A DNA stretch of 64,000 nucleotides from Klebsiella aerogenes KCTC 2190. GTDB lineage: Bacteria > Pseudomonadota > Gammaproteobacteria > Enterobacterales > Enterobacteriaceae. The notes under the pieces were generated by a model. That model saw only the letters and a list, made by a program, of their open reading frames with translations. It had not been told where the DNA came from and did no database searches. This document shows positions 1-64,000 of the stretch, piece after piece. A program made the position numbers and the translations under genes. The stretch lies in the NCBI RefSeq assembly GCF_000215745.1, contig NC_015663.1, positions 5,180,780 through 5,244,779 of the forward strand. Reading direction: 5' to 3'. Positions within the stretch are counted from its first letter, which is position 1; every line of letters starts with the position of its first letter.

Positions 1-601
1 GGAGTTTCTTGCGCAGGCGGTGAATATAAAGTTCGATGCTTTCCGGACTGACGTCGTCGCTGAGGCTAAACACCTGTTCAAATAGCTGCTGGCGGGAAAC
101 CGGACGGGTACGGCGAAACATCAGCACTTTCAACAGCGCCAGCTCGCGCGGCGTCAGGGACAACATCTCACCACGCAGCAGAAAATAGCCTTCATCGCGA
201 TATTCCAGCTCGCCAAGCTGCTGTACCTCATGCACCTGCCCTTCGCTGCGTCGCAGCAGCGCCCGCAGCCGGGCGTCGAGCTCCTCCAGCTCAAAAGGTT
301 TGGGTAGGTAATCGTCGGCGCCGACGTTCAGCCCTTTCACCCGATCCGCTACCGCGCTGCGCGCGGTCAACAGCAGCACCGGCAGCGTTTGTCCACGCTT
401 ACGCAACCGCTGTACCACCTCGAGACCATCTAAGCCCGGCATACCGATATCCAGCACCGCCAGCGCATATTTTTCGCTTTGCAGCAGGTGATCCGCCGCC
501 CGGCCATCAAAAACGCAATCCACGGCAAAACCGCCCTGCACCAGCGCTTTTTCCAGCCAGTGAGCCAGCTCACGGTTATCCTCGGCTAATAAGAGACGCA
601 T
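1..601 (-). CDS. tctD: TctD response regulator of tricarboxylate uptake (partial, C-terminus cut by window edge)
   Basis: OmpR/PhoB-type two-component response regulator. Translating the minus strand from the ATG at 601 gives an N-terminal receiver domain with the acidic pair E7-D8, the phospho-acceptor D51 in the VLDIGMPG motif and the conserved lysine in DDYLPKPFE. A winged-helix DNA-binding domain follows (LSLTPRELALLKVL, then IELYIHRLRKKL). About 200 residues are in the window; only the last few dozen are missing. It is divergent from tctCBA, which in Salmonella and Klebsiella it activates with its kinase TctE. That kinase would lie further left and cannot be seen here. The identification rests on domain content plus the adjacent tct transport genes. 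Confidence 0.92.
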   Translation of the reverse strand, partial: MRLLLAEDNRELAHWLEKALVQGGFAVDCVFDGRAADHLLQSEKYALAVLDIGMPGLDGLEVVQRLRKRGQTLPVLLLTARSAVADRVKGLNVGADDYLPKPFELEELDARLRALLRRSEGQVHEVQQLGELEYRDEGYFLLRGEMLSLTPRELALLKVLMFRRTRPVSRQQLFEQVFSLSDDVSPESIELYIHRLRKKL

Positions 602-734
602 ATCACATCCTGTAAAGTTGCTGCCGCATTGAAAGGGAAATGAAAGGTAACTGTTTTAACAATCACGCAACCGAATCGCCACATGTCGGTTCACATAATC
701 AGAAAAACATTCCCTGTACCTACTGAGGAAGCCT
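602..734. promoter_or_regulatory. Divergent tctD / tctCBA promoter region
   Basis: 133 bp of non-coding DNA separate the start codons of tctD (minus) and tctC (plus), so both promoters and any TctD sites must lie here. A good ribosome binding site (GAGGAAGCCT) precedes the tctC ATG. I could not assign convincing -35/-10 boxes or a TctD operator by eye. The role is inferred from the layout and from the known TctD control of tctCBA in related bacteria. Confidence 0.5.
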
Positions 735-1715
735 ATGAAAACGCCATTTTTCCGCCATCTTAGCGCCATCGCGCTGTGCCTCTGTACAACCACCGCTTTC
801 GCGGCGCAAGCCCCGTCCCGCACCGAATGTATCGCCCCCGCCAAACCCGGCGGCGGCTTCGACCTTACCTGTAAGCTAATTCAGGTGAGCCTGATGGAAA
901 CCGGTGCGATCGAAAAACCGATGCGCGTCACCTATATGCCCGGCGGCGTCGGCGCGGTGGCCTATAACGCCATCGTCGCCCAGCGCCCGGCGGAAGCCGG
1001 AACCGTGGTCGCTTTTTCCGGCGGCTCGCTGCTGAATTTGTCGCAGGGGAAATTCGGCCGCTACGGCGTTGATGACGTACGCTGGCTGGCCAGCGTCGGT
1101 ACCGACTACGGCATGATTGCCGTGCGCGCCGATTCGCCATGGAAAGACCTGAAGTCATTCATGAGCGCAATGGAGAAAAATCCCGCCACTATCGTCATTG
1201 GCGCCGGGGCCTCCATCGGCAGCCAGGACTGGATGAAAGCGGCGCTGCTGGCGCAAAAAGCCAACGTTGACCCGCACAAGATGCGCTACGTCGCCTTTGA
1301 GGGCGGCGGCGAGCCGGTAACCGCCCTGCTCGGCAACCATGTGCAGGCGGTCTCCGGCGATCTGAGTGAAATGGTGCCGTACCTGCAGGGAAATAAGATC
1401 CGCGTCCTGGCGGTCTTCTCCAACGAACGTCTGCCGGGCGCGCTGGCTGATGTTCCTACCGCTAAAGAGCAGGGCTATGACCTGGTCTGGCCGATTATTC
1501 GCGGCTTCTTTATGGGCCCGAAAGTAAGCGATGCCGACTACCAGTGGTGGGTTGATGAATTCACTAAACTGCAGCAAACCGATGAGTTCAAAAAGCAACG
1601 TGAACTGCGCGGCCTGTTTGAATTCAACATGAACGGCAAGGAACTCGATACCTATGTAAAACAGCAGGTCAGCGATTATCGCGAACAGGCGAAAGCCTTT
1701 GGCCTGGCTAAATAA
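735..1715 (+). CDS. tctC: TctC periplasmic tricarboxylate-binding protein
   Basis: Extracytoplasmic solute-binding protein of the tripartite tricarboxylate transporter (TTT) family; it delivers citrate or a related tricarboxylate to the TctAB membrane complex. The 326-residue protein starts with a Sec signal peptide (residues 1 to about 23, basic start, hydrophobic core, AFA cleavage site). A Bug/TctC-type mature domain follows, with the early APAKPGGGFD and MPGGVGAVAYN motifs that form the ligand loops. Length is usual for the family. It is first in tctCBA, 15 bp before tctB, and is expected to be induced through TctD. The exact substrate cannot be read from the sequence. Confidence 0.95.
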   Translation: MKTPFFRHLSAIALCLCTTTAFAAQAPSRTECIAPAKPGGGFDLTCKLIQVSLMETGAIEKPMRVTYMPGGVGAVAYNAIVAQRPAEAGTVVAFSGGSLLNLSQGKFGRYGVDDVRWLASVGTDYGMIAVRADSPWKDLKSFMSAMEKNPATIVIGAGASIGSQDWMKAALLAQKANVDPHKMRYVAFEGGGEPVTALLGNHVQAVSGDLSEMVPYLQGNKIRVLAVFSNERLPGALADVPTAKEQGYDLVWPIIRGFFMGPKVSDADYQWWVDEFTKLQQTDEFKKQRELRGLFEFNMNGKELDTYVKQQVSDYREQAKAFGLAK

Positions 1716-1730
1716 TCCGCGGAGGCGCTA

Positions 1731-2162
1731 ATGAGCGATCGTATCTTTGCCGGAGTCTGGCTGTTGTTATGCATTGGCGGCCTGTTTATCGCCTGGCAGA
1801 TCCACAGCGAATACTCGTATGAACCCGTCGGCCCGCGTCCTTTCCCGTTGGGCATTATCGGCCTGATGCTACTGTGTTCAGCGCTGATGCTGCTGCGTCG
1901 CCCGGACGCCATCGAGTGGCCGGGACGACATGTCCTGCAACGGCTGTTAACCATGGTCGTGGTGCTGGTGGTCTATGCCTGGGGATTTGAATGGCTGGGC
2001 TTTCCGCTGGCGACCGCGCTGCTGACGGCGGTGATCGGCCTGCTATTCGGCGCCACGCTACCGGCGGCAGGCATTGCCGGCGTGGTGATGGGCGTCTCGT
2101 TATGGTACGCCTTCGATACCTTACTTGATGTGACTCTGCCGCTTGGCGTCTGGTTAAATTAA
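1731..2162 (+). CDS. tctB: TctB small membrane subunit of tricarboxylate transporter
   Basis: 143-residue integral membrane protein with about four hydrophobic segments, a first near residues 6-21 and a dense hydrophobic second half. This is the usual size and topology of the small TctB subunit of TTT transporters. Its role is to support the large TctA permease; its mechanism is poorly known. It has a strong ribosome binding site (GGAGGCGCTA) and lies between tctC and tctA with 11-15 bp gaps, so the three are clearly one transcript. Family sequence conservation is weak, so the call leans on position, length and membrane profile. Confidence 0.9.
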   Translation: MSDRIFAGVWLLLCIGGLFIAWQIHSEYSYEPVGPRPFPLGIIGLMLLCSALMLLRRPDAIEWPGRHVLQRLLTMVVVLVVYAWGFEWLGFPLATALLTAVIGLLFGATLPAAGIAGVVMGVSLWYAFDTLLDVTLPLGVWLN

Positions 2163-2173
2163 CGGAGAAGCTT

Positions 2174-3691
2174 ATGGATACCTGGATCTATCTGTCGCAG
2201 GGTTTCGCCGTCGCCATGACGCCGGAAAATCTGCTTATCGCCCTCATCGGCTGCTTTGTCGGAACCATCGTCGGGCTACTGCCCGGCCTCGGGCCGATTA
2301 ACGGCGTCGCCATTCTGCTGCCGCTGGCCTTTGCCCTGCACCTGCCCGCGGAATCGGCGCTGATCCTGTTGGCGACGGTCTATATCGGTTGCGAATATGG
2401 CGGGCGTATTTCGTCTATCCTGCTGAACGTGCCCGGCGATGCCGCCGCCATCATGACGGCGCTTGATGGCTATCCCATGGCGCAGCAAGGGCGCGGCGGC
2501 GTCGCGCTGTCGATTTCCGCCGTCAGCTCTTTCTTCGGTTCGCTTATCGCGATCGGCGGCATTATTCTGTTCGCGCCGCTCCTCGCCCAGTGGTCGCTGG
2601 CGTTCGGCCCAGCGGAATATTTCGCGCTGATGGTGTTTGCCATCGCCTGCCTCGGCAGCATGATGGCGCAAAACCCGCTGAAGTCGTTCCTCGCGGCGTT
2701 AATCGGTTTGGGCCTGGCGACGGTTGGCGTGGATGCCAACACCGGGGTTTACCGCTTTACCTTCGACAGCGTCCATCTCTCCGATGGCGTTCAGTTTATA
2801 GTGGTGGTTATCGGTCTGTTCTCCGTTTCCGAGATTCTGTTGATGCTGGAGAGCACCAGCGGCGGGCAAACGCTGGTGCGTAAAACCGGGCGCATGCTAT
2901 TTAACACCAAAGAGGCCGCGCAGTGCGTCGGCGCGACCCTGCGTTCTTCCGTGGTGGGTTTCTTCGTCGGTATTCTGCCCGGCGCCGGGGCGACCATCGC
3001 CAGCGCCATCACCTATATGACGGAGAAAAAAATCAGTGGTAATAGCGATAACTTCGGCAAGGGGGATATTCGCGGCGTAGCGGCGCCGGAAGCCGCGAAT
3101 AACGCCTCCGCCTGCGGTTCGTTTATTCCAATGTTGACGCTCGGCGTGCCTGGTTCCGGCACCACCGCGGTCATGATGGGCGCGCTGACGCTATATAACA
3201 TTACGCCCGGCCCGGCGATGTTCACCGAACAGCCGGATATCGTCTGGGGGCTCATCGCCGCGCTGCTTATCGCCAACGTGATGCTGCTTATTATGAACAT
3301 TCCGCTTATTGGCCTGTTCACCCGCATGCTGACGATCCCGCTATGGTTCCTGGTACCGGCCATCGCCGCCGTTTCCGCCGTCGGCGTCTATGCGGTGCAC
3401 AGCACCACCTTTGACCTGTTGCTGATGGTTGGCCTCGGCGTGCTCGGCTACATCATGCGTAAAATGCACTTTCCGATGTCGCCGCTGATCCTCGGTTTTG
3501 TGTTGGGCGAGATGCTGGAGCAGAACCTGCGCCGCGCGCTATCGATCAGCAACGGTAATCTGGCTATCCTCTGGGAAAGCGGCGTAACCAAAACATTGCT
3601 GATACTGGCTGTCGCCGTCCTGGTGGTACCGCCGCTGCTGCGTCTGAGACGTAAACAGCGCCAGCGCCGCGCCGAGGCTAATATCGGCTAA
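2174..3691 (+). CDS. tctA: TctA large membrane permease of tricarboxylate transporter
   Basis: 505-residue polytopic inner-membrane protein, the translocation subunit of the TTT system, with roughly 12 hydrophobic segments. Two copies of the family's signature are visible, GLLPGLGP near residue 35 and GILPGAGA near residue 265, the paired loops thought to line the substrate path. The C-terminus is a basic tail (RLRRKQRQRR). Length matches TctA of Salmonella. The stop codon overlaps the end of convergent menE by 4 bp, so nothing intergenic remains between the two operons. Confidence 0.96.
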   Translation: MDTWIYLSQGFAVAMTPENLLIALIGCFVGTIVGLLPGLGPINGVAILLPLAFALHLPAESALILLATVYIGCEYGGRISSILLNVPGDAAAIMTALDGYPMAQQGRGGVALSISAVSSFFGSLIAIGGIILFAPLLAQWSLAFGPAEYFALMVFAIACLGSMMAQNPLKSFLAALIGLGLATVGVDANTGVYRFTFDSVHLSDGVQFIVVVIGLFSVSEILLMLESTSGGQTLVRKTGRMLFNTKEAAQCVGATLRSSVVGFFVGILPGAGATIASAITYMTEKKISGNSDNFGKGDIRGVAAPEAANNASACGSFIPMLTLGVPGSGTTAVMMGALTLYNITPGPAMFTEQPDIVWGLIAALLIANVMLLIMNIPLIGLFTRMLTIPLWFLVPAIAAVSAVGVYAVHSTTFDLLLMVGLGVLGYIMRKMHFPMSPLILGFVLGEMLEQNLRRALSISNGNLAILWESGVTKTLLILAVAVLVVPPLLRLRRKQRQRRAEANIG

Positions 3692-5049
3692 ACCGGCGAA
3701 TTGACCCATTCGCGCAGCGCCCGGCGCGAAATCTTAATCCCGCCGTTCTTTAACGTTTCCGGCAGCCGTAGCCACTGTACCGGCTGCTGGAAACGCGCTA
3801 ACCGTTCAGCGCTCCATGCCGCCAGCGTGGCCATTTCGCAGCCATCCTCGCATTCAACCACCGCCACCGGGCGTTGGCCGTATTCGATATCATCCTGCGG
3901 CACAATAAACACCTGCTGAACCTGCGGATGGGCGAGTATCACACGCTCAACCTCCTCCGGCTGAATGCCTTCGCCGCCGCTAAAAAAGAGATTATCCAGC
4001 CGCCCAATAACCGACAGCCGACCGGCACGTAACGCTCCGCGATCGCGCGTCGCAAACCAGCCTTCATCGTTGGTTAATGGCAGCAGTTGACCATCGCGCC
4101 AGTAGCCTGCGGCCATGCTCGCCGCCCGCAGCCAGATCTCGCCGGCGACAATTTTTACCTCCCGTCCCGGCAGCGCTTCGCCCACATCCGCCGCTCCGTC
4201 GGCCTCTTTGGCGCAGACCGTGGAGGCAAATTCGGTGAGGCCGTAGCCGCAGAAGCTGCGTATTCCCTGCGCTCGCGCCCTTTCGGTCAGCTCGACGGGG
4301 ATCGCCGCGCCGCCAAGCAGCACCGCCTTGAGTGAAACATCGACATCGCCATTTAGCAGGCGCCATAGCTGAGTCGGTACCAGCGAAGCATGGGTACAGC
4401 CCAGCAGCGCCTGCTCCAGCGGTTGTCTATCGCGCACCGTCAGCCGCGCGCCAGCCAGCAGCCAGCGCCAGATGATCCCCTGCCCGGAGACATGGAACAA
4501 CGGCAGCGACAGCAGCCAGTCGTCTTCCGCGGCAAACGGCATCAGCGCCAGCACGCCAGCGGCACTGGCCAGATGGGCGCTGGCGCTATGTACCGCCGCC
4601 TTCGGCAGGCCGGTTGAGCCGGAGGTTAACGTCATCGACACCAGCCGTTCGCCATGCCAGCAAACGGCACAGGCGCCTTCTGCCGCCTGCAGAGTTAACG
4701 CCGGTAAATTCCCCGGCAGCAAATCACCGTTAAGCACCAGTTGATGCTGTACGGTTAACGCAGGCAGCAGTTCCTGCAGCAATACCGTAGGCAGCTGCGG
4801 ATTAAGCGGCAGCACCCGCGCCCCGCACTGCAGCAGCGCCAGCCAGGCGAGTAGCGTCTCCGGCTGGTTGTAGGCCCGTAGCGCCACGCCCTGACCTTCC
4901 ATTACGCCCTGCGCGGCAAAACCAGACGCCAGCGCGTCAATCCGCGCGCATAGCTCACGCCAGGTCAACGCCTGGTCATTCAGGCGTAGCGCCTGCGACT
5001 CGCCGCGTAACTGACGCCAGTGGCGCCACGGCCAATCGGAAAACATCAC
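3688..5049 (-). CDS. menE: o-Succinylbenzoate-CoA ligase MenE
   Basis: Adenylate-forming (ANL superfamily) enzyme that activates 2-succinylbenzoate to its CoA thioester in menaquinone synthesis. The AMP-binding P-loop [10 protein letters not shown] lies at residues 141-150, and further conserved core motifs follow (FCGYGLTE, then the hinge region [13 protein letters not shown]). The C-terminal catalytic lysine is in [13 protein letters not shown]. At 453 residues it is full length (E. coli 451). It is last in menFDHBCE, and its start overlaps the menC stop by 4 bp, so translation is probably coupled. Confidence 0.97.
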
Positions 5050-6011
5050 AGCAGTTGCTCCAGCTCATCAGCATGAAAAATTGGCAGCGTACTCTCCGGC
5101 CACGCCCGCACCAGTTGCGCGCCCATCAGCGCCAGCGTATCGAGTCCGGGGACAGTCTGCGGGGTCAGCCAGGCGGCGATCCGCGCCAGCTGCGTTAACC
5201 CCAGGCTGGACTCGATCGACGAGCTAATCACCGCGCTCAGCCCCAGCGCATGCGCCGCGGCGACCTGTTGCTGAACCTTTTGCAAGCTGCCGGTCAGCGT
5301 CGGTTTGATCACCACCGCGCGCACGCCGGGCTCGGCGACAAAGCGGAAATCCGCCTCGCGCAGGCTTTCATCCCAGGCGATAGCAATACCGGTCTGCTGG
5401 CTGAATTCACGCGAATCGTCGCGGCTTTTGCACGGTTCTTCGAGAAAAGCAATGCGTTGGCGATACGCCGGATTAACGTATTTGGCGAACTGCTGCGCTT
5501 TGACCGGCGTCCACGCCCGGTTGGCATCCAGCCGCAGCTGCAGGTCGGGGATCGCTTCCAGCAGCAGATTCACCACCATGCCGTCGCGTACCGCCTCCCA
5601 CAGCCCTACTTTCACCTTAGCGACTTTCTCGCCGGGCATCGCCGCCAGTTTGGCGAACAGTTCATCCGGGTCGCCGGAACAGAGCGGCGCCGCGCGATAA
5701 TCCGCCGCCTGTGGTAGCTCGCCGCCAAGCTCCGCCTGCGCGCAGCTAATACCAAAAGCGACGGAGGGCTGCATAGGAAGCGGCGGCTCGGCGCCGTCGC
5801 GCCAGGCCCGCGCCCACGCCAGCAGCGCCATTTGCGCCTCTTCCAGCGTTTCGTCACTGAATCCCGGCAGGGGAGAAATTTCCCCCCAGCCTTCGCGTTC
5901 ACCCTCCTGCAGACGGATGAACAGCCCGTCGCGGGTTTTTAACCGCCGTTCGCGCAGAACCACGCCCGCGTCCATCGGTATCTGCCAGCGGTAAACCTGC
6001 GAAACGCGCAT
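5046..6011 (-). CDS. menC: o-Succinylbenzoate synthase MenC
   Basis: Enolase-superfamily dehydratase that converts SHCHC to o-succinylbenzoate in the menaquinone pathway. The catalytic KxK lysine is near residue 134 (KVKVG). Metal ligands are D162 (LDANRAW), E191 (LEEPCK) and D214 (AWDESL), and the second-face lysine is K236 ([10 protein letters not shown]). All the active-site residues are therefore present. Length is 321 residues (E. coli 320). It abuts menB (its ATG is within a base of the menB stop) and overlaps menE, consistent with one polycistronic message. Confidence 0.97.
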
Positions 6012-6868
6012 TATGGATTCCGTTTAAATTTGCTGAAGTCCGGCTGACGTTTCTGGTTAAAAGCGTTACGTCCTTCCTGCCCTTCTTCCGTCATGTAGAA
6101 CAGCATGGTGGCGTTACCCGCCAGCTCCTGCAGCCCGGCCTGGCCATCGCAGTCGGCGTTCAACGCCGCTTTCAGGCAGCGCAGCGCCATCGGGCTGTTT
6201 TGCAGCATTTCACGACACCAGCGCACGGTCTCTTTTTCCAGATCCGCCAACGGGACCACGGTATTCACCAGCCCCATATCCAGCGCCTGCTGGGCGTCGT
6301 ACTGACGGCACAGGAACCAGATTTCGCGCGCTTTTTTCTGCCCGACGATACGCGCCATATAGGAAGCGCCCCAGCCGCCATCAAAGGAGCCGACTTTAGG
6401 CCCGGTCTGGCCGAAGATGGCATTGTCCGCCGCGATGGTCAGATCGCACATCATGTGCAGTACGTGGCCGCCGCCGATAGAGTAACCGGCGACCATCGCC
6501 ACTACCGGTTTCGGGCAGGTGCGGATCTGGCGCTGGAAGTCGAGCACGTTGAGATGGTGAACGCCGGAGTCGTCCTGATAGCCGCCGTAATCGCCGCGGA
6601 CTTTCTGGTCGCCGCCGGCGCAGAAAGCTTTATCGCCTTCACCGGTCAGTACGATAACGCCGATATTGTCGTCATAGCGGGCATCCGCCAGCGCCTGAAT
6701 CATCTCTTTGACGGTCAGCGGACGGAAGGCGTTGCGCACCTGTGGACGATTGATAGTGATTTTAGCAATCCCGTCAGTCGATTTTTGATAACGAATATCG
6801 GTATAGCCTTCTGAGCAATCGTGCCATTCAACGGGGGCGTAGAGCATTGCTTCATCAAGAGAGATCAT
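6011..6868 (-). CDS. menB: 1,4-Dihydroxy-2-naphthoyl-CoA synthase MenB
   Basis: Crotonase-fold enzyme that closes the second ring of naphthoquinone from o-succinylbenzoyl-CoA. The oxyanion-hole loop is visible at residues 80-92 (KAFCAGGDQ). [10 protein letters not shown] follows near 125, with the catalytic-region motif [13 protein letters not shown] near 155. The start chosen is the ATG at 6868, preceded by AAGGACATT. It gives [10 protein letters not shown] and 285 residues, exactly the E. coli length; a longer in-frame extension to 7027 is arginine-rich and overlaps menH. It sits between menH and menC in the men operon. Confidence 0.97.
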
Positions 6869-6882
6869 AGAATGTCCTTCAG

Positions 6883-7641
6883 TTAACTTGCCAGAATCTG
6901 CGCCAGACAGGCAATCACCGCCGCGGGGTTGTCCCGGTGCGCGTTGTGTCCGGCATGGTGAATAATATGGGTATCGGCGGCGAGCGCTTGCGCGATAGCG
7001 CGAAACTTGGCGTCGCGTTCGCCGCACAGGTAGTGAAAAGGAAAATCGCGAGCCTGCAGAGACGGGCGCAAATCGGCCTGCCGGGCAAGGGAGGTCGCCT
7101 CCAGCATCACCGCCAGCGTAGCGCCGTTATTGCGGCGACGTAGGGCGACCAGTGACGCGCGCTGCGCCGCATTCAGCGAAGCGAAGACCGGCTGCTGATA
7201 CCAGTCGGCGAAGACCTGCGCTAACGGCTCGCGGCGAAAACGTTCTGCCCAGGCGCTATCGTTGATGAGCCGCGCCTGCCGCGACGCTTCGTCCTGCAGG
7301 CCCGGATGTCCGCCCTCAACGATCAGGCCGCGCAGGCCCGCGCGCGGCTGGCAGGCGAAGTTCATCGCCACCCGGCCGCCCAGGGAGTAGCCAATCAGCC
7401 AGTAATCCAGGATGTTGTAACTATTTAGCGTAGCCTGCAGTAATTCGCTAACCCCGGTAAAGCCATCGACCGCGATATCCGCCGAGCCACCGTGCCCCGG
7501 CAGATCGAGATACAGCCGCGGCCAGGCCGGAAACGATTCGCCAACCGTACGCCACTCGTCGCGGTCTCCGGAAAAGCCGTGCAGGAATACCAACCAGGGA
7601 TAACCAGGCTGGCCGCTTTCAACCGCCGCGTTGAGCGTCAC
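6883..7641 (-). CDS. menH: SHCHC synthase MenH (alpha/beta hydrolase)
   Basis: 2-Succinyl-6-hydroxy-2,4-cyclohexadiene-1-carboxylate synthase, which eliminates pyruvate from the MenD product. It has an alpha/beta-hydrolase fold: oxyanion motif FLHGFSGD at residues 19-26, nucleophile S86 in GYSLGG, and a C-terminal histidine in [11 protein letters not shown]. Length is 252 residues (E. coli 252). The start overlaps the menD stop by 4 bp, and the gene ends 14 bp before menB, so it is an internal men operon gene. Confidence 0.96.
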
Positions 7642-9308
7642 AGGCGACTTACCTGCGCCAGCAGTTGCTGGAGAGTCTGCGTACCATCGGTCTCGTTAAC
7701 CGCCAGCTCAATTACCGTCGCCCCGGCGCGGCGCCACGCGCCTGCCAGCGCCTCATCCAGCGACTGCCAGTCATCAGGGCGGTGATAAGCCAGACCGAAC
7801 ATCGCCGCCGCGTGGCTGAAATCCACGTCCTGCGGCATTAAATAGAACTGGCGGCGCTCGTCCTGCGGCGTCGGCAGCATAGAGAAAATCTGCCCGCCGT
7901 TATTATTGACCACGATCAGCACCAGCGGCGCCGACGCCTGGCGCAGCAGGGCCAGCGAGTTGAGATCGTATAACGCCGAAAGATCGCCGACGATCGCAAG
8001 CGTAGGCCGGGCGCTCGCCCGCTGCACGCCGGCGGCGGTCGCCAATAGGCCATCGATGCCGCTGGCGCCGCGATTACTGTAGACCGGATAACCCGCCGGC
8101 AGTTGCCCCAGCGCGTCTATCAGGCGTACCACTAAACTGTTGCCAACAAACAGCTGTCCCTGATCCGGCAAATAGCGCCGAATGCGCTGCGCCAGCTGCG
8201 CTTCGCCAAAAGGCTCGTTGCTGGCGACCGCGGCCTGCCACGCCTGCCCGGCAAGCTGCGGGATCACCGTCGCCCACGGCTGACGTTTCTCCGCCGGATG
8301 CAGTTCGAGCCAACGTTCAACGCTTGAGAGCAGACGGCGACCGCGGTGCTGCGCCGGATCGAGGCGACCGCGCAGATTATCCACCAGCCAGTATTCATCC
8401 GGCTCGCAGGTCGCCTGCCACTGGAGCACGCGTTTGCCGGTCAGACTGCTACCGAGTTGCACGACGATTTGCGCCTGCGCAAGTTCGCTGACCGCTTTAC
8501 CGTTGCCCAGCCACAGGTCGGCGCACGGCAACGGCTGCCCGGTCTGCGACAGGACATCGCCAATCAGCGGCCAGCCGAGTGTCTGCGCCCATTCAGCCAC
8601 TTTTTTACCTTCCGCGGCGCTCATCCTGCCCGCGACCACTACGCCGCGTTTTTGCCGCCAGAAGAACCAGTCGCGCTGTTTCTCACTCTCCATCTGCAGC
8701 GCCTGACGCAGCCAGGGCTTATCGCTCTGCCACCAGTCGCCGAGCTGCTGTTGCCACTCTAGCCCGGTATCGTCCATATCGCCATACAGGGGCTCAGCGA
8801 ACGGGCAGTTGATATGTACCCCGCCGGCATGCAGCTCGCCCAGCGACTGATCGATGGTCGAGACCAACCAGCGGGCGGAAATATCCTGCGAAGGACGCGG
8901 TAAAGAAACGGTCTGCGCAGGATGAGAAGCAAACATTCCCGGTTGGCGGATGGCCTGATTGGCGCCGCAGTCGATAAGCTCCGGCGGGCGGTCGGCGGTC
9001 AGCAGGATCAGTTTTTCACCCGTCAGGCCCGCTTCAATCAGCGCCGGATAGAGATTCGCGGTTGCGGTTCCGGAGGTCACAATCACCGCCACCGGCTGGC
9101 GGCTGGCCTTCGCCAGTCCCAGCGCCAGGTGGCCAAGACCACGTTCGTCAAAATGAGTATGATGAATAAAAGCGCGGTTTTCCGCCGCCGCCAGGGTTAA
9201 GGGCGTCGAGCGCGAGCCTGGGGCAATGCAAATGTGCTGCACGCCGTGGCGGGTTAAAGCTTCAAGGATCACCGCCGCCCAGCGTCGGTTAAATGCGCTT
9301 ACTGACAT
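7638..9308 (-). CDS. menD: SEPHCHC synthase MenD (ThDP enzyme)
   Basis: Thiamine-diphosphate-dependent enzyme joining 2-oxoglutarate and isochorismate, the first committed step to menaquinone. It has the three-domain layout of ThDP enzymes. The N-terminal pyrimidine-binding domain carries [13 protein letters not shown] and the catalytic glutamate region [11 protein letters not shown]. The C-terminal PP domain has the Mg/ThDP-binding segment from GDLSALYD to NNNGGQIF. The start at 9308 ([10 protein letters not shown]) gives 556 residues, the E. coli length; six extra upstream codons are unlikely to be used. It lies 76 bp downstream of menF. Confidence 0.97.
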
Positions 9309-9384
9309 GAAATTGTCCGGTATCAAATATTGATGCTAAGTATAGATAAGGCAGAGTTGCGCCGTTTTGATATACGTCGTCTCT

Positions 9385-10680
9385 CTACGTTTCTGAAAGT
9401 AATAACGTTCGTAATCCCGCCGCTTTATTTTCTATTTCTTGCCACTCCTGCTGCGGGTCAGATCCGCTGACAATACCGGCCCCGGCATACAGCCTCAGAG
9501 TGTCGTTTTCGACTTTTGCCGAACGCAGCGCCACGCAAAACTCGCTTTGCGCCAGTGAAAGATAACCTGCGGAGCCGGCATACCATTCGCGGGTGAAAGG
9601 CTCATGGCGGCGGATGAACGCCAGCGCCGCCTGGCGCGGCAGCCCCGCCACCGCGGCGGTAGGCTGCAGCTGCAGCAGACAGCGGCTGTCGTCGGGCTCA
9701 GCCAATTCGCACCAGATACAGCGCCGGAGATGCTGCACCTTACGCAGGCGTACGACCTGCGGCGGCAGAACGTCAAGCGTCGGCGACTCACCCTGCAAAC
9801 GCTGGCAGATATCCTCCACCACCAGCATATTCTCCCGCTGGTTTTTATCGTCTTTCATTAGCCAATCGGCCAACTGCTGCGCCCGGGCGTCATCGTGATG
9901 GTTAGCGACGGTGCCCGCCAGCGCTTCGGTGCGCAGCAGCGCGCCGCGTCGCCGCCACAGCCGTTCCGGCGTGGAGCCGAGAAACGCCTGCTGTGGGCTA
10001 AAGGCCATCAGGAAGTGAAAACAGTTAAGATTGCTGCGCCGACTGGCCGCCATAATGGCAAACGCCTGCAGCGGCGCGCTAAAGCGTAAATCCGTGACCC
10101 GCGCCAGCACAACCTTATCCATTTCGCCGGCGCCGATTGCCTGCGTCGCCTGCGTAATCAGCTCGCGCCACTGCGGGTATTCCGGCGCATGCTGCTCGCT
10201 TTGCAGCGGCGGCATCGATACCGCTGTCGCCTGCTCGCTATTTAATGATTGAAGAAACGCCCTCGCGGCGGCCGCGTCGTCTTGCAGCGAGGTCACACTG
10301 TGTACCACCAGCCGTAAAGTCGCTTTGCCGCCCAGGCGGCGCCACTCCAGCCGCGGCAGAAACAGATGACCCTGCTGCGGGTCGAACGCATTCAGCCCGC
10401 TGATGCGCAGATCTTCCCGCCCCTGGGCGCATAAAAAATCATGCGCCGCGGACAAAGAGGCAAAGGTGGTTACTGCCCCCAGCGCCGCCAGCTCTTCATC
10501 GCCGTTACGCTGCTGCCAGTAGAATTGCGGCCAGCACGGCTGATGCGCGCACCACAGTAACGGGTCGAAGGCGTCGTTTAACGGGAATGGGATATCAAAA
10601 ATTCGCGTGCCGGGTGACGGAGGGAAATCTTCAGCCAGGCAGCCCAGCAGGCTTTCCAGCGCGGTGGAAACAGACAGCAC
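9385..10680 (-). CDS. menF: Isochorismate synthase MenF
   Basis: Chorismate-utilising enzyme that isomerises chorismate to isochorismate for menaquinone, first gene of menFDHBCE. The C-terminal chorismate-binding domain is intact, with KVVLAR, AFLGSTPERLWRR, RTEALAGT, REHMLVVEDI-like RENMLVVEDI, and the final AGAGIVSGSDPQQEWQEIENK. I place the start at GTG 10680, not the in-frame GTG at 10692: GGAGG lies 5 bases before it, and the result is 431 residues, equal to E. coli MenF. In enterobacteria MenF is distinct from the siderophore enzyme EntC. Confidence 0.95.
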   Translation of the reverse strand: MLSVSTALESLLGCLAEDFPPSPGTRIFDIPFPLNDAFDPLLWCAHQPCWPQFYWQQRNGDEELAALGAVTTFASLSAAHDFLCAQGREDLRISGLNAFDPQQGHLFLPRLEWRRLGGKATLRLVVHSVTSLQDDAAAARAFLQSLNSEQATAVSMPPLQSEQHAPEYPQWRELITQATQAIGAGEMDKVVLARVTDLRFSAPLQAFAIMAASRRSNLNCFHFLMAFSPQQAFLGSTPERLWRRRGALLRTEALAGTVANHHDDARAQQLADWLMKDDKNQRENMLVVEDICQRLQGESPTLDVLPPQVVRLRKVQHLRRCIWCELAEPDDSRCLLQLQPTAAVAGLPRQAALAFIRRHEPFTREWYAGSAGYLSLAQSEFCVALRSAKVENDTLRLYAGAGIVSGSDPQQEWQEIENKAAGLRTLLLSET

Positions 10681-10692
10681 GCGAACCTCCAC

Positions 10693-10853
10693 GAAATTAA
10701 AAACCCCACATTATAAAGGGTAGCTGCGATAAATAGCAGTACCCATCATGAGGGAGCGAACCTTAACAGGCCCGGCGAACGCCAGCCACTGGATTCGCTA
10801 CAGGAGGAAAAGTATAGATAATTGATAGCGATACGCTATTACTATTTAGCTTC
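10693..10853. other. menF-elaA spacer; elaB absent
   Basis: In E. coli this interval carries elaB, a small ribosome-associated membrane protein gene. Here there are only 161 bp with no plausible coding frame. The segment holds the menF upstream region on the minus strand and a short hairpin, ATAGCG-ATA-CGCTAT, just after the elaA stop. No good T-run follows the hairpin. Confidence 0.6.
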
Positions 10854-11315
10854 TTAATGAGTTGTGATGTCACGCGCCATACCGATATGGGCAATACCGT
10901 CCTCATCGTATACCTCCGTCACCGGCACAAAACCAAAGCTGGCATAAAATTTCTGCAAATGCGCCTGCGCCCCAAGATAAATCGCCTTCTGCGGCCAGTT
11001 CTGCCGGCAGCTGGCCAGCGCCTGCTCCATCAGCTGGTAGCCCAGCTTCTCGCCGCGCACGGACGGGCTGACGATAACCCGACCGATCACCACCGGTTCG
11101 AACTCCTCTTCGCTTTTGAGGATCCGCGCGTAGGCCACCAGCTCTCCGTCGCGCCAGCCGAGCAGATGACGGTTCTCACCGACTAAATCATCGCCGTCGA
11201 TATCCTGATAGACGCAGCGTTGTTCGACGACAAACACCGCGCTGCGCAGCTTCAGCAAGGCGTACAGTTGAGCAACGGTGAGCTCGCTGTGATGTAAATC
11301 CTGCCAGGTCATCAT
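10854..11315 (-). CDS. elaA: ElaA GNAT-family acetyltransferase
   Basis: Predicted GNAT N-acetyltransferase of unknown acceptor. The acetyl-CoA binding segment is visible as VIGRVIVSPSVRGEKLGYQLM, in which the R-G-x-x-(L)-G/A type loop lies near residue 90; LGAQAHLQKFYASFGF is the usual beta5 to C-terminal region. The start at 11315 (MMTWQDLHHSEL) follows AGGAG by six bases and gives 153 residues, the E. coli length. It diverges from rbn with only 56 bp between start codons, so the two promoters overlap or adjoin. Confidence 0.93.
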   Translation of the reverse strand: MMTWQDLHHSELTVAQLYALLKLRSAVFVVEQRCVYQDIDGDDLVGENRHLLGWRDGELVAYARILKSEEEFEPVVIGRVIVSPSVRGEKLGYQLMEQALASCRQNWPQKAIYLGAQAHLQKFYASFGFVPVTEVYDEDGIAHIGMARDITTH

Positions 11316-11371
11316 TTGTGACTCCTTATTGATATACTGATGCTTTACCACTCGCCTGAGGACACTGGACG

Positions 11372-12292
11372 ATGGAATTAACATTTTTGGGGACATCCGC
11401 CGGCGTGCCGACCCGTACGCGTAATATGACGTCGATAATACTGAATTTGCAACAACCCACCAGCGCTGAAATGTGGTTGTTTGACTGCGGCGAAGGCACC
11501 CAGCATCAGTTTCTCCATACCCCTTACCACCCAGGCAAACTGAATAAAATTTTCATCACTCACCTGCACGGCGATCATCTGTTCGGCCTGCCCGGCCTGT
11601 TGTGCAGCCGCTCGATGCAGGGAAATTCGCTGCCGCTGACGGTTTACGGGCCAAAAGGGATTAAAGAATTTATCGAAACCGCACTGCGCCTGAGCGGCTC
11701 GTGGACCGATTATCCGCTCACTATCATCGAAGTCGGCCCCGGCCTGGTCTTCGACGAAGACGGCTATCGGGTCAGCGCGTACCCGCTCAGTCATCCGGTG
11801 GAGTGCTACGGCTACCGCATCGAACAGCATGACAAGCCCGGAACGCTCGATGCCGCCCAACTGATTGCCGATGGCGTGCGTCCGGGGCCGCTGTTCCATC
11901 AGCTCAAGCTCGGCCAGCGTGTTGAACTGGAAGATGGCCGGGTCATCGACGGTAGCCGCTACCTGGGGCCATCGACGCCGGGTAAAACGCTGGCCATTTT
12001 TGGCGATACCGCCCCCTGCCCGCAGGCGCTGGAGATGGCGCGCGGCGCGGATGTGATGGTCCACGAAACCACCCTTGAGCAGGCGATGGCGGAGAAAGCC
12101 AATAGCCGTGGCCACTCTTCCAGTCAGCAAACCGCGGCGCTTGCCAAAGAAGCGGGGGTCGGCACGCTAATCGCCACCCACTTTAGCTCGCGCTACGATG
12201 CCGAAGGCTGCCTGCGTATGCTGGCGGAATGTCGGGAGATTTTCGCCAATACGCTACTGGCGGAGGATTTTATGGTCTATCGGCTGGCGTAA
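11372..12292 (+). CDS. rbn: Ribonuclease BN / RNase Z
   Basis: Metallo-beta-lactamase-fold zinc phosphodiesterase that processes tRNA 3' ends, with both endo- and exonuclease activity in E. coli. The metal motif H64-x-H66-x-D68-H69 ([10 protein letters not shown]) is intact. The other ligands are recognisable in [20 protein letters not shown] and the final ATHFSSRYD. Length is 306 residues (E. coli 305). The usual terminator downstream is split by an insertion sequence 28 bp after the stop, so read-through would enter the transposase genes in the sense direction. Confidence 0.96.
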
Positions 12293-12303
12293 ACCGCAGG
12301 CAT

Positions 12304-12320
12304 AAAAAAACCGCCGAAAA
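12304..12320. terminator. Left half of rbn/nuoN bidirectional terminator (interrupted)
   Basis: An A-run followed by the stem arm ACCGCCGA (12310-12317) and loop bases. Its partner arm TCGGCGGT lies at 13767-13774, beyond the insertion sequence. Joining the two flanks after removing one copy of the duplicated A's restores a perfect 8-bp stem with an AAAC-type loop and T-runs on both strands. It would have been a bidirectional terminator for convergent rbn and nuoN. Confidence 0.8.
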
Positions 12321-12345
12321 TGAACTGCACCCAAAAAGTTGGACA
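12321..12345 (+). repeat. IS left inverted repeat
   Basis: Begins TGAACTGCACCC and ends in GTTGGAC. Compared with the right end read on the minus strand, mismatches fall at positions 8, 9, 14 and 17 of the first 24 bases. The flanking AAAA at 12317-12320 is the left copy of the probable target duplication. Confidence 0.88.
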
Positions 12346-12371
12346 CCCAACGAAGTAAGGTGCAGTTTTTT

Positions 12372-12893
12372 ATGAGCAAGTATTCTCTCAACTTTAAGCT
12401 TGAGGTTGTGCAGCACTATCTTTCCGGGCTGGAAGGGCAGAAAGCGACTGCAAAGCGTTTTGGTATCGACCACAGTGCCGTTCGTAAGTGGACGGCTGCC
12501 TGGAAGCTTCATGGCGAAGCCGGACTTATAACCCGTCATTTCACCTATTCTCCTGCCTTTAAAGAGTCCGTTATCCTGCATATGCGTGAACACCGGCTGT
12601 CTGTTCGCGAAGTCTGTGCAAAATTTACTATCCCTGCTTTTTCCACTGTTTGTCAGTGGGAACGACTGTATGATGAAGGCGGATTAGAAGCCCTTACTGA
12701 TAGCCGACGCAGGAAAAAAACGATGCCAGAACGCCCTGAAAATCACCCGACTCCTCCTTCGCAGGCTCCCCTTGCCCCGGATGAACGAGAGGAACTTGAA
12801 CAACTGCGTACTGAAGTGGCATATCTAAAAAAGCTGCAGGCCTTACTCAGGGAAAGAAGCACGTCAAAACGCGGGATAAAGCGCAGGTCGTGA
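12372..12893 (+). CDS. IS transposase OrfA (DNA-binding part)
   Basis: 173-residue OrfA of an IS150-group element. It has two helix-turn-helix segments: one near residues 5-45 (FKLEVVQHYL to HSAVRKW) and a second near 70-105 (SVREVCAKF to CQWERLY). A leucine-rich coiled coil follows near 140-160 (EELEQLRTEVAYLKKL), typical for multimerisation. The ATG at 12372 is chosen because upstream in-frame codons overlap the terminal repeat. The stop overlaps the orfB start (GTGA). A -1 slip at 12827-12833 would fuse it to OrfB. Confidence 0.93.
   Translation: MSKYSLNFKLEVVQHYLSGLEGQKATAKRFGIDHSAVRKWTAAWKLHGEAGLITRHFTYSPAFKESVILHMREHRLSVREVCAKFTIPAFSTVCQWERLYDEGGLEALTDSRRRKKTMPERPENHPTPPSQAPLAPDEREELEQLRTEVAYLKKLQALLRERSTSKRGIKRRS
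12827..12833 (+). promoter_or_regulatory. A-AAA-AAG slippery heptamer for -1 frameshift (OrfAB)
   Basis: The OrfA codons CTA AAA AAG at 12825-12833 contain the classic IS3-family slippery heptamer A AAA AAG. A -1 slip enters the orfB frame (position modulo 3 checked) and the new frame stays open through to orfB, giving a fused transposase. The alternative is independent initiation at GTG 12890. Confidence 0.8.
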
Positions 12894-13729
12894 ATGAGTT
12901 AAGGCCGGAGTTCCCTCTTGCACGTCTGTTAAAAGCGGCAGGGCTGGCGAGAAGTACGTTTTACTGGCAACTGGCCAGCGGTAAAAAACCAGACAAATAT
13001 GCCAGTGATAAGTGGCAGATTTTAACGCTGTTCCATAAACATAAAGGCCGGTATGGATACAGGAGAATCACGCTGGCTGGCCGCCGGGAAGGAAGCTTAC
13101 TGAACCATAAAACAGTTCAGAGGCTAATGAATGAGTTAGATTTAACTTGCTGTATCAGAAAGAAGAAATACAACTCTTACAGAGGCCGGTACGGGAAAGT
13201 TGCGGGTAATGTGCTGAACCGGCAGTTCAGTGCGGATAAGCCCAACCAGAAGTGGGTAACAGATGTCACGGAATTTAAAATCAACGGGGAAAAACTGTAT
13301 CTGTCTCCGGTTCTGGATCTGTATAACGGAGAAATAGTGGCATACCAGATGGCGTCCCGTCCTCTGCTGTCGATGGTGGATGAGATGCTGTCAAAAGCGC
13401 TGTCGGTACTGGGCAAAGACGAATATCCGCTACTGCACTCAGATCAGGGCTGGCAGTACCAGATGGCGAATTATCAGAAGAGACTTAAGGACAGCGGTCT
13501 GAAACAGAGCATGTCAAGAAAGGGAAACTGTCACGACAATGCAGTAATGGAAAGCTTCTTCGGTACGCTGAAGACTGAATGCTTTTACTTGACGGAGCAT
13601 AAGAATATCAGTGAGTTGCGCATGGCTATCGATGAGTACATCCACTATTACAACCATGAAAGAATAAAACAAAAGCTAAAAGGCCTGAGTCCGGTAGAGT
13701 ACCGAACACAGGCCCTGATAGCCGCTTAA
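12890..13729 (+). CDS. IS transposase OrfB (DDE integrase-like catalytic part)
   Basis: 279-residue catalytic half of an IS3-family transposase. An HTH_21-like segment (HKGRYGYRRITLA) precedes the retroviral-integrase-type core. The DDE triad is readable as D in WVTDVTEF, D in LLHSDQGWQYQ and E in NAVMESFFGTLKTE, and the LSPVEYR tail is typical. It starts at GTG 12890 if made alone, but is more likely made as an OrfAB fusion by -1 frameshifting. No frameshift or stop damages the frame, so the element seems intact. Confidence 0.93.
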   Translation: MNELRPEFPLARLLKAAGLARSTFYWQLASGKKPDKYASDKWQILTLFHKHKGRYGYRRITLAGRREGSLLNHKTVQRLMNELDLTCCIRKKKYNSYRGRYGKVAGNVLNRQFSADKPNQKWVTDVTEFKINGEKLYLSPVLDLYNGEIVAYQMASRPLLSMVDEMLSKALSVLGKDEYPLLHSDQGWQYQMANYQKRLKDSGLKQSMSRKGNCHDNAVMESFFGTLKTECFYLTEHKNISELRMAIDEYIHYYNHERIKQKLKGLSPVEYRTQALIAA

Positions 13730-13736
13730 TATAAAC

Positions 13737-13761
13737 CGTCCAACATTATGGGGTCAGTTCA
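13737..13761 (-). repeat. IS right inverted repeat
   Basis: Read on the minus strand it begins TGAACTGACCCC and contains TGTTGGAC, matching the left end. The flanking AAAA at 13762-13765 is the right copy of the probable 3-4 bp target duplication. Confidence 0.88.
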
Positions 13762-13779
13762 AAAACTCGGCGGTTTTTT
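13762..13779. terminator. Right half of rbn/nuoN bidirectional terminator (interrupted)
   Basis: Arm TCGGCGGT at 13767-13774 followed by a run of six T's. It pairs with ACCGCCGA at 12310-12317 across the insertion sequence. Because the arms are now 1.4 kb apart, the hairpin cannot act as a normal terminator for the nuo transcript coming from the right. Confidence 0.8.
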
Positions 13780-13793
13780 ATTTATAGCGCAGA

Positions 13794-15251
13794 TTACATC
13801 AGCGGCGTCGCCAGCTGCACGATGCTAATCAGCGGCTGCGGCCACACGCCGAGCACCAGCACCAGCAGCGCGGAGATCAGCACTACGATACCGCCGGCGC
13901 TGTACTGCCAGTTTGACGGCGCATCGCGGTTCAGTTGCTCCGGGGCGCTCAGGTACAAGCTGACGGCAACGCGCAGATAATAGTAGAGACCAATCGCCGA
14001 ACCAATCACCACCGCGGCAACCAGCCACCACAGGTGCGCATGCACACCGACGGCCAGCACGTAGAACTTACCGATAAAGCCGAGGGTCATCGGAATACCG
14101 GCCAGCGACAGCATCATCACCGTCATTACCGCCGACAGGATCGGACGGTGCCAGAACAGACCGCGGTAGGAGAACAGCGAGTCAGCATCCGGACCGCGGT
14201 ACGGGCTGGACATCAGGCTGACCACGCCGAACGCGCCGAGACTGCTGAACAGATAACCGGCCAGGTAGACGCCAACGGCTTCCATCGACATTTCGCCGCT
14301 CTGCAGGGCGATTAACGCCACCAGCAGATAGCCGAGGTGTGAGATGGAAGAGTAACCGAGCAGACGCTTAATGTTGGTCTGGCTCAGCGCCATCAGGTTA
14401 CCGAAGATGATAGAGGCGAAGGCGATCAGGCCCAGCACCACACGTACTGCTTCACTGTCTCCCACCGGCATGTACAGGAACAGACGCATCACCACGCCGA
14501 AGATGGCAATCTTGCTGGCGGTCGCCAGGAAGGTGGATACCGGCGCAGGCGCGCCCTGGTATACATCCGGCGTCCACAGGTGGAACGGCACCAGCGACAA
14601 TTTAAAGCCAAGACCGACGATCATCAGACCGAGGCCCGCCAGCAGAAGCGGCTCGTGCAGCGCGTTGTCAGCCAGGCTCTTGCCCAGCGCGAGGAAGGAC
14701 AGGTTACCGGAATTCGCATACACCAGCGCCATACCGAACAGCAGGAAAGACGAGGCTGCCGCGGAGAGGATGGTGTATTTGATGCTCGCTTCCAGCGAAC
14801 GTTTCTGGCGGAAAGCGTAACCGACCAGGCCGAACAACGGCAGCGAAATCAATTCGATACCGAGGAACAGCGAGGCCAGGTGATTGGCGCCGGCCAGCAG
14901 AATGCCACCCAGCGCGGCGATCAGCACCAGCAGGTAGAACTCTTCTTTATTGTCCTTGTAACCCTCAAGCCATGGGTAGGCGAAAGTACAGGTCGCGAGG
15001 CTCGCCAACAGCACCAGCCCGGTATAGAGCATCGAGTAACCGTCAACGCGGATCAGCGGGGTGACGTCCATCGCCCCGTTCTGACCAACAAACCAGAGCG
15101 AGACCAGCGCGGCGTTTAGTCCGAGAACCGACAACGTGGCATTGAGAAAATGATTGCGTCGCCACGCAATGGAGAGCATCACAACCACCACCGTCAAGCC
15201 GACGATCAGCAGCGGTAGCAGTGCGATCAGTTGTTGTGGAGTTATTGTCAT
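13794..15251 (-). CDS. nuoN: NADH:quinone oxidoreductase subunit N
   Basis: Antiporter-like membrane subunit of respiratory complex I, with about 14 transmembrane helices, 485 residues (E. coli 485). The proton-path residues sit in the usual segments: a lysine in [14 protein letters not shown], a conserved region in [21 protein letters not shown], and [17 protein letters not shown]. It is last in the nuo operon. Its transcript would normally stop at the terminator about 15 bp downstream, which an insertion sequence has split. Confidence 0.98.
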
Positions 15252-15257
15252 GGCGAA

Positions 15258-16787
15258 TTACGGCCTTGTAGTAGAAACAGAATTAACAAACCACTGCTGA
15301 ATGTTGCTCATCGCAGCATGCGAGGTGTCGAGAATCGGCTGCGGGAAGAAGCCCAACAGCACCAGCAGCACCACCAGCAGCAGGATGATAGACAGTTCAC
15401 GCAGGGACATCCCCGGCAGCTCTTTCGTCGCGATTTCGCTTTTCGCCTTACCGAAGTAGGCGCGATGCAGCATCGACAGCGAGTAAACGGAAGCGAATAC
15501 CAGACCAAAGGTCGAGATAACGGTAATCACCGGCACCACTTTATAGCTGCCGAACAGAATCATAAATTCGCCGACAAAGTTACCGGTGCCCGGCATCCCC
15601 AGGGTGGCGACAGCGAAGAACATCGACATCGCCGGCAGCCATTTAATTTTGCTCCACAAGCCGCCCATCTGGCGCATATCGCGGGTGTGCAGACGTTCGT
15701 ACAGCTGGCCGCACAGAATGAACAGACCCGCCGCGGACAGACCGTGGGCAATCATCTGAATCACCGCCCCTTGATAAGCCAGCTGGCTACCGGTGTAGAT
15801 AGCAATCAGCACGAAGCCCATGTGGGAAACGGAGGTGTAAGCAATCAGACGTTTGATATCGGTCTGGGCGAAGGCCATCCACGCGCCGTAGAAGATACCG
15901 ATCACGCCCAGCCACATGGCGATTGGCGCAAACTCGGCGGAAGCGTTCGGGAACAGCGGCAGCGCAAAGCGCAGCAGACCGTAGGCCGCGGTTTTCAGCA
16001 AGATGCCCGCGAGGTCGACGGAACCGGCAGTCGGCGCCTGGGAGTGGGCGTCCGGTAGCCAGCCGTGCAGCGGTACTACCGGCATTTTCACCGCGAAGGC
16101 GATGAAGAAGCCGAGCATTAGCATGTATTCCACGCCGTGAGACATCGGAGTTTTCAGCAGCTCTTCATAGTTGAAGGTCCACACGCCGGTGGCGTTGAAG
16201 TGGACGAATGCCAGCGCCAGAATGGCGATCAGCATCACCAGACCGCTCGCCTGGGTATAGATGAAGAACTTGGTGGCCGCCGTGATACGCGTTTTACCGT
16301 CAGAGGCTTTGTGCCCCCACAGCGCGATCAGGAAGTACATCGGCACCAACATCATTTCCCAGAAGAAGAAGAACAGGAACATGTCGATGGCGAGGAATAC
16401 CCCGATGACGCCGCCCAGGATCCACATCAGGTTGAGGTGGAAGAAGCCCTGGTACTTTTCGATTTCGCGCCAGGAACAGAGCACCGCCAACACGCCGAGC
16501 AGGCCGGTCAGCACCACCATCAGCAGCGACAGACCGTCAATCGCCAGATGGATGCTAATGCCGAAACGTGGGATCCACGGCAGCACGAATTCCGACTGCC
16601 ACTGCGGAATCCCCGCGGATTGCGTCAGAGAATAGCCGCCCTGCATCCACAGCTGCAGGCCAAGCACCAGCGTCAGTCCCATGGTAATCAGCGCGATCCA
16701 GCGCGGCAGTTTCACGCCAAAGCGTTCAGTCTGCCAGCACAGGAAGCCGCCAATAAAGGGGATTAATATTAGCCAGGGTAATAACAT
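15258..16787 (-). CDS. nuoM: NADH:quinone oxidoreductase subunit M
   Basis: Second antiporter-like membrane subunit of complex I, 509 residues (E. coli 509), about 14 transmembrane helices. The key glutamate is in FFWEMMLVPMYFLI, and a conserved lysine-bearing segment is AVKMPVVPLHGWLPDAHSQ, followed by DIKRLIAYTSVSHMGFVL. It lies 6 bp upstream of nuoN and 169 bp downstream of nuoL; that unusually long gap holds a REP pair. Confidence 0.98.
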   Translation of the reverse strand: MLLPWLILIPFIGGFLCWQTERFGVKLPRWIALITMGLTLVLGLQLWMQGGYSLTQSAGIPQWQSEFVLPWIPRFGISIHLAIDGLSLLMVVLTGLLGVLAVLCSWREIEKYQGFFHLNLMWILGGVIGVFLAIDMFLFFFFWEMMLVPMYFLIALWGHKASDGKTRITAATKFFIYTQASGLVMLIAILALAFVHFNATGVWTFNYEELLKTPMSHGVEYMLMLGFFIAFAVKMPVVPLHGWLPDAHSQAPTAGSVDLAGILLKTAAYGLLRFALPLFPNASAEFAPIAMWLGVIGIFYGAWMAFAQTDIKRLIAYTSVSHMGFVLIAIYTGSQLAYQGAVIQMIAHGLSAAGLFILCGQLYERLHTRDMRQMGGLWSKIKWLPAMSMFFAVATLGMPGTGNFVGEFMILFGSYKVVPVITVISTFGLVFASVYSLSMLHRAYFGKAKSEIATKELPGMSLRELSIILLLVVLLVLLGFFPQPILDTSHAAMSNIQQWFVNSVSTTRP

Positions 16788-16864
16788 GGCGATTTTTATT
16801 CCTTGTTAAAGTCCCGTTCAGGACCGATTTTCAACGAATTCGACTACATTCACGTTTGAGGGCG

Positions 16865-16940
16865 GTTTGTTGTGTCGGGTGGCGATTCGCTTACCCGACC
16901 TACGGTTTCGTAGGCCCGGTAAGCAAAGCGCCACCGGGCA
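16865..16940. repeat. REP/BIME: inverted pair of palindromic units between nuoL and nuoM
   Basis: Two palindromic units lie head to head: GTCGGGTGGCG with TTACCCGAC, then a CTACGG/CGTAGG centre, then GCCCGGTAAGC with GCGCCACCGGGC. This is the enterobacterial REP style (GC-rich palindromes with a TAGG-type centre). It is within an operon, so it probably acts in the RNA as a stabilising or differential-decay hairpin between nuoL and nuoM, not as a terminator. Confidence 0.85.
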
Positions 16941-16956
16941 AAACCGCGCGCTCAAA

Positions 16957-18798
16957 TCAACGCAGTACCATCAGCAGAGCCAGCACCACCACCGCGCCAA
17001 TGCTCATTGAAGCCACATACCAGCGCAGATAGCCGTTCTCGCTCACCAGCAGACCTTTGCCTGCGAAGCGGGACAGAATCGCCGGGATATTCATCAACGA
17101 GTTCAGCGGATCGCTCTTCAGCAGCCAGGCAATGCCGAGGAATGGTTTGACGAACACTTTGTCGTATAACCAGTCGAAGCCCCAGGCATGGAACCACCAG
17201 GTGCCGAAGAAGCGGCCAGGCGCGCTGTTGGCGATGGAAGTCACCAGCGTACGTTTGCCCAGCCACAGCCATGCGGCGATCAGGATGCCGGCGATAGCGA
17301 TAATCCCGGAGGTCATTTCCAGCGTCATCACGCTACCGTGAGCGAGCTCAGTGGTCTGCGGCAGTACGCCTTCCAGCGGCGGCACAATCAGCGCGCCAAC
17401 GAAGGTGGACAGAATCAGCAGCACAATCAGCGGCAGATGGTGGGTAATCCCCTTCCCTGCATGCGCGTGAATTTGCTCTTTACCGTGGAACACGATGAAA
17501 ATCATACGGAAGGTATACAGCGAGGTCATAAAGGCGCCGACCAGGCCCGCTACCATCAGGTTGATATGACCGTTGGCCATCGCGCCAGCCAGAATCTCAT
17601 CCTTACTGAAGAAGCCTGCGGTGATAAGCGGCAGAGCGGACAGCGCCGCGCCCCCCACCAGGAAGCAGACATAAACCAGCGGAATGGATTTGCGCAGGCC
17701 GCCCATCTTGAAGATGTTCTGTTCGTGATGGCAGGCGAGGATCACCGAACCGGACGACAGGAACAGCAGCGCTTTAAAGAACGCGTGCGTCATCAGGTGG
17801 AAGATCGCTGCGTCCCATGCCTGCACGCCCAGCGCGAGGAACATGTAGCCAATCTGGCTCATGGTCGAGTAAGCCAGTACACGTTTGATGTCGGTCTGCA
17901 CCAGCGCGGCGAAGCCCGCCAGCACCAGCGTGATTGCGCCAACGATACCGACCAGATGCAGCACTTCCGGCGTCATCAGGAACAGGCCGTGGGTACGGGC
18001 AATCAGGTACACGCCCGCGGTCACCATGGTAGCCGCGTGGATCAGCGCAGAGACCGGCGTCGGGCCCGCCATCGCATCGGCAAGCCACGTTTGCAACGGC
18101 AGCTGAGCGGATTTGCCGACCGCGCCGCCGAGCAGCATCAGCGTCGCCCACTGCAGCGTGGTGCTGCCGTTAGCGAAGTGCTGCGGCGCCAGCTCAACCA
18201 TTTCGCGGAAGTTCAGGGTGCCCAGTTCGTTATAAAGAATGAACAGCGCGAAGGCGAGGAACACGTCGCCGACGCGGGTGACCACGAACGCTTTCATCGC
18301 CGCGGCGTTATTCTTCGGATCGGTGTAGTAGAAACCGATCAGCAGGTAAGAACAGAGACCCACGCCTTCCCAACCAAGGTACATTAACAGCAGGTTATCG
18401 GCCAGCACCAGAACGACCATGCTGGCGATAAACAGGTTGGTGTAAGCGAAGAAGCGAGAGTAGCCCTCTTCGCCGCGCATGTACCAGGAAGCGAACATGT
18501 GGATCAGGAAGCCGACGCCGGTAACCACGGAGAGCATGGTCAGAGACAGGCCATCCAGCACCAGGTTGAAGCCGATGTTGAAATCACCGACCGACATCCA
18601 GTTCCACAGCGGTACGCTGACCGCCTGTTTACCGTTAGCGAAAAAATCGACGCCGACGTACGCCGTCACCAGCGCCGCCAGGCCTACCGACCCCATCCCA
18701 ACGGTGGCGGAAAGATTTTCCGACCAGCGTCCGCGGGAGAAGGCCAGTAGCACAAAGCCAATCAATGGCAGAAGAATGGTTAAGGCAAGCATGTTCAT
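16957..18798 (-). CDS. nuoL: NADH:quinone oxidoreductase subunit L
   Basis: Largest antiporter-like subunit of complex I, 613 residues (E. coli 613), with 16 helices and the long lateral helix near the C-terminus (the amphipathic stretch ending in [18 protein letters not shown]). Proton-path segments are visible: [39 protein letters not shown] and [17 protein letters not shown]. The start overlaps the nuoK stop by 4 bp. Confidence 0.98.
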
Positions 18799-19097
18799 CC
18801 ACGCAACTCACTTACTGAATCGATGTTCAGGTTCTGGCGGCGACGATGGAGCTGCAGCAGCAGCGCCAGACCGATACTCGCTTCCGCAGCCGCGAGGCTG
18901 ATGGCGAGGATATACATAATCTGACCATCAGTCTGGCCCCAGTAGCTTCCCGCGACCACGAATGCCAGCGCGGCGGCGTTAATCATGATTTCCAGGCTAA
19001 TCAGCATAAATAGCAGATTGCGGCGGATCACAAGACCAGTCAGGCCGAGCACAAACAGGATGGCGGCGAGGATCAGTCCATGTGTTAAGGGGATCAT
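18795..19097 (-). CDS. nuoK: NADH:quinone oxidoreductase subunit K
   Basis: Small 100-residue membrane subunit of complex I with three transmembrane helices, equal in length to E. coli NuoK. The two buried glutamates needed for proton coupling are present ([14 protein letters not shown] and [15 protein letters not shown]). It overlaps nuoJ and nuoL by 4 bp at both ends, indicating translational coupling within the nuo operon. Confidence 0.98.
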
Positions 19098-19648
19098 GCG
19101 TGTTCCTCCGTTTTTCTTTTGTCGCTGTCATTCACGCGGTTGCTCAGCACCTCACCGGCGCGCTCTTCGCGGCCAATGTGGAAGGCGACAACCAGGCCCG
19201 CCAGCAGCAGCATAGAGGCCAGCTCCACCGCCAGGACGTACGGCCCAAACAGCGCAATACCCACTTCTTTGGCGTTGATCGCCGCGCCGTCGATACCCTG
19301 GTCATTAATGCCCAGGATGGCGTAAACGATAACTACCAGCAGCACCGCGGAAAGGATGGCCGGGCCAATCCAGATCCCCGGCTGCAGCCATTTGCGTTCC
19401 TGTTCGATCTCGGTGCCGCCCAGGTTGAGCATCATCACCACGAACACGAACAGCACCATAATGGCCCCGGCGTAAACGATGATTTCCAGCGCACCGGCGA
19501 AGTAAGCGCCCAGCGAGAAAAACACCCCGGCAATCGCTAACAGCGAAATGATCAGGTACAGCAGCGCGTGCACCGGATTGGTGTGGGTGACGACCCGCAA
19601 GGTTGCGAGGATGGCTATCAGGCCACAGATATAAAAAGCGAATTCCAT
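19094..19648 (-). CDS. nuoJ: NADH:quinone oxidoreductase subunit J
   Basis: 184-residue membrane subunit of complex I (E. coli 184), five transmembrane helices. The conserved pi-bulge helix region appears as [20 protein letters not shown], a hallmark of NuoJ/ND6. The soluble C-terminal tail is charged ([15 protein letters not shown]). It lies 11 bp after nuoI and overlaps nuoK by 4 bp. Confidence 0.98.
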
Positions 19649-19659
19649 TGCCCCTCTCC

Positions 19660-20202
19660 TTACGGTAACAGGCTCTTGACGTCGATTGGCTTAGCTTCGT
19701 TTTCCGCTTCGCCCTTATCTTTGCCGTCGATTGCCATACCCGCCATCCGGTAGAAGTTATATTCCGGGTATTTGCCCGGACCGGAAATCAGCAGATCCTC
19801 TTTTTCGTACACCAGATCCTGACGTTTGTATTCGCCCAGTTCGAAGTCCGGGGTCAACTGAATCGCCGTGGTCGGGCACGCTTCTTCGCACAGGCCGCAG
19901 AAAATGCAGCGTGAGAAGTTGATGCGGAAGAACTCCGGGTACCAGCGGCCATCTTTGGTCTCTGCTTTCTGCAGAGAAATACAGCCAACCGGGCAGGCTA
20001 CCGCACACAGGTTACAGGCAACGCAGCGCTCTTCACCGTCCGGATCGCGCGTCAGCACGATACGGCCACGATAGCGCGGCGGCAGATATACCGGCTCTTC
20101 CGGGTACATCTGAGTTTCACGTTTGGCGAAGGCGTGCATCCCGATCATGCAAATACTGCGGACCTGGGTGCCGAACCCTACCAATAATTCTTTTAAGGTC
20201 AT
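19660..20202 (-). CDS. nuoI: NADH:quinone oxidoreductase subunit I (two 4Fe-4S clusters)
   Basis: Peripheral-arm ferredoxin-like subunit carrying clusters N6a and N6b. Both binding motifs are intact: [15 protein letters not shown] and [15 protein letters not shown]. The ATG at 20202 gives [10 protein letters not shown] and 180 residues, the E. coli length; an in-frame upstream ATG overlaps the end of nuoH and is rejected. The gap to nuoH is 14 bp. Confidence 0.98.
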
Positions 20203-20216
20203 GTTCAATTCACCCC

Positions 20217-21194
20217 TTATTGCGCCTGCCAGAGAATGACAGCCGCCGTTACCAACAAGTTGACCAGCGTTAACGGCAGGCATACCTTCCAGCCAAAGGA
20301 CATTACCTGGTCATAACGCGGACGCGGTAATGATGCGCGGATCAAAATGAACATCATCATGAAGAACGCGGTTTTCAGCGCGAACCAGATGAAAGGCGGT
20401 AACCACGGGCCATTCCAGCCGCCGAAGAACAGCGTAACGATCAGCGCTGAAACGGTGACAATCCCGATGTATTCACCGACGAAGAACAGACCGAATTTCA
20501 TACCGGAATATTCAATGTGGTAACCATCGGCCAGTTCCTGCTCCGCTTCCGGCTGGTCGAACGGGTGACGGTGGCACACCGCCACGCCGGCGATGGCGAA
20601 AGTGACGAAGCCAAAGAACTGCGGGATGACGTTCCACAGATGCGCCTGGTTGTTGACGATATCGGTCATGTTGAATGACCCCGCCTGCGCCACCACGCCC
20701 ATCAGGGAGAGACCGAGGAACACTTCGTAGCTCAGCGTTTGCGCGGAAGCACGCATCGCCCCCAGCAGCGAGTATTTGTTGTTGCTCGACCAACCGGCGA
20801 ACAGGACCGCGTAAACCGCCAGGCCTGCCATCATCAGGAAGAACAGAATACCGATGTTCAGGTCGGCGACCACCCACGACGGGCTAACCGGCACGATAGC
20901 AAAAGCCAGCAGCAGCGAAGTAAAGGCGATAACCGGCGCCAGAGTAAAGATCACGCGATCGGAGAAGCGCGGGATCCAGTCCTCTTTGAAGAACATCTTG
21001 ATCATGTCGGCGACCAGCTGCAGCGAACCGCCCCAGCCCACGCGGTTAGGTCCGTAGCGGTTCTGGAACAGGCCGAGCAGACGACGCTCGCCGAAGCTCA
21101 TGAACGCGCCGCAGGTGACGACCACCAGCAGAATGACCACGGCCTTCAGGATGCTTAACAAAATGTCGATAAGATCCGGCGTTAACCAACTCAT
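20217..21194 (-). CDS. nuoH: NADH:quinone oxidoreductase subunit H
   Basis: 325-residue membrane subunit (ND1 type) that forms the quinone chamber with NuoB and NuoD; eight transmembrane helices. Family motifs are present: [21 protein letters not shown] near residue 35, then the conserved loop around [18 protein letters not shown] and [13 protein letters not shown]. Length is as in E. coli. It overlaps nuoG by 4 bp. Confidence 0.98.
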
Positions 21195-23917
21195 GCTTGC
21201 GCCTCCTGCAGTGAATCAATACGCGCCCCGGCCAGTACCGGCGCGATGCCCGGCATGCCCATCGGTAAGCCAACCTGTCCCGCGGCCAGCCCTTCAGAAA
21301 TAACCAGCGGCAAACTCAGCGTCTGGCCTTCAACGCTGAAGGAAACCATCGCCCCGGCATTGACGCCAAGCTTTGCGGCATCCGCCGGGTTCAGCTTGAT
21401 GTACGGCTCAGGCATCCGGCTCTGGAACACCGGAGAACGCTGCGACAGCTCATCGCTGCCAAACAGGTGGTAGTAAGGCGCGATACGCCATTTGCCCTCT
21501 TCCGCGTGGAAGCTGGCCGGAACCGCCGTGAAGTACTCCAGCCCGCTGGCGGAAGCTTCAATCAGACGCACGCCCGGATCGCCGTGGCGCAGTTTACCGC
21601 CCACTTCATCCTGGAATTTGTTCCATGCCTGCGGGGAGTTCCAGCCCGGCGCCCACGCAAACGGAATTTGCGAACGCGGCGCGGACGGCTGGTTGTTCCC
21701 TTCCATCGAGAAGGCGAACATGGTGTCTTTATCCTGCGGTTGGCGCGGTTCGTGCACGCTGATGTTGGCGCGCATCGCCGTGCGGCCGCTGTAGCGGTGC
21801 GGTTCACGCGCCAGCTTCTGACCGCGAATGCGGAAGGTCGCATCCGGCGCGGCATCTTTAATGCCCGCCAGCTGCGGCAGCGCCGCAATCGCCGCATCGA
21901 TGACGTGGTCCAACTGCGTCCAGTCAACCTGACGGTTGTTGACGGTGCTGTGCAACGAATGCAGCCAGCGCCAGCTTTCCAGCATCACGGTTTTCGCGTC
22001 GTAGTAAGCCGGATCGTAAACCTGGAAGAAACGCTGGGCGCGGCCTTCGTTGTTCACTACGGTACCGTCGCTTTCCGCAAAGCTTGCCGCGGAGAGCACC
22101 AGGTGCGCTTTGTCCATAATCGCGGTGCGCTGATGATCAACCACCATCACCAGCGGCGCTTTCGCCAGCGCAGCGTCGACACGCGCGGCGGAAGCATGAC
22201 GGTGCAGGTCGTTTTCCAGCACGATAACCGCATCTGCGGCGCCGCTTTCCAGTTCGTCCAGCGCCTCTTCAAGCGAGCCGCCGCCGATCATGCCCAGGCC
22301 AACGCTGTTCACCGCGCGGGCGACCATAGTCACGCCAACATCGGCGCCGCGGCCTTTCAACGCTTTCGCCACGTTGGCGGCAGCCTGAATGATTTCCATG
22401 CTGCCGGCGTTAGTGCCGGAGATAATCAGCGGTTTTTTCGCCCCGGCCAGCGCCTGAACGATCACATCAACTTTACCCTGCAGGTCATGGCTCAGGCCAT
22501 CAACCGCCGGCGCGCTGTTGTCCAGCGCATGGGCGATAGCAAAGCCCAGACGCGCCTGATCTTCCACCGGCGCGCGATAGGTCCACGCCGCGATGTCATC
22601 GAGACGGGTGTCGTCGATATTAGTGACGAATAACGGATGCTTGGCGCGCTGTCCGATGTTGAGAATTGCCGCAATCTGCCAGTCGGCCACTTTCTGCGCC
22701 GCCGCCATTTCGCGTGCTTTCCCTTTCACCGCCTGGCGTACCGCCAGGGCAACGCGCGCGCCGGTCTGGGTAATGTCTTCGCCCAGCACCAGTACCGCAT
22801 CGTAGGATTCGATATCGCGCAGCGTCGGGGTATGGATCCCACCTTCGCGCAGCACTTTGAGCATCATCTGCAGGCGCGCTTGTTCGCCTTTAGCGATGCC
22901 GGTATAGAAGTTTTCGCTACCGACCAGCTCACGCAGCGCGAAGTTACTTTCAATGCTGGCGCGCGGAGAACCGATACCAATGACTTTCTTCGACTGGCGC
23001 AGGATATCCGCCGCCCCCTGCATCGCCTGTTCGGCGTTGAGCGCGATCAGATCGTCGCCGCGGCGCTGAACCGGCTGACGCGGACGATCTTTGAGGTTTA
23101 CGTAGCCATAGCCGAAACGACCGCGGTCGCAGAGGAAGTAGCGGTTCACGGTGCCGTTATAACGGTTTTCGATACGACGCAGCTCGCCATAGCGTTCGCC
23201 AGGGCTGATGTTACAGCCAATGGAACACTGCTGGCAGATGCTCGGCGCAAACTGCATGTCCCACTTACGGTTGTAACGCTCGGAGTGCGTTTTATCGGTG
23301 AAGACGCCGGTCGGGCAGACTTCAACCAGGTTACCGGAGAATTCGCTTTCCAGCGTGCCATCTTCCGGGCGGCCGAAGTAGACGTTGTCATGAGCGCCAT
23401 AAACGCCCAGATCGGTGCCGTCGGCATAATCTTTATAGTAGCGAACGCAGCGGTAGCAGGCGATGCAGCGGTTCATTTCGTGAGAAATAAATGGCCCCAA
23501 ATCCTGGTTGCGGTGGGTACGCTTGGTGAAACGATAGCGGCGGAAGCTATGGCCGGTCATGACCGTCATATCCTGCAGGTGGCAGTTGCCCCCCTCTTCG
23601 CAGACCGGGCAGTCGTGTGGGTGGTTGGTCATCAGCCACTCCACCACGCTTTCGCGGAACTGCTTCGCTTCGCCGTCGTCAATAGAAATAAAGGTGCCGT
23701 CAGATGCCGGAGTCATACAGGACATCACCAGGCGACCACGCGTGTCTTCCGCGTTCTGATATTGCTTCACCGCACACTGGCGGCAAGCACCGACGCTCCC
23801 TAGCGCCGGGTGCCAGCAAAAGTATGGAATATCAAGACCAAGAGAGAGACAAGCCTCTAGCAGGTTGTCCGCTCCGTTGACCTCGTATTCTTTGCCGTCT
23901 ACATGAATCGTAGCCAT
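21191..23917 (-). CDS. nuoG: NADH:quinone oxidoreductase subunit G
   Basis: 908-residue Fe-S subunit of the NADH-dehydrogenase module (E. coli 908). The N-terminal 2Fe-2S cluster uses cysteines in [19 protein letters not shown] and [10 protein letters not shown] histidine/cysteine 4Fe-4S site is in [18 protein letters not shown], and further 4Fe-4S cysteines lie in [14 protein letters not shown]. The extra N7 cluster found in E. coli-type enzymes is present (CQQCSIGC and FLCDRG). The molybdopterin-oxidoreductase-like C-terminal part is intact but is not known to bind a cofactor. Confidence 0.98.
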
Positions 23918-23949
23918 TTGCGTGCTTCCAAAAATAAAAAACCTTTAGA

Positions 23950-25287
23950 TTACCAGCGCGTCTTAAGCAGGTTCGGCTGAATACCGTTAATTGCATGGGT
24001 ATTGCTGAACTGCTGCTTAATGCCAGCCTCGAATTCTTCGCGGAAATATTTGATAGCGCTCTGCAGCGGTTCAACCGCGCCCGGCGCGTGCGCGCAGAAG
24101 GTTTTACCCGGCCCGAGGAATCGACACAGTTGCTCAAGAGTTTCGATATCGCCAGGCTGGCCTTCGCCGCGCTCCAGGGCGCGCAGGATCTTCACGCTCC
24201 ACGGCAGGCCGTCTCGGCAAGGCGTACACCAGCCGCAGGATTCACGGGCAAAAAATTCTTCGAGGTTGCGCACCAGCGGAACCATGCCGATCTCGTGGTC
24301 GACGGCCATCGCCAGCGCGGTGCCCAGACGGCTACCTGCTTTACCAATGCTTTCAAACTCCATCGGCAAATCGAGGTGCGCTTCGGTAAGGAAGTCGGTA
24401 CCGGCGCCGCCCGGCTGCCAGGCTTTAAACTTCAGGCCATCGCGCATGCCGCCGGCGTAATCTTCGAGGATCTCGCGCGCGGTGGTGCCGAACGGCAGTT
24501 CCCAGACGCCCGGATTCTTCACGCGCCCGGAGAAGCCCATCAGCTTGGTGCCGGCATCTTTGCTGGTTGAAATATTCTGGTACCACTCCACGCCGTTGGC
24601 GAGGATGGCAGGGACGTTGCACAGGGTTTCAACGTTGTTGACGCAGGTCGGTTTACCCCATACGCCGGAGCTCGCCGGGAACGGCGGCTTGGAGCGCGGG
24701 TTAGCGCGGCGGCCTTCCAGCGAGTTGATAAGCGCCGTCTCTTCACCGCAGATATAGCGCCCTGCCCCGGTGTGCACGAACAGCTCGAAGTCAAAACCGG
24801 TACCGAGGATATTTTTCCCCAACAGGCCCGCTTCGGTAGCTTCGGCAATCGCACGACGCAGATGCTGCGCCGCTTCGATATATTCACCGCGCAGGAAGAT
24901 GTAACCACGGTAGGCCTTCAGCGCAAAGGCGGAGATCAGCATGCCTTCCACCAGCAGGTGCGGCAGCTGTTCCATCAGCAGACGGTCTTTATAGGTACCC
25001 GGTTCCATTTCATCGGCATTACACAGCAGGTAACGGATGTTCATGGACTCGTCTTTCGGCATCAGGCTCCACTTCAGACCGGTGGAAAAGCCCGCGCCGC
25101 CGCGCCCTTTCAGGCCGGCGTCTTTTACCGCATTGACGATTTCATCCGGCGCCATGCCGCTTAAGGCCTTGCGCGCCCCTTCATAACCGTTTTTGCTGCG
25201 ATACTCGTCCAGCCACACCGGCTGCTTGTCATCGCGCAGACGCCAGGTTAATGGATGCGTTTCGGCAGTACGAATAATGGTTTTCAT
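23950..25287 (-). CDS. nuoF: NADH:quinone oxidoreductase subunit F (NADH/FMN)
   Basis: 445-residue subunit that binds NADH and FMN and cluster N3 (E. coli 445). The glycine-rich nucleotide loop [13 protein letters not shown] is near residue 62, and the NADH/FMN region includes [17 protein letters not shown]. The 4Fe-4S cluster motif [10 protein letters not shown] near 352 has its fourth cysteine in KTFCAHAP. It overlaps nuoE by 4 bp and is separated from nuoG by 32 bp. Confidence 0.98.
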
Positions 25288-25784
25288 TTATACCGCTCCA
25301 GGAGGTCAGGAATCGCTTCCGGCGTCAGATAACTGTGCGTGTCGTCATCAATCATCATGGTCGGCCCCTTGTCGCAGTTGCCAAGGCAACAGGTCGGCAG
25401 CAGCGTGAAGCGGCCATCAAAGGTGGTTTGACCCGGTTTGATGTCCAGCTTTTTCTCGATAGCCGACTGGATCCCCTGGAAACCGGTGATATGGCACACC
25501 ACGCTGTCGCAGTAGCGGATCACGTGACGGCCAACCGGCTGGCGGAAGATCTGGCTGTAGAATGTCGCCACGCCTTCGACGTCGCTTGCCGGGATCCCCA
25601 GCACATCGGCGATCGCGTAGATCGCGCCATCCGGCACCCAGCCGCGCTGTTTTTGAACAATTTTCAGCGCTTCGATGGACGCCGCACGCGGGTCTTCGTA
25701 GTGGTGCTTTTCGTGCTCAATAGCCTCACGCTCTGCCGCACTCAGCTCAAAAGCCTCGGTTTGTGGTTGTTGATTCTCGTGCAT
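25284..25784 (-). CDS. nuoE: NADH:quinone oxidoreductase subunit E (2Fe-2S)
   Basis: 166-residue thioredoxin-fold subunit carrying 2Fe-2S cluster N1a (E. coli 166). The four ligand cysteines are in YCDSVVCHI and [13 protein letters not shown]. It lies 2 bp after nuoCD and overlaps nuoF by 4 bp, consistent with the strict gene order of the peripheral arm. Confidence 0.98.
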
Positions 25785-25786
25785 AA

Positions 25787-27595
25787 TTAGCGGTCCACGT
25801 CTGACATAACAAAATCGATACTACCCAGATAGACGATAAGGTCGGATACCAGGCTGCCGCGGATCGCCGCCGGGATCTGCTGCAGGTGCGCATAGCTCGG
25901 GGTACGAATACGGGTACGGTAGCTCATGGTGCTGCCGTCGCTGGTCAGGTAGTAACTGTTAATCCCCTTCGTCGCTTCAACCATCTGGAAGGATTCGTTG
26001 GCCGGCATCACCGGGCCCCAGGAAACCTGCAGGAAGTGCGTAATCAGGGTCTCAATATGCTGCAGCGTGCGCTCTTTCGGCGGCGGCGTAGTCAGCGGGT
26101 GATCCGCTTTGAACGGGCCTTCCGGCATATTATCGAGGCACTGCTGGAGAATGCGCAGGCTCTGGCGCAGCTCTTCCACTTTCAGCATCACGCGGGTGTA
26201 GCAGTCGGAAACGCCGCCGCCGGTCGGGATTTCAAAGTCGAAGTTTTCGTAGCCAGAATAAGGACGCCATTTACGCACGTCGAAGCCGATACCGGTCGCG
26301 CGCAGACCTGCGCCAGTGGTGCCCCACTCCAGCGCTTCTTTTGCGGTGTAGGCGGCAACGCCTTTGGAACGGCCAATCAGAATGGTGTTGCGCAGCGCGG
26401 CTTTCTCATAGGAATCCAGGCGCTTCGGCATCCACTCAAGGAATTCACGCAGCAGGCGATCCCAGCCGCGCGGCAGGTCGTGGGCGACGCCGCCGATGCG
26501 GAACCACGCCGGGTGCATACGGAAACCGGTGATCGCTTCGACCAGATCGTAGATTTTCTGACGGTCGGTAAAGGCGAAGAAGACCGGGGTCATCGCGCCG
26601 ACGTCCTGAATAAAGGTCGAGATATACAGCAGGTGGCTATTGATGCGGAACAGTTCGGACAGCATCACGCGGATCACGTTCACGCGATCCGGCACGGTGA
26701 TCCCGGCCAGTTTTTCCACCGCCAGCACGTATGGCATCTCGTTGACGCAGCCGCCGAGGTATTCGATACGGTCGGTGTACGGGATGTAGCTGTGCCAGGA
26801 CTGGCGTTCGCCCATTTTCTCCGCGCCGCGGTGGTGGTAGCCGATGTCCGGCACGCAGTCGACGATCTCTTCGCCATCCAACTGCAGAATAATACGGAAT
26901 GCGCCGTGAGCGGACGGGTGGTTCGGGCCGAGGTTGAGAAACATAAAGTCCTCGTTTTCGGTGCCGCGCTTCATACCCCACTCTTCCGGCTTGAAGGTTA
27001 ACGCTTCCATTTCCAGATCCTGCTTGGCTTTGGTCAGCTCAAACGGATCGAATTCGGTGGCGCGCGCCGGATAGTCTTTACGCAGCGGGTGGCCTTCCCA
27101 GGTCGGCGGCATCATGATGCGGCGCAGATTCGGGTGACCGTCGAAGGTCACGCCAAACATTTCCCAGGTTTCACGCTCATACCAGTTGGCGTTAGGGAAC
27201 AGTTTGGTGAAGGTCGGCAGATGCAGATCGTTTTCAGACAACGCCACCTTGAGCATGATATCGCGGTTGCGGTCTACTGAGATCAGGTGGTAGAAAACGG
27301 AAAAATCCGCGGCTGGCAAGCCATCGCGGTGCGTACGTAAACGTTCGTCCATGCCGTGCAGGTCAAACAGCATCACGTAAGGTTTCGGCAATCTCTTCAG
27401 GAAATCACCCACCTCAAGCAGCTGTTCGCGCTTCACCCACACCACCGGAACGCCGGTACGGGTAGGCTGAACGGTAAAGGCATCCGGCCCAAAACGGTTG
27501 CGCAGTTCGCCGATCACCGGGTCATCAAGGTGATCGCGGGTTTGCCAGGCTGGTGCGGCGTCATGCGCGGTTAAATCAGTCATATTGTTCACCAT
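25787..27595 (-). CDS. nuoC: NADH:quinone oxidoreductase fused subunit C/D
   Basis: Fusion of NuoC (30-kDa, about residues 1-190) and NuoD (49-kDa, remainder). The fusion is normal for E. coli and relatives; most other bacteria have two genes. The NuoD part shows [18 protein letters not shown] and [11 protein letters not shown], where the quinone-site histidine lies, and ends in [11 protein letters not shown]. The start is either ATG 27595 (602 residues) or ATG 27583 (598 residues, with GGTGA upstream). A longer frame to 27682 is basic, non-conserved and rejected. Confidence 0.96.
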
Positions 27596-27683
27596 TGCAA
27601 AAGGTCCGTGGTGACTGCCGGGCGAGGCTTCGCTGCTTTTGTAGATTGATTTGCGAAGTCTGGTTCCCGCCCGCAGGCGCAAG

Positions 27684-28358
27684 TTAAATCTCGTCCGGAG
27701 TCCGCAGATTGGTCACCGCAATTCGTTCGCCGCGTTTACGCTCGCGCTCGGATTGCATGTTGGCGCGATAGACGCCCTGATCGCCAACCACCCATGAGAG
27801 AGGACGGCGCTCTTTACCAATGGATTCCTGCAGCAGCATCAGCGCCTGCATATAAGCTTCCGGACGCGGCGGACAGCCCGGGATGTAAACATCCACCGGA
27901 ATAAACTTGTCCACGCCCTGGACGACGGAGTAGATATCGTACATCCCGCCGGAGTTAGCGCATGCGCCCATAGAGATAACCCACTTCGGCTCCAGCATCT
28001 GATCGTACAGGCGCTGAATAACCGGGGCCATTTTGGTGAAGCAGGTACCGGCGACCACCATCAGGTCGGCCTGACGCGGAGAGGCACGCAGTACTTCCGC
28101 GCCAAAACGCGCAACGTCATGCACCGCAGTGAATGACGTCACCATTTCTACATAGCAGCAAGACAGGCCGAAGTTGTACGGCCAAATCGAGTTCTTACGG
28201 CCCCAGTTCACCATGTCATGCAGCGCGTGTTCGAGTTTCCCCATATACACGCTTTTATTGACTTCTTGCTCCAGGGGGTCAGTTACGATCTCCTGTTTTT
28301 GCAGGGGGTAACGGTCGTTCTCACCGTTAGGATCTATGCGGGTGAGCGTATAATCCAT
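27684..28358 (-). CDS. nuoB: NADH:quinone oxidoreductase subunit B (cluster N2)
   Basis: 224-residue subunit carrying the terminal 4Fe-4S cluster N2 that reduces quinone. The unusual tandem cysteines are in [10 protein letters not shown], with the other two ligands in [10 protein letters not shown] and [11 protein letters not shown]. Length is within a few residues of E. coli NuoB (220). It follows nuoA by 15 bp. Confidence 0.98.
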
Positions 28359-28373
28359 CTTATTGCCTCGCTT

Positions 28374-28820
28374 TTACTGCATATGACGGTTAGTGGGACT
28401 GTCTGTTTCCGGGTTAACCAGCGTGCGACGGGAACGCGCAGGCGTCCAGTCCAGTGCGCCGATGCGAACGAGGTAAACCAGACCAGCCAGTAGCACTAAA
28501 ATGAAAATTGCGGCTTCCACAAAGCCAACCCAGCCGCTTTCGCGAATGGATGTTGACCATGCGTAGAGATACAGGGCTTCCACGTCGAAGATAACGAAGA
28601 ACATGGCGACCAGATAAAACTTCGCAGAAAGACGTAAGCGGGCCGAACCAACGGAGTCGATCCCCGATTCAAACGGCGTGTTTTTGCTACGCGCGCGCGC
28701 GCGACCGCCGAGGTACCAGCCGCCGACGAGCATCAGGCAGCACAGACCGATAGCGATGATGAGAAATATAGCGAATGCCCAATGATGAGCGATGACTTCA
28801 GTGGATGTTGACATACGCAT
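28374..28820 (-). CDS. nuoA: NADH:quinone oxidoreductase subunit A
   Basis: 148-residue membrane subunit of complex I, first gene of nuoABCDEFGHIJKLMN, three transmembrane helices. The conserved acidic motifs are present: [10 protein letters not shown] and [12 protein letters not shown]. The start is MRMSTSTEV at 28820; a second ATG two codons in is possible. The C-terminus ([17 protein letters not shown]) is variable, as in relatives. Confidence 0.97.
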
Positions 28821-29373
28821 TGCTTAACCAAAAAAGTGTAGCGCCAAAACCCTCTGCTCTTGATGGCAGATGAACGCCACAGCGTTTCACGGGAGGAATA
28901 AAAAAATGACCTTGCAAAAAAGCGTCCCTGGTTGATGAGGAAGCCCAAATGCCGTGGCTTTTTACCCCTTTCTTTAACCTTTTGTCAACTTTAACAAAAG
29001 TTTTAACTACATTAATTTACATTGGAATATTTTCATTAACATTAAATGCCCTTTGTTGCGTAATAACCTTGCATATCATTCGGATTTAGTGTTGTTGAAT
29101 CGTGTCCGTTTTAGACGTAAATCAATTTCGCCAATCTATTTTGACAGGATTTGGCCGCGATTCCTCCCCCCAAGTAGGGGTATTTTCTTGATCTGTGACA
29201 CGCTTTTGTTAATTACATCTGGAAAACGGCAACAATCCGTCCGGTTTTTTAACATTAGCAGGAAGTATTGAAACTGCAGCTAAAAACAGAGAAACAATGG
29301 TCGCTTTCAACCCAACTCATTGATTCATTTATCAATAAATTATTAAACTGCTTAAAATCCTTGTAAAATATAA
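28821..29373 (-). promoter_or_regulatory. nuo operon promoter and leader region
   Basis: About 550 bp without a credible gene. It becomes very AT-rich around 28970-29050 and 29280-29370. In E. coli the nuo promoter lies several hundred bases upstream of nuoA and is controlled by NarL, ArcA, FNR, IHF and Fis. A NarL-like heptamer (TACCCCT on the minus strand, 29176-29182) fits that picture but is weak evidence alone. I could not assign a promoter with confidence. Confidence 0.55.
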
Positions 29374-29420
29374 AAAAAAGAGCCACTGACCCCATTTTGT
29401 CGATCGGTGGCTCTTTTTTA
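29374..29420 (-). terminator. Rho-independent terminator downstream of lrhA
   Basis: On the minus strand the arm GAGCCACCGATC pairs with GGTCAGTGGCTC, followed by eight T's. On the plus strand a T-run also follows, so it is bidirectional in form. It lies about 55 bp after the lrhA stop and should isolate lrhA from nuo. Confidence 0.85.
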
Positions 29421-29471
29421 CACTTACATTTTGTTACCGGATTATTGTGATCGATATATGATAATTCGGCT

Positions 29472-30398
29472 TTATGAAACCAGAGAACTGTCTCCCCCTT
29501 CCGGGGTATATAGGGTTTCCGTGTTCCACGGATTATGGTCCTGGCTCAGCGACTGAAAAATCGCCTGCGCCAGTTCGTTTTCCCGCTGCGGATTGCAGCT
29601 CAGCACATAGTGGGTATCAGGCAAGCCCGGTAGGCCATCGCTTTTACCCGGAACGCGTAGCTCCGGACTCATCATTTCTACCGGACGCGCGGTGACGCCA
29701 AGGCCCGCTTTCACCGCCGCCTTCACCCCGGCTAAAGAACTGGCGGCATGCGCCAAATGCCAGGGAACCTGCGCAGCGTTCAGCGCGGAGATGATATCTT
29801 CGCGAAACGGCCCGGACTCTTCGAGCAGCACCAGCGGAACGGATTCACCCTGCGCCAGTACGTAATCCGCGGCGCAGTACCACAGCGTCGGCGAGGTACG
29901 CAGCGTCAGGACGTCAAATTCGCCGGTTTGATGCGTCGTTAATGCCAGGTCGATCTCGCCGCTGCCCAACTTCGCGACGATATCGGCGTAATTCAGGACC
30001 TTTATTTCCAGCGTCAGTTTGGGATAGAAGCTGCCGATTCGGTTGAGCAGGTAAGGCAGGATGGTATCCGCCGTTTCATCGGAAGCGCCGATAGTTAGCG
30101 TCCCCTGCAGGCTGCCAAACATCAGCGACATGCAGGCCTCATCATTAAAGCGCAGTATTTTGCGCGCGTAGCTGAGCAGTTGGATCCCCTGCTCGGTCAG
30201 TAATTTATTGCGCCCATGACGGGCGAAAAGCTCTTTGCCTACCAGTTGCTCCAGGCGCTGCATCTGCTGACTGACGGCGGACTGGGTACGACATACCGCG
30301 GCAGCGGCCGCCGCGAAGGTGCTCAGATCGGCGACGGCGACGAAGGTCCGCAGCAGATCGAGATCGAGATTCAGTATCGGACGATTTGCATTTATCAT
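29472..30398 (-). CDS. lrhA: LrhA LysR-type regulator
   Basis: LysR-family regulator known in E. coli to repress flhDC (motility) and fimbrial genes and to influence RpoS translation. It is 308 residues (E. coli 312). The N-terminal winged HTH spans about residues 12-70 ([36 protein letters not shown] contains the helix-turn-helix), followed by a substrate-binding-like effector domain. It sits directly upstream of nuo, as in E. coli, and is preceded by a very long non-coding region, in keeping with its known long, autoregulated leader. Confidence 0.95.
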
Positions 30399-30641
30399 AT
30401 TTCTTCACTTACAGGCGCTAATGCTGGCCTGCCTTGTTGATGCTGTATCCAGGTTTCCGGCTATTCCATGAGCCTCGTGCCGAGCGGACAAATTCCGCGG
30501 AGGACAACTGGAAGAACGTCATTGCATGTGAAAGCACTCGTTCGCGACAAATGTGCGAAAAATTTGAGTAATATTTTGTTCGTAGCTCTACGCATTTTTA
30601 ATTACTGAGACTTCGGTTATGTGATGAATCTCAAACAAAGT

Positions 30642-30726
30642 CTGCAATAACAGATGTCGTTACGCCAGGAAGCCCGACACGCATAACAACGCCTGCTGAA
30701 CACAAACAAAAAAGCCTGCAATAACA
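30642..30726 (+). repeat. Imperfect direct repeat in lrhA upstream region
   Basis: Two copies of CTGCAATAACA (30642-30652 and 30716-30726), 74 bp apart, each preceded by ACAAACAAA or AAACAAAG. The extended match is about 20 bp with a small gap. It could be a pair of operators for a regulator such as LrhA itself, but the function is not shown. Confidence 0.5.
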
Positions 30727-30998
30727 ATATATTAATAAAATCACGCCGTTAAACAGAGGTTTACACGTCGATATTAACTGTCTTATCCTAACCGAAAACC
30801 ACAATATTTATAAGCGCTAATCAGTATTATCTAAGGTAATTTTAAACTTTTTTGCAGCACTATAATTAAATTAACAAAAGCCGAAATAATCCATGCAATC
30901 AAATATACCTGATTCATTCATTGGCATGTTTTATTAAAAAAAATTAACATAGTTGCTACAGTCGCCATCGCCCTCTTTTTATTAGCATAGTGTCTTTT

Positions 30999-31028
30999 AG
31001 CGGTTAAAATTCCGGCAAACCGCTTTTT
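30999..31028 (+). terminator. Terminator-like hairpin inside the lrhA/alaA gap
   Basis: Stem AGCGGTT (30999-31005) and AACCGCT (31018-31024) with a 12-base loop, followed by TTTTT on the plus strand. It is about 250 bp before alaA with no gene upstream on that strand. It may end a small RNA or act as an attenuator in a long alaA leader. The stem is short, so confidence is moderate. Confidence 0.45.
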
Positions 31029-31281
31029 CCTTCAGCAACAAACCGGATAAACATCCATGTAATCACCTAATACGCGCAACATAAAACCATTCAAAAACCC
31101 ATACCAGGCACATTATATAAAGAATAACGCCATTACACAGATAAATTCATTACTCTAAAAAAATACCATTAGCAAAATCTTCTCCTGTTAACCCTTCAAA
31201 ACAGCGGGGATGCGGAGTACATTGTTCCGTGCTGACTTCCACGGCAGGGAGTGGCGATAACAGCTAAAAGGTCAAAGGTTC

Positions 31282-32499
31282 ATGTCCCCTATCGAAAAAT
31301 CCAGCAAGTTAGAGAATGTCTGTTACGACATCCGCGGTCCGGTTCTCAAAGAAGCAAAACGCCTTGAAGAAGAAGGCAACAAAGTACTCAAGCTGAATAT
31401 CGGCAACCCGGCGCCGTTCGGCTTCGATGCGCCTGACGAAATTCTCGTCGACGTTATCCGCAATCTGCCGACCGCCCAGGGCTACAGCGACTCAAAAGGT
31501 CTCTATTCCGCCCGTAAAGCGATTATGCAGCACTACCAGGCGCGCGGGATGCGCGATGTTACCGTGGAAGATATCTATATCGGTAACGGCGTTTCCGAGC
31601 TCATCGTCCAGGCCATGCAGGCGCTGCTCAACAGCGGCGACGAAATGCTGGTTCCGGCTCCGGACTACCCGCTGTGGACCGCTGCGGTCTCCCTTTCCAG
31701 CGGCAAAGCGGTGCACTATTTGTGCGACGAATCCTCAGACTGGTTCCCGGACCTCGACGATATCCGCGCCAAAATTACGCCACGCACCCGTGGAATCGTC
31801 ATCATTAACCCGAATAACCCGACGGGCGCCGTTTATTCCAAAGAACTGTTGCAGGAGATCGTCGAGATCGCCCGTCAGCACAACCTGATTATTTTCGCCG
31901 ACGAAATCTACGACAAGATCCTGTACGACGATGCCGAACACCATTCGATCGCCGCGCTGGCGCCGGATATGCTGACCGTCACCTTTAACGGACTGTCGAA
32001 GACCTATCGTGTCGCCGGTTTCCGCCAGGGCTGGATGGTGCTTAACGGGCCGAAAAAGCACGCCAAAGGCTATATCGAAGGGCTGGAAATGCTGGCCTCG
32101 ATGCGCCTGTGCGCCAACGTCCCGGCGCAACACGCAATCCAAACCGCGCTGGGCGGCTATCAGAGCATTAGCGAATTTATCATTCCGGGCGGGCGTTTGT
32201 ATGAGCAACGCAACCGCGCCTGGGAGTTAATCAACGAGATCCCGGGCGTTTCCTGCGTCAAGCCGAAAGGCGCGCTGTACATGTTCCCGAAAATCGACGC
32301 CAAACGCTTTAATATCCACGATGACCAGAAAATGGTGCTCGACTTCCTTCTACAGGAGAAAGTGCTGCTGGTTCAGGGCACCGCCTTTAACTGGCCGTGG
32401 CCGGATCACGTGCGTATCGTCACCCTGCCGCGTGAAGATGACCTGGAAATGGCGATTTCCCGCTTTGGCCGTTTCCTCTCCGGCTATCATCAGCTTTAA
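31282..32499 (+). CDS. alaA: Alanine aminotransferase AlaA
   Basis: PLP-dependent class I/II aminotransferase that makes alanine from pyruvate and glutamate; the main alanine-synthesising transaminase in E. coli (formerly yfbQ). It is 405 residues, the E. coli length. The Schiff-base lysine is K240 in FNGLSK, with NPNNPTGAVY near 176 and the cofactor aspartate in FADEIYD near 206. Ribosome binding site AAAGG lies 4 bases before the ATG. The long upstream region suggests complex control (Lrp in E. coli). Confidence 0.97.
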   Translation: MSPIEKSSKLENVCYDIRGPVLKEAKRLEEEGNKVLKLNIGNPAPFGFDAPDEILVDVIRNLPTAQGYSDSKGLYSARKAIMQHYQARGMRDVTVEDIYIGNGVSELIVQAMQALLNSGDEMLVPAPDYPLWTAAVSLSSGKAVHYLCDESSDWFPDLDDIRAKITPRTRGIVIINPNNPTGAVYSKELLQEIVEIARQHNLIIFADEIYDKILYDDAEHHSIAALAPDMLTVTFNGLSKTYRVAGFRQGWMVLNGPKKHAKGYIEGLEMLASMRLCANVPAQHAIQTALGGYQSISEFIIPGGRLYEQRNRAWELINEIPGVSCVKPKGALYMFPKIDAKRFNIHDDQKMVLDFLLQEKVLLVQGTAFNWPWPDHVRIVTLPREDDLEMAISRFGRFLSGYHQL

Positions 32500-32505
32500 T
32501 CGCGC

Positions 32506-32532
32506 CGCCGCCGGTATTTGCATCCGGCGGCG
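32506..32532 (+). terminator. GC-rich hairpin after alaA
   Basis: Perfect 9-bp stem CGCCGCCGG / CCGGCGGCG with a TATTTGCAT loop just after the alaA stop. No T-run follows, so it may be only a weak terminator or an mRNA-stabilising hairpin before yfbR. Confidence 0.5.
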
Positions 32533-32580
32533 ATCCCTGCGCACAATGGAACCTGATGTTGTCACCGCTTAAGGGTTCCT

Positions 32581-33180
32581 ATGAGTCAGAGTCATTTCTT
32601 TGCCCACCTCTCCCGCCTGAAACTAATTAACCGCTGGCCTTTGATGCGCAACGTGCGTACCGAAAACGTCTCCGAGCACAGTTTGCAGGTGGCGATGGTC
32701 GCCCATGCGCTGGCGGCAATTAAGAACCGCAAGTTTGGCGGCCAGGTCAACGCCGAACGTATTGCCCTGCTGGCGATGTATCACGATGCCTCCGAGGTCC
32801 TCACCGGCGATCTGCCCACGCCGGTGAAATACTTCAATTCGCAGATTGCCCAGGAATATAAGGCGATTGAGAAAATCGCTCAGCAAAAACTGGTCGATAT
32901 GGTTCCCGATGAGCTGCGCGATATCTTTGAGCCCCTGATTGATGAGCACCATTACAGTGAAGAAGAGCAGTCGATTGTGAAGCAGGCCGACGCCCTGTGC
33001 GCCTATCTGAAATGTCTTGAAGAGCTTTCCGCCGGCAATAACGAATTTCTGCTGGCTAAAGGTCGGCTGGAAAAAACGCTGGAGTCTCGCCGTAGCCCGG
33101 AGATGGATTACTTTATGCAGGTGTTTGTCCCGAGCTTCCACTTGTCGCTCGATGAAATCAGCCAGGATTCACCGCTTTAA
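32581..33180 (+). CDS. yfbR: 5'-Deoxynucleotidase YfbR
   Basis: HD-domain phosphohydrolase that dephosphorylates deoxyribonucleoside 5'-monophosphates. The metal ligands are H33 (SEHSLQ), the H68-D69 pair ([12 protein letters not shown]) and a late aspartate in [10 protein letters not shown], all as in the solved E. coli enzyme. It is 199 residues (E. coli 199). It lies 81 bp after alaA on the same strand and is convergent with yfbS. Confidence 0.96.
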
Positions 33181-33184
33181 TTTT

Positions 33185-33211
33185 CAGGCCGGGCATCCCC
33201 TGCCCGGCCTG
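33185..33211. terminator. Bidirectional terminator between yfbR and yfbS
   Basis: Perfect 11-bp inverted repeat CAGGCCGGGCA / TGCCCGGCCTG with loop TCCCC, exactly between the two convergent stops. AAAATT follows on the minus strand and an AT-rich stretch on the plus strand, so it likely serves both genes. Confidence 0.78.
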
Positions 33212-33217
33212 AATGAA

Positions 33218-35050
33218 TTAAAACGGAAAGAGTACCGGGATAAGCAGCACGCAGACCACCATCACCAGTACGGTGAAGGGCACACCGATTTTGACAAAAT
33301 CACTAAACGAATATTTACCGGGTCCGAGCACCAGCGTGTTAACCGGTGAAGAGACCGGGGTCATGAAAGCCGCCGAAGCCGCCATCGCCACCACCATGGC
33401 AAAAGGATATGGCGAGACTCCCATCGATTTCGCCGCCGCCAGCGCAATCGGCGCCATCAGCACCGCCGTCGCGGTGTTAGAGATAAACAGACCAATCGCC
33501 GCGCACATCACAAACAGGCAACCCAGCATCAAATAGGGGCCTTTACTCCCGGCGACGTCCATTAACCCCTGCACCACCAAATCCACGCCGCCGGTTTTCT
33601 GCAATGCCAGGGCAAACGGCATCATCCCCACAATCAAAATGATGCTCGGCCAGTGAATCGCCTTATAGGCGCTCTCGGCGTTGATGCAGCGAAACTTGCC
33701 CATCAACAGGCAGGCGATGATGGCAGCGATAGGGTTAGGGATTTCATCGGTAAGCATCAGTGCTACCATCAACACCAGGCAGAATATGGCGTGCGGCGCC
33801 TGACTGTGCGCTGGCGAAGCATCGTTGACCTCTACCGGCATATTCAGCACCACAAAATCGCGGCCACGTTTCGCCAGCATGGCTATCTGCCGCCAGTTGC
33901 CGACCACCAGCATAATATCGCCTAACTGGAGAGGTTCATCGACTACCGCGCCGTCGAGCGCTTTGCCATCGCGCTTCAGACCAACGATATTCAGACCAAA
34001 ACGGGTACGAAAGGCCATCTCGCGCACCGTTTTACCGATAAGCTCTGAATCAGGGATTAACGAGACTTCAGCCATGCCGACGTCCAGCGCCTGATCGGCA
34101 AAGTATTCGCCACGCAGCACCATCGGCTCAAGCATCTGTTCGCCGCAAAACTGCCGCAGATCGACGTCGGAGGCTGACATATCGATCAGCAACACGTCAC
34201 GGGCGCGAAACTCCGATACCCCGTTAACGTTGACAATCACCCGGCGAAAACGCCGCCAGCGTTCGACGCCGATAACGTTGGCGCAGTAGCGTTCACGCAG
34301 CTTTAAATCATCAAGCCGCTGGCCGATCATCGGCGAGCCCGGACGAATCGCCAGCCGGCGCGCCCTGCCGGTAAGGCGGTACTCTTTGATTAAATCACGA
34401 AAGGTGCTTTTCTTGCGCACATCGCGAGCGGCGCTGTCATCTTCGCTCTTCAGCATAAAGCGCATCACCAGCATATAGACGATACCCAACACCAGCACCA
34501 CCAGGCCAATCGGGGTCACGCTGAAGAAGCTGAATCCATGCAACCCTTCGCGCAGCAGTTCACTGTTGACCACCAGGTTCGGCGGCGTCGCCACCAGGGT
34601 CATCATGCCGCTAATCAGCCCGGCGAAGCTCAGCGGCATCATCAGCCGCGATGGCGAGGTATTCATACGCAGCGAAACGCTGAGCACCACCGGAATAAAT
34701 ATCGCCACGACGCCGGTGGAGCTCATAAACGCGCCCAGCCCGGCAACGGTGAGCATCAGGTAGACCAGCATTTTGGTTTCGCTATTACCGGCAACCTTGA
34801 CCAGCCAGGAGCCCATTTTAGTCGCCACGCCGGTGCGCACCAGGCCATCGCCAATGATAAATAACGCAGCAATGAGAATGACGTTCGGATCGCTAAAGCC
34901 GGAGAAGGCCTCGCTGAGGGTTAACGTACCGCTAAGCACAAACGCCACAATGATCATCAGCGCGATGGCATCCATGCGCACCTTGCCGGTTGCAAACAAG
35001 ACAACCGCGATGGCCAGTAGCGATAACACCCAAATCAATTCACCGTTCAC
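33218..35050 (-). CDS. yfbS: YfbS SLC13-type transporter with two RCK_C domains
   Basis: 610-residue inner-membrane protein. Two hydrophobic blocks (about residues 1-185 and 410-610, together around 11-12 helices, with the SLC13/ArsB-like motifs [11 protein letters not shown] and [16 protein letters not shown]) flank a soluble middle. The soluble part holds two TrkA-C (RCK_C) domains, seen around [11 protein letters not shown] and [11 protein letters not shown]. The substrate is unknown. Length and layout match E. coli YfbS (610). It is monocistronic between a terminator and hxpA. Confidence 0.93.
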
Positions 35051-35090
35051 AACTTATCCTTGTCTGAAGAGGGAGCCGAAATTGTGGCAC

Positions 35091-35115
35091 AAAAAAGCCC
35101 CGGCGACGCGGGGCT
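35091..35115 (-). terminator. Terminator downstream of hxpA
   Basis: On the minus strand AGCCCCG - CGTCGC - CGGGGCT followed by TTTTTT. It lies about 12 bp after the hxpA stop and before the yfbS start, so it separates the two transcripts. Confidence 0.85.
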
Positions 35116-35126
35116 AAGTCATGAGA

Positions 35127-35786
35127 TTATGCTTTAAGATTCACCTGAACATTGCCGTCCGCCTGCCGTTCAATGCGCAAACTTTCGAGAGTCGTCAGCA
35201 CCAGATCGGCTTCATCAAGACGCGGCGCATCCGCCGGAACGTTGACGGCGATGGTGCGGCATCCGGCAGCCAGCCCGGAAAGCAGCCCCGCCGGCGCATC
35301 TTCAACCACCGCACACTGTTGCGCCGGTATCCCCAGCAGTTCAGCGCCGAGCAGATAGGCATCCGGCGCCGGTTTCCCCTTCTTCACCTGTTCGGCGGTG
35401 ACAAACACTTTCGGCATTGGCAGACCTGCCGCGCGGTGGCGGGCGTGAGCAACCGGAATCGAACCCGAGGTCACAATAGCCCAGGGGATACCGGCTTCAT
35501 TGAGCGTATTCAGCAAGTTTAACGCGCCCGGCAGTGCGACAATGCCGTCGATATCGGTGGCTTCAATCTGCTCAAGGAAGCGGAACTCGGCCTGAATATC
35601 CTCTTCGCTGCGCCCCGGCATAAAATGGCGAATCGAAGTGATGGCCTGTTTACCGTGAATGAAACCGAGAATCTCATCGTGCGGAATGCCGAAACGATCG
35701 CCCCATTTACACCATGAACGCTCGACAACCGGTAAAGAATCCACCAGCGTCCCGTCGAGATCGAACAGGAAACCTTTACACTGCAC
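35127..35786 (-). CDS. hxpA: HxpA sugar phosphatase (HAD family)
   Basis: HAD-superfamily hydrolase, formerly yfbT, acting on small sugar phosphates. The nucleophile motif is FLFDLDGTLVDS at the N-terminus. Motif II is IVTSGS, the motif III lysine is in KKGKPAPDAY, and motif IV is VVEDAPAGL. I place the start at GTG 35786, giving a protein that begins (M)QCKGFLFDLDG as E. coli does, because GGAGG lies at the right distance. The ATG at 35798 overlaps the yfbU stop and adds four residues (219 versus 223). It follows yfbU closely, so the two are probably co-transcribed. Confidence 0.9.
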   Translation of the reverse strand: MQCKGFLFDLDGTLVDSLPVVERSWCKWGDRFGIPHDEILGFIHGKQAITSIRHFMPGRSEEDIQAEFRFLEQIEATDIDGIVALPGALNLLNTLNEAGIPWAIVTSGSIPVAHARHRAAGLPMPKVFVTAEQVKKGKPAPDAYLLGAELLGIPAQQCAVVEDAPAGLLSGLAAGCRTIAVNVPADAPRLDEADLVLTTLESLRIERQADGNVQVNLKA

Positions 35787-35797
35787 GGGCACCTCCA

Positions 35798-36310
<513 letters not shown>

Positions 36311-36325
36311 TTACGGCGTGAAATA

Positions 36326-36356
36326 AAGAAGGCGCATAAATCATGCGCCTTCTTTT
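36326..36356. terminator. Hairpin terminator between yfbV and yfbU
   Basis: Perfect stem AAGAAGGCGCAT / ATGCGCCTTCTT with a 5-base loop between the yfbV stop and the yfbU start. The minus strand has a T-rich tail (TTCTTTATTT), so it probably ends the yfbV transcript. Confidence 0.7.
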
Positions 36357-36377
36357 ATATGCGTTTTCCGTATGGAA

Positions 36378-36833
36378 TTACAAATCATCAAGGAAAGTTT
36401 TATCCAGTTGTTTGAAGGCGCGCTTAAGCGTGTCAGCCAGCGCCTGGTAATCCGGCTTGCCGTCAACCGGCGCTAACGCCTGCCCGGCCTCTTGTAATTT
36501 GCCGCGCACTTCATAAAACCAGTTCAGTATTGATGGCGGTAATGGCGTGACGGAACGCTTGCCCAACCACCACAGCCCCTGCATCGGCAGGCTTAAGGCA
36601 AATAGCGCGGTGGCGACGGCCGGGCCGAGCTGGCCGCCGAGCGCTATCTGCCAGCACAGGGTGAAGACCGCAACCGGCGGCATGATGCGAATCGCGTAGC
36701 GGGTGGCGCGAATAATGCGGTTTTCGATAAACACCGGCGCCAGCCGCTTATCGAGGGGCCAGGTCTTCGCATAGTGCTGCCCGCGACGAAACAAGCTAAA
36801 AAAGCTAACGGGGCGATTCTCAGGGGTCGACAT
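36378..36833 (-). CDS. yfbV: YfbV membrane protein (UPF0208)
   Basis: 151-residue inner-membrane protein with two hydrophobic segments (about residues 43-65 and 68-90) and a soluble C-terminal tail. Length is as in E. coli. E. coli YfbV has been implicated in insulating the Ter macrodomain of the chromosome; the sequence itself shows only topology. It is divergent from ackA across 338 bp. Confidence 0.92.
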
Positions 36834-37171
36834 GGCTATACCTCAACTTTACATATAAAACTTAAAATTTTCGTGCAAAACACCAACTGTGCATGACAAC
36901 GTTCAAAAGATTTTGGCAATGGGTGCGGCAATCAGGTATCCTGTGCCCACCTGAGAGGGCGGTTAGACCCTTTTACCAGGTTAGTCAAATTATCGCATAT
37001 TCTGCTGCTGGCGGAAAATTATGCAAAATGACATAAAATCATATGTACTTCCCTCATCGTGCCAGAAAACAGAACAAGGCATGATGTTAATCATAAATGT
37101 CGATGTCATCCTGCGCTACGCTTTGTGACACACTGATGTTTTTTTAGCCACGTATCATAAAAGGTACTTCC
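36834..37171. promoter_or_regulatory. Divergent yfbV / ackA regulatory region
   Basis: 338 bp without a gene. It must hold the ackA-pta promoter(s) and the yfbV promoter. A nested hairpin (ACCTG ... GGG ... CCC ... CAGGT) lies at 36949-36981, and the stretch nearest ackA is AT-rich. AAAGG precedes the ackA ATG. In E. coli this promoter region responds to FNR and ArcA, but I could not assign a clear site here. Confidence 0.55.
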
Positions 37172-38374
37172 ATGTCGAGTAAGTTAGTACTGGTTCTGAA
37201 CTGCGGTAGCTCTTCCCTGAAATTTGCTATCCTGGATGCCGTTAACGGTGACGAATATCTCTCCGGTTTAGCCGAATGTTTCCATCTTCCTGAAGCCCGT
37301 ATCAAATGGAAAATGGACGGCGGCAAACACGAAGCTGAGTTAGGCGCAGGCGCCGCTCACAGTGAAGCGCTGAACTTTATCGTTAACACTATTCTGGCAC
37401 AAAAACCAGAACTGTCAGCACAGCTGACCGCAATTGGCCATCGTATCGTTCACGGCGGTGAAAAATACACCAGTTCCGTTGTCATCGACGATTCCGTTAT
37501 TCAGGGCATCAAAGACTCCGCTTCCTTTGCACCGCTGCACAACCCGGCGCACCTGATCGGTATCGCTGAAGCGCTGAAATCCTTCCCGCACCTGAAAGAC
37601 AAGAACGTTGCCGTGTTCGACACCGCGTTCCATCAGACCATGCCGGAAGAGTCCTACCTGTACGCCCTGCCGTACAGCCTGTACAAAGAGCATGGCGTAC
37701 GTCGTTACGGCGCGCACGGCACCAGCCACTACTATGTGACTCAGGAAGCCGCTAAGGTTCTGAACAAGCCGGTTGAAGAACTGAACATCATCACCTGCCA
37801 CCTCGGCAACGGCGGTTCCGTTTCCGCTATCCGTAACGGTAAATGCGTTGATACCTCCATGGGTCTGACCCCGCTGGAAGGTCTGGTGATGGGTACTCGC
37901 TCTGGCGATATCGACCCGGCAATCATTTTCCACCTGCACGACGCGCTGGGTATGAGCGTAGATGCTATCAACAAAATGCTGACCAAAGAGTCCGGCCTGC
38001 TGGGTCTGACCGAAGTCACAAGCGACTGCCGCTATGTTGAAGACAACTACGCGGATAAAGCTGACGCTAAACGCGCAATGGACGTTTACTGCCACCGTCT
38101 GGCGAAATACATCGGTTCTTACACCGCGCTGATGGACGGCCGTCTGGACGCCGTTGTCTTCACCGGTGGTATCGGTGAAAACGCCGCGATGGTTCGTGAA
38201 CTGTCCCTGGGTAAACTGGGCGTTCTGGGCTTCGAAGTTGATCACGAGCGTAACCTGGCTGCCCGTTTCGGCAAGTCTGGCTTCATCAACAAAGAAGGCA
38301 CCCGCCCTGCCGTGGTTATCCCGACCAACGAAGAGCTGGTGATCGCTCAAGACGCACACCGTCTGACCGCTTAA
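37172..38374 (+). CDS. ackA: Acetate kinase AckA
   Basis: Converts acetyl phosphate and ADP to acetate and ATP (reversible), the last step of the Pta-AckA overflow and fermentation route. ASKHA-fold enzyme of 400 residues (E. coli 400). Visible motifs are [10 protein letters not shown] at the N-terminus (N7, phosphate loop), [11 protein letters not shown], the active-site histidine region [11 protein letters not shown], and the adenosine-binding [14 protein letters not shown]. Codon use is strongly biased, in keeping with high expression. It is co-transcribed with pta. Confidence 0.98.
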
Positions 38375-38493
38375 TTCCACACCGCCAGCGATAATCCTGA
38401 CTGCTTCGAGTTGCCACTTGAAGTATGAACGGTAAGCTGGCGGTGCTGTTTTGTATCCCGCCTAAAACTGGCGGTAACGAAAGAGGATATATC

Positions 38494-40641
38494 GTGTCCC
38501 GTACTATCATGCTGATCCCTACCGGAACCAGCGTAGGCCTGACCAGCGTCAGCCTCGGTGTTATCCGCGCTATGGAACGCAAAGGCGTTCGCCTGAGCGT
38601 CTTTAAACCTATCGCCCAGCCGCGTTCCGGTGGCGATACTCCAGACCAGACTACCACCATCGTTCGCGCCAGCTCTTCAACGACGACTGCCGCTGAACCG
38701 ATGAACATGAGCCACGTTGAGTCGCTGCTGTCCAGCAACCAGAAAGACGTGCTGATGGAAGAGATCATCGCCAACTACCATGCTAACACTCAGGATGCTG
38801 AAGTGGTGCTGGTTGAAGGCCTGGTCCCGACTCGTAAACACCAGTTCGCTCAGTCTCTGAACTACGAAATCGCAAAAACGCTTAACGCGGAAATCGTCTT
38901 CGTGATGTCTCAGGGCACCGATACCCCGGAACAGCTGAACGAGCGTATCGAACTGACTCGCAACAGCTTCGGCGGCGCGAAAAACACCAGCATCACTGGC
39001 GTTATCGTTAACAAACTGAATGCTCCGGTTGATGAACAAGGCCGTACACGCCCTGACCTGTCCGAAATCTTTGACGACTCGTCTAAAGCGAAAGTCGTGA
39101 AGATCGACCCGGCTCAACTGCAGAATGGCAGCCCGCTGCCGGTGCTGGGCGCGGTGCCATGGAGCTTCGACCTGATCGCCACGCGCGCTATCGACATGGC
39201 GCATCACCTGAATGCGACCGTGATCAACGAAGGCGACATCAATACTCGCCGCGTGAAGTCTGTAACCTTCTGCGCGCGCAGCATTCCGCACATGCTGGAA
39301 CACTTCCGTCCGGGTTCTCTGCTGGTGACTTCCGCAGACCGTCCAGACGTACTGGTCGCTGCCTGCCTGGCGGCGATGAACGGCGTAGAAATCGGCGCTA
39401 TCCTGCTGACCGGCGGCTATGAAATGGACGCGCGCATCAGCAAGCTGTGCGAACGTGCTTTCGCCACCGGCCTGCCGGTATTCATGGTTAACACCAACAC
39501 CTGGCAGACCTCTCTGAGCCTGCAGAGCTTCAACCTGGAAGTACCGGTTGACGATCACGAGCGCATCGAGAAAGTACAGGAATACGTTGCCAACTATATC
39601 AACGCCGACTGGATCGAATCGCTGACCGCGACCTCCGAGCGCAGCCGTCGTCTGTCTCCGCCAGCCTTCCGCTACCAGCTGACCGAGCTGGCGCGTAAAG
39701 CGGGCAAACGCGTCGTTCTGCCGGAAGGCGACGAACCGCGTACCGTTAAAGCGGCGGCCATCTGTGCCGAGCGCGGTATTGCAACCTGCGTGCTGCTGGG
39801 CAACCCGGATGAGATCAACCGCGTTGCGGCCTCTCAGGGCGTAGAGCTGGGCGCTGGTATTGAAATCGTCGATCCGGAAGTGGTTCGCGAAAGCTACGTG
39901 GCGCGTCTGGTCGAACTGCGTAAGAACAAAGGCATGACCGAAGCGGTTGCGCGCGAACAGCTGGAAGATAACGTGGTTCTCGGCACCCTGATGCTGGAAC
40001 AAGACGAAGTCGACGGCCTGGTATCCGGCGCGGTTCACACCACCGCCAATACCATCCGTCCGCCGCTGCAGCTTATCAAAACGGCGCCGGGCAGCTCGCT
40101 GGTCTCTTCCGTATTCTTCATGCTGCTGCCGGAACAGGTTTACGTTTACGGCGACTGCGCGATCAACCCGGATCCGACGGCAGAACAGCTGGCGGAAATC
40201 GCGATTCAGTCCGCTGATTCCGCGATTGCCTTCGGTATCGAACCGCGCGTAGCGATGCTCTCCTACTCCACCGGCACCTCCGGCGCAGGTAGCGATGTAG
40301 AAAAAGTACGCGAAGCGACTCGTCTGGCGCAGGAAAAACGTCCTGACCTGATGATCGACGGTCCGCTGCAGTATGATGCCGCAGTAATGGCCGACGTAGC
40401 GAAGTCCAAAGCGCCGAACTCTCCGGTAGCTGGCCGCGCAACCGTGTTCATCTTCCCGGATCTGAACACCGGTAACACCACTTACAAAGCCGTACAGCGT
40501 TCCGCTGACCTGATCTCCATCGGGCCGATGCTGCAGGGTATGCGTAAGCCGGTAAACGACCTGTCCCGCGGCGCGCTGGTAGACGATATCGTCTACACTA
40601 TCGCACTGACGGCGATTCAGTCTTCTCAGCAGCAGAACTAA
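38494..40641 (+). CDS. pta: Phosphate acetyltransferase Pta
   Basis: Converts acetyl-CoA and phosphate to acetyl phosphate. It is the long enterobacterial form, 715 residues (E. coli 714): an N-terminal AAA_26-like P-loop-related domain, a DRTGG regulatory domain around residues 215-330, and a C-terminal catalytic PTA domain from about 390 ([25 protein letters not shown]). GTG at 38494 is the start: AGAGGA lies 7 bases upstream and the translation begins (M)[10 protein letters not shown]. Upstream in-frame codons are not conserved. It is 119 bp after ackA. Confidence 0.97.
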
Positions 40642-40656
40642 TCTTCCGCTGAGACA

Positions 40657-40687
40657 AGAAAGGCAGCCAAATGGCTGCCTTTTTTTT
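40657..40687 (+). terminator. Rho-independent terminator after pta
   Basis: AAAGGCAGCC - AAAT - GGCTGCCTTT followed by a run of T's; a strong terminator 15-20 bp after the pta stop. Convergent yfcD ends 22 bp further on. Confidence 0.92.
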
Positions 40688-40708
40688 GACGCTAACGCGT
40701 AAAGGAAA

Positions 40709-41266
40709 TTACGCTTCGTCTTCTTCCGGCTCGTCGCGATCGTGGCCGGTATTGCCCGCATTACGAGTCATCCACAGCGCCAGCGCTTTCAGTGAATCGG
40801 CGGTGAACTCATCGCAGCGCGCGGTGATCTCTTCCGGCGTCAACCAGCATACCTCGCTGACCTCTTCTTCCTGCAGGGCGAACGGGCCATGAGAAACACA
40901 GCTAAACAGGCTTCCCCAGACGCGGCAGTGTTTATCTTCGTAGTAGAATTGGCCGTGATCGGCAAAAGGCACGCCCGCAATCCCCAGCTCTTCTTCCGCT
41001 TCGCGGCGCGCGGAGTCCAGCAGCTGTTCATCCGCCTGCACCACGCCGCCGGCGGTCGCATCCAGCATGCCCGGCATGAAATCTTTGCTCTCGGTACGGC
41101 GCTGTACCAGAATCTTGCCCATCCCATCATGAACCACAATATAGGTCGCGCGGTGGCGCAGACACTGCGCGCGCATTTGCTCGCGGCTGGACTGTGCTAT
41201 CACTTCATTGTTTTCATTAACAATATCGACCCATTCTGTGCTTGCCAAATGCTTCTGTTCCGCCAT
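40709..41266 (-). CDS. yfcD: Nudix hydrolase YfcD
   Basis: 185-residue Nudix-family hydrolase. The Nudix box (G-x5-E-x7-R-E-x2-E-E-x-G) is complete: [11 protein letters not shown] followed by [11 protein letters not shown], near residues 75-97. The rest resembles isopentenyl-diphosphate-isomerase-like Nudix proteins. The substrate is unknown. The acidic C-terminal tail (RDEPEEDEA) is variable. It is first gene after the pta terminator and downstream of yfcE on the same strand, 56 bp apart. Confidence 0.92.
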
Positions 41267-41322
41267 CAGGAAACCTTACTTTTAAGCGCTCTCGCGGCGC
41301 GTCTTTACGATTGAGGGGTAAA

Positions 41323-41874
41323 TTACGGGTAAATCGCGGCCTCTGCAATAACCTGATTATCATTGAGTGCGAAAACCTGCAGCCGATCATCTTCCAGCAT
41401 GCCGTAGCTGGCGGCAAAGCCGCCTTTCGGGATGCTCACAGAGCCAGGATTGAAGAGGAATATATCGCCGCGTTTCTCGGCAACCGGAATATGAGTATGA
41501 CCATAAGCCAGTACATCGCCAGCAGCGAGCGGCGGCAAATTATCCGGACTATAGAGATGACCGTGGGTCAAAAACAGGCGGTAGCCTTCGCTAAGCACCT
41601 GCTGCCAAGGGGCAGTAATGGGGAAATGCAGCAGCATTTGATCGACTTCGCTATCACAGTTACCGCGGACGGCGATAATCCGCTGCGCGACGCTGTTCAG
41701 CCGCTCGGCGACCTGCGCCGGCGCATACCCTTCCGGCAGCGCGTTGCGCGGCCCGTGATTGAGCACATCGCCGAGGATAACCAGCCACTGCGCCCCGCTC
41801 TGCGCGAAGCGTTCCAGAACGCGTTCGGTCGCAGGCAGCGAGCCGTGAATATCGGATGCGAACATCAGTTTCAT
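41323..41874 (-). CDS. yfcE: YfcE metallophosphodiesterase
   Basis: Calcineurin-like phosphodiesterase of the YfcE/MJ0936 type, active on model phosphodiesters in E. coli. The five metal motifs are in order: ASDIHGS, LGDVLNHG, RGNCDSEVD, THGHLY and YGHTHIP. It is 183 residues (E. coli 184). The natural substrate is not known. It lies between yfcF and yfcD on one strand. Confidence 0.94.
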   Translation of the reverse strand: MKLMFASDIHGSLPATERVLERFAQSGAQWLVILGDVLNHGPRNALPEGYAPAQVAERLNSVAQRIIAVRGNCDSEVDQMLLHFPITAPWQQVLSEGYRLFLTHGHLYSPDNLPPLAAGDVLAYGHTHIPVAEKRGDIFLFNPGSVSIPKGGFAASYGMLEDDRLQVFALNDNQVIAEAAIYP

Positions 41875-41931
41875 ATCAACCCCTTACCAGACAATACGGT
41901 CTGTCTATGATAACGGAACTGCCTGCGCTTA

Positions 41932-42624
<693 letters not shown>

Positions 42625-42738
42625 CTATAAGATGTCACTGGCAGCCACATGAGGATTTCGCAATTTTAATCTTTGCCCCGCGATGGCGCAGGTCGCCTAT
42701 ACTCGAAACGTTTGCGACCTTCGATGGCGGGAGACCTC

Positions 42739-43368
42739 ATGATCGATCTTTACTACGCACCTACCCCCAACGGCCACAAAATCACTCTTTTTCTCGAAGA
42801 GGCGCAGCTGGCCTATCGCCTGATACACGTCGATATCGGCAAAGGTGAACAGTTTCGCCCGCAGTTTCTGGCTATCTCGCCAAATAATAAGATCCCGGCG
42901 ATCGTTGACCACGTTCCGGTCGACGGCGGCGCGCCGTTAAGCCTGTTTGAGTCAGGAGAGATCCTGCTCTATCTGGCGGAGAAATCGGGAAAATTACTAA
43001 GCGGCGAGCTGCGCGAGCGGCATACTACCCTGCAATGGCTATTCTGGCAGGTCGGCGGTCTGGGGCCAATGCTTGGGCAAAACCACCACTTTAACCATCA
43101 CGCGCCTCAGGCTGTCCCTTACGCCATTGAACGCTATCAGGTCGAAAGCCAGCGCCTGTATGGCGTAATGAACCGGCGTCTTGAAACCAGTCCATGGTTG
43201 GGCGGCGAGCACTACAGTATCGCCGATATCGCCTGTTGGCCATGGGTTAATGCCTACCCGCGCCAACGCATCGATCTTAGCCAGTTCCCGGCGGTGCATA
43301 ACTGGTTTGAACGCATCCGCCAGCGCCCGGCAACGCAACAAGCGCTACTCAAAACGCAACATTATTAA
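42739..43368 (+). CDS. yfcG: YfcG disulfide-bond oxidoreductase (GST-like)
   Basis: GST-fold protein of the nu class with disulfide reductase activity; binds two glutathiones in E. coli. The N-terminal Thr/Asn region is [18 protein letters not shown], then NNKIPAIVD and [14 protein letters not shown]-terminal helices include [13 protein letters not shown]. The ATG at 42739, after GGGAGACCTC, gives 209 residues; an upstream in-frame ATG lacks conservation. It is slightly shorter than E. coli (215) because the C-terminal tail is truncated. Confidence 0.93.
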
Positions 43369-43433
43369 TCCCCTGCTCGCAGGGCGTGCTTTCATGTATG
43401 ATTGCGGAAATTACTACACGGAGGAAGCCTGCA

Positions 43434-43796
43434 ATGTCTCAGCCAGACGCCATTATTCGTATTAAGAACCTGCGCCTGCGTACTTTTATTGGAATCAAAG
43501 AGGAAGAGATCGCCAACCGTCAGGACGTATTGGTGAATGTGGTGATTCACTATCCGGCCGATAAGGCTCGCGACAGCGAAGACATCAATGATGCCCTGAA
43601 CTATCGCACCATTACTAAGCGTATCATCAGCCATATCGAGAATAACCGCTTCTCGCTGCTGGAAAAATTAACCCAGGATGTGCTCAATATCGCATGCGAA
43701 CATCACTGGGTCACTTATGCTGAAGTAGAGATCGATAAACTTCACGCGCTGCGCTATGCCGACTCAGTATCGATGACCATGAGCTGGCGGCGCTAA
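43434..43796 (+). CDS. folX: Dihydroneopterin triphosphate 2'-epimerase FolX
   Basis: 120-residue member of the FolB/FolX T-fold family (E. coli 120). It epimerises 7,8-dihydroneopterin triphosphate to the monapterin form, a step to tetrahydromonapterin. The catalytic glutamate/lysine regions are [14 protein letters not shown] and [11 protein letters not shown], with [15 protein letters not shown] at the end. The start at 43434 follows GGAGG. It is in tandem with yfcH (21 bp) and follows yfcG. Confidence 0.95.
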
Positions 43797-43817
43797 AACG
43801 TTTGTAAGGGAGGCGGT

Positions 43818-44711
43818 ATGAAAATCCTGCTCACTGGCGGTACCGGGCTCATTGGTCGGCATCTTATTACCAGGCTGCTGGAACTTGGGCACCAGCTCAC
43901 GGTTTCCACCCGCAACCCTGAACGCGCGAAAGCCCGTCTCGATCCCCGCGTCACGCTGTGGCGCGCTTTCGAAGGGCAAAACAACCTCGATGGCTTTGAC
44001 GCCGTCATTAACCTTGCCGGCGAACCGATCGCCGATAAGCGCTGGACGGCAGAGCAAAAAGAGCGCCTGTGCCACAGCCGCTGGGACATCACCCGGCAAC
44101 TGGTCGCGTTATTTAAAGCCAGCGAAACACCACCCTCCGTGCTGATTAGCGGTTCCGCTACCGGCTATTACGGCGATCTCGGTGAAGTCGTGGTAACCGA
44201 GGAAGAGCCGCCACACAACGAATTTACCCATAAACTTTGCGCCCGCTGGGAGCAAATCGCCTGTGAGGCGCAAAGCGATCGCACGCGCGTGTGCCTGTTG
44301 CGCACCGGCGTCGTATTAGCGCCGCGGGGCGGGATCCTGGCTAAAATGACGCCAGCGTTTAAGCTCGGCCTGGGCGGCCCTATCGGCGACGGTCGTCAGT
44401 ATCTGGCGTGGATCCATATCGATGATATGGTGAACGGGATCTTGTGGCTGCTGGATAACGATCTGCGCGGCCCGTTCAATATGGTCTCACCCTATCCCGT
44501 ACGTAACGAACAGTTTGCCCACGCGCTCGGCCACGCGCTCAATCGCCCGGCGATTTTCCGCGTTCCCGCCGCCGCCATTCGCCTGCTGATGGGAGAATCT
44601 TCAGTACTGGTGCTCGGCGGCCAGCGCGCGCTGCCTAAACGCCTGGAAGCCGCCGGCTTTAGCTTTCGCTGGTACGATCTGGAAGAGGCTCTGAAGGATG
44701 TGTTGAGCTAA
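43818..44711 (+). CDS. yfcH: YfcH NAD-dependent epimerase/dehydratase-like (SDR39U1)
   Basis: 297-residue extended SDR protein. The N-terminal Rossmann motif is [13 protein letters not shown], and the SDR tyrosine region contains [14 protein letters not shown]-terminal DUF1731 segment ([26 protein letters not shown]) is typical of the family. The physiological reaction is unknown. Length equals E. coli (297). It is the last backbone gene before the accessory insertion. Confidence 0.93.
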
Positions 44712-44717
44712 GTCGAT

Positions 44718-44746
44718 AAACGGGGAGCAATGGCTCCCCGTTCTCT
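44718..44746 (+). terminator. Terminator after yfcH
   Basis: AACGGGGAGC - AATG - GCTCCCCGTT, a perfect 10-bp stem just after the yfcH stop, followed by a pyrimidine-rich tail (CTCTTCCCTT). It likely ends the folX-yfcH transcript. Confidence 0.82.
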
Positions 44747-44879
44747 TCCCTTGGGCGGAAGCCGCCTCGCAAATCGTTAATTCCTCGCTCTCCTTGCTAC
44801 GCTTCTTGTGAAGCGCATTCCAACCGCAAAATTATTCTCCTGCCATAACGTCCTGACGAGGAATATACCCTCAAAAATC

Positions 44880-44909
44880 GTTGACAACCGTCAACACTCT
44901 TTTTATTCT
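44880..44909 (+). promoter_or_regulatory. Promoter with palindromic operator before the HicA-like gene
   Basis: A perfect -35 box TTGACA (44881-44886) is followed after 17 bp by TATTCT (44904-44909). The -35 box is embedded in a perfect inverted repeat GTTGAC-AACC-GTCAAC (44880-44895). Such overlap is typical of autorepressed toxin-antitoxin operons. The predicted start site would be very close to the ribosome binding site (leader of about 9 nt), which is unusual, so the promoter needs testing. Confidence 0.6.
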
Positions 44910-44924
44910 GAGCAGGATTTGACG

Positions 44925-45179
44925 ATGAAGGAACATCCGGACAAACATATCAGGAAGGCGATTGCCACGGCGCTGGCGCGGGGGTGGATATTGCTGCCTG
45001 CAGGTAAAAGCGCTCATTGCTTTGGCCGCCTCGTCTGCGGCGTGGCTGAACACCGTGAACATATGATGAGCATTTGGTCGACGCCCGCCGTCCCTGAAAA
45101 CCACGCCCGGCAAATAATCAGAATGGTCGAACGGTGTCCCATCCCGGCTACCGCGCGCATCACGCATAAGGAACGCTAA
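44925..45179 (+). CDS. Small HicA-like protein, putative toxin of a two-gene module
   Basis: 84-residue protein not part of the E. coli backbone. The pattern is helix, GWILLPAGKSAHCFGRLVC, then a strand ending IWSTPAVPENHARQI and a final helix. This resembles the HicA/dsRBD-like fold: a short helix, a G-(K)-S-x-H motif at residues 27-31 in place of GSHH, and a STP..P.HA..I segment. HicA proteins are mRNA interferases, so a toxin role is plausible but not shown. ATG at 44925 follows AGGA. The gene ends 3 bp before the helix-turn-helix gene, and that gene's ribosome binding site (AAGGAA) is inside this frame. Confidence 0.68.
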   Translation: MKEHPDKHIRKAIATALARGWILLPAGKSAHCFGRLVCGVAEHREHMMSIWSTPAVPENHARQIIRMVERCPIPATARITHKER

Positions 45180-45182
45180 ACG

Positions 45183-45737
45183 ATGCCGATATTTAATTTT
45201 ACGCTGACGCTGTCCGGCGTCACCAGTCAAACGCCAGGACTGGAAGATGCGCTCTTTGCCGCAGGCTGTAGCGACGCGCTGGTCTGCTTTTACGGTACCG
45301 CGGTCTACCTCGAGTTCGATCGCGAGGGCCAATCGCTGGAGCAGGCGGCGCTATCCGCCATCCGCGATGTAGAAACCGCCGCGCTGCCAAGTATCCGCGT
45401 GGAGTCCATCGATTCGACACTGGTCGGGCTGAGCGATATCGCCGAACTTATCGGCGTCTCCCGCCAGGCGATCGCGCTATTAAAAGAGGGCGCTCGCGGC
45501 AGCGGGCGGTTTCCCGGCCCCGTACAGCGCGTGAAGGGCAATTCCCCTCTCTGGCGCTGGAAATCCGTCGTTGAATGGTTAGTCGCGGAAAAGCGCATCG
45601 CCGCCGATTCGCCGATGGTGGCTAACGCCCTACTGCTGGATAGCCTCAACCTGGCGCTACAGCTTCGCCGTTCACCTGAAAATCACCGCGTGCAGCGCTA
45701 CCTGCAAAGTCTGAGCGCCACGTCACCCACGGGCTGA
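45183..45737 (+). CDS. Helix-turn-helix protein with HicB-like N-terminus, putative antitoxin/repressor
   Basis: 184-residue protein. Residues 1-70 form a small alpha/beta domain (FTLTLSG strand, then VYLEFDREGQSLEQAALSAI) resembling the strand plus SLEEA helix of HicB antitoxins. A helix-turn-helix follows at about 81-101 (LSDIAELIGVSRQAIALL). An AlpA/excisionase-like wing (FPGPV, then SPLWRWKSVVEWL) is at 110-134, and a helical tail ends the protein. It follows the HicA-like gene by 3 bp. It could be the antitoxin and autorepressor acting on the palindrome at 44880. I recognise the pattern as a recurring pair but can name no characterised family. Confidence 0.65.
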   Translation: MPIFNFTLTLSGVTSQTPGLEDALFAAGCSDALVCFYGTAVYLEFDREGQSLEQAALSAIRDVETAALPSIRVESIDSTLVGLSDIAELIGVSRQAIALLKEGARGSGRFPGPVQRVKGNSPLWRWKSVVEWLVAEKRIAADSPMVANALLLDSLNLALQLRRSPENHRVQRYLQSLSATSPTG

Positions 45738-45812
45738 TTCGCGAGGGCGAGCATGTTACCCGGCACAGCATGGTGGTAAAGTAGGCTTTCGTTTTAGCTG
45801 ATTAATTGCTTT

Positions 45813-46310
45813 ATGACTACGATAACAACGTCCCGCCTGTTGCTTTCCCGCTTCACTCCGGCCGATTGGCCCTTTTTTCTGCGTCTGCGTCAGGACCCTG
45901 ACGTCATGCGTTACATGGGTGAGGTGTTAAGCGAAACGGCGCTACGCAGCGTGTTTGAATGCCGCTGCGAAGATGCCGGCGTCTTTGTATTGCGCGATTC
46001 TGCCGGCACGCCGCTGGGGGATATTGGTCTGCGCATCAGCGCGAAAAACCCGCACGAGGCCGACGTCGGCTACGCGCTACTGCCGCAAGCGCAGGGTCAG
46101 GGCTACGCCAGCGAAGCGCTGCGCGCGATTTGTGATTACGGCTTTACCACCCTTGGCATCCACGCCATTAATGCCTGGGTGCTGGGCAATAATTTGGGAT
46201 CGTCCCGGCTGCTGGAAAAGCACGGTTTTGTACGCATTCAGGTGCTGGAAAATGCTTACCACCTCAACGGCGTGGATTACGATGATTGGATCTACCGGCT
46301 GGAGCGTTAA
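45813..46310 (+). CDS. GNAT acetyltransferase (RimJ/RimL-like)
   Basis: 165-residue GNAT-family N-acetyltransferase, RimJ/RimL group. It opens with the typical TTSRLLLSRFTPAD, has a central strand GDIGLRIS, the acetyl-CoA loop QAQGQGYASEAL (Q-x-x-G-x-G/A) near residue 95, and NNLGSSRLLEKHGF near 130. The acceptor is unknown. It lies 75 bp after the helix-turn-helix gene on the same strand, and has no DUF1778-type antitoxin beside it, so I do not call it a TacT-type toxin. It is convergent with hisP. Confidence 0.88.
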   Translation: MTTITTSRLLLSRFTPADWPFFLRLRQDPDVMRYMGEVLSETALRSVFECRCEDAGVFVLRDSAGTPLGDIGLRISAKNPHEADVGYALLPQAQGQGYASEALRAICDYGFTTLGIHAINAWVLGNNLGSSRLLEKHGFVRIQVLENAYHLNGVDYDDWIYRLER

Positions 46311-46348
46311 GTCATTCCCGGCGAGCGAACCCGCCGGGATAGAGGCGA

Positions 46349-47122
46349 TTACTTCAGTGAACCTTTAAGGAACTGCTGCAGGCGCTGGCTTTTCGGGTTG
46401 CCGAATAGCTCGTCGGGATGTCCCTCTTCTTCGATTCTTCCCTGATGGAGGAAAATCACGTGTGAAGAGACGTGGCGGGCAAAGCCCATTTCGTGGGTGA
46501 CGACCACCATGGTTTTCCCCTCTTCCGCCAGTTTTTGCATAATACGCAACACTTCGCCCACCAGCTCCGGATCCAGTGCCGATGTCGGCTCATCAAACAA
46601 CAGTACGTCCGGCTCCATCGCCAGCGCCCGCGCGATGGACACGCGCTGCTGCTGACCGCCGGAAAGATGTACCGGATATTTGATCTGCTGGCGTTCATCG
46701 ATACCGACTTTCGCCAGATACTTCACCGCCCGCTCGCGCGCTTCCTGTTTGTTGAGGCCGAGCACCTGAATCGGCGCCTCCATAACGTTTTCCAGTACCG
46801 TCATGTGGCTCCACAGGTTGAAGTGCTGGAACACCATCGTCAGGCGCGTGCGCAGCAGACGCAGCTGGTTTTTATCCGCTACCTTCAACTGGCCGTCTTT
46901 ATCGCGCACCAGGCCAATATTCTGCCCGTTGACGATAATCGTTCCTTCGCTTGGCTTCTCCAGAAAGTTGATGCAGCGCAGGAAGGTACTTTTACCGGAA
47001 CCCGATGAGCCGATAATACTAATCACGTCTCCGGCCTTCGCTTTCAGCGAGACGCCTTTCAGCACCTCGTGCTCGCCGTAACGTTTATGCAGATCGATAA
47101 CGCTTAATTTATTGTCGGTCAT
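46349..47122 (-). CDS. hisP: Histidine/LAO ABC transporter ATPase HisP
   Basis: ATPase of the histidine and lysine/arginine/ornithine uptake system. Walker A is GSSGSGKST near residue 38, the Q-loop is in MVFQHFNLW, the signature is LSGGQQQRV, Walker B is [14 protein letters not shown] and the switch histidine is in VVVTHEMGF. It is 257 residues (E. coli 257). It is last in hisJQMP, 7 bp after hisM. Confidence 0.98.
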
Positions 47123-47129
47123 GGCTTTC

Positions 47130-47846
47130 TCAGTGCGTCGAAGAGGGTTTGATATGCTGCAACCAGCGCTTTTCCGCCTTGCGGAACAAGCTAATCAGCA
47201 CATACGAAATAATTAAGTACAGTACCGCGGCAATGCCGAAAGCGGTAAACGGCTGATAGGTCGCTGAGTTAATATCACGCGCAATTTTCAGCAAATCCGG
47301 CACCGTGGCGGTAAACGCCAGCGCCGTCGAGTGCAGCATCAGAATGACTTCGTTGCTGTACGCCGGTAGCGCAATACGCAGTGCCGACGGCAAAATAATG
47401 CAGCGGTATAGCTTAACTGACGAAAAGCCGTAAGCCCGCGCAGCCTCAATCTCGCCCGGCGCCACCGAACGAATCGCCCCCGCAAAAATCTCGGTGGTGT
47501 AGGCGCAGGTATTTAAGGTCAATGCCAACACCGTACAGTTCAGGCCGCTGCGGAAAAACGCATTCAACAGATCGCTGCCTTTGACGATTTCCAGCGTATA
47601 CATCCCGGAGTAAAACACCAGCAGCTGCACGTACAGCGGCGTACCGCGGAAAATATAGGTAAACAGCCAGATCGGAAACTGAATGTATTTATTGCTCGAT
47701 ACCCGCCCGATGGCGAGAAACACCGCAAGGATACCGCCCATCACCACTGAAGCAATCAACAGCCACAGGGTGATCGCCACGCCGGTAAAACGGTAACCGT
47801 CGGTCCACAGCAGGGATTTCCAGTACTCCTGAATAATTTCAATCAC
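47130..47846 (-). CDS. hisM: Histidine/LAO ABC transporter permease HisM
   Basis: 238-residue polar-amino-acid permease, about five transmembrane helices. The EAA loop that docks on HisP is recognisable around [25 protein letters not shown]. It pairs with HisQ to form the channel that serves both HisJ and ArgT. It overlaps hisQ by 4 bp. Confidence 0.97.
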
Positions 47847-48529
47847 AGGTCAGCCCTCTTCACACCCACGGAGTAGCGGCGTTCAAGCAGCAGCAGCACA
47901 CCATTGGAAATCGTGGTAAACACCAGATAGATCGCCCCGCAGACGATAGCGAAATAGAACGGCTGCCAGGTGCTTTTGCCCGCCAGCTGCGTTGCCTTCA
48001 CCACGTCTTCCAGACCGAGCAGCGACACCAGCGCGGTGGCTTTGAGAATCACCTGCCAGTTGTTGCCGATACCGGGCAGCGCATAGCGCATCATCGCCGG
48101 AAACAGGATACGGCGGAACGTCTGCCAGCCGCTGAAGCCAAATGCCGTCGCCGCTTCAATATGGCCTTTCGGCACCGCCAGAAACGCGCCGCGGAAGGTT
48201 TCAGTGAAGTACGCGCCATAGATAAATCCGAGGGTGATAATACCGGCGATCATCGGATCAATATCAAATTGCGCCATGCCTAATGCATCGGTGATGCTGT
48301 TAAGGGCGATCTGTAGCCCATAGAAAATCAGCAGCATCAGCACCAGATCCGGCACCCCGCGGATCAGCGTGGTATAGCCTTCAAACACCAGCGCCATAGG
48401 CCGGTTAGCGGATAATTTCGCCCCCGCGCCCACCAGCCCAATAAGGACCGCGAGCACTACCGAGCTAAGCGCCAGCTCAAGGGTGACCAGCGCGCCCTGA
48501 AAAATAACCTGTGAGAACCCGTACAGCAT
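47843..48529 (-). CDS. hisQ: Histidine/LAO ABC transporter permease HisQ
   Basis: 228-residue permease, E. coli length when started at ATG 48529 (MLYGFSQV). The EAA loop is KGHIEAATAFGFSGWQTFRR. It heterodimerises with HisM. A longer frame to 48562 begins with a non-conserved MRRSMTDRADS and is rejected. It overlaps hisM by 4 bp and lies 66 bp after hisJ. Confidence 0.97.
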   Translation of the reverse strand: MLYGFSQVIFQGALVTLELALSSVVLAVLIGLVGAGAKLSANRPMALVFEGYTTLIRGVPDLVLMLLIFYGLQIALNSITDALGMAQFDIDPMIAGIITLGFIYGAYFTETFRGAFLAVPKGHIEAATAFGFSGWQTFRRILFPAMMRYALPGIGNNWQVILKATALVSLLGLEDVVKATQLAGKSTWQPFYFAIVCGAIYLVFTTISNGVLLLLERRYSVGVKRADL

Positions 48530-48595
48530 GCTGTCTGCCCTGTCTGTCATCGATCGCCGCACGTGAAAACGCGTGCGGCGAGGTACTAACGATGA

Positions 48596-49378
48596 TTAGT
48601 CGCCGTACACGTTAAAGTCGAAATATTTCTTCGCCAGCTTGTCGTAAGTGCCGTCTTTACGCATCTCGGCGAAAGCTTTATTTAGCGCTTCACGCAGCTC
48701 GGTGTCGTCTTTACGCAGGCCCATGCCGGTACCGACGCCAAACAACTTCTCATCCTTAATGGACGGGCCGCCAAACTGATAATCTTTGCCAATCGGCTGT
48801 TTGAGGAAACCTTCGCTCGCGGCGACCTCATCCTGGAACGCAGCGTCAATACGGCCCGCGGTCAGGTCGGAATAGATATTGTCCTGGCCCTGATAGGAGA
48901 CAATTTCAATGCCTTTCGGCGCCCAGTGCTCGTTGCCGTAGGTTTCCTGCGTGGTGCCCTGCAGAACGCCAATGCGCTTGCCTTTCAGCTTGCTCAGGTC
49001 TGGCGTAATATCGCTGCCCTTTTTCACCACCAGACGGGAGTCAGCGGCATAAAGTTTGTCGGTGAAGGCAATCTCCTGTTGGCGCTTTTCGGTAATCGAC
49101 AGCGAGGACATAATCGCATCGATTTTCTTCGCTTTTAACGAGGGGATCAGCGCATCCAGCGGGTTTTCAACGAAGGTACATTGGGTATTAATACGCTTAC
49201 ACAGCTCTTTCGCCAGATCGATGTCAAAACCGATCAATTGCCCCTGCGCATTCTTCGATTCGAACGGCGCATAAGTAGGATCGGTACCGATACGGATTTT
49301 CTGTGGAATAGCTGCGAATACCGTGGAAACGCTGGAAAGGGCCAGCGCCAAAGAAAGAGACAACGCCAGTTTTTTCAT
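48596..49378 (-). CDS. hisJ: Periplasmic histidine-binding protein HisJ
   Basis: 260-residue periplasmic binding protein (E. coli 260) for histidine uptake via HisQMP. The signal peptide (residues 1-22, cleavage at VFA) starts at ATG 49378, not the in-frame upstream ATG 49390. The mature protein opens with [16 protein letters not shown], has [15 protein letters not shown] and ends FDFNVYGD. It is a paralogue of argT, immediately upstream. Confidence 0.97.
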
Positions 49379-49557
49379 AATTATCCTCAACAGACTGTCA
49401 TTCTAACGGGTTTATTAGAAGCACTTACGCCAGTTATCGTGCCATTATTCGCCCTGCCAAGGCAAAGCAAAATGCGCATGAAAGCAGATTTTTTTTGCAT
49501 CAGAAACGCTTAACTATGCATTTTATGAACAAAGAAAAACTGCTGTCGCCCCATTCT

Positions 49558-49583
49558 GGTGCAAGCTATCAACCGCTTGCACC
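49558..49583. promoter_or_regulatory. Strong hairpin in the argT-hisJ gap
   Basis: Perfect 9-bp inverted repeat GGTGCAAGC / GCTTGCACC with an 8-base loop, between argT and hisJ. No T-run follows on either strand, so it is not a classical terminator. It may stabilise the argT message or partly terminate argT transcription before hisJ. The rest of the 256-bp gap should hold a hisJ promoter. Confidence 0.65.
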
Positions 49584-49646
49584 TATCAAGGGCAACAATA
49601 ACCGCGTCGCAATGGAGCGGCCTGGCATAACCAGACCGCTACAGTC

Positions 49647-50429
49647 TTAATCGCCGTAGACGTTAAAGTTGAAGTATTTCTTCGCCATTTTGTCGTAGGT
49701 GCCGTCTTTACGCATTTCACCCAGCGCTTTGTCGAAAGCGGCTTTCAGCTCGCCATCTTCTTTGCGCAGGCCGATGCCGGTACCATCGCCGAAGTATTTT
49801 TTGTCTTTAACGGAAGGACCGGCAAACGCGTAGTCTTTACCGGCAGGTTGTTTGAGGAAACCTTCACTGGCCGCGACTTCATCCTGCAGCGCCGCATCAA
49901 GGCGCCCTGCGGCGAGGTCGGAATAGATGAGATCCTGGTTAGCATAGGCGACAACATCCACGCCCTGGCTGCGCCAGCGTTCGTTGGCATAGGCCTCCTG
50001 GGTGGAGCCCTGCAGTACGCCAACATGCTTGCCTTTCAGCGACTCCAGCGTCGGCTGAATCGGCGAGCCTTTTGCGGCAATCAGTCGAGAGTCTGCCGCA
50101 TACAGCTTGTCAGAGAACGCAATCTCCTGCTGTCGTTTTTCGGTAATCGATAATGACGAGATAATTGCGTCGATTTTCTTCGCTTTCAGCGAGGGGATCA
50201 GCGCGTCAAAATCGCTGCCCACCCAGGTGCACTTCACCTTGATACGCGAGCACAGTTCATTGCCCAGATCGATGTCAAAGCCAATAAAGTTGCCCTTCGA
50301 ATCCTTCGACGAGAAAGGCGCATAGGTGGTATCGGTGCCGATGCGGATACTTTGCGGCAGCGCCGCAGATACGCTGGCGGCGCTGCTGATTCCCATGATT
50401 AACGAGAGAGCCAGGATCGTCTTCTTCAT
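49647..50429 (-). CDS. argT: Lysine/arginine/ornithine-binding protein ArgT
   Basis: 260-residue periplasmic LAO-binding protein that hands substrate to HisQMP. It has a signal peptide of about 22 residues (ending SVSA). The mature protein begins [16 protein letters not shown] and shares almost every motif with neighbouring HisJ, so the two arose by duplication. Upstream lies a sigma-54-type promoter element (50500-50515), matching the known nitrogen control of argT. Confidence 0.97.
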
Positions 50430-50499
50430 AGAAAGCCCTTAAGTGTCGTGATGTTGTTATGTTGTGCGCTGTCTGGTTATGTATGTTGCCGACGGTTCT

Positions 50500-50515
50500 T
50501 GCAGGTTTTATGCCA
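50500..50515 (-). promoter_or_regulatory. Sigma-54 -24/-12 element of argT
   Basis: On the minus strand TGGCATAAAACCTGCA: GG and GC are 12 bp apart as sigma-54 requires (consensus TGGCAC-N5-TTGCA, one difference at each end). It is about 70 bp before the argT ATG. Established knowledge: argT is NtrC/sigma-54 controlled in Salmonella and E. coli. NtrC enhancer sites were not located. Confidence 0.75.
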
Positions 50516-50717
50516 TTTTCCCGGTGCGTGCCGGTAACAGCGTTAAATTTGTTAATATAAAGTTGCAAGATTGTCTTAAGAGGGAAGATACCAGCATTGG
50601 CGGATAAACCGCAGCGGCAAAACGCAAAAAAACAAATTAAATGTCGAGGATTTGATCAGGACAACAAAAATGCACCAGCGGAAGGCAAAGGTAAATAAAA
50701 TGCACCAAACAGGTGCA

Positions 50718-51290
50718 TCATACTCCGCCTTGCCAGCGGGTAAACAGGTCCTGCGGCAGGTCAATATCAAACTGATCGATCACCCGGTTAACCGTCTGAT
50801 TAATCACATCATCCAGCGACTGGGGACGATGATAGAATGCCGGTACCGGCGGCATGATCACCGCGCCCATTTCCGCCGCCTGCACCATTAAACGCAGATG
50901 CCCCAGATGGAACGGCGTCTCGCGTACGCAAAGCACCAGCGGGCGACGCTCTTTTAACACCACGTCCGCCGCGCGGGTCAGTAGACCATCGGTATAGCTA
51001 TTGACGATGCCGGAGAGCGTTTTCATCGAGCACGGTAGAATGACCATCCCGCTGGTTTTAAACGAGCCGGAGGAGATGCTGGCGGCGATATCGCGCGCGT
51101 CATGTACCACATTGGCCAGCGCCTGCACTTCCCGCAGCGAGTAGTCGGTTTCCAGCGACAGCGTCTGACGCGCCGCCTGGCTCATTATCAGATGGGTCTC
51201 GACCTCCGCGACGTCACGCAATACCTGTAGCAGGCGTACGCCGTAAATCGCGCCGCTGGCGCCGGAAATGCCGATAATGAGTCGTTTCAC
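50718..51290 (-). CDS. ubiX: Flavin prenyltransferase UbiX
   Basis: Makes the prenylated FMN cofactor used by the UbiD decarboxylase in ubiquinone synthesis. 190 residues (E. coli 189), Rossmann-like flavoprotein: GISGASGAIYGVRLLQ at the N-terminus, SSGSFKTSGMVILPCSMKTLS in the middle, and ERRPLVLCVRETP with PPVPAFYHRP toward the end. The start is GTG 51290 (GTG AAA CGA), preceded by AAGGGG; an upstream in-frame ATG adds seven poorly conserved residues. It follows purF on the same strand. Confidence 0.95.
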   Translation of the reverse strand: MKRLIIGISGASGAIYGVRLLQVLRDVAEVETHLIMSQAARQTLSLETDYSLREVQALANVVHDARDIAASISSGSFKTSGMVILPCSMKTLSGIVNSYTDGLLTRAADVVLKERRPLVLCVRETPFHLGHLRLMVQAAEMGAVIMPPVPAFYHRPQSLDDVINQTVNRVIDQFDIDLPQDLFTRWQGGV

Positions 51291-51369
51291 GATGTTATAC
51301 CCCTTGCGCATAGTGCCGCAGACTTTGCCGGATTATAGTCCCCGACGCAACCTGGCGGGTAAAAATAAA

Positions 51370-51401
51370 AAGGCCCGCGGTCCTCGAAAGACGGCGGGCC
51401 A
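51370..51401 (-). terminator. Terminator after purF
   Basis: Minus strand: GGCCCGCCGTC - TTTCGAG - GACCGCGGGCC with one C-C mismatch, followed by TTTTTATTTTT. It ends cvpA-purF just before ubiX. Some read-through into ubiX is possible because the E. coli genes are partly co-transcribed. Confidence 0.83.
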
Positions 51402-51416
51402 GCGACAAGTGACGAA

Positions 51417-52934
51417 TTAGCCTTCGTTATGCATCTCTAAGTTTTCAACTTCGGTTTGCAGTTGGACCGCTTTCGCATCGTCGTTGCGCAGGGAATCAAG
51501 ATAATCGAGATACTGTTGGTCTACGTCTTTGGTGACGTACACGCCGTTAAAGACCGAACACTCGAACTGCTGAATATCCGGGTTTTCTGCGCGCACCGCT
51601 TCGATCAGATCGTTCAGATCCTGGAAAATCAGGCCATCGGCGCCGATGATCTGACGGATCTCGTCAACTTCGCGACCGTGGGCGATAAGCTCGTTGGCGG
51701 TCGGCATATCGATACCGTAAACGTTAGGGAAGCGAATTTCCGGCGCCGCGGAGGCCAGATACACTTTCTTCGCACCGGCTTCGCGCGCCATTTCGATAAT
51801 CTGTTCAGAGGTGGTGCCGCGAACGATAGAGTCGTCCACCAGCAGCACGTTCTTATCACGGAATTCGGCGCGGTTGGCGTTCAGCTTACGGCGCACGGAC
51901 TTACGGCGCAGTTGCTGGCCCGGCATGATAAAGGTACGGCCGACATAGCGGTTTTTGACGAAACCCTGACGATAGGGTTTATCGAGGATACGGGCAATCT
52001 CCAGGGCGATATCGCAGGAGGTTTCCGGGATCGGAATAACGACATCGATATCCAGATCTTCCCACTCGCGGGCAATTTTCTCGCCAAGCTTCGTGCCCAT
52101 GTTCACACGGGCGCTATAGACGGAAATCTTGTCGATAAAGGAGTCCGGACGCGCGAAATAGACGTATTCGAACAGGCATGGGTTGCTGACCGGGTTTTCC
52201 GCACATTGACGGGTAAACAGCTGGCCTTTCTCGGTGATGTAGACCGCTTCGCCCGGCGCGACGTCGCGCAGAAACTCAAAGCCCAATGTATCCAGCGCCA
52301 CGCTTTCGGAGGCGACCATATACTCGGTGCGGCCATCGCCGATATCGCGCTTGCCGAGCACCAGCGGACGAATACCGTTCGGGTCGCGGAAGGCGACCAT
52401 GCCGTGGCCGATAATCATCGCCACGCAGGCGTATGCGCCGCGGATCTGGCGGTTCGTCGCGGCAATCGCGGCGAAGATGTTATCGGCTTCCAGCGGGTAA
52501 TGACGGAAATTATCCAGCTCGCTGGCAAAGATATTGAGCAGAATTTCGGAATCGGAGGTGGTGTTGATGTGGCGGCGTTTTTCTTCAAATAGCTTTTGAC
52601 GCAGCTCGTGGGCATTGGTCAGGTTGCCATTATGGGCCAACGTAATGCCGTAGGGCGAGTTAACGTAAAAAGGCTGCGCTTCAGAAGCGCTGGAACTGCC
52701 TGCCGTTGGGTAACGGACGTGGCCAATCCCCATATTTCCCTGCATACGCTGCATGTGGCGCGCTTCGAACACATCGCTCACCAGCCCGTTAGCCTTACGC
52801 AAACGGAAGCAGTTATTTGCATCAATGGTGATGATGCCCGCGGCATCCTGCCCACGATGCTGAAGCACCGTTAACGCGTCATAAATCGACTGGTTTACCG
52901 GCATAACACCGGCGATACCGACAATACCGCACAT
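51417..52934 (-). CDS. purF: Amidophosphoribosyltransferase PurF
   Basis: First step of purine synthesis: PRPP plus glutamine to phosphoribosylamine. The start is the ATG at 52934, so that the nucleophile Cys2 follows it ([10 protein letters not shown]); upstream in-frame codons overlap the regulatory leader. The N-terminal Ntn-type glutaminase domain shows GHVRYPTAG and HNGNLTNA. The phosphoribosyltransferase domain has the PRPP loop [14 protein letters not shown]. It is 505 residues (E. coli 505). Co-transcribed with cvpA and controlled by PurR. Confidence 0.98.
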
Positions 52935-52967
52935 ACGTCTTTTCCTCGTTAAGCTACATCCCAACGC

Positions 52968-53456
52968 TTATGCTTTGGGCAAGAAACTTGACGAGCTCTG
53001 CAGATAGTCAAAGAACCATCTGATAACGAAACTGAACTGCGGGATAAGCTCAGACTTTTGCCAGTCTTCACTTTTTGCCATACCGGTGAAGCTATCGAGA
53101 AAGAACAGAATAGCGGAGACGATCAGCACGCCGCGCAGGGCGCCAAAACAGATCCCCAACACCCTGTCTGTTCCTGACAGACCGGTTTTCTCTACCAGAG
53201 CGCCTATCACATAGTTAACGATAGCGCCGACGATAAGCGTTGCGATAAACAATATCGCGATAGCAATCCCATTTCGGACCAGTTCGTCTTCAAAGCCCGT
53301 GAACCAGACAGCCAGGTAAGTGTAGTAATGACTGGCGACAAAGAAGGCACATCCCCATGTCACCAGCGATAACGCTTCACGAACAAAGCCGCGGATAAGG
53401 CTAACCAAACAGGAAAAACCAATTACCGCAATAATGGCGTAATCAATCCAGACCAT
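52968..53456 (-). CDS. cvpA: CvpA colicin V production-associated membrane protein
   Basis: 162-residue inner-membrane protein with four transmembrane helices (E. coli 162, start at ATG 53456, [11 protein letters not shown]). It is needed for colicin V release in E. coli and contributes to envelope or bile resistance in pathogens; the molecular activity is unknown. It is first in cvpA-purF, 33 bp before purF, behind a perfect PurR box. Confidence 0.96.
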
Positions 53457-53512
53457 ATACATCCCACGATTTTACGCCCTGTCGTCCGGTTCGGGGCGCA
53501 TTCTAACAGAAA

Positions 53513-53528
53513 AAGAAAACGTTTGCGT
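53513..53528 (-). promoter_or_regulatory. PurR operator upstream of cvpA-purF
   Basis: Minus strand ACGCAAACGTTTTCTT matches the PurR consensus (ACGCAAACGTTTTCNT) at every fixed position. It lies about 57 bp before the cvpA ATG, where the promoter is expected, and explains purine repression of cvpA-purF. Confidence 0.92.
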
Positions 53529-53587
53529 AGGGATTTCCGTGCCCTACAGAAATAAAAATGGCGCTGAAAAAACATTCAACGCCATAC

Positions 53588-53620
53588 TGCCTGACGCCTC
53601 TTCAGGGCGTATCCGGCAAG
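53588..53620. repeat. REP-like palindrome downstream of dedD
   Basis: TGCCTGACGCC and GGGCGTATCCGGCA form a palindrome of the REP type (GCCTGA...TATCCGGC). It lies between the dedD stop and the cvpA promoter, where it may stabilise the dedD transcript end or act as a weak terminator. Confidence 0.6.
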
Positions 53621-53674
53621 GGTTTCAGCAGGTTAACCCGCCTGCCAGCTCGCCCAATCAGAGCGGGTGGGATT

Positions 53675-54367
53675 TTAATTCGGGCTATATCCCATAACCA
53701 CGCCGCTCAGACCAGAAATCTGCTGCAGCTCGCCGAGTTGCCCCTTCAGCTTGTCTTTCGACGCATCCGGCCCCACCAGAATACGGGTAATTTTACCCTG
53801 AACCGGCGTGGATGGCGATGTCCAGGCTTTAAAGCCCGAGGAACGCAGCTTACCGACGATTTCGTTAACCTTATCGGCATTCTTCAACGCCCCCAACTGC
53901 ACTACATAGGCTTTCCCGGTCGGCGCCGGAATCGCGGCCTGCTGCTGTTGCGGCTGCGGTTGCGTTTTGGCCGGAGGCGGCGTCTGCGCGACCTGCTGAG
54001 GCTGCGGTTTCTCAACCGGCTTCGGCTGTGGTTTCGGCTGCGGCTTGGCGGCCACCACCGGCTCCTGGACTTCATCGAAGCTATTGTTGTTTACCGGGAC
54101 GCGCGACGGATCCAGCGATGGCGCCGCGGCGTCTCCCGCTCTCACCTCTTCCGCGGCGCCTTCCGGCGGCTGCGAAGGCAGCGCCTGAGTAGCCGCCGGC
54201 AGCATATCCGGCTCATCGCGATCGCCCGGCTTCGGCACCAATGGGATCGCCGCAAACTCATCCTGATAATGTTTTTTCTGGCCGTCGAGCAGACCCGGGA
54301 GAATAATTACCCCCAGCGCTACCAGTACAATCGTCCCGACTAAACGGTTCTGAAACTTACTCGCCAC
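53675..54367 (-). CDS. dedD: DedD, SPOR-domain cell-division protein
   Basis: 230-residue inner-membrane protein of the divisome. One transmembrane helix at residues 9-28 (LVGTIVLVALGVIILPGLL). A long proline/glutamine-rich linker follows (about 95-155, repeats of KPQP). The C-terminal SPOR domain (AYVVQLGALKNADKV to ILVGPDASKDKLKG) binds denuded peptidoglycan at the septum. It overlaps folC by 11 bp, so it is co-transcribed with it. Confidence 0.96.
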   Translation of the reverse strand: MASKFQNRLVGTIVLVALGVIILPGLLDGQKKHYQDEFAAIPLVPKPGDRDEPDMLPAATQALPSQPPEGAAEEVRAGDAAAPSLDPSRVPVNNNSFDEVQEPVVAAKPQPKPQPKPVEKPQPQQVAQTPPPAKTQPQPQQQQAAIPAPTGKAYVVQLGALKNADKVNEIVGKLRSSGFKAWTSPSTPVQGKITRILVGPDASKDKLKGQLGELQQISGLSGVVMGYSPN

Positions 54368-55625
54368 CGATTCTCCCCGCGTCTATCTCTTCCATTACAT
54401 GCGCCACCGTGTGGAAGGAACCACACACCAGCACCGTATCTTCGGCTTTGGCATCCGCCATAGCGGCATGCCACGCCTGCGCTACGCTGTCATAACGTTG
54501 GCCCGCGCGCAGATGCGCAATCAGCTGGTCCGCCGTGGCGCCGCGCGGCCCTTCCAGCGGCGCGCAGTACCACGCGTCTACTTCAGGCGCCAGATTCGCC
54601 AGGGTTCCGGCGATATCTTTATCATGCAGCATACCAATAACCGCCAGTACTCGCCCCGTTTTCGCTAAGCTTTTGAGACGCCCGGCGAGATAAGCCGCCG
54701 CGTGCGGGTTATGCGCGACATCGAGGATCACCCGCGGCGCGTCGCTGATAATCTGAAAGCGCCCCGGGAGCATGGCGTGATGAATGCCGTCGCGCAGCGC
54801 CTGTTCAGCGACGTTAAGCCCGCTGGCGCGCAGCGCCGCCAGCGCCGTCGCGGCGTTGGGCAATGGAACCTGCGGCAGCGGCAGCCCTGCCAACTCGCCC
54901 TGACCATCGGTAAAGTTCCATGACTGGTCCGTCACGCTATAACGCCAGTCATGGTCGCGGCGCAGCAGCGTCGCGCCCTTTTCATTCGCCACGTCGGCAA
55001 TCGTCTGCGGCATATCGGGCTCGCCCACCACCGCCGGTTTACCGGCGCGGAAGATACCCGCTTTTTCACGGCCAATGCTTTCACGATCCGGCCCCAGCCA
55101 GTCGGTATGATCCAGCGCGATGCTGGTGACCACCGCGACGTCGGTATCGACGATATTCGTGGCGTCCAGGCGTCCACCCAGACCCACCTCCAGGATAACC
55201 ACATCCAGCTGCGCCTGCTTAAACAGCCATAGCGCGGACAGCGTGCCAAATTCAAAATAGCTCAGCGAGATATCGCCGCGCGCCGCTTCGATTTCGGCAA
55301 ATGAGGCGGTATGCGCCGCTTCCGGCAGCTCGGCGCCCTGGATACGCACGCGTTCGGTATAGCGCACCAGATGCGGCGAACTATACACGCCAACTTTATA
55401 GCCCGCCGCCATCAGCACGGATTCCAGCGTTCGGCAGGTGGTGCCTTTGCCGTTGGTACCCGCTACTGTAAAGACAAACGGCGCCGGTTTTAATATCGAC
55501 ATCCGTCCGGCGACTTCGCTCACCCGCGCCAGTCCCAGATCGATGGCTTTACTGTGCAGATGCTCCAGATAAGAAAGCCACGTAGCCAGGGGCGACGTGG
55601 CCTGAGGAATAGGATCTTTTTCCAT
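54357..55625 (-). CDS. folC: Dihydrofolate synthase / folylpolyglutamate synthase FolC
   Basis: Adds glutamate to dihydropteroate and extends polyglutamate tails of folates. Mur-ligase-like fold, 422 residues (E. coli 422). The P-loop is AGTNGKGTTCRTLESVL, the second glycine/omega loop region is YFEFGTLSALWLF, and the C-terminal domain begins after DVAHNPHAAAYLA. It follows accD and a terminator, and overlaps dedD. Confidence 0.97.
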   Translation of the reverse strand: MEKDPIPQATSPLATWLSYLEHLHSKAIDLGLARVSEVAGRMSILKPAPFVFTVAGTNGKGTTCRTLESVLMAAGYKVGVYSSPHLVRYTERVRIQGAELPEAAHTASFAEIEAARGDISLSYFEFGTLSALWLFKQAQLDVVILEVGLGGRLDATNIVDTDVAVVTSIALDHTDWLGPDRESIGREKAGIFRAGKPAVVGEPDMPQTIADVANEKGATLLRRDHDWRYSVTDQSWNFTDGQGELAGLPLPQVPLPNAATALAALRASGLNVAEQALRDGIHHAMLPGRFQIISDAPRVILDVAHNPHAAAYLAGRLKSLAKTGRVLAVIGMLHDKDIAGTLANLAPEVDAWYCAPLEGPRGATADQLIAHLRAGQRYDSVAQAWHAAMADAKAEDTVLVCGSFHTVAHVMEEIDAGRIGGE

Positions 55626-55647
55626 GATGTCCGCGAGAGTTAACGGT

Positions 55648-55680
55648 AAAAAAAAGGGCAGCGCCTGTCGGCCCTGCCCT
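55648..55680 (-). terminator. Terminator after accD
   Basis: Minus strand: GGGCAGGGCC - GACA - GGCGCTGCCC with one mismatch, followed by eight or more T's. It is between the accD stop and the folC start and probably attenuates read-through. Confidence 0.87.
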
Positions 55681-55688
55681 CTGCATTA

Positions 55689-56603
55689 TCAGGCCTCTGG
55701 TTCCTGATCCGGTACCGGTGGTACCACCTCGCCCTCGTGAGGCGCATCGGCCTGCGGCGAAGGAAGGTTCATCAGTTTCGCCAGAATGCTGGCTAATTTC
55801 AGACGCATTTCAGGACGACGGATAATCATGTCGATCGCCCCTTTTTCAATCAGGAACTCACTGCGCTGGAACCCCGGCGGCAGCTTCTCACGCACGGTCT
55901 GCTCGATAACGCGAGGACCGGCGAAGCCGATCAGCGCTTTTGGCTCGGCGATATTCAGATCGCCCAGCATTGCGAAGCTCGCGGAGACGCCGCCCATAGT
56001 CGGGTCGGTCAGCACGGAGATGTACGGTAAACCGCGCTCCTGCATTTTCGCCAGCGCCGCGGAGGTCTTCGCCATCTGCATCAGCGACATTAGCGCTTCC
56101 TGCATACGGGCGCCGCCGGAGGCGGAGAAGCAGATCAGCGGGCAGTTGTCTTCCAGCGCCTGCTCAACCGCACGGACGAAACGCGCGCCAACAACGGAAC
56201 CCATCGAACCCCCCATAAAGGCGAATTCAAATGCCGCCGCCACGACAGGCATGCCGTGCAGGGTGCCTTTCATCACCACCAGCGCGTCTTTCTCGCCGGT
56301 CTCTTTCTGTGCAGAGGCCAGACGGTCTTTATACTTTTTCGAATCGCGGAACTTCAGCACATCCTTTGGCTCGAGCTCGCTACCCAGTTCCACGAGAGAA
56401 CCTTCGTCCAGCAGGCTATGCAGGCGGTTGCGCGCCGACATACGCATGTGGTGATCGCACTTAGGGCAAACCTCCAGGTTGCGCTCCAGCTCTGCGCGGT
56501 ACAGTACCTGACCGCAGCTGTCGCACTTGGTCCATACACCTTCAGGAATACTTGCCTTACGGGTGGGGGTTATATTGCTTTTAATTCGTTCAATCCAGCT
56601 CAT
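55689..56603 (-). CDS. accD: Acetyl-CoA carboxylase carboxyltransferase beta subunit AccD
   Basis: Beta half of the carboxyltransferase that makes malonyl-CoA. The zinc ribbon is CDSCGQ with CPKCDHH near residues 27-52, which also binds its own mRNA in E. coli. The crotonase-type core includes [15 protein letters not shown] and [10 protein letters not shown]. It starts at ATG 56603 ([10 protein letters not shown]), giving 304 residues, the E. coli length. The C-terminal tail is acidic and variable. Confidence 0.97.
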
Positions 56604-56802
56604 TGATAACCTTTCTACCTGAACCTGGTCGATGCCAGTTTTGTCGCAAGGGGCGCATAATGCCACTTTTGCCCCTCACAGACCATGAATGTTGCACATT
56701 AAATCATAACATCCCGTAACATGGGATAAAAAAGTGGTCGAACCGCTCACACTTTGCGCGCCGGACGTCATAGCAACGCCCGGCGAGAATGCCGCTAAGG
56801 GC

Positions 56803-57462
56803 TTATTTAGCCTGCTTTGCCGCCGCCCGGCGATGGCGAATCACTTCGATAACGCCAGGCAGTACCGACAGGACGATAATCGCCACGATCAGCAGCTTCA
56901 GGTTTTCCTGTACGATCGGTAAATCACCGAACAGGTACCCGGCGTAGGTGAACAGCAGTACCCACAGCAGCGCGCCAACCACGTTGTACGCCGCAAAATG
57001 ACGATAGGACATGTGACCCATTCCCGCCACAAACGGCGCAAAGGTTCTGACGATCGGCACAAAACGCGCGAGGATGATGGTTTTGCCGCCGTGGCGTTCA
57101 TAGAAGGTATGGGTTTTGTCGAGATAGCTACGACGGAAAATCTTCGAGTTCGGATTGCTGAACAGCTTTTCGCCGAACAATCTACCGATGGTGTAGTTCA
57201 GGGCATCGCCAACAACGGCGGCAATGACCATCAGCGCGACCATCAGGTGTACGTTGAGATCGTTAGTTGGCAGCGCGGAGAGCGCGCCGGCGACGAACAG
57301 CAGAGAATCTCCGGGCAGGAACGGCGTCACCACCAGGCCGGTTTCGCAGAACAGAATCAAGAACAGGATGGCGTAAACCCAGACGCCATACTGTGCGACC
57401 AGCTCCGCAAGGTGCACATCAATATGCAGGATGAAATCAATCAAAAAATGAATCAGGTCCAT
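56803..57462 (-). CDS. dedA: DedA-family membrane protein
   Basis: 219-residue inner-membrane protein of the DedA/VTT family, recently linked to undecaprenyl phosphate or lipid flipping. It has the characteristic motifs [19 protein letters not shown] and [18 protein letters not shown] and about five hydrophobic segments. The ATG at 57462 ([10 protein letters not shown]) gives the E. coli length; an upstream ATG adds eight non-conserved residues. It is downstream of truA, with 199 bp to accD. Confidence 0.95.
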
Positions 57463-57513
57463 ATTTGTCTTAGCCTTTAGTGACAACCGCCCCCTGTTAC
57501 GGGGGCGCTGATA

Positions 57514-58326
57514 TTAGTCCGCCAAAAACAGCGGGCCCATCGGCATCACCGGCAGGTCGAAATGGGCCGGATAATCCACCGACACCAGATACAATCCTTC
57601 CGCTTTCGCCGTCGCGGCAGCCAGAGTCCGGTCCTTCGCCGCCAGCAGTTCTGCAATCCAGCTCTCTGGCTGGTTTCCGGCGCCTACTTCCATCAGGCTG
57701 CCGACGATGTTCCTTACCATATGATGAACAAAAGCGTTCGCTTTGATATCCACCACCACATAAGCCCCGTGACGGGTCACGTTGATATGCATCACGTTAC
57801 GCCACGGCGTACGCGACTGACATTGCACCGCGCGAAACGAGGTGAAGTCATTCTCGCCAATTAAACACTGCGCGGCGCGATGCATCCGCCCGGCATCCAG
57901 AGGGTGGTAATAATGCGTCACCCCCTGACTTAACACCGCCGGGCGCAGGCGGTGATTATAGATGACGTAGCGGTAACGACGGGCCGTCGCGCTGAAGCGG
58001 GCGTGAAAATCGTCCGCAACATGCTTCACCCAACGCACGGCGATGTCACCAGGTAAATTCGCATTTACGCCCAGCGTCCACGCGGCGTCTTTACGCTGAG
58101 CGCGGGTTTCAAAGTGCACCACCTGGCCGGTACCGTGTACGCCGGCGTCGGTACGCCCGGCGCAGAATACGTGTACCTGTTCGGCCGCCACCTGCGACAG
58201 CGCCTTTTCCAGCTTTTCCTGCACGCTGCGCACTTCGTTTTGCCGCTGCCAGCCGTAGTATTTGCTGCCGTCGTACTCGATGCCCAGCGCGATTTTATAC
58301 ACCGGCTGCTGCTGTGGTTCAGACAT
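57514..58326 (-). CDS. truA: tRNA pseudouridine(38-40) synthase TruA
   Basis: Modifies uridines 38-40 of the anticodon arm. 270 residues (E. coli 270). The catalytic aspartate is D60 in [15 protein letters not shown], with [13 protein letters not shown] at the N-terminus and [13 protein letters not shown] in the second half. The start overlaps the usg stop by 1 bp, the usual pdxB-usg-truA arrangement. A small GCCCCC hairpin follows the stop. Confidence 0.97.
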
Positions 58327-59339
58327 CAGTACAAATACTCCTGAACCAGCTTCTCGGCGATTTTCACCGCCATCAGCGCGCCGCCAAAGCGCACGTTATC
58401 GGCAACCGACCAGAACTGAATTTGCTCGGGCATGCCGTAATCGTTATGCACGCAACCGATGGACAGACGCGCGTTACCGGAAGCATCGCCGACCTGCGTC
58501 GGGAACTCGCCCTCTTCAGAAAGCTCGATATCCTCGCCGCGGGTAAAGGCGTCGCGCGCCTCCTCCGCCGCCAGCGGACGCAACGCTTCAAAATTCACCA
58601 TCTGCGCATGGCCATAGAAGACCGGCGATTGCACGACGCTTGCGGAAATCATCAGGCCGTCATCCTGCAGAATTTTGCGCGCTTCATCGACGATACGACG
58701 TTCTTCGCGCACGCTACCTTCGCGATCCGGCAGAATCGGCAGCATGTTGAAAGCCAGCTGGCGCCCAAAGAAATCGTCTTCATCAATCGGAATACCGTTC
58801 AGCAGCTTCGCACTCTGCCCCGCCAGCGCATCGACCGCTTTTTTCCCCTGCGCCGAGGCAGACAGCAGGTTGGTAACGGTAATACGCGACAGGCCGCCAT
58901 CATCGATCAGCGGCTTCAGCGCCGTCAGCAGTTGGCTGGTCAGGCTGTTTGGTACCGCGATCACGTTACGGTTGCGGTAGTCGCCGAGCACGAACGGGTT
59001 GACGTCCGGCACCACCAGCGGCACGTCCGGCTCCAGCGCAAACAGGCCGCTAAGATCGATAACCAGACAACCGGCGTTGGTGGCTTCTTCGACATACGCC
59101 GCGCTGGCTTCGACGCCCGCGGCGAAGAAAGCCAACTGGGCCTGGGTCCAGTCAAAGTCGGCGGCGTCCTGCACGATGACCGATTTGCCACCATAACGCA
59201 GATGTTCGCCCGCGCTTTCATTGCGCGCCAGCGCATAAATTTCGCCTACCGGAAACTGGCGTTCAGCAAGGGTTTCAAGCAGGGCTTCGCCTACGGCGCC
59301 GGTTGCGCCCAGTACGGCAATATTCCAGCCTTCAGACAT
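58326..59339 (-). CDS. usg: Usg, aspartate-semialdehyde-dehydrogenase-like protein
   Basis: 337 residues (E. coli 337). Rossmann motif [11 protein letters not shown] at the N-terminus, followed by a semialdehyde dehydrogenase dimerisation domain. The position of the catalytic cysteine of true aspartate-semialdehyde dehydrogenases is occupied by serine (VPNSLTS, S132), as in E. coli Usg, so it is probably not an active member of that reaction. The function is unknown. It sits between pdxB (62 bp) and truA (overlap) on one transcript. Confidence 0.94.
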
Positions 59340-59401
59340 GGTGGTGTACTCCAGAAAATAGCGACCCTGCCAGATTATCCGACAGGGGCATTAAGAAGAT
59401 A

Positions 59402-60538
59402 TTAACGAACAGGATGATGTACGGCATTAAAACCGAGCTGACGCAGCAGCGTCGCTGCTTTTTCATCGCTGCACTGTACGTACAGGGAAGACCATTCGCG
59501 GCGTTCCTGATAATTTTTGCGCAGCTTGTCGAATTCACCGGCAATGCCTGCCACTTTACGCAGCGGCGCATCATCGCGGCGCACATCATACACCAAATGG
59601 ACCAGCCTTTTCAGCGTCGCCTGATCGAGCGGGCCGTGCAGAGTGATGCGGCCAAATTCCGGCGCCGGCAGTAGCGTATCCAGCGCCACCTGCTGCGGAT
59701 GGCCAATAAACGCGCTATAGGCTTCAAAAACCTGGGTGGTGCCGCGCGCTTTGCCTTCAAGGGTATAACCGGCGATATGCGAGGTACCGATATCGACACG
59801 CGCCAGCAACTCGGTATTCAGATCCGGTTCGGGTTCCCAGACGTCAAGCACCACGCTCAGCTGCTGCCCGGCCTGCAAGCGCTTGAGCAGCGCCGCGTTA
59901 TCCACCACCGGCCCGCGGCAGGCGTTAATCAGAATAGCCCCCGGCTGCAGGCGGCTAATCAGCGCTTCATCGGCCAGATGCAGCGTTTTATACGGCCCGT
60001 CTTTAAACAACGGCGTGTGGAAAGTCAGGACATCCGCCTGCTGCACCAGCTCATCCAGGCTGCGGAAGTCGCCTTCATCGCCACGATCGGCGCGCGGCGG
60101 ATCGCAGAGTAATGTTTTAATTCCCAGCGCTTCCAGACGTTTTTGCAAACGCCCGCCAACGTTGCCGACGCCGACGATACCGACGGTACGATCAGCCAGC
60201 GCGAATCCGTCGCGCTCGGCGAGCATCAGCAGCGCCGAGAAAACATACTCCACCACCGCGATCGCATTACAGCCCGGCGCGGCGGAAAAGCCAATCCCCG
60301 CCTGCTGTAACCACGCTTGATCGACATGATCGGTGCCTGCGGTGGCGGTGCCGACAAACTTAATTGCCTTACCGGAGAGCAGCGCTTCATTCACCTTAGT
60401 AACGGAACGCACCATCAGCGCGTCGGCGTCGGTTAACGCTTCCTGCGGAATGGGACGACCGGGAACGGCCTGCACGTCTCCCAAACGGCTAAAAAGCTCA
60501 CGCGCATAGGGCATATTTTCATCAACGAGGATTTTCAC
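59402..60538 (-). CDS. pdxB: Erythronate-4-phosphate dehydrogenase PdxB
   Basis: Second step of the DXP-dependent pyridoxal 5'-phosphate pathway. D-isomer 2-hydroxyacid dehydrogenase fold, 378 residues (E. coli 378). The NAD-binding loop is [14 protein letters not shown], the catalytic Arg is in [11 protein letters not shown], the Glu region is VWEPEPDLN and the His is in [12 protein letters not shown]. The C-terminal dimerisation domain is present. It is first of pdxB-usg-truA and divergent from flk (109 bp). Confidence 0.97.
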
Positions 60539-60647
60539 GGTTCAGTACCTGTCTGAGAACGAGAGTAAACCGGGGAAGTGTGCCATAATCTGGCCGCCAG
60601 GAACATCATCACCCGGCTTAAGTACAGCACTACGGTAAGGATTCATC

Positions 60648-61631
60648 ATGACACCACCCGTTTCAGGTATGTCCGATCGCCCTCCGGGGACTGGCCCATC
60701 CGGCGCATCCGCCGTGGGCCCAAACGCGCTCACCATGCAGCAACGCACCGTTCTGGAGCGGCTGATAACGCGTCTGGTGACGCTGACATCGCAGCAAAAC
60801 GCCGAAGTGTGGGCCTGCGTGAAGCACGATCTGGGTCTGAAAGGCGACACGCCGCTGCTGGCGAGCCATTTCAGCGCGGCTGAGAGCAACCTGAATCAGC
60901 GCTTAAGTATCGCTCAGCAAAACCACCACCATCGGCAAATTCTCGCCCAGCTCAGCGAACTGCTGACCCAGGGGAATAACCGTCAGGCGGTGAGCGATTA
61001 TATCCGCCAGAATTACGGTCAAACCGTGCTGCATGCGCTGACCCAGGCACAGCTGGAGAACGTGCTGCATCTGCTGCAAAACGGCCAGTTGGCGATCCCA
61101 CAGCCGCAGCAGCGTACGCCGACGCTGCGCCCTTTGCTGCCGGCGGAACATAACACCCTGAATCAGCTAGTGACCAAACTGGCCGCCGCAACCGGCGAAT
61201 CGAGCAAGCTTATCTGGCAATCAATGCTTGAGCTGTGCGGCGTGAAATCCGGCGAACTGATCCCCGCCACCCACTTCACCCCACTCTCGTACTGGCTGCA
61301 GGCGCGACAAACGCTGAGCGCGCAAACCGCGCCGACGATGAATTCGCTGCAGGCAGCGCTCAAGCAACCGCTGGAAGCGCAGGAGTGGCAGAAAATCGCC
61401 GATTTCGCGCAAAGCAGCTGGCAGGTGACGCCCACGACGACATTAACCAGCCCGCAGGTGCTAACGCTATTAAATAAGGTCTTTGCGCTACGCGTGGCCC
61501 GCGCCCAGGCGACAATGGCAATTACCCCGGTCGAGCCGCTGCCCGCCCCCCATGCGGTGTATAGCAAAAAAGCGTGGACGGTGGCGATTGCCCTGCTGGT
61601 GTTGATTATTCTGCTGTGGCTGGTGCTGTAA
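60648..61631 (+). CDS. flk: Flk flagellar regulator-like tail-anchored protein
   Basis: 327 residues (E. coli Flk 331). The proline/glycine-rich N-terminus is followed by helical repeats (QQRTVLERLITRLVTLTSQQ, IPQPQQRTPTLRPLLPAEHN) and a C-terminal membrane anchor (about 304-326). In Salmonella and E. coli Flk helps couple flagellar assembly to secretion specificity. If this organism is a non-motile Klebsiella the gene has another role or is a relic, since it looks intact. The ATG at 60648 is preceded by a weak site. Confidence 0.9.
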   Translation: MTPPVSGMSDRPPGTGPSGASAVGPNALTMQQRTVLERLITRLVTLTSQQNAEVWACVKHDLGLKGDTPLLASHFSAAESNLNQRLSIAQQNHHHRQILAQLSELLTQGNNRQAVSDYIRQNYGQTVLHALTQAQLENVLHLLQNGQLAIPQPQQRTPTLRPLLPAEHNTLNQLVTKLAAATGESSKLIWQSMLELCGVKSGELIPATHFTPLSYWLQARQTLSAQTAPTMNSLQAALKQPLEAQEWQKIADFAQSSWQVTPTTTLTSPQVLTLLNKVFALRVARAQATMAITPVEPLPAPHAVYSKKAWTVAIALLVLIILLWLVL

Positions 61632-61641
61632 GCTAAAAACA

Positions 61642-61668
61642 ATCATGGCGGCCAGAACGCCGCCATGA
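61642..61668 (-). terminator. Hairpin between flk and yfcJ
   Basis: Perfect 11-bp inverted repeat ATCATGGCGGC / GCCGCCATGAT with a 6-base loop, between convergent stops. TTGTTTTT follows on the minus strand, so it best serves yfcJ. Confidence 0.75.
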
Positions 61669-61673
61669 TGCCA

Positions 61674-62849
61674 TTACTTACGCAGCGTCAGTAAAGTGAC
61701 ACCAATGCCCAATACCGCGCAAATCGCCCCGGCAAGGAATACGGAAGCATAGCCAAGCGAGGTGGCAAGCAGGCCAGCCAGCGGGCCGGTGACGCCGTAA
61801 GAGATATCCTGAAACGCGGCATAGCCGCCAAGCGCGGTGCCGCGAACCTGGGCCGGAACCCGTTTGACTACCTCAACACCCAGCGCCGGGAAGATGAGCG
61901 AGCAACCGCAGCCGGTCAAAGCGGCGCCCGCCAGCGCCACCCAGGCGCCCGGCGCTTGCCATAGCAGCGTCAGACCAATCGCTTCAATCAGCAGTGATAC
62001 CATCGCCACCTTAATGCCGCCAAAGCGATCCGGCATCCAGCCGAACAGAATACGCATCAGGACAAAAGCGCCGCCAAACGCGGTCAACGTGAAGCCGGCC
62101 ATCGCCCAGCCGTGGCTGGCGAAATAGAGTGAAACAAAGGTACCGATCACCGCAAAGCCGACGCCCTGCAGGCCGAGACCAATTCCCGGCCGCCAGATCA
62201 TGCCGATGACGCTCCATAGCGAAGGACGCTCGCCGCCGTGGGCGGGAACTTTACGAACCGTGCCGTTAATCGCCCACGCCAGCAGCGGCAGCGCCATCGT
62301 AACGCAGGCCAATGCCGCCACGCCGAAGCGGCTGTAAATCAGCAGCCCCAGCGGCGCGCCCACCGCCAGCGCCCCGTACATCGCCATGCCGTTCCACGAC
62401 ATCACTTTACCGGAACGTCGCGGGCCAACCAGCCCTAATCCCCAGCTTAAGTTACCGGTCAGCAGTTGGCTTTCACCAAAGCCGAGAATCAAACGACCCA
62501 GCACCAGCAGGCCAAATTTGGCCATTACCGGCACCGGCAGCAGCGCCGCCGCCAGCCAGGCGCAGCCGGCCAGAGCACAGGCCAACATTCCTTGCAGCAC
62601 CGAGCGTTTCGCGCCGTACTGATCGGCCAGTCTCCCGGCATAGCCGCGGGTTAATACCGTGGCGAGAAACTGGATGCCGACGGCCACGCCGACGAGTGTG
62701 TTGCCAAAGCCGAGATCGTGGTGCACAAATAGCGGGATAACCGGTAGCGGCAACCCCACGGTCATATAGGTCAGAAAAACCGCAAAGGTAATGCGAAATA
62801 GCGAGAAATTCTCTGAAGCGTTGTTTATCGTTTTTGTCGCTGCGGACAT
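61674..62849 (-). CDS. yfcJ: YfcJ major facilitator superfamily transporter
   Basis: 391-residue MFS protein, twelve predicted helices (E. coli YfcJ 392). The loop 2-3 motif is [15 protein letters not shown] and its second-half equivalent is [15 protein letters not shown]. The substrate is unknown; the E. coli paralogue YhhS is related. It follows fabB on the same strand but after a terminator. Confidence 0.95.
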
Positions 62850-62941
62850 GCGTTACCCCAGTTTTGCAGAGCAAGGCGAGAAGATGGAATGGGAATGATG
62901 GCGAGCAATTTGCCTGCTCTCGCCAGGCGCTGTCAAGACGT

Positions 62942-62970
62942 CAAAAAAAGGGGAGCCTCGGGCTCCCCTG
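62942..62970 (-). terminator. Terminator after fabB
   Basis: Minus strand: AGGGGAGCC - CGA - GGCTCCCCT followed by TTTTTT, 18 bp after the fabB stop. Confidence 0.93.
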
Positions 62971-62987
62971 GTACTGACTCTAACCAA

Positions 62988-64000
62988 TTAGGCGTTGTAT
63001 TTACGCATAACCAGGGTCGCGTTGGTGCCGCCGAAGCCGAAGCTGTTGGACATCACGGTGGTCAACTGAGCATCGGTCGGTTTGGTGACGATGTTAAGGC
63101 CGGCAGCCTGCTCGTCCATCTCTTCGATGTTGATGCTTGGCGCGATAAAACCGTGCTCCAGCATCAGCAGAGAGTAGATGGCTTCCTGTACGCCTGCGGC
63201 GCCCAGAGAGTGGCCGGTCATCGCTTTGGTGGCGGAGATAGCCGGGCTGTTGTCGCCGAAGACTTCGCGGATAGCGCCCAGCTCTTTAACGTCGCCTACC
63301 GGAGTCGAAGTGCCGTGGGAGTTCAGGTAGTCGATCGGAGTATCAACGCCGTGCATCGCCATCTGCATGCAGCGCACTGCGCCTTCGCCAGATGGAGCAA
63401 CCATGTCCGCGCCATCGGAAGTCGCGCCGTAACCGACGATTTCCGCATAGATATGCGCGCCGCGCGCCAGCGCGTGTTCCAGCTCTTCCACCACGACCAT
63501 GCCGCCGCCGCCCGCGATAACAAAACCGTCGCGGTTCGCATCATAGGTACGGGACGCTTTGTCCGGAGAATCGTTGTATTTAGTGGACAGCGCGCCCATG
63601 GCGTCGAATTCACAAGCCATTTCCCAGCACAGCTCTTCGCCGCCGCCGGCAAAGACGATGTCCTGTTTGCCCAGCTGAATCTGTTCTACCGCGTTACCGA
63701 TGCAGTGTGCGGAAGTGGCGCAAGCGGAGCTGATAGAGTAGTTGACGCCGTGGATTTTAAACGGCGTGGCGAGGCAGGCAGATACGCCGGAAGCCATCGC
63801 TTTAGTCACAACGTATGGGCCCACGGCTTTCAGACCACGCGGGCTACGCATGGCATCGGCGCCGAAGACCTGGAATTTCGGGGAGCCGCCGCCGGAACCT
63901 GCAATCAGGCCGACACGCGGGTTGTTCTGGTATGCTTCCGGCGCCAGACCGGCGTCGGCTACCGCCTGCTCCATGGACAGATAAGCATAGATGGATGCAT
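62988..64000 (-). CDS. fabB: 3-Oxoacyl-ACP synthase I FabB (partial, N-terminus beyond window)
   Basis: Condensing enzyme KAS I, essential for unsaturated fatty acid elongation. About the last 336 residues are in the window; the first 70 or so lie past the right edge. The catalytic cysteine is in [12 protein letters not shown], and the two active-site histidines are in [12 protein letters not shown] and [11 protein letters not shown]. The C-terminal [14 protein letters not shown] is complete. In E. coli fabB is positively controlled by FabR/FadR, but its promoter is not in view. Confidence 0.97.

Follow-up and report, generated by a model that had tools for sequence, protein, structure and literature searches.

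The gene pair between yfcH and hisP

In Klebsiella aerogenes KCTC 2190, two genes that we call A and B lie between yfcH and hisP within the window, the whole 64,000-nucleotide stretch of DNA that was analysed (NC_015663.1, positions 5,180,780 to 5,244,779; Table 1). The genes are 3 bp apart, and their coordinates together with the AAGGA site bear out the tight linkage that a sequence-only reading of this DNA had described, with the ribosome binding site of the second gene inside the first. Against 12 relatives selected from this site, A has a pN/pS of 0.19-0.32 and B one of 0.20-0.31, looser than hisP (0.03-0.09), and both A and B are real genes under purifying selection. At E <= 0.001, the protein database contains 45 relatives of A and 212 of B. 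The unit starts upstream of the two reading frames (44925-45737) to which it had first been assigned, at the promoter and operator (44880-44909).

Table 1. Features of the A-B unit (positions in the window)
Feature	Position	Strand	Basis
Palindromic operator GTTGAC-N4-GTCAAC, GTTGACAACCGTCAAC, predicted binding site of B	44880..44895	.	uniqueness, conservation, half-sites tracking helix
Sigma-70-type promoter TTGACA-17-TATTCT	44881..44909	+	10/12 matches (promoter scan)
Gene A, HicA-like putative toxin, 84 aa (PADLOC PDC-M06A, phrog_5923)	44925..45179 incl. stop	+	
Codon of H31, candidate catalytic histidine	45015..45017	+	invariant 124/124
Codons C38 to H46, Cys/His loop between strands 2 and 3, candidate metal site	45036..45062	+	residue conservation
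AAGGA, ribosome binding site of B, within 3' end of A, 10 nt ahead of B start	45168..45172	+	read from sequence
Gene B, putative antitoxin and autorepressor, 184 aa (PADLOC PDC-M06B, phrog_2620)	45183..45737 incl. stop	+	
B residues 1-78, ferredoxin-like domain, candidate A-binding (antitoxin) domain	45183..45416	+	model, structure matches, alone beside A in four loci
B residues 79-138, excisionase/terminase-small-subunit-type winged HTH	45417..45596	+	

Genomic setting and distribution

The neighbours of the pair in the window are yfcH, a GNAT acetyltransferase gene (45813-46310, between B and hisP) and hisP. In three other loci (L009, L010 and L016) the GNAT gene is found on the other side, between yfcH and A, which implies a move of either the GNAT gene or the pair. 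K. aerogenes NCTC10006 (LR134127.1) is 100% identical to the window over the aligned stretches of yfcG, folX, yfcH, A, B, the GNAT protein, hisP and hisM, with the GNAT gene split in two pieces there. This record is filed as plasmid 7 of that strain and is probably a piece of the chromosome, because it carries ackA, pta, folX, hisP and purF. Neither an integrase nor a parA-like gene is annotated within 8 kb of the pair in this identical record, and no integrase lies beside the pair in the window.

We found the pair beside yfcH and the GNAT gene in 24 of the best 80 genome loci. In a tree of 84 B proteins, the 26 from the yfcH site (these 24, LR134127.1 and one further genome, G001) form one clade with support of 100/99, which fits one entry at yfcH-hisP followed by inheritance; a group of Enterobacteriaceae probably owes the pair at this site to a single arrival in an ancestor. 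Elsewhere the pair occupies other chromosomal sites in Enterobacterales, Acinetobacter, Moraxella, Neisseriaceae and others, and in SSU5-type phage-plasmids it lies between recombination genes and the DNA polymerase gene. The earlier statement that the pair has no counterpart in the E. coli gene order holds for E. coli chromosomes: a blastn search with 44725-45810 found 108 of 5426 E. coli genomes, and all 108 places are plasmid-borne (among the matches listed, 35% of the query is covered at 67%). The homologous pair of the phage-plasmid Cyrano matches 110 of the 5426 genomes, 108 of them over at least 80% of the pair and all of these on plasmids.

To characterise the surroundings away from yfcH-hisP, we used 133 neighbour proteins out of 148 listed at 37 hand-chosen loci; the 15 omitted by hand were eight from L106 and L225, taken as near copies, and seven single frames. 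These proteins match 70 PADLOC families at least once (E <= 1e-5), among those listed Cas3e, DrmC and mads proteins, and 74 PHROGs families (1e-10), with no family of either collection matched more than 6 times. Because the PADLOC counts had no control set, they neither show nor exclude a defence context.

A and B nearly always stay together, and A is the gene that is lost

Conservation of the pair in other genomes, which the sequence-only reading had made a condition of its proposal, is what we found. B is directly downstream of A in 80 of 80 genome loci (the best 80 of 156 relatives of A) and, by the same test, in 39 of 40 viral loci, the fortieth (L155) having a short B after A that was recognised by eye. 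Of 295 genomes sampled from the same family, 52 have A and 56 have B, and B is present in every one of the 52 with A. Furthermore, out of 72,556 plasmid records, 234 match the Cyrano A (E <= 1e-3) and 276 the B of the window (E <= 1e-5).

Both genes are whole in 156 of 174 scored loci, among which many genomes occur twice. A is broken or absent beside a whole B in 13 loci (10 genomes, three of them fetched twice), whereas three loci have a whole A with a short B and two have neither gene whole in that sense. The loci are not a fair sample, as A served as the query for the genome and viral loci and five more were added for showing B without A; among the loci retrieved by way of A, there is no case of a whole A with a broken first domain of B. 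These counts replace a noisier first count of 177 loci (A broken with B whole 15, B broken with A whole 12, A absent with B whole 4, both affected 2), set aside because its alignments overran natural stops in variable tails or split between two frames.

The losses of A take several forms, with the reservation that draft assemblies may contain errors. In an E. coli phage-plasmid (L004, upstream of position 5001), an inverted repeat replaces the core of A while the palindrome and B are kept. The region of this insert matches 223 E. coli records, and since the lower-ranked among the matches listed span only 45-67 bases, the insert may be a small mobile repeat. In three genomes (G203, G277 and G253) A is deleted and the palindrome and B remain, with a C-terminal remnant of A in G203 and G277, and the reading frame of A is broken in Raoultella terrigena and in G114. 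If the two genes encode a toxin and its antitoxin, losses of this kind, in which A goes and B stays, are to be expected.

Gene A has a predicted HicA fold and a candidate metal-binding loop

Structure prediction models A as a HicA/dsRBD fold. H31, T53, P54 and H60 are identical in all 124 distinct A proteins (broken copies excluded); C38 is a cysteine in 123 of them and C71 in 122, residue 46 is a histidine in 108 and a cysteine in 16, and G27 is present in 83 and falls in a gap in 39. A profile alignment with 16 HicA stretches picked by hand, from which WxDIE-type stretches including that of K. aerogenes KCTC 2190 itself were omitted, places H31 at or within one residue of the histidines of the HicA GSHH motif, the register being uncertain by one, and GGSH is found at this position in most of a distant group of A. 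An excerpt of PMC11373665 describes the histidine and an upstream glycine as important in HicA-like proteins. The two motifs on which A had been called HicA-like, AGKSAH and WSTPAVPENHARQI, are both present, and the reading gains support from the predicted fold, from a histidine that never varies and lies close to the active-site position of HicA and, weakly, from the profile comparison.

The Pfam family HicA_toxin (PF07927) is not listed for A at E <= 10 and matches none of 48 relatives of A at E <= 1, neither Pfam nor NCBIfam gives a family for A or B at its cut-offs, and a PDB sequence search gives no match for either at E <= 0.001. A weak Pfam match of A to RuBisCO_small (14.9 bits versus a cut-off of 27) was set aside; the same family weakly matches 37 of the 48 relatives (best 0.00065). 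A separate HicA is encoded outside the window in the same genome (G000:C1:1181764-1181916; 36.1 bits versus the Pfam cut-off of 27), and HicB (PF15919) has no match in this genome.

The Cys/His loop of A reads C-x(3-6)-H-x2-H in most relatives, and in L155 and L245 the full set of its residues is incomplete. In the distant group it reads C-x6-C-x-C-x3-C. As exchange of histidine for cysteine at a fixed position typifies metal sites, the loop may well bind a metal. The distant group itself (L224-L233) is from Enterobacteriaceae and combines this four-cysteine loop with a GTTGTC-N4-GACAAC operator.

Gene B is modular

The N-terminal domain of B is modelled as beta-alpha-beta-beta-alpha-beta. The HicB-like start that had been proposed for B is contradicted by this fold and by a HicB profile score of 13.1, against a mean of 13.2 for shuffled sequences, and on these grounds we rejected a textbook HicAB assignment for B. 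HicB is also missing among the structure matches listed for B, which alone rules out nothing. The other half of the proposal stands: the excisionase-like winged helix-turn-helix (HTH) agrees with the match to phrog_2620 (2.6e-64) and with RdfS (8dgl) and terminase small subunits among the structure matches listed. Structure prediction, which had been suggested as the check, thus supports the expected fold for A and the HTH of B and speaks against a HicB-like domain.

In four loci (L084, L101, L153 and L155), B is only 87-103 residues long and consists of the ferredoxin-like domain without the HTH, directly after A (in L101, A contains a stop close to its end). The two of these four short proteins that were checked match only the first 69 positions of PDC-M06B. 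The operator was not found upstream of the pair in L084, L101 and L153, and none is visible in L155. As a counter-example, L095 has a B with the HTH yet no recognisable operator. On balance, since the short B lacks HTH and operator together, the N-terminal domain would be the part that binds A and the HTH the part that reads the palindrome.

A single palindrome overlies the promoter

The -35 box of the predicted promoter sits inside the palindrome, and the palindrome has its sole exact match here, both in the window and in the 5.28 Mb genome. Among 132 regions upstream of A, 113 of them distinct, a perfect 6-N4-6 palindrome is present in 97 of the 113, whereas 200 single-base shuffles gave 2.8 on average and never more than 9. 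These are GTTGAC-N4-GTCAAC (83), GTTGTC-N4-GACAAC (10), GTTTAC-N4-GTAAAC (2), GTGGAC-N4-GTCCAC (1) and one of another kind. Of the 17 regions outside the four named types, 13 retain 9-11 of the 12 letters, and those of L084, L095, L101 and L153 retain 6-8. As in HicAB, a palindromic operator thus lies in the promoter of the operon, and B is predicted to bind it.

Furthermore, the half-sites track the recognition helix of B. In 123 distinct combinations of operator and helix, six extra loci included, a helix with the R-K pattern (for example SRQNMRKLM) accompanies 13 of 13 GTTGTC sites and 0 of 86 GTTGAC sites (helix for example SRQAIALLK), counts that are not independent events because the two classes largely correspond to two clades. 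The weight of the link lies in the joint change of both arms of the site. Two of the 20 combinations without a perfect site have the R-K helix.

The -10 box ends 15 bases ahead of the start of A (44904-44924), which implies a very short leader, at the very end of which the AGGA at 44914-44917 may lie. Judged by eye, the distance from the -10 box to the start of A varies among relatives.

A probable autorepressed toxin-antitoxin operon and its alternatives

Taken together, adjacency, purifying selection, the single palindrome, the linked change of operator and helix, the modular B, the loss of A with B kept and the predicted folds make it reasonably probable that A and B form a type II toxin-antitoxin operon that represses itself, its toxin resembling HicA and its antitoxin distinct from HicB; this is the most economical reading. 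Under this hypothesis, A would be an RNA-binding toxin, predicted to act as an RNase with H31 in its active site and to hold a metal in the loop between strands 2 and 3. The ferredoxin-like domain of B would bind A and neutralise it, and B, as a dimer, would use its winged HTH to occupy the palindrome that covers the -35 box and thereby repress the operon that encodes it. An excess of free A, or loss of B, would relieve the repression and free the toxin.

Part of the same evidence can be read in other ways. A promoter-region scan also lists 44880-44895 as terminator-like, with ACTCTTTTTA after it, so that the palindrome could be an intrinsic terminator of yfcH instead of an operator; this is most improbable, as A is preceded by the identical letters at places that lack yfcH, often with no run of T, and as the two half-sites vary jointly in other clades and follow the helix of B. 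Nearly as improbable is a textbook HicAB of Gerdes class 3, with an HTH-bearing HicB: it would account for the gene order, the sizes, the DNA-binding partner and the probable autoregulation, but the N-terminal domain of B is not a HicB fold by model or profile and A falls outside PF07927. We consider it unlikely, though less so, that no toxin is involved and that B is an autoregulated regulator of the excisionase/AlpA type, A a small RNA- or metal-binding co-regulator, and the pair a phage-plasmid regulatory switch domesticated in chromosomes. The PHROGs label of B ("excisionase and transcriptional regulator"), the nearness of its winged HTH to RdfS and terminase small subunits, the place of the SSU5 and Cyrano pair beside recombination genes and the existence of a HicA-related protein with another partner (Shi; excerpt of PMC6812849) all fit such a switch. 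Against it, the exact operator occurs once in the genome and over the pair's own promoter, the identical K. aerogenes record has no integrase annotated nearby, A is the part lost while B stays, and B without its DNA-binding domain still adjoins A.

Somewhat less doubtful, and compatible with a toxin-antitoxin pair, is a dedicated anti-phage system in which phage infection triggers A. Here the PADLOC matches (3.8e-17 for PDC-M06A and 6.8e-33 for PDC-M06B), the carriage by phage-plasmids and the neighbours that match defence models speak in favour. In one strain, phage burst and plasmid uptake rose once an SSU5-like plasmid was lost (abstract and excerpts of PMC8969562, which assign the effect to no gene), and the pair may or may not be on that plasmid. 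This reading is weakened by the scatter of defence families among the neighbours, which lacks a control set, by the housekeeping neighbours at yfcH-hisP, and by the PADLOC name being a candidate label for which we found no paper mentioning PDC-M06.

Returning to the toxin-antitoxin operon, we put forward more tentatively, with slightly less than even confidence, that it represents a second, unrecognised branch of the HicA type, in which a metal-loop HicA-like RNase is paired with an antitoxin domain unrelated to HicB, this module being ferredoxin-like and either alone or fused to an excisionase-type repressor. One toxin fold would then have been captured by two unrelated antitoxin folds, with an operator-helix code running across proteobacteria and phage-plasmids. 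If so, at least two unrelated antitoxin folds keep HicA-like toxins in check, and searches keyed on HicB miss the A-B branch. That GTTGAC and GTTGTC half-sites go with different recognition helices can be tested directly, and it offers a handle for finding the pair in genomes. Moreover, SSU5-type phage-plasmids share the pair with Klebsiella, Raoultella, Kluyvera and relatives, which carry it at a fixed site of the chromosome; this raises the question of whether the chromosomal copy acts against incoming phage-plasmids with the same genes.

Comparison with known systems

The pair resembles HicAB in having a partner of DNA-binding type whose own promoter contains a palindrome and, in the short stand-alone B, a form as in class 1. 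It differs in that A, with its Cys/His loop, is not covered by Pfam HicA, and in that the first domain of B is ferredoxin-like and not a partial RNase H, followed by an excisionase-type winged HTH. As described in the legend of Figure 2 of Gerdes 2024 (PMC10865869), none of the 14 HicA classes fits the pair. Excisionase/AlpA-type regulators such as RdfS and Xis share the winged HTH with B; unlike them, B has one exact palindromic site in the genome, which lies at its own promoter, and no integrase gene adjoins it in the window. Shi of ICEclc is, like A, a small protein that its authors relate to HicA; unlike A it works with ParA in a parA-shi-parB locus, and it does not inhibit growth alone (excerpt of PMC6812849), so that a HicA-like fold need not mean a toxin.

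The description of the pair as little-described is fair, in that a literature search found no paper naming PDC-M06, PDC-M06A/B, phrog_5923 or phrog_2620 and no mechanism or experiment; the families had nevertheless already been catalogued. PDC-M06A and PDC-M06B of PADLOC are the same families as A and B, under a label that only nominates them for phage defence, and the two genes are adjacent, as PDC-M06 requires. PHROGs gives phrog_5923 as of unknown function. In Cyrano, a phage-plasmid of E. coli LF82, the homologues are annotated as HicA toxin and putative antitoxin HicB, and the pair is transcribed above the prophage background, 30-fold for A and 14-fold for B (from the part of PMC9928086 available). 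CYRAN_51/CYRAN_50 of Cyrano and SSU5_055/SSU5_054 of SSU5 are direct homologues in the same order, differing from the pair of the window in their phage-plasmid location. Their identity to A and B is 62% and 55% in Cyrano and 49% and 53% in SSU5, and the operator is perfect in Cyrano and one letter off in SSU5.
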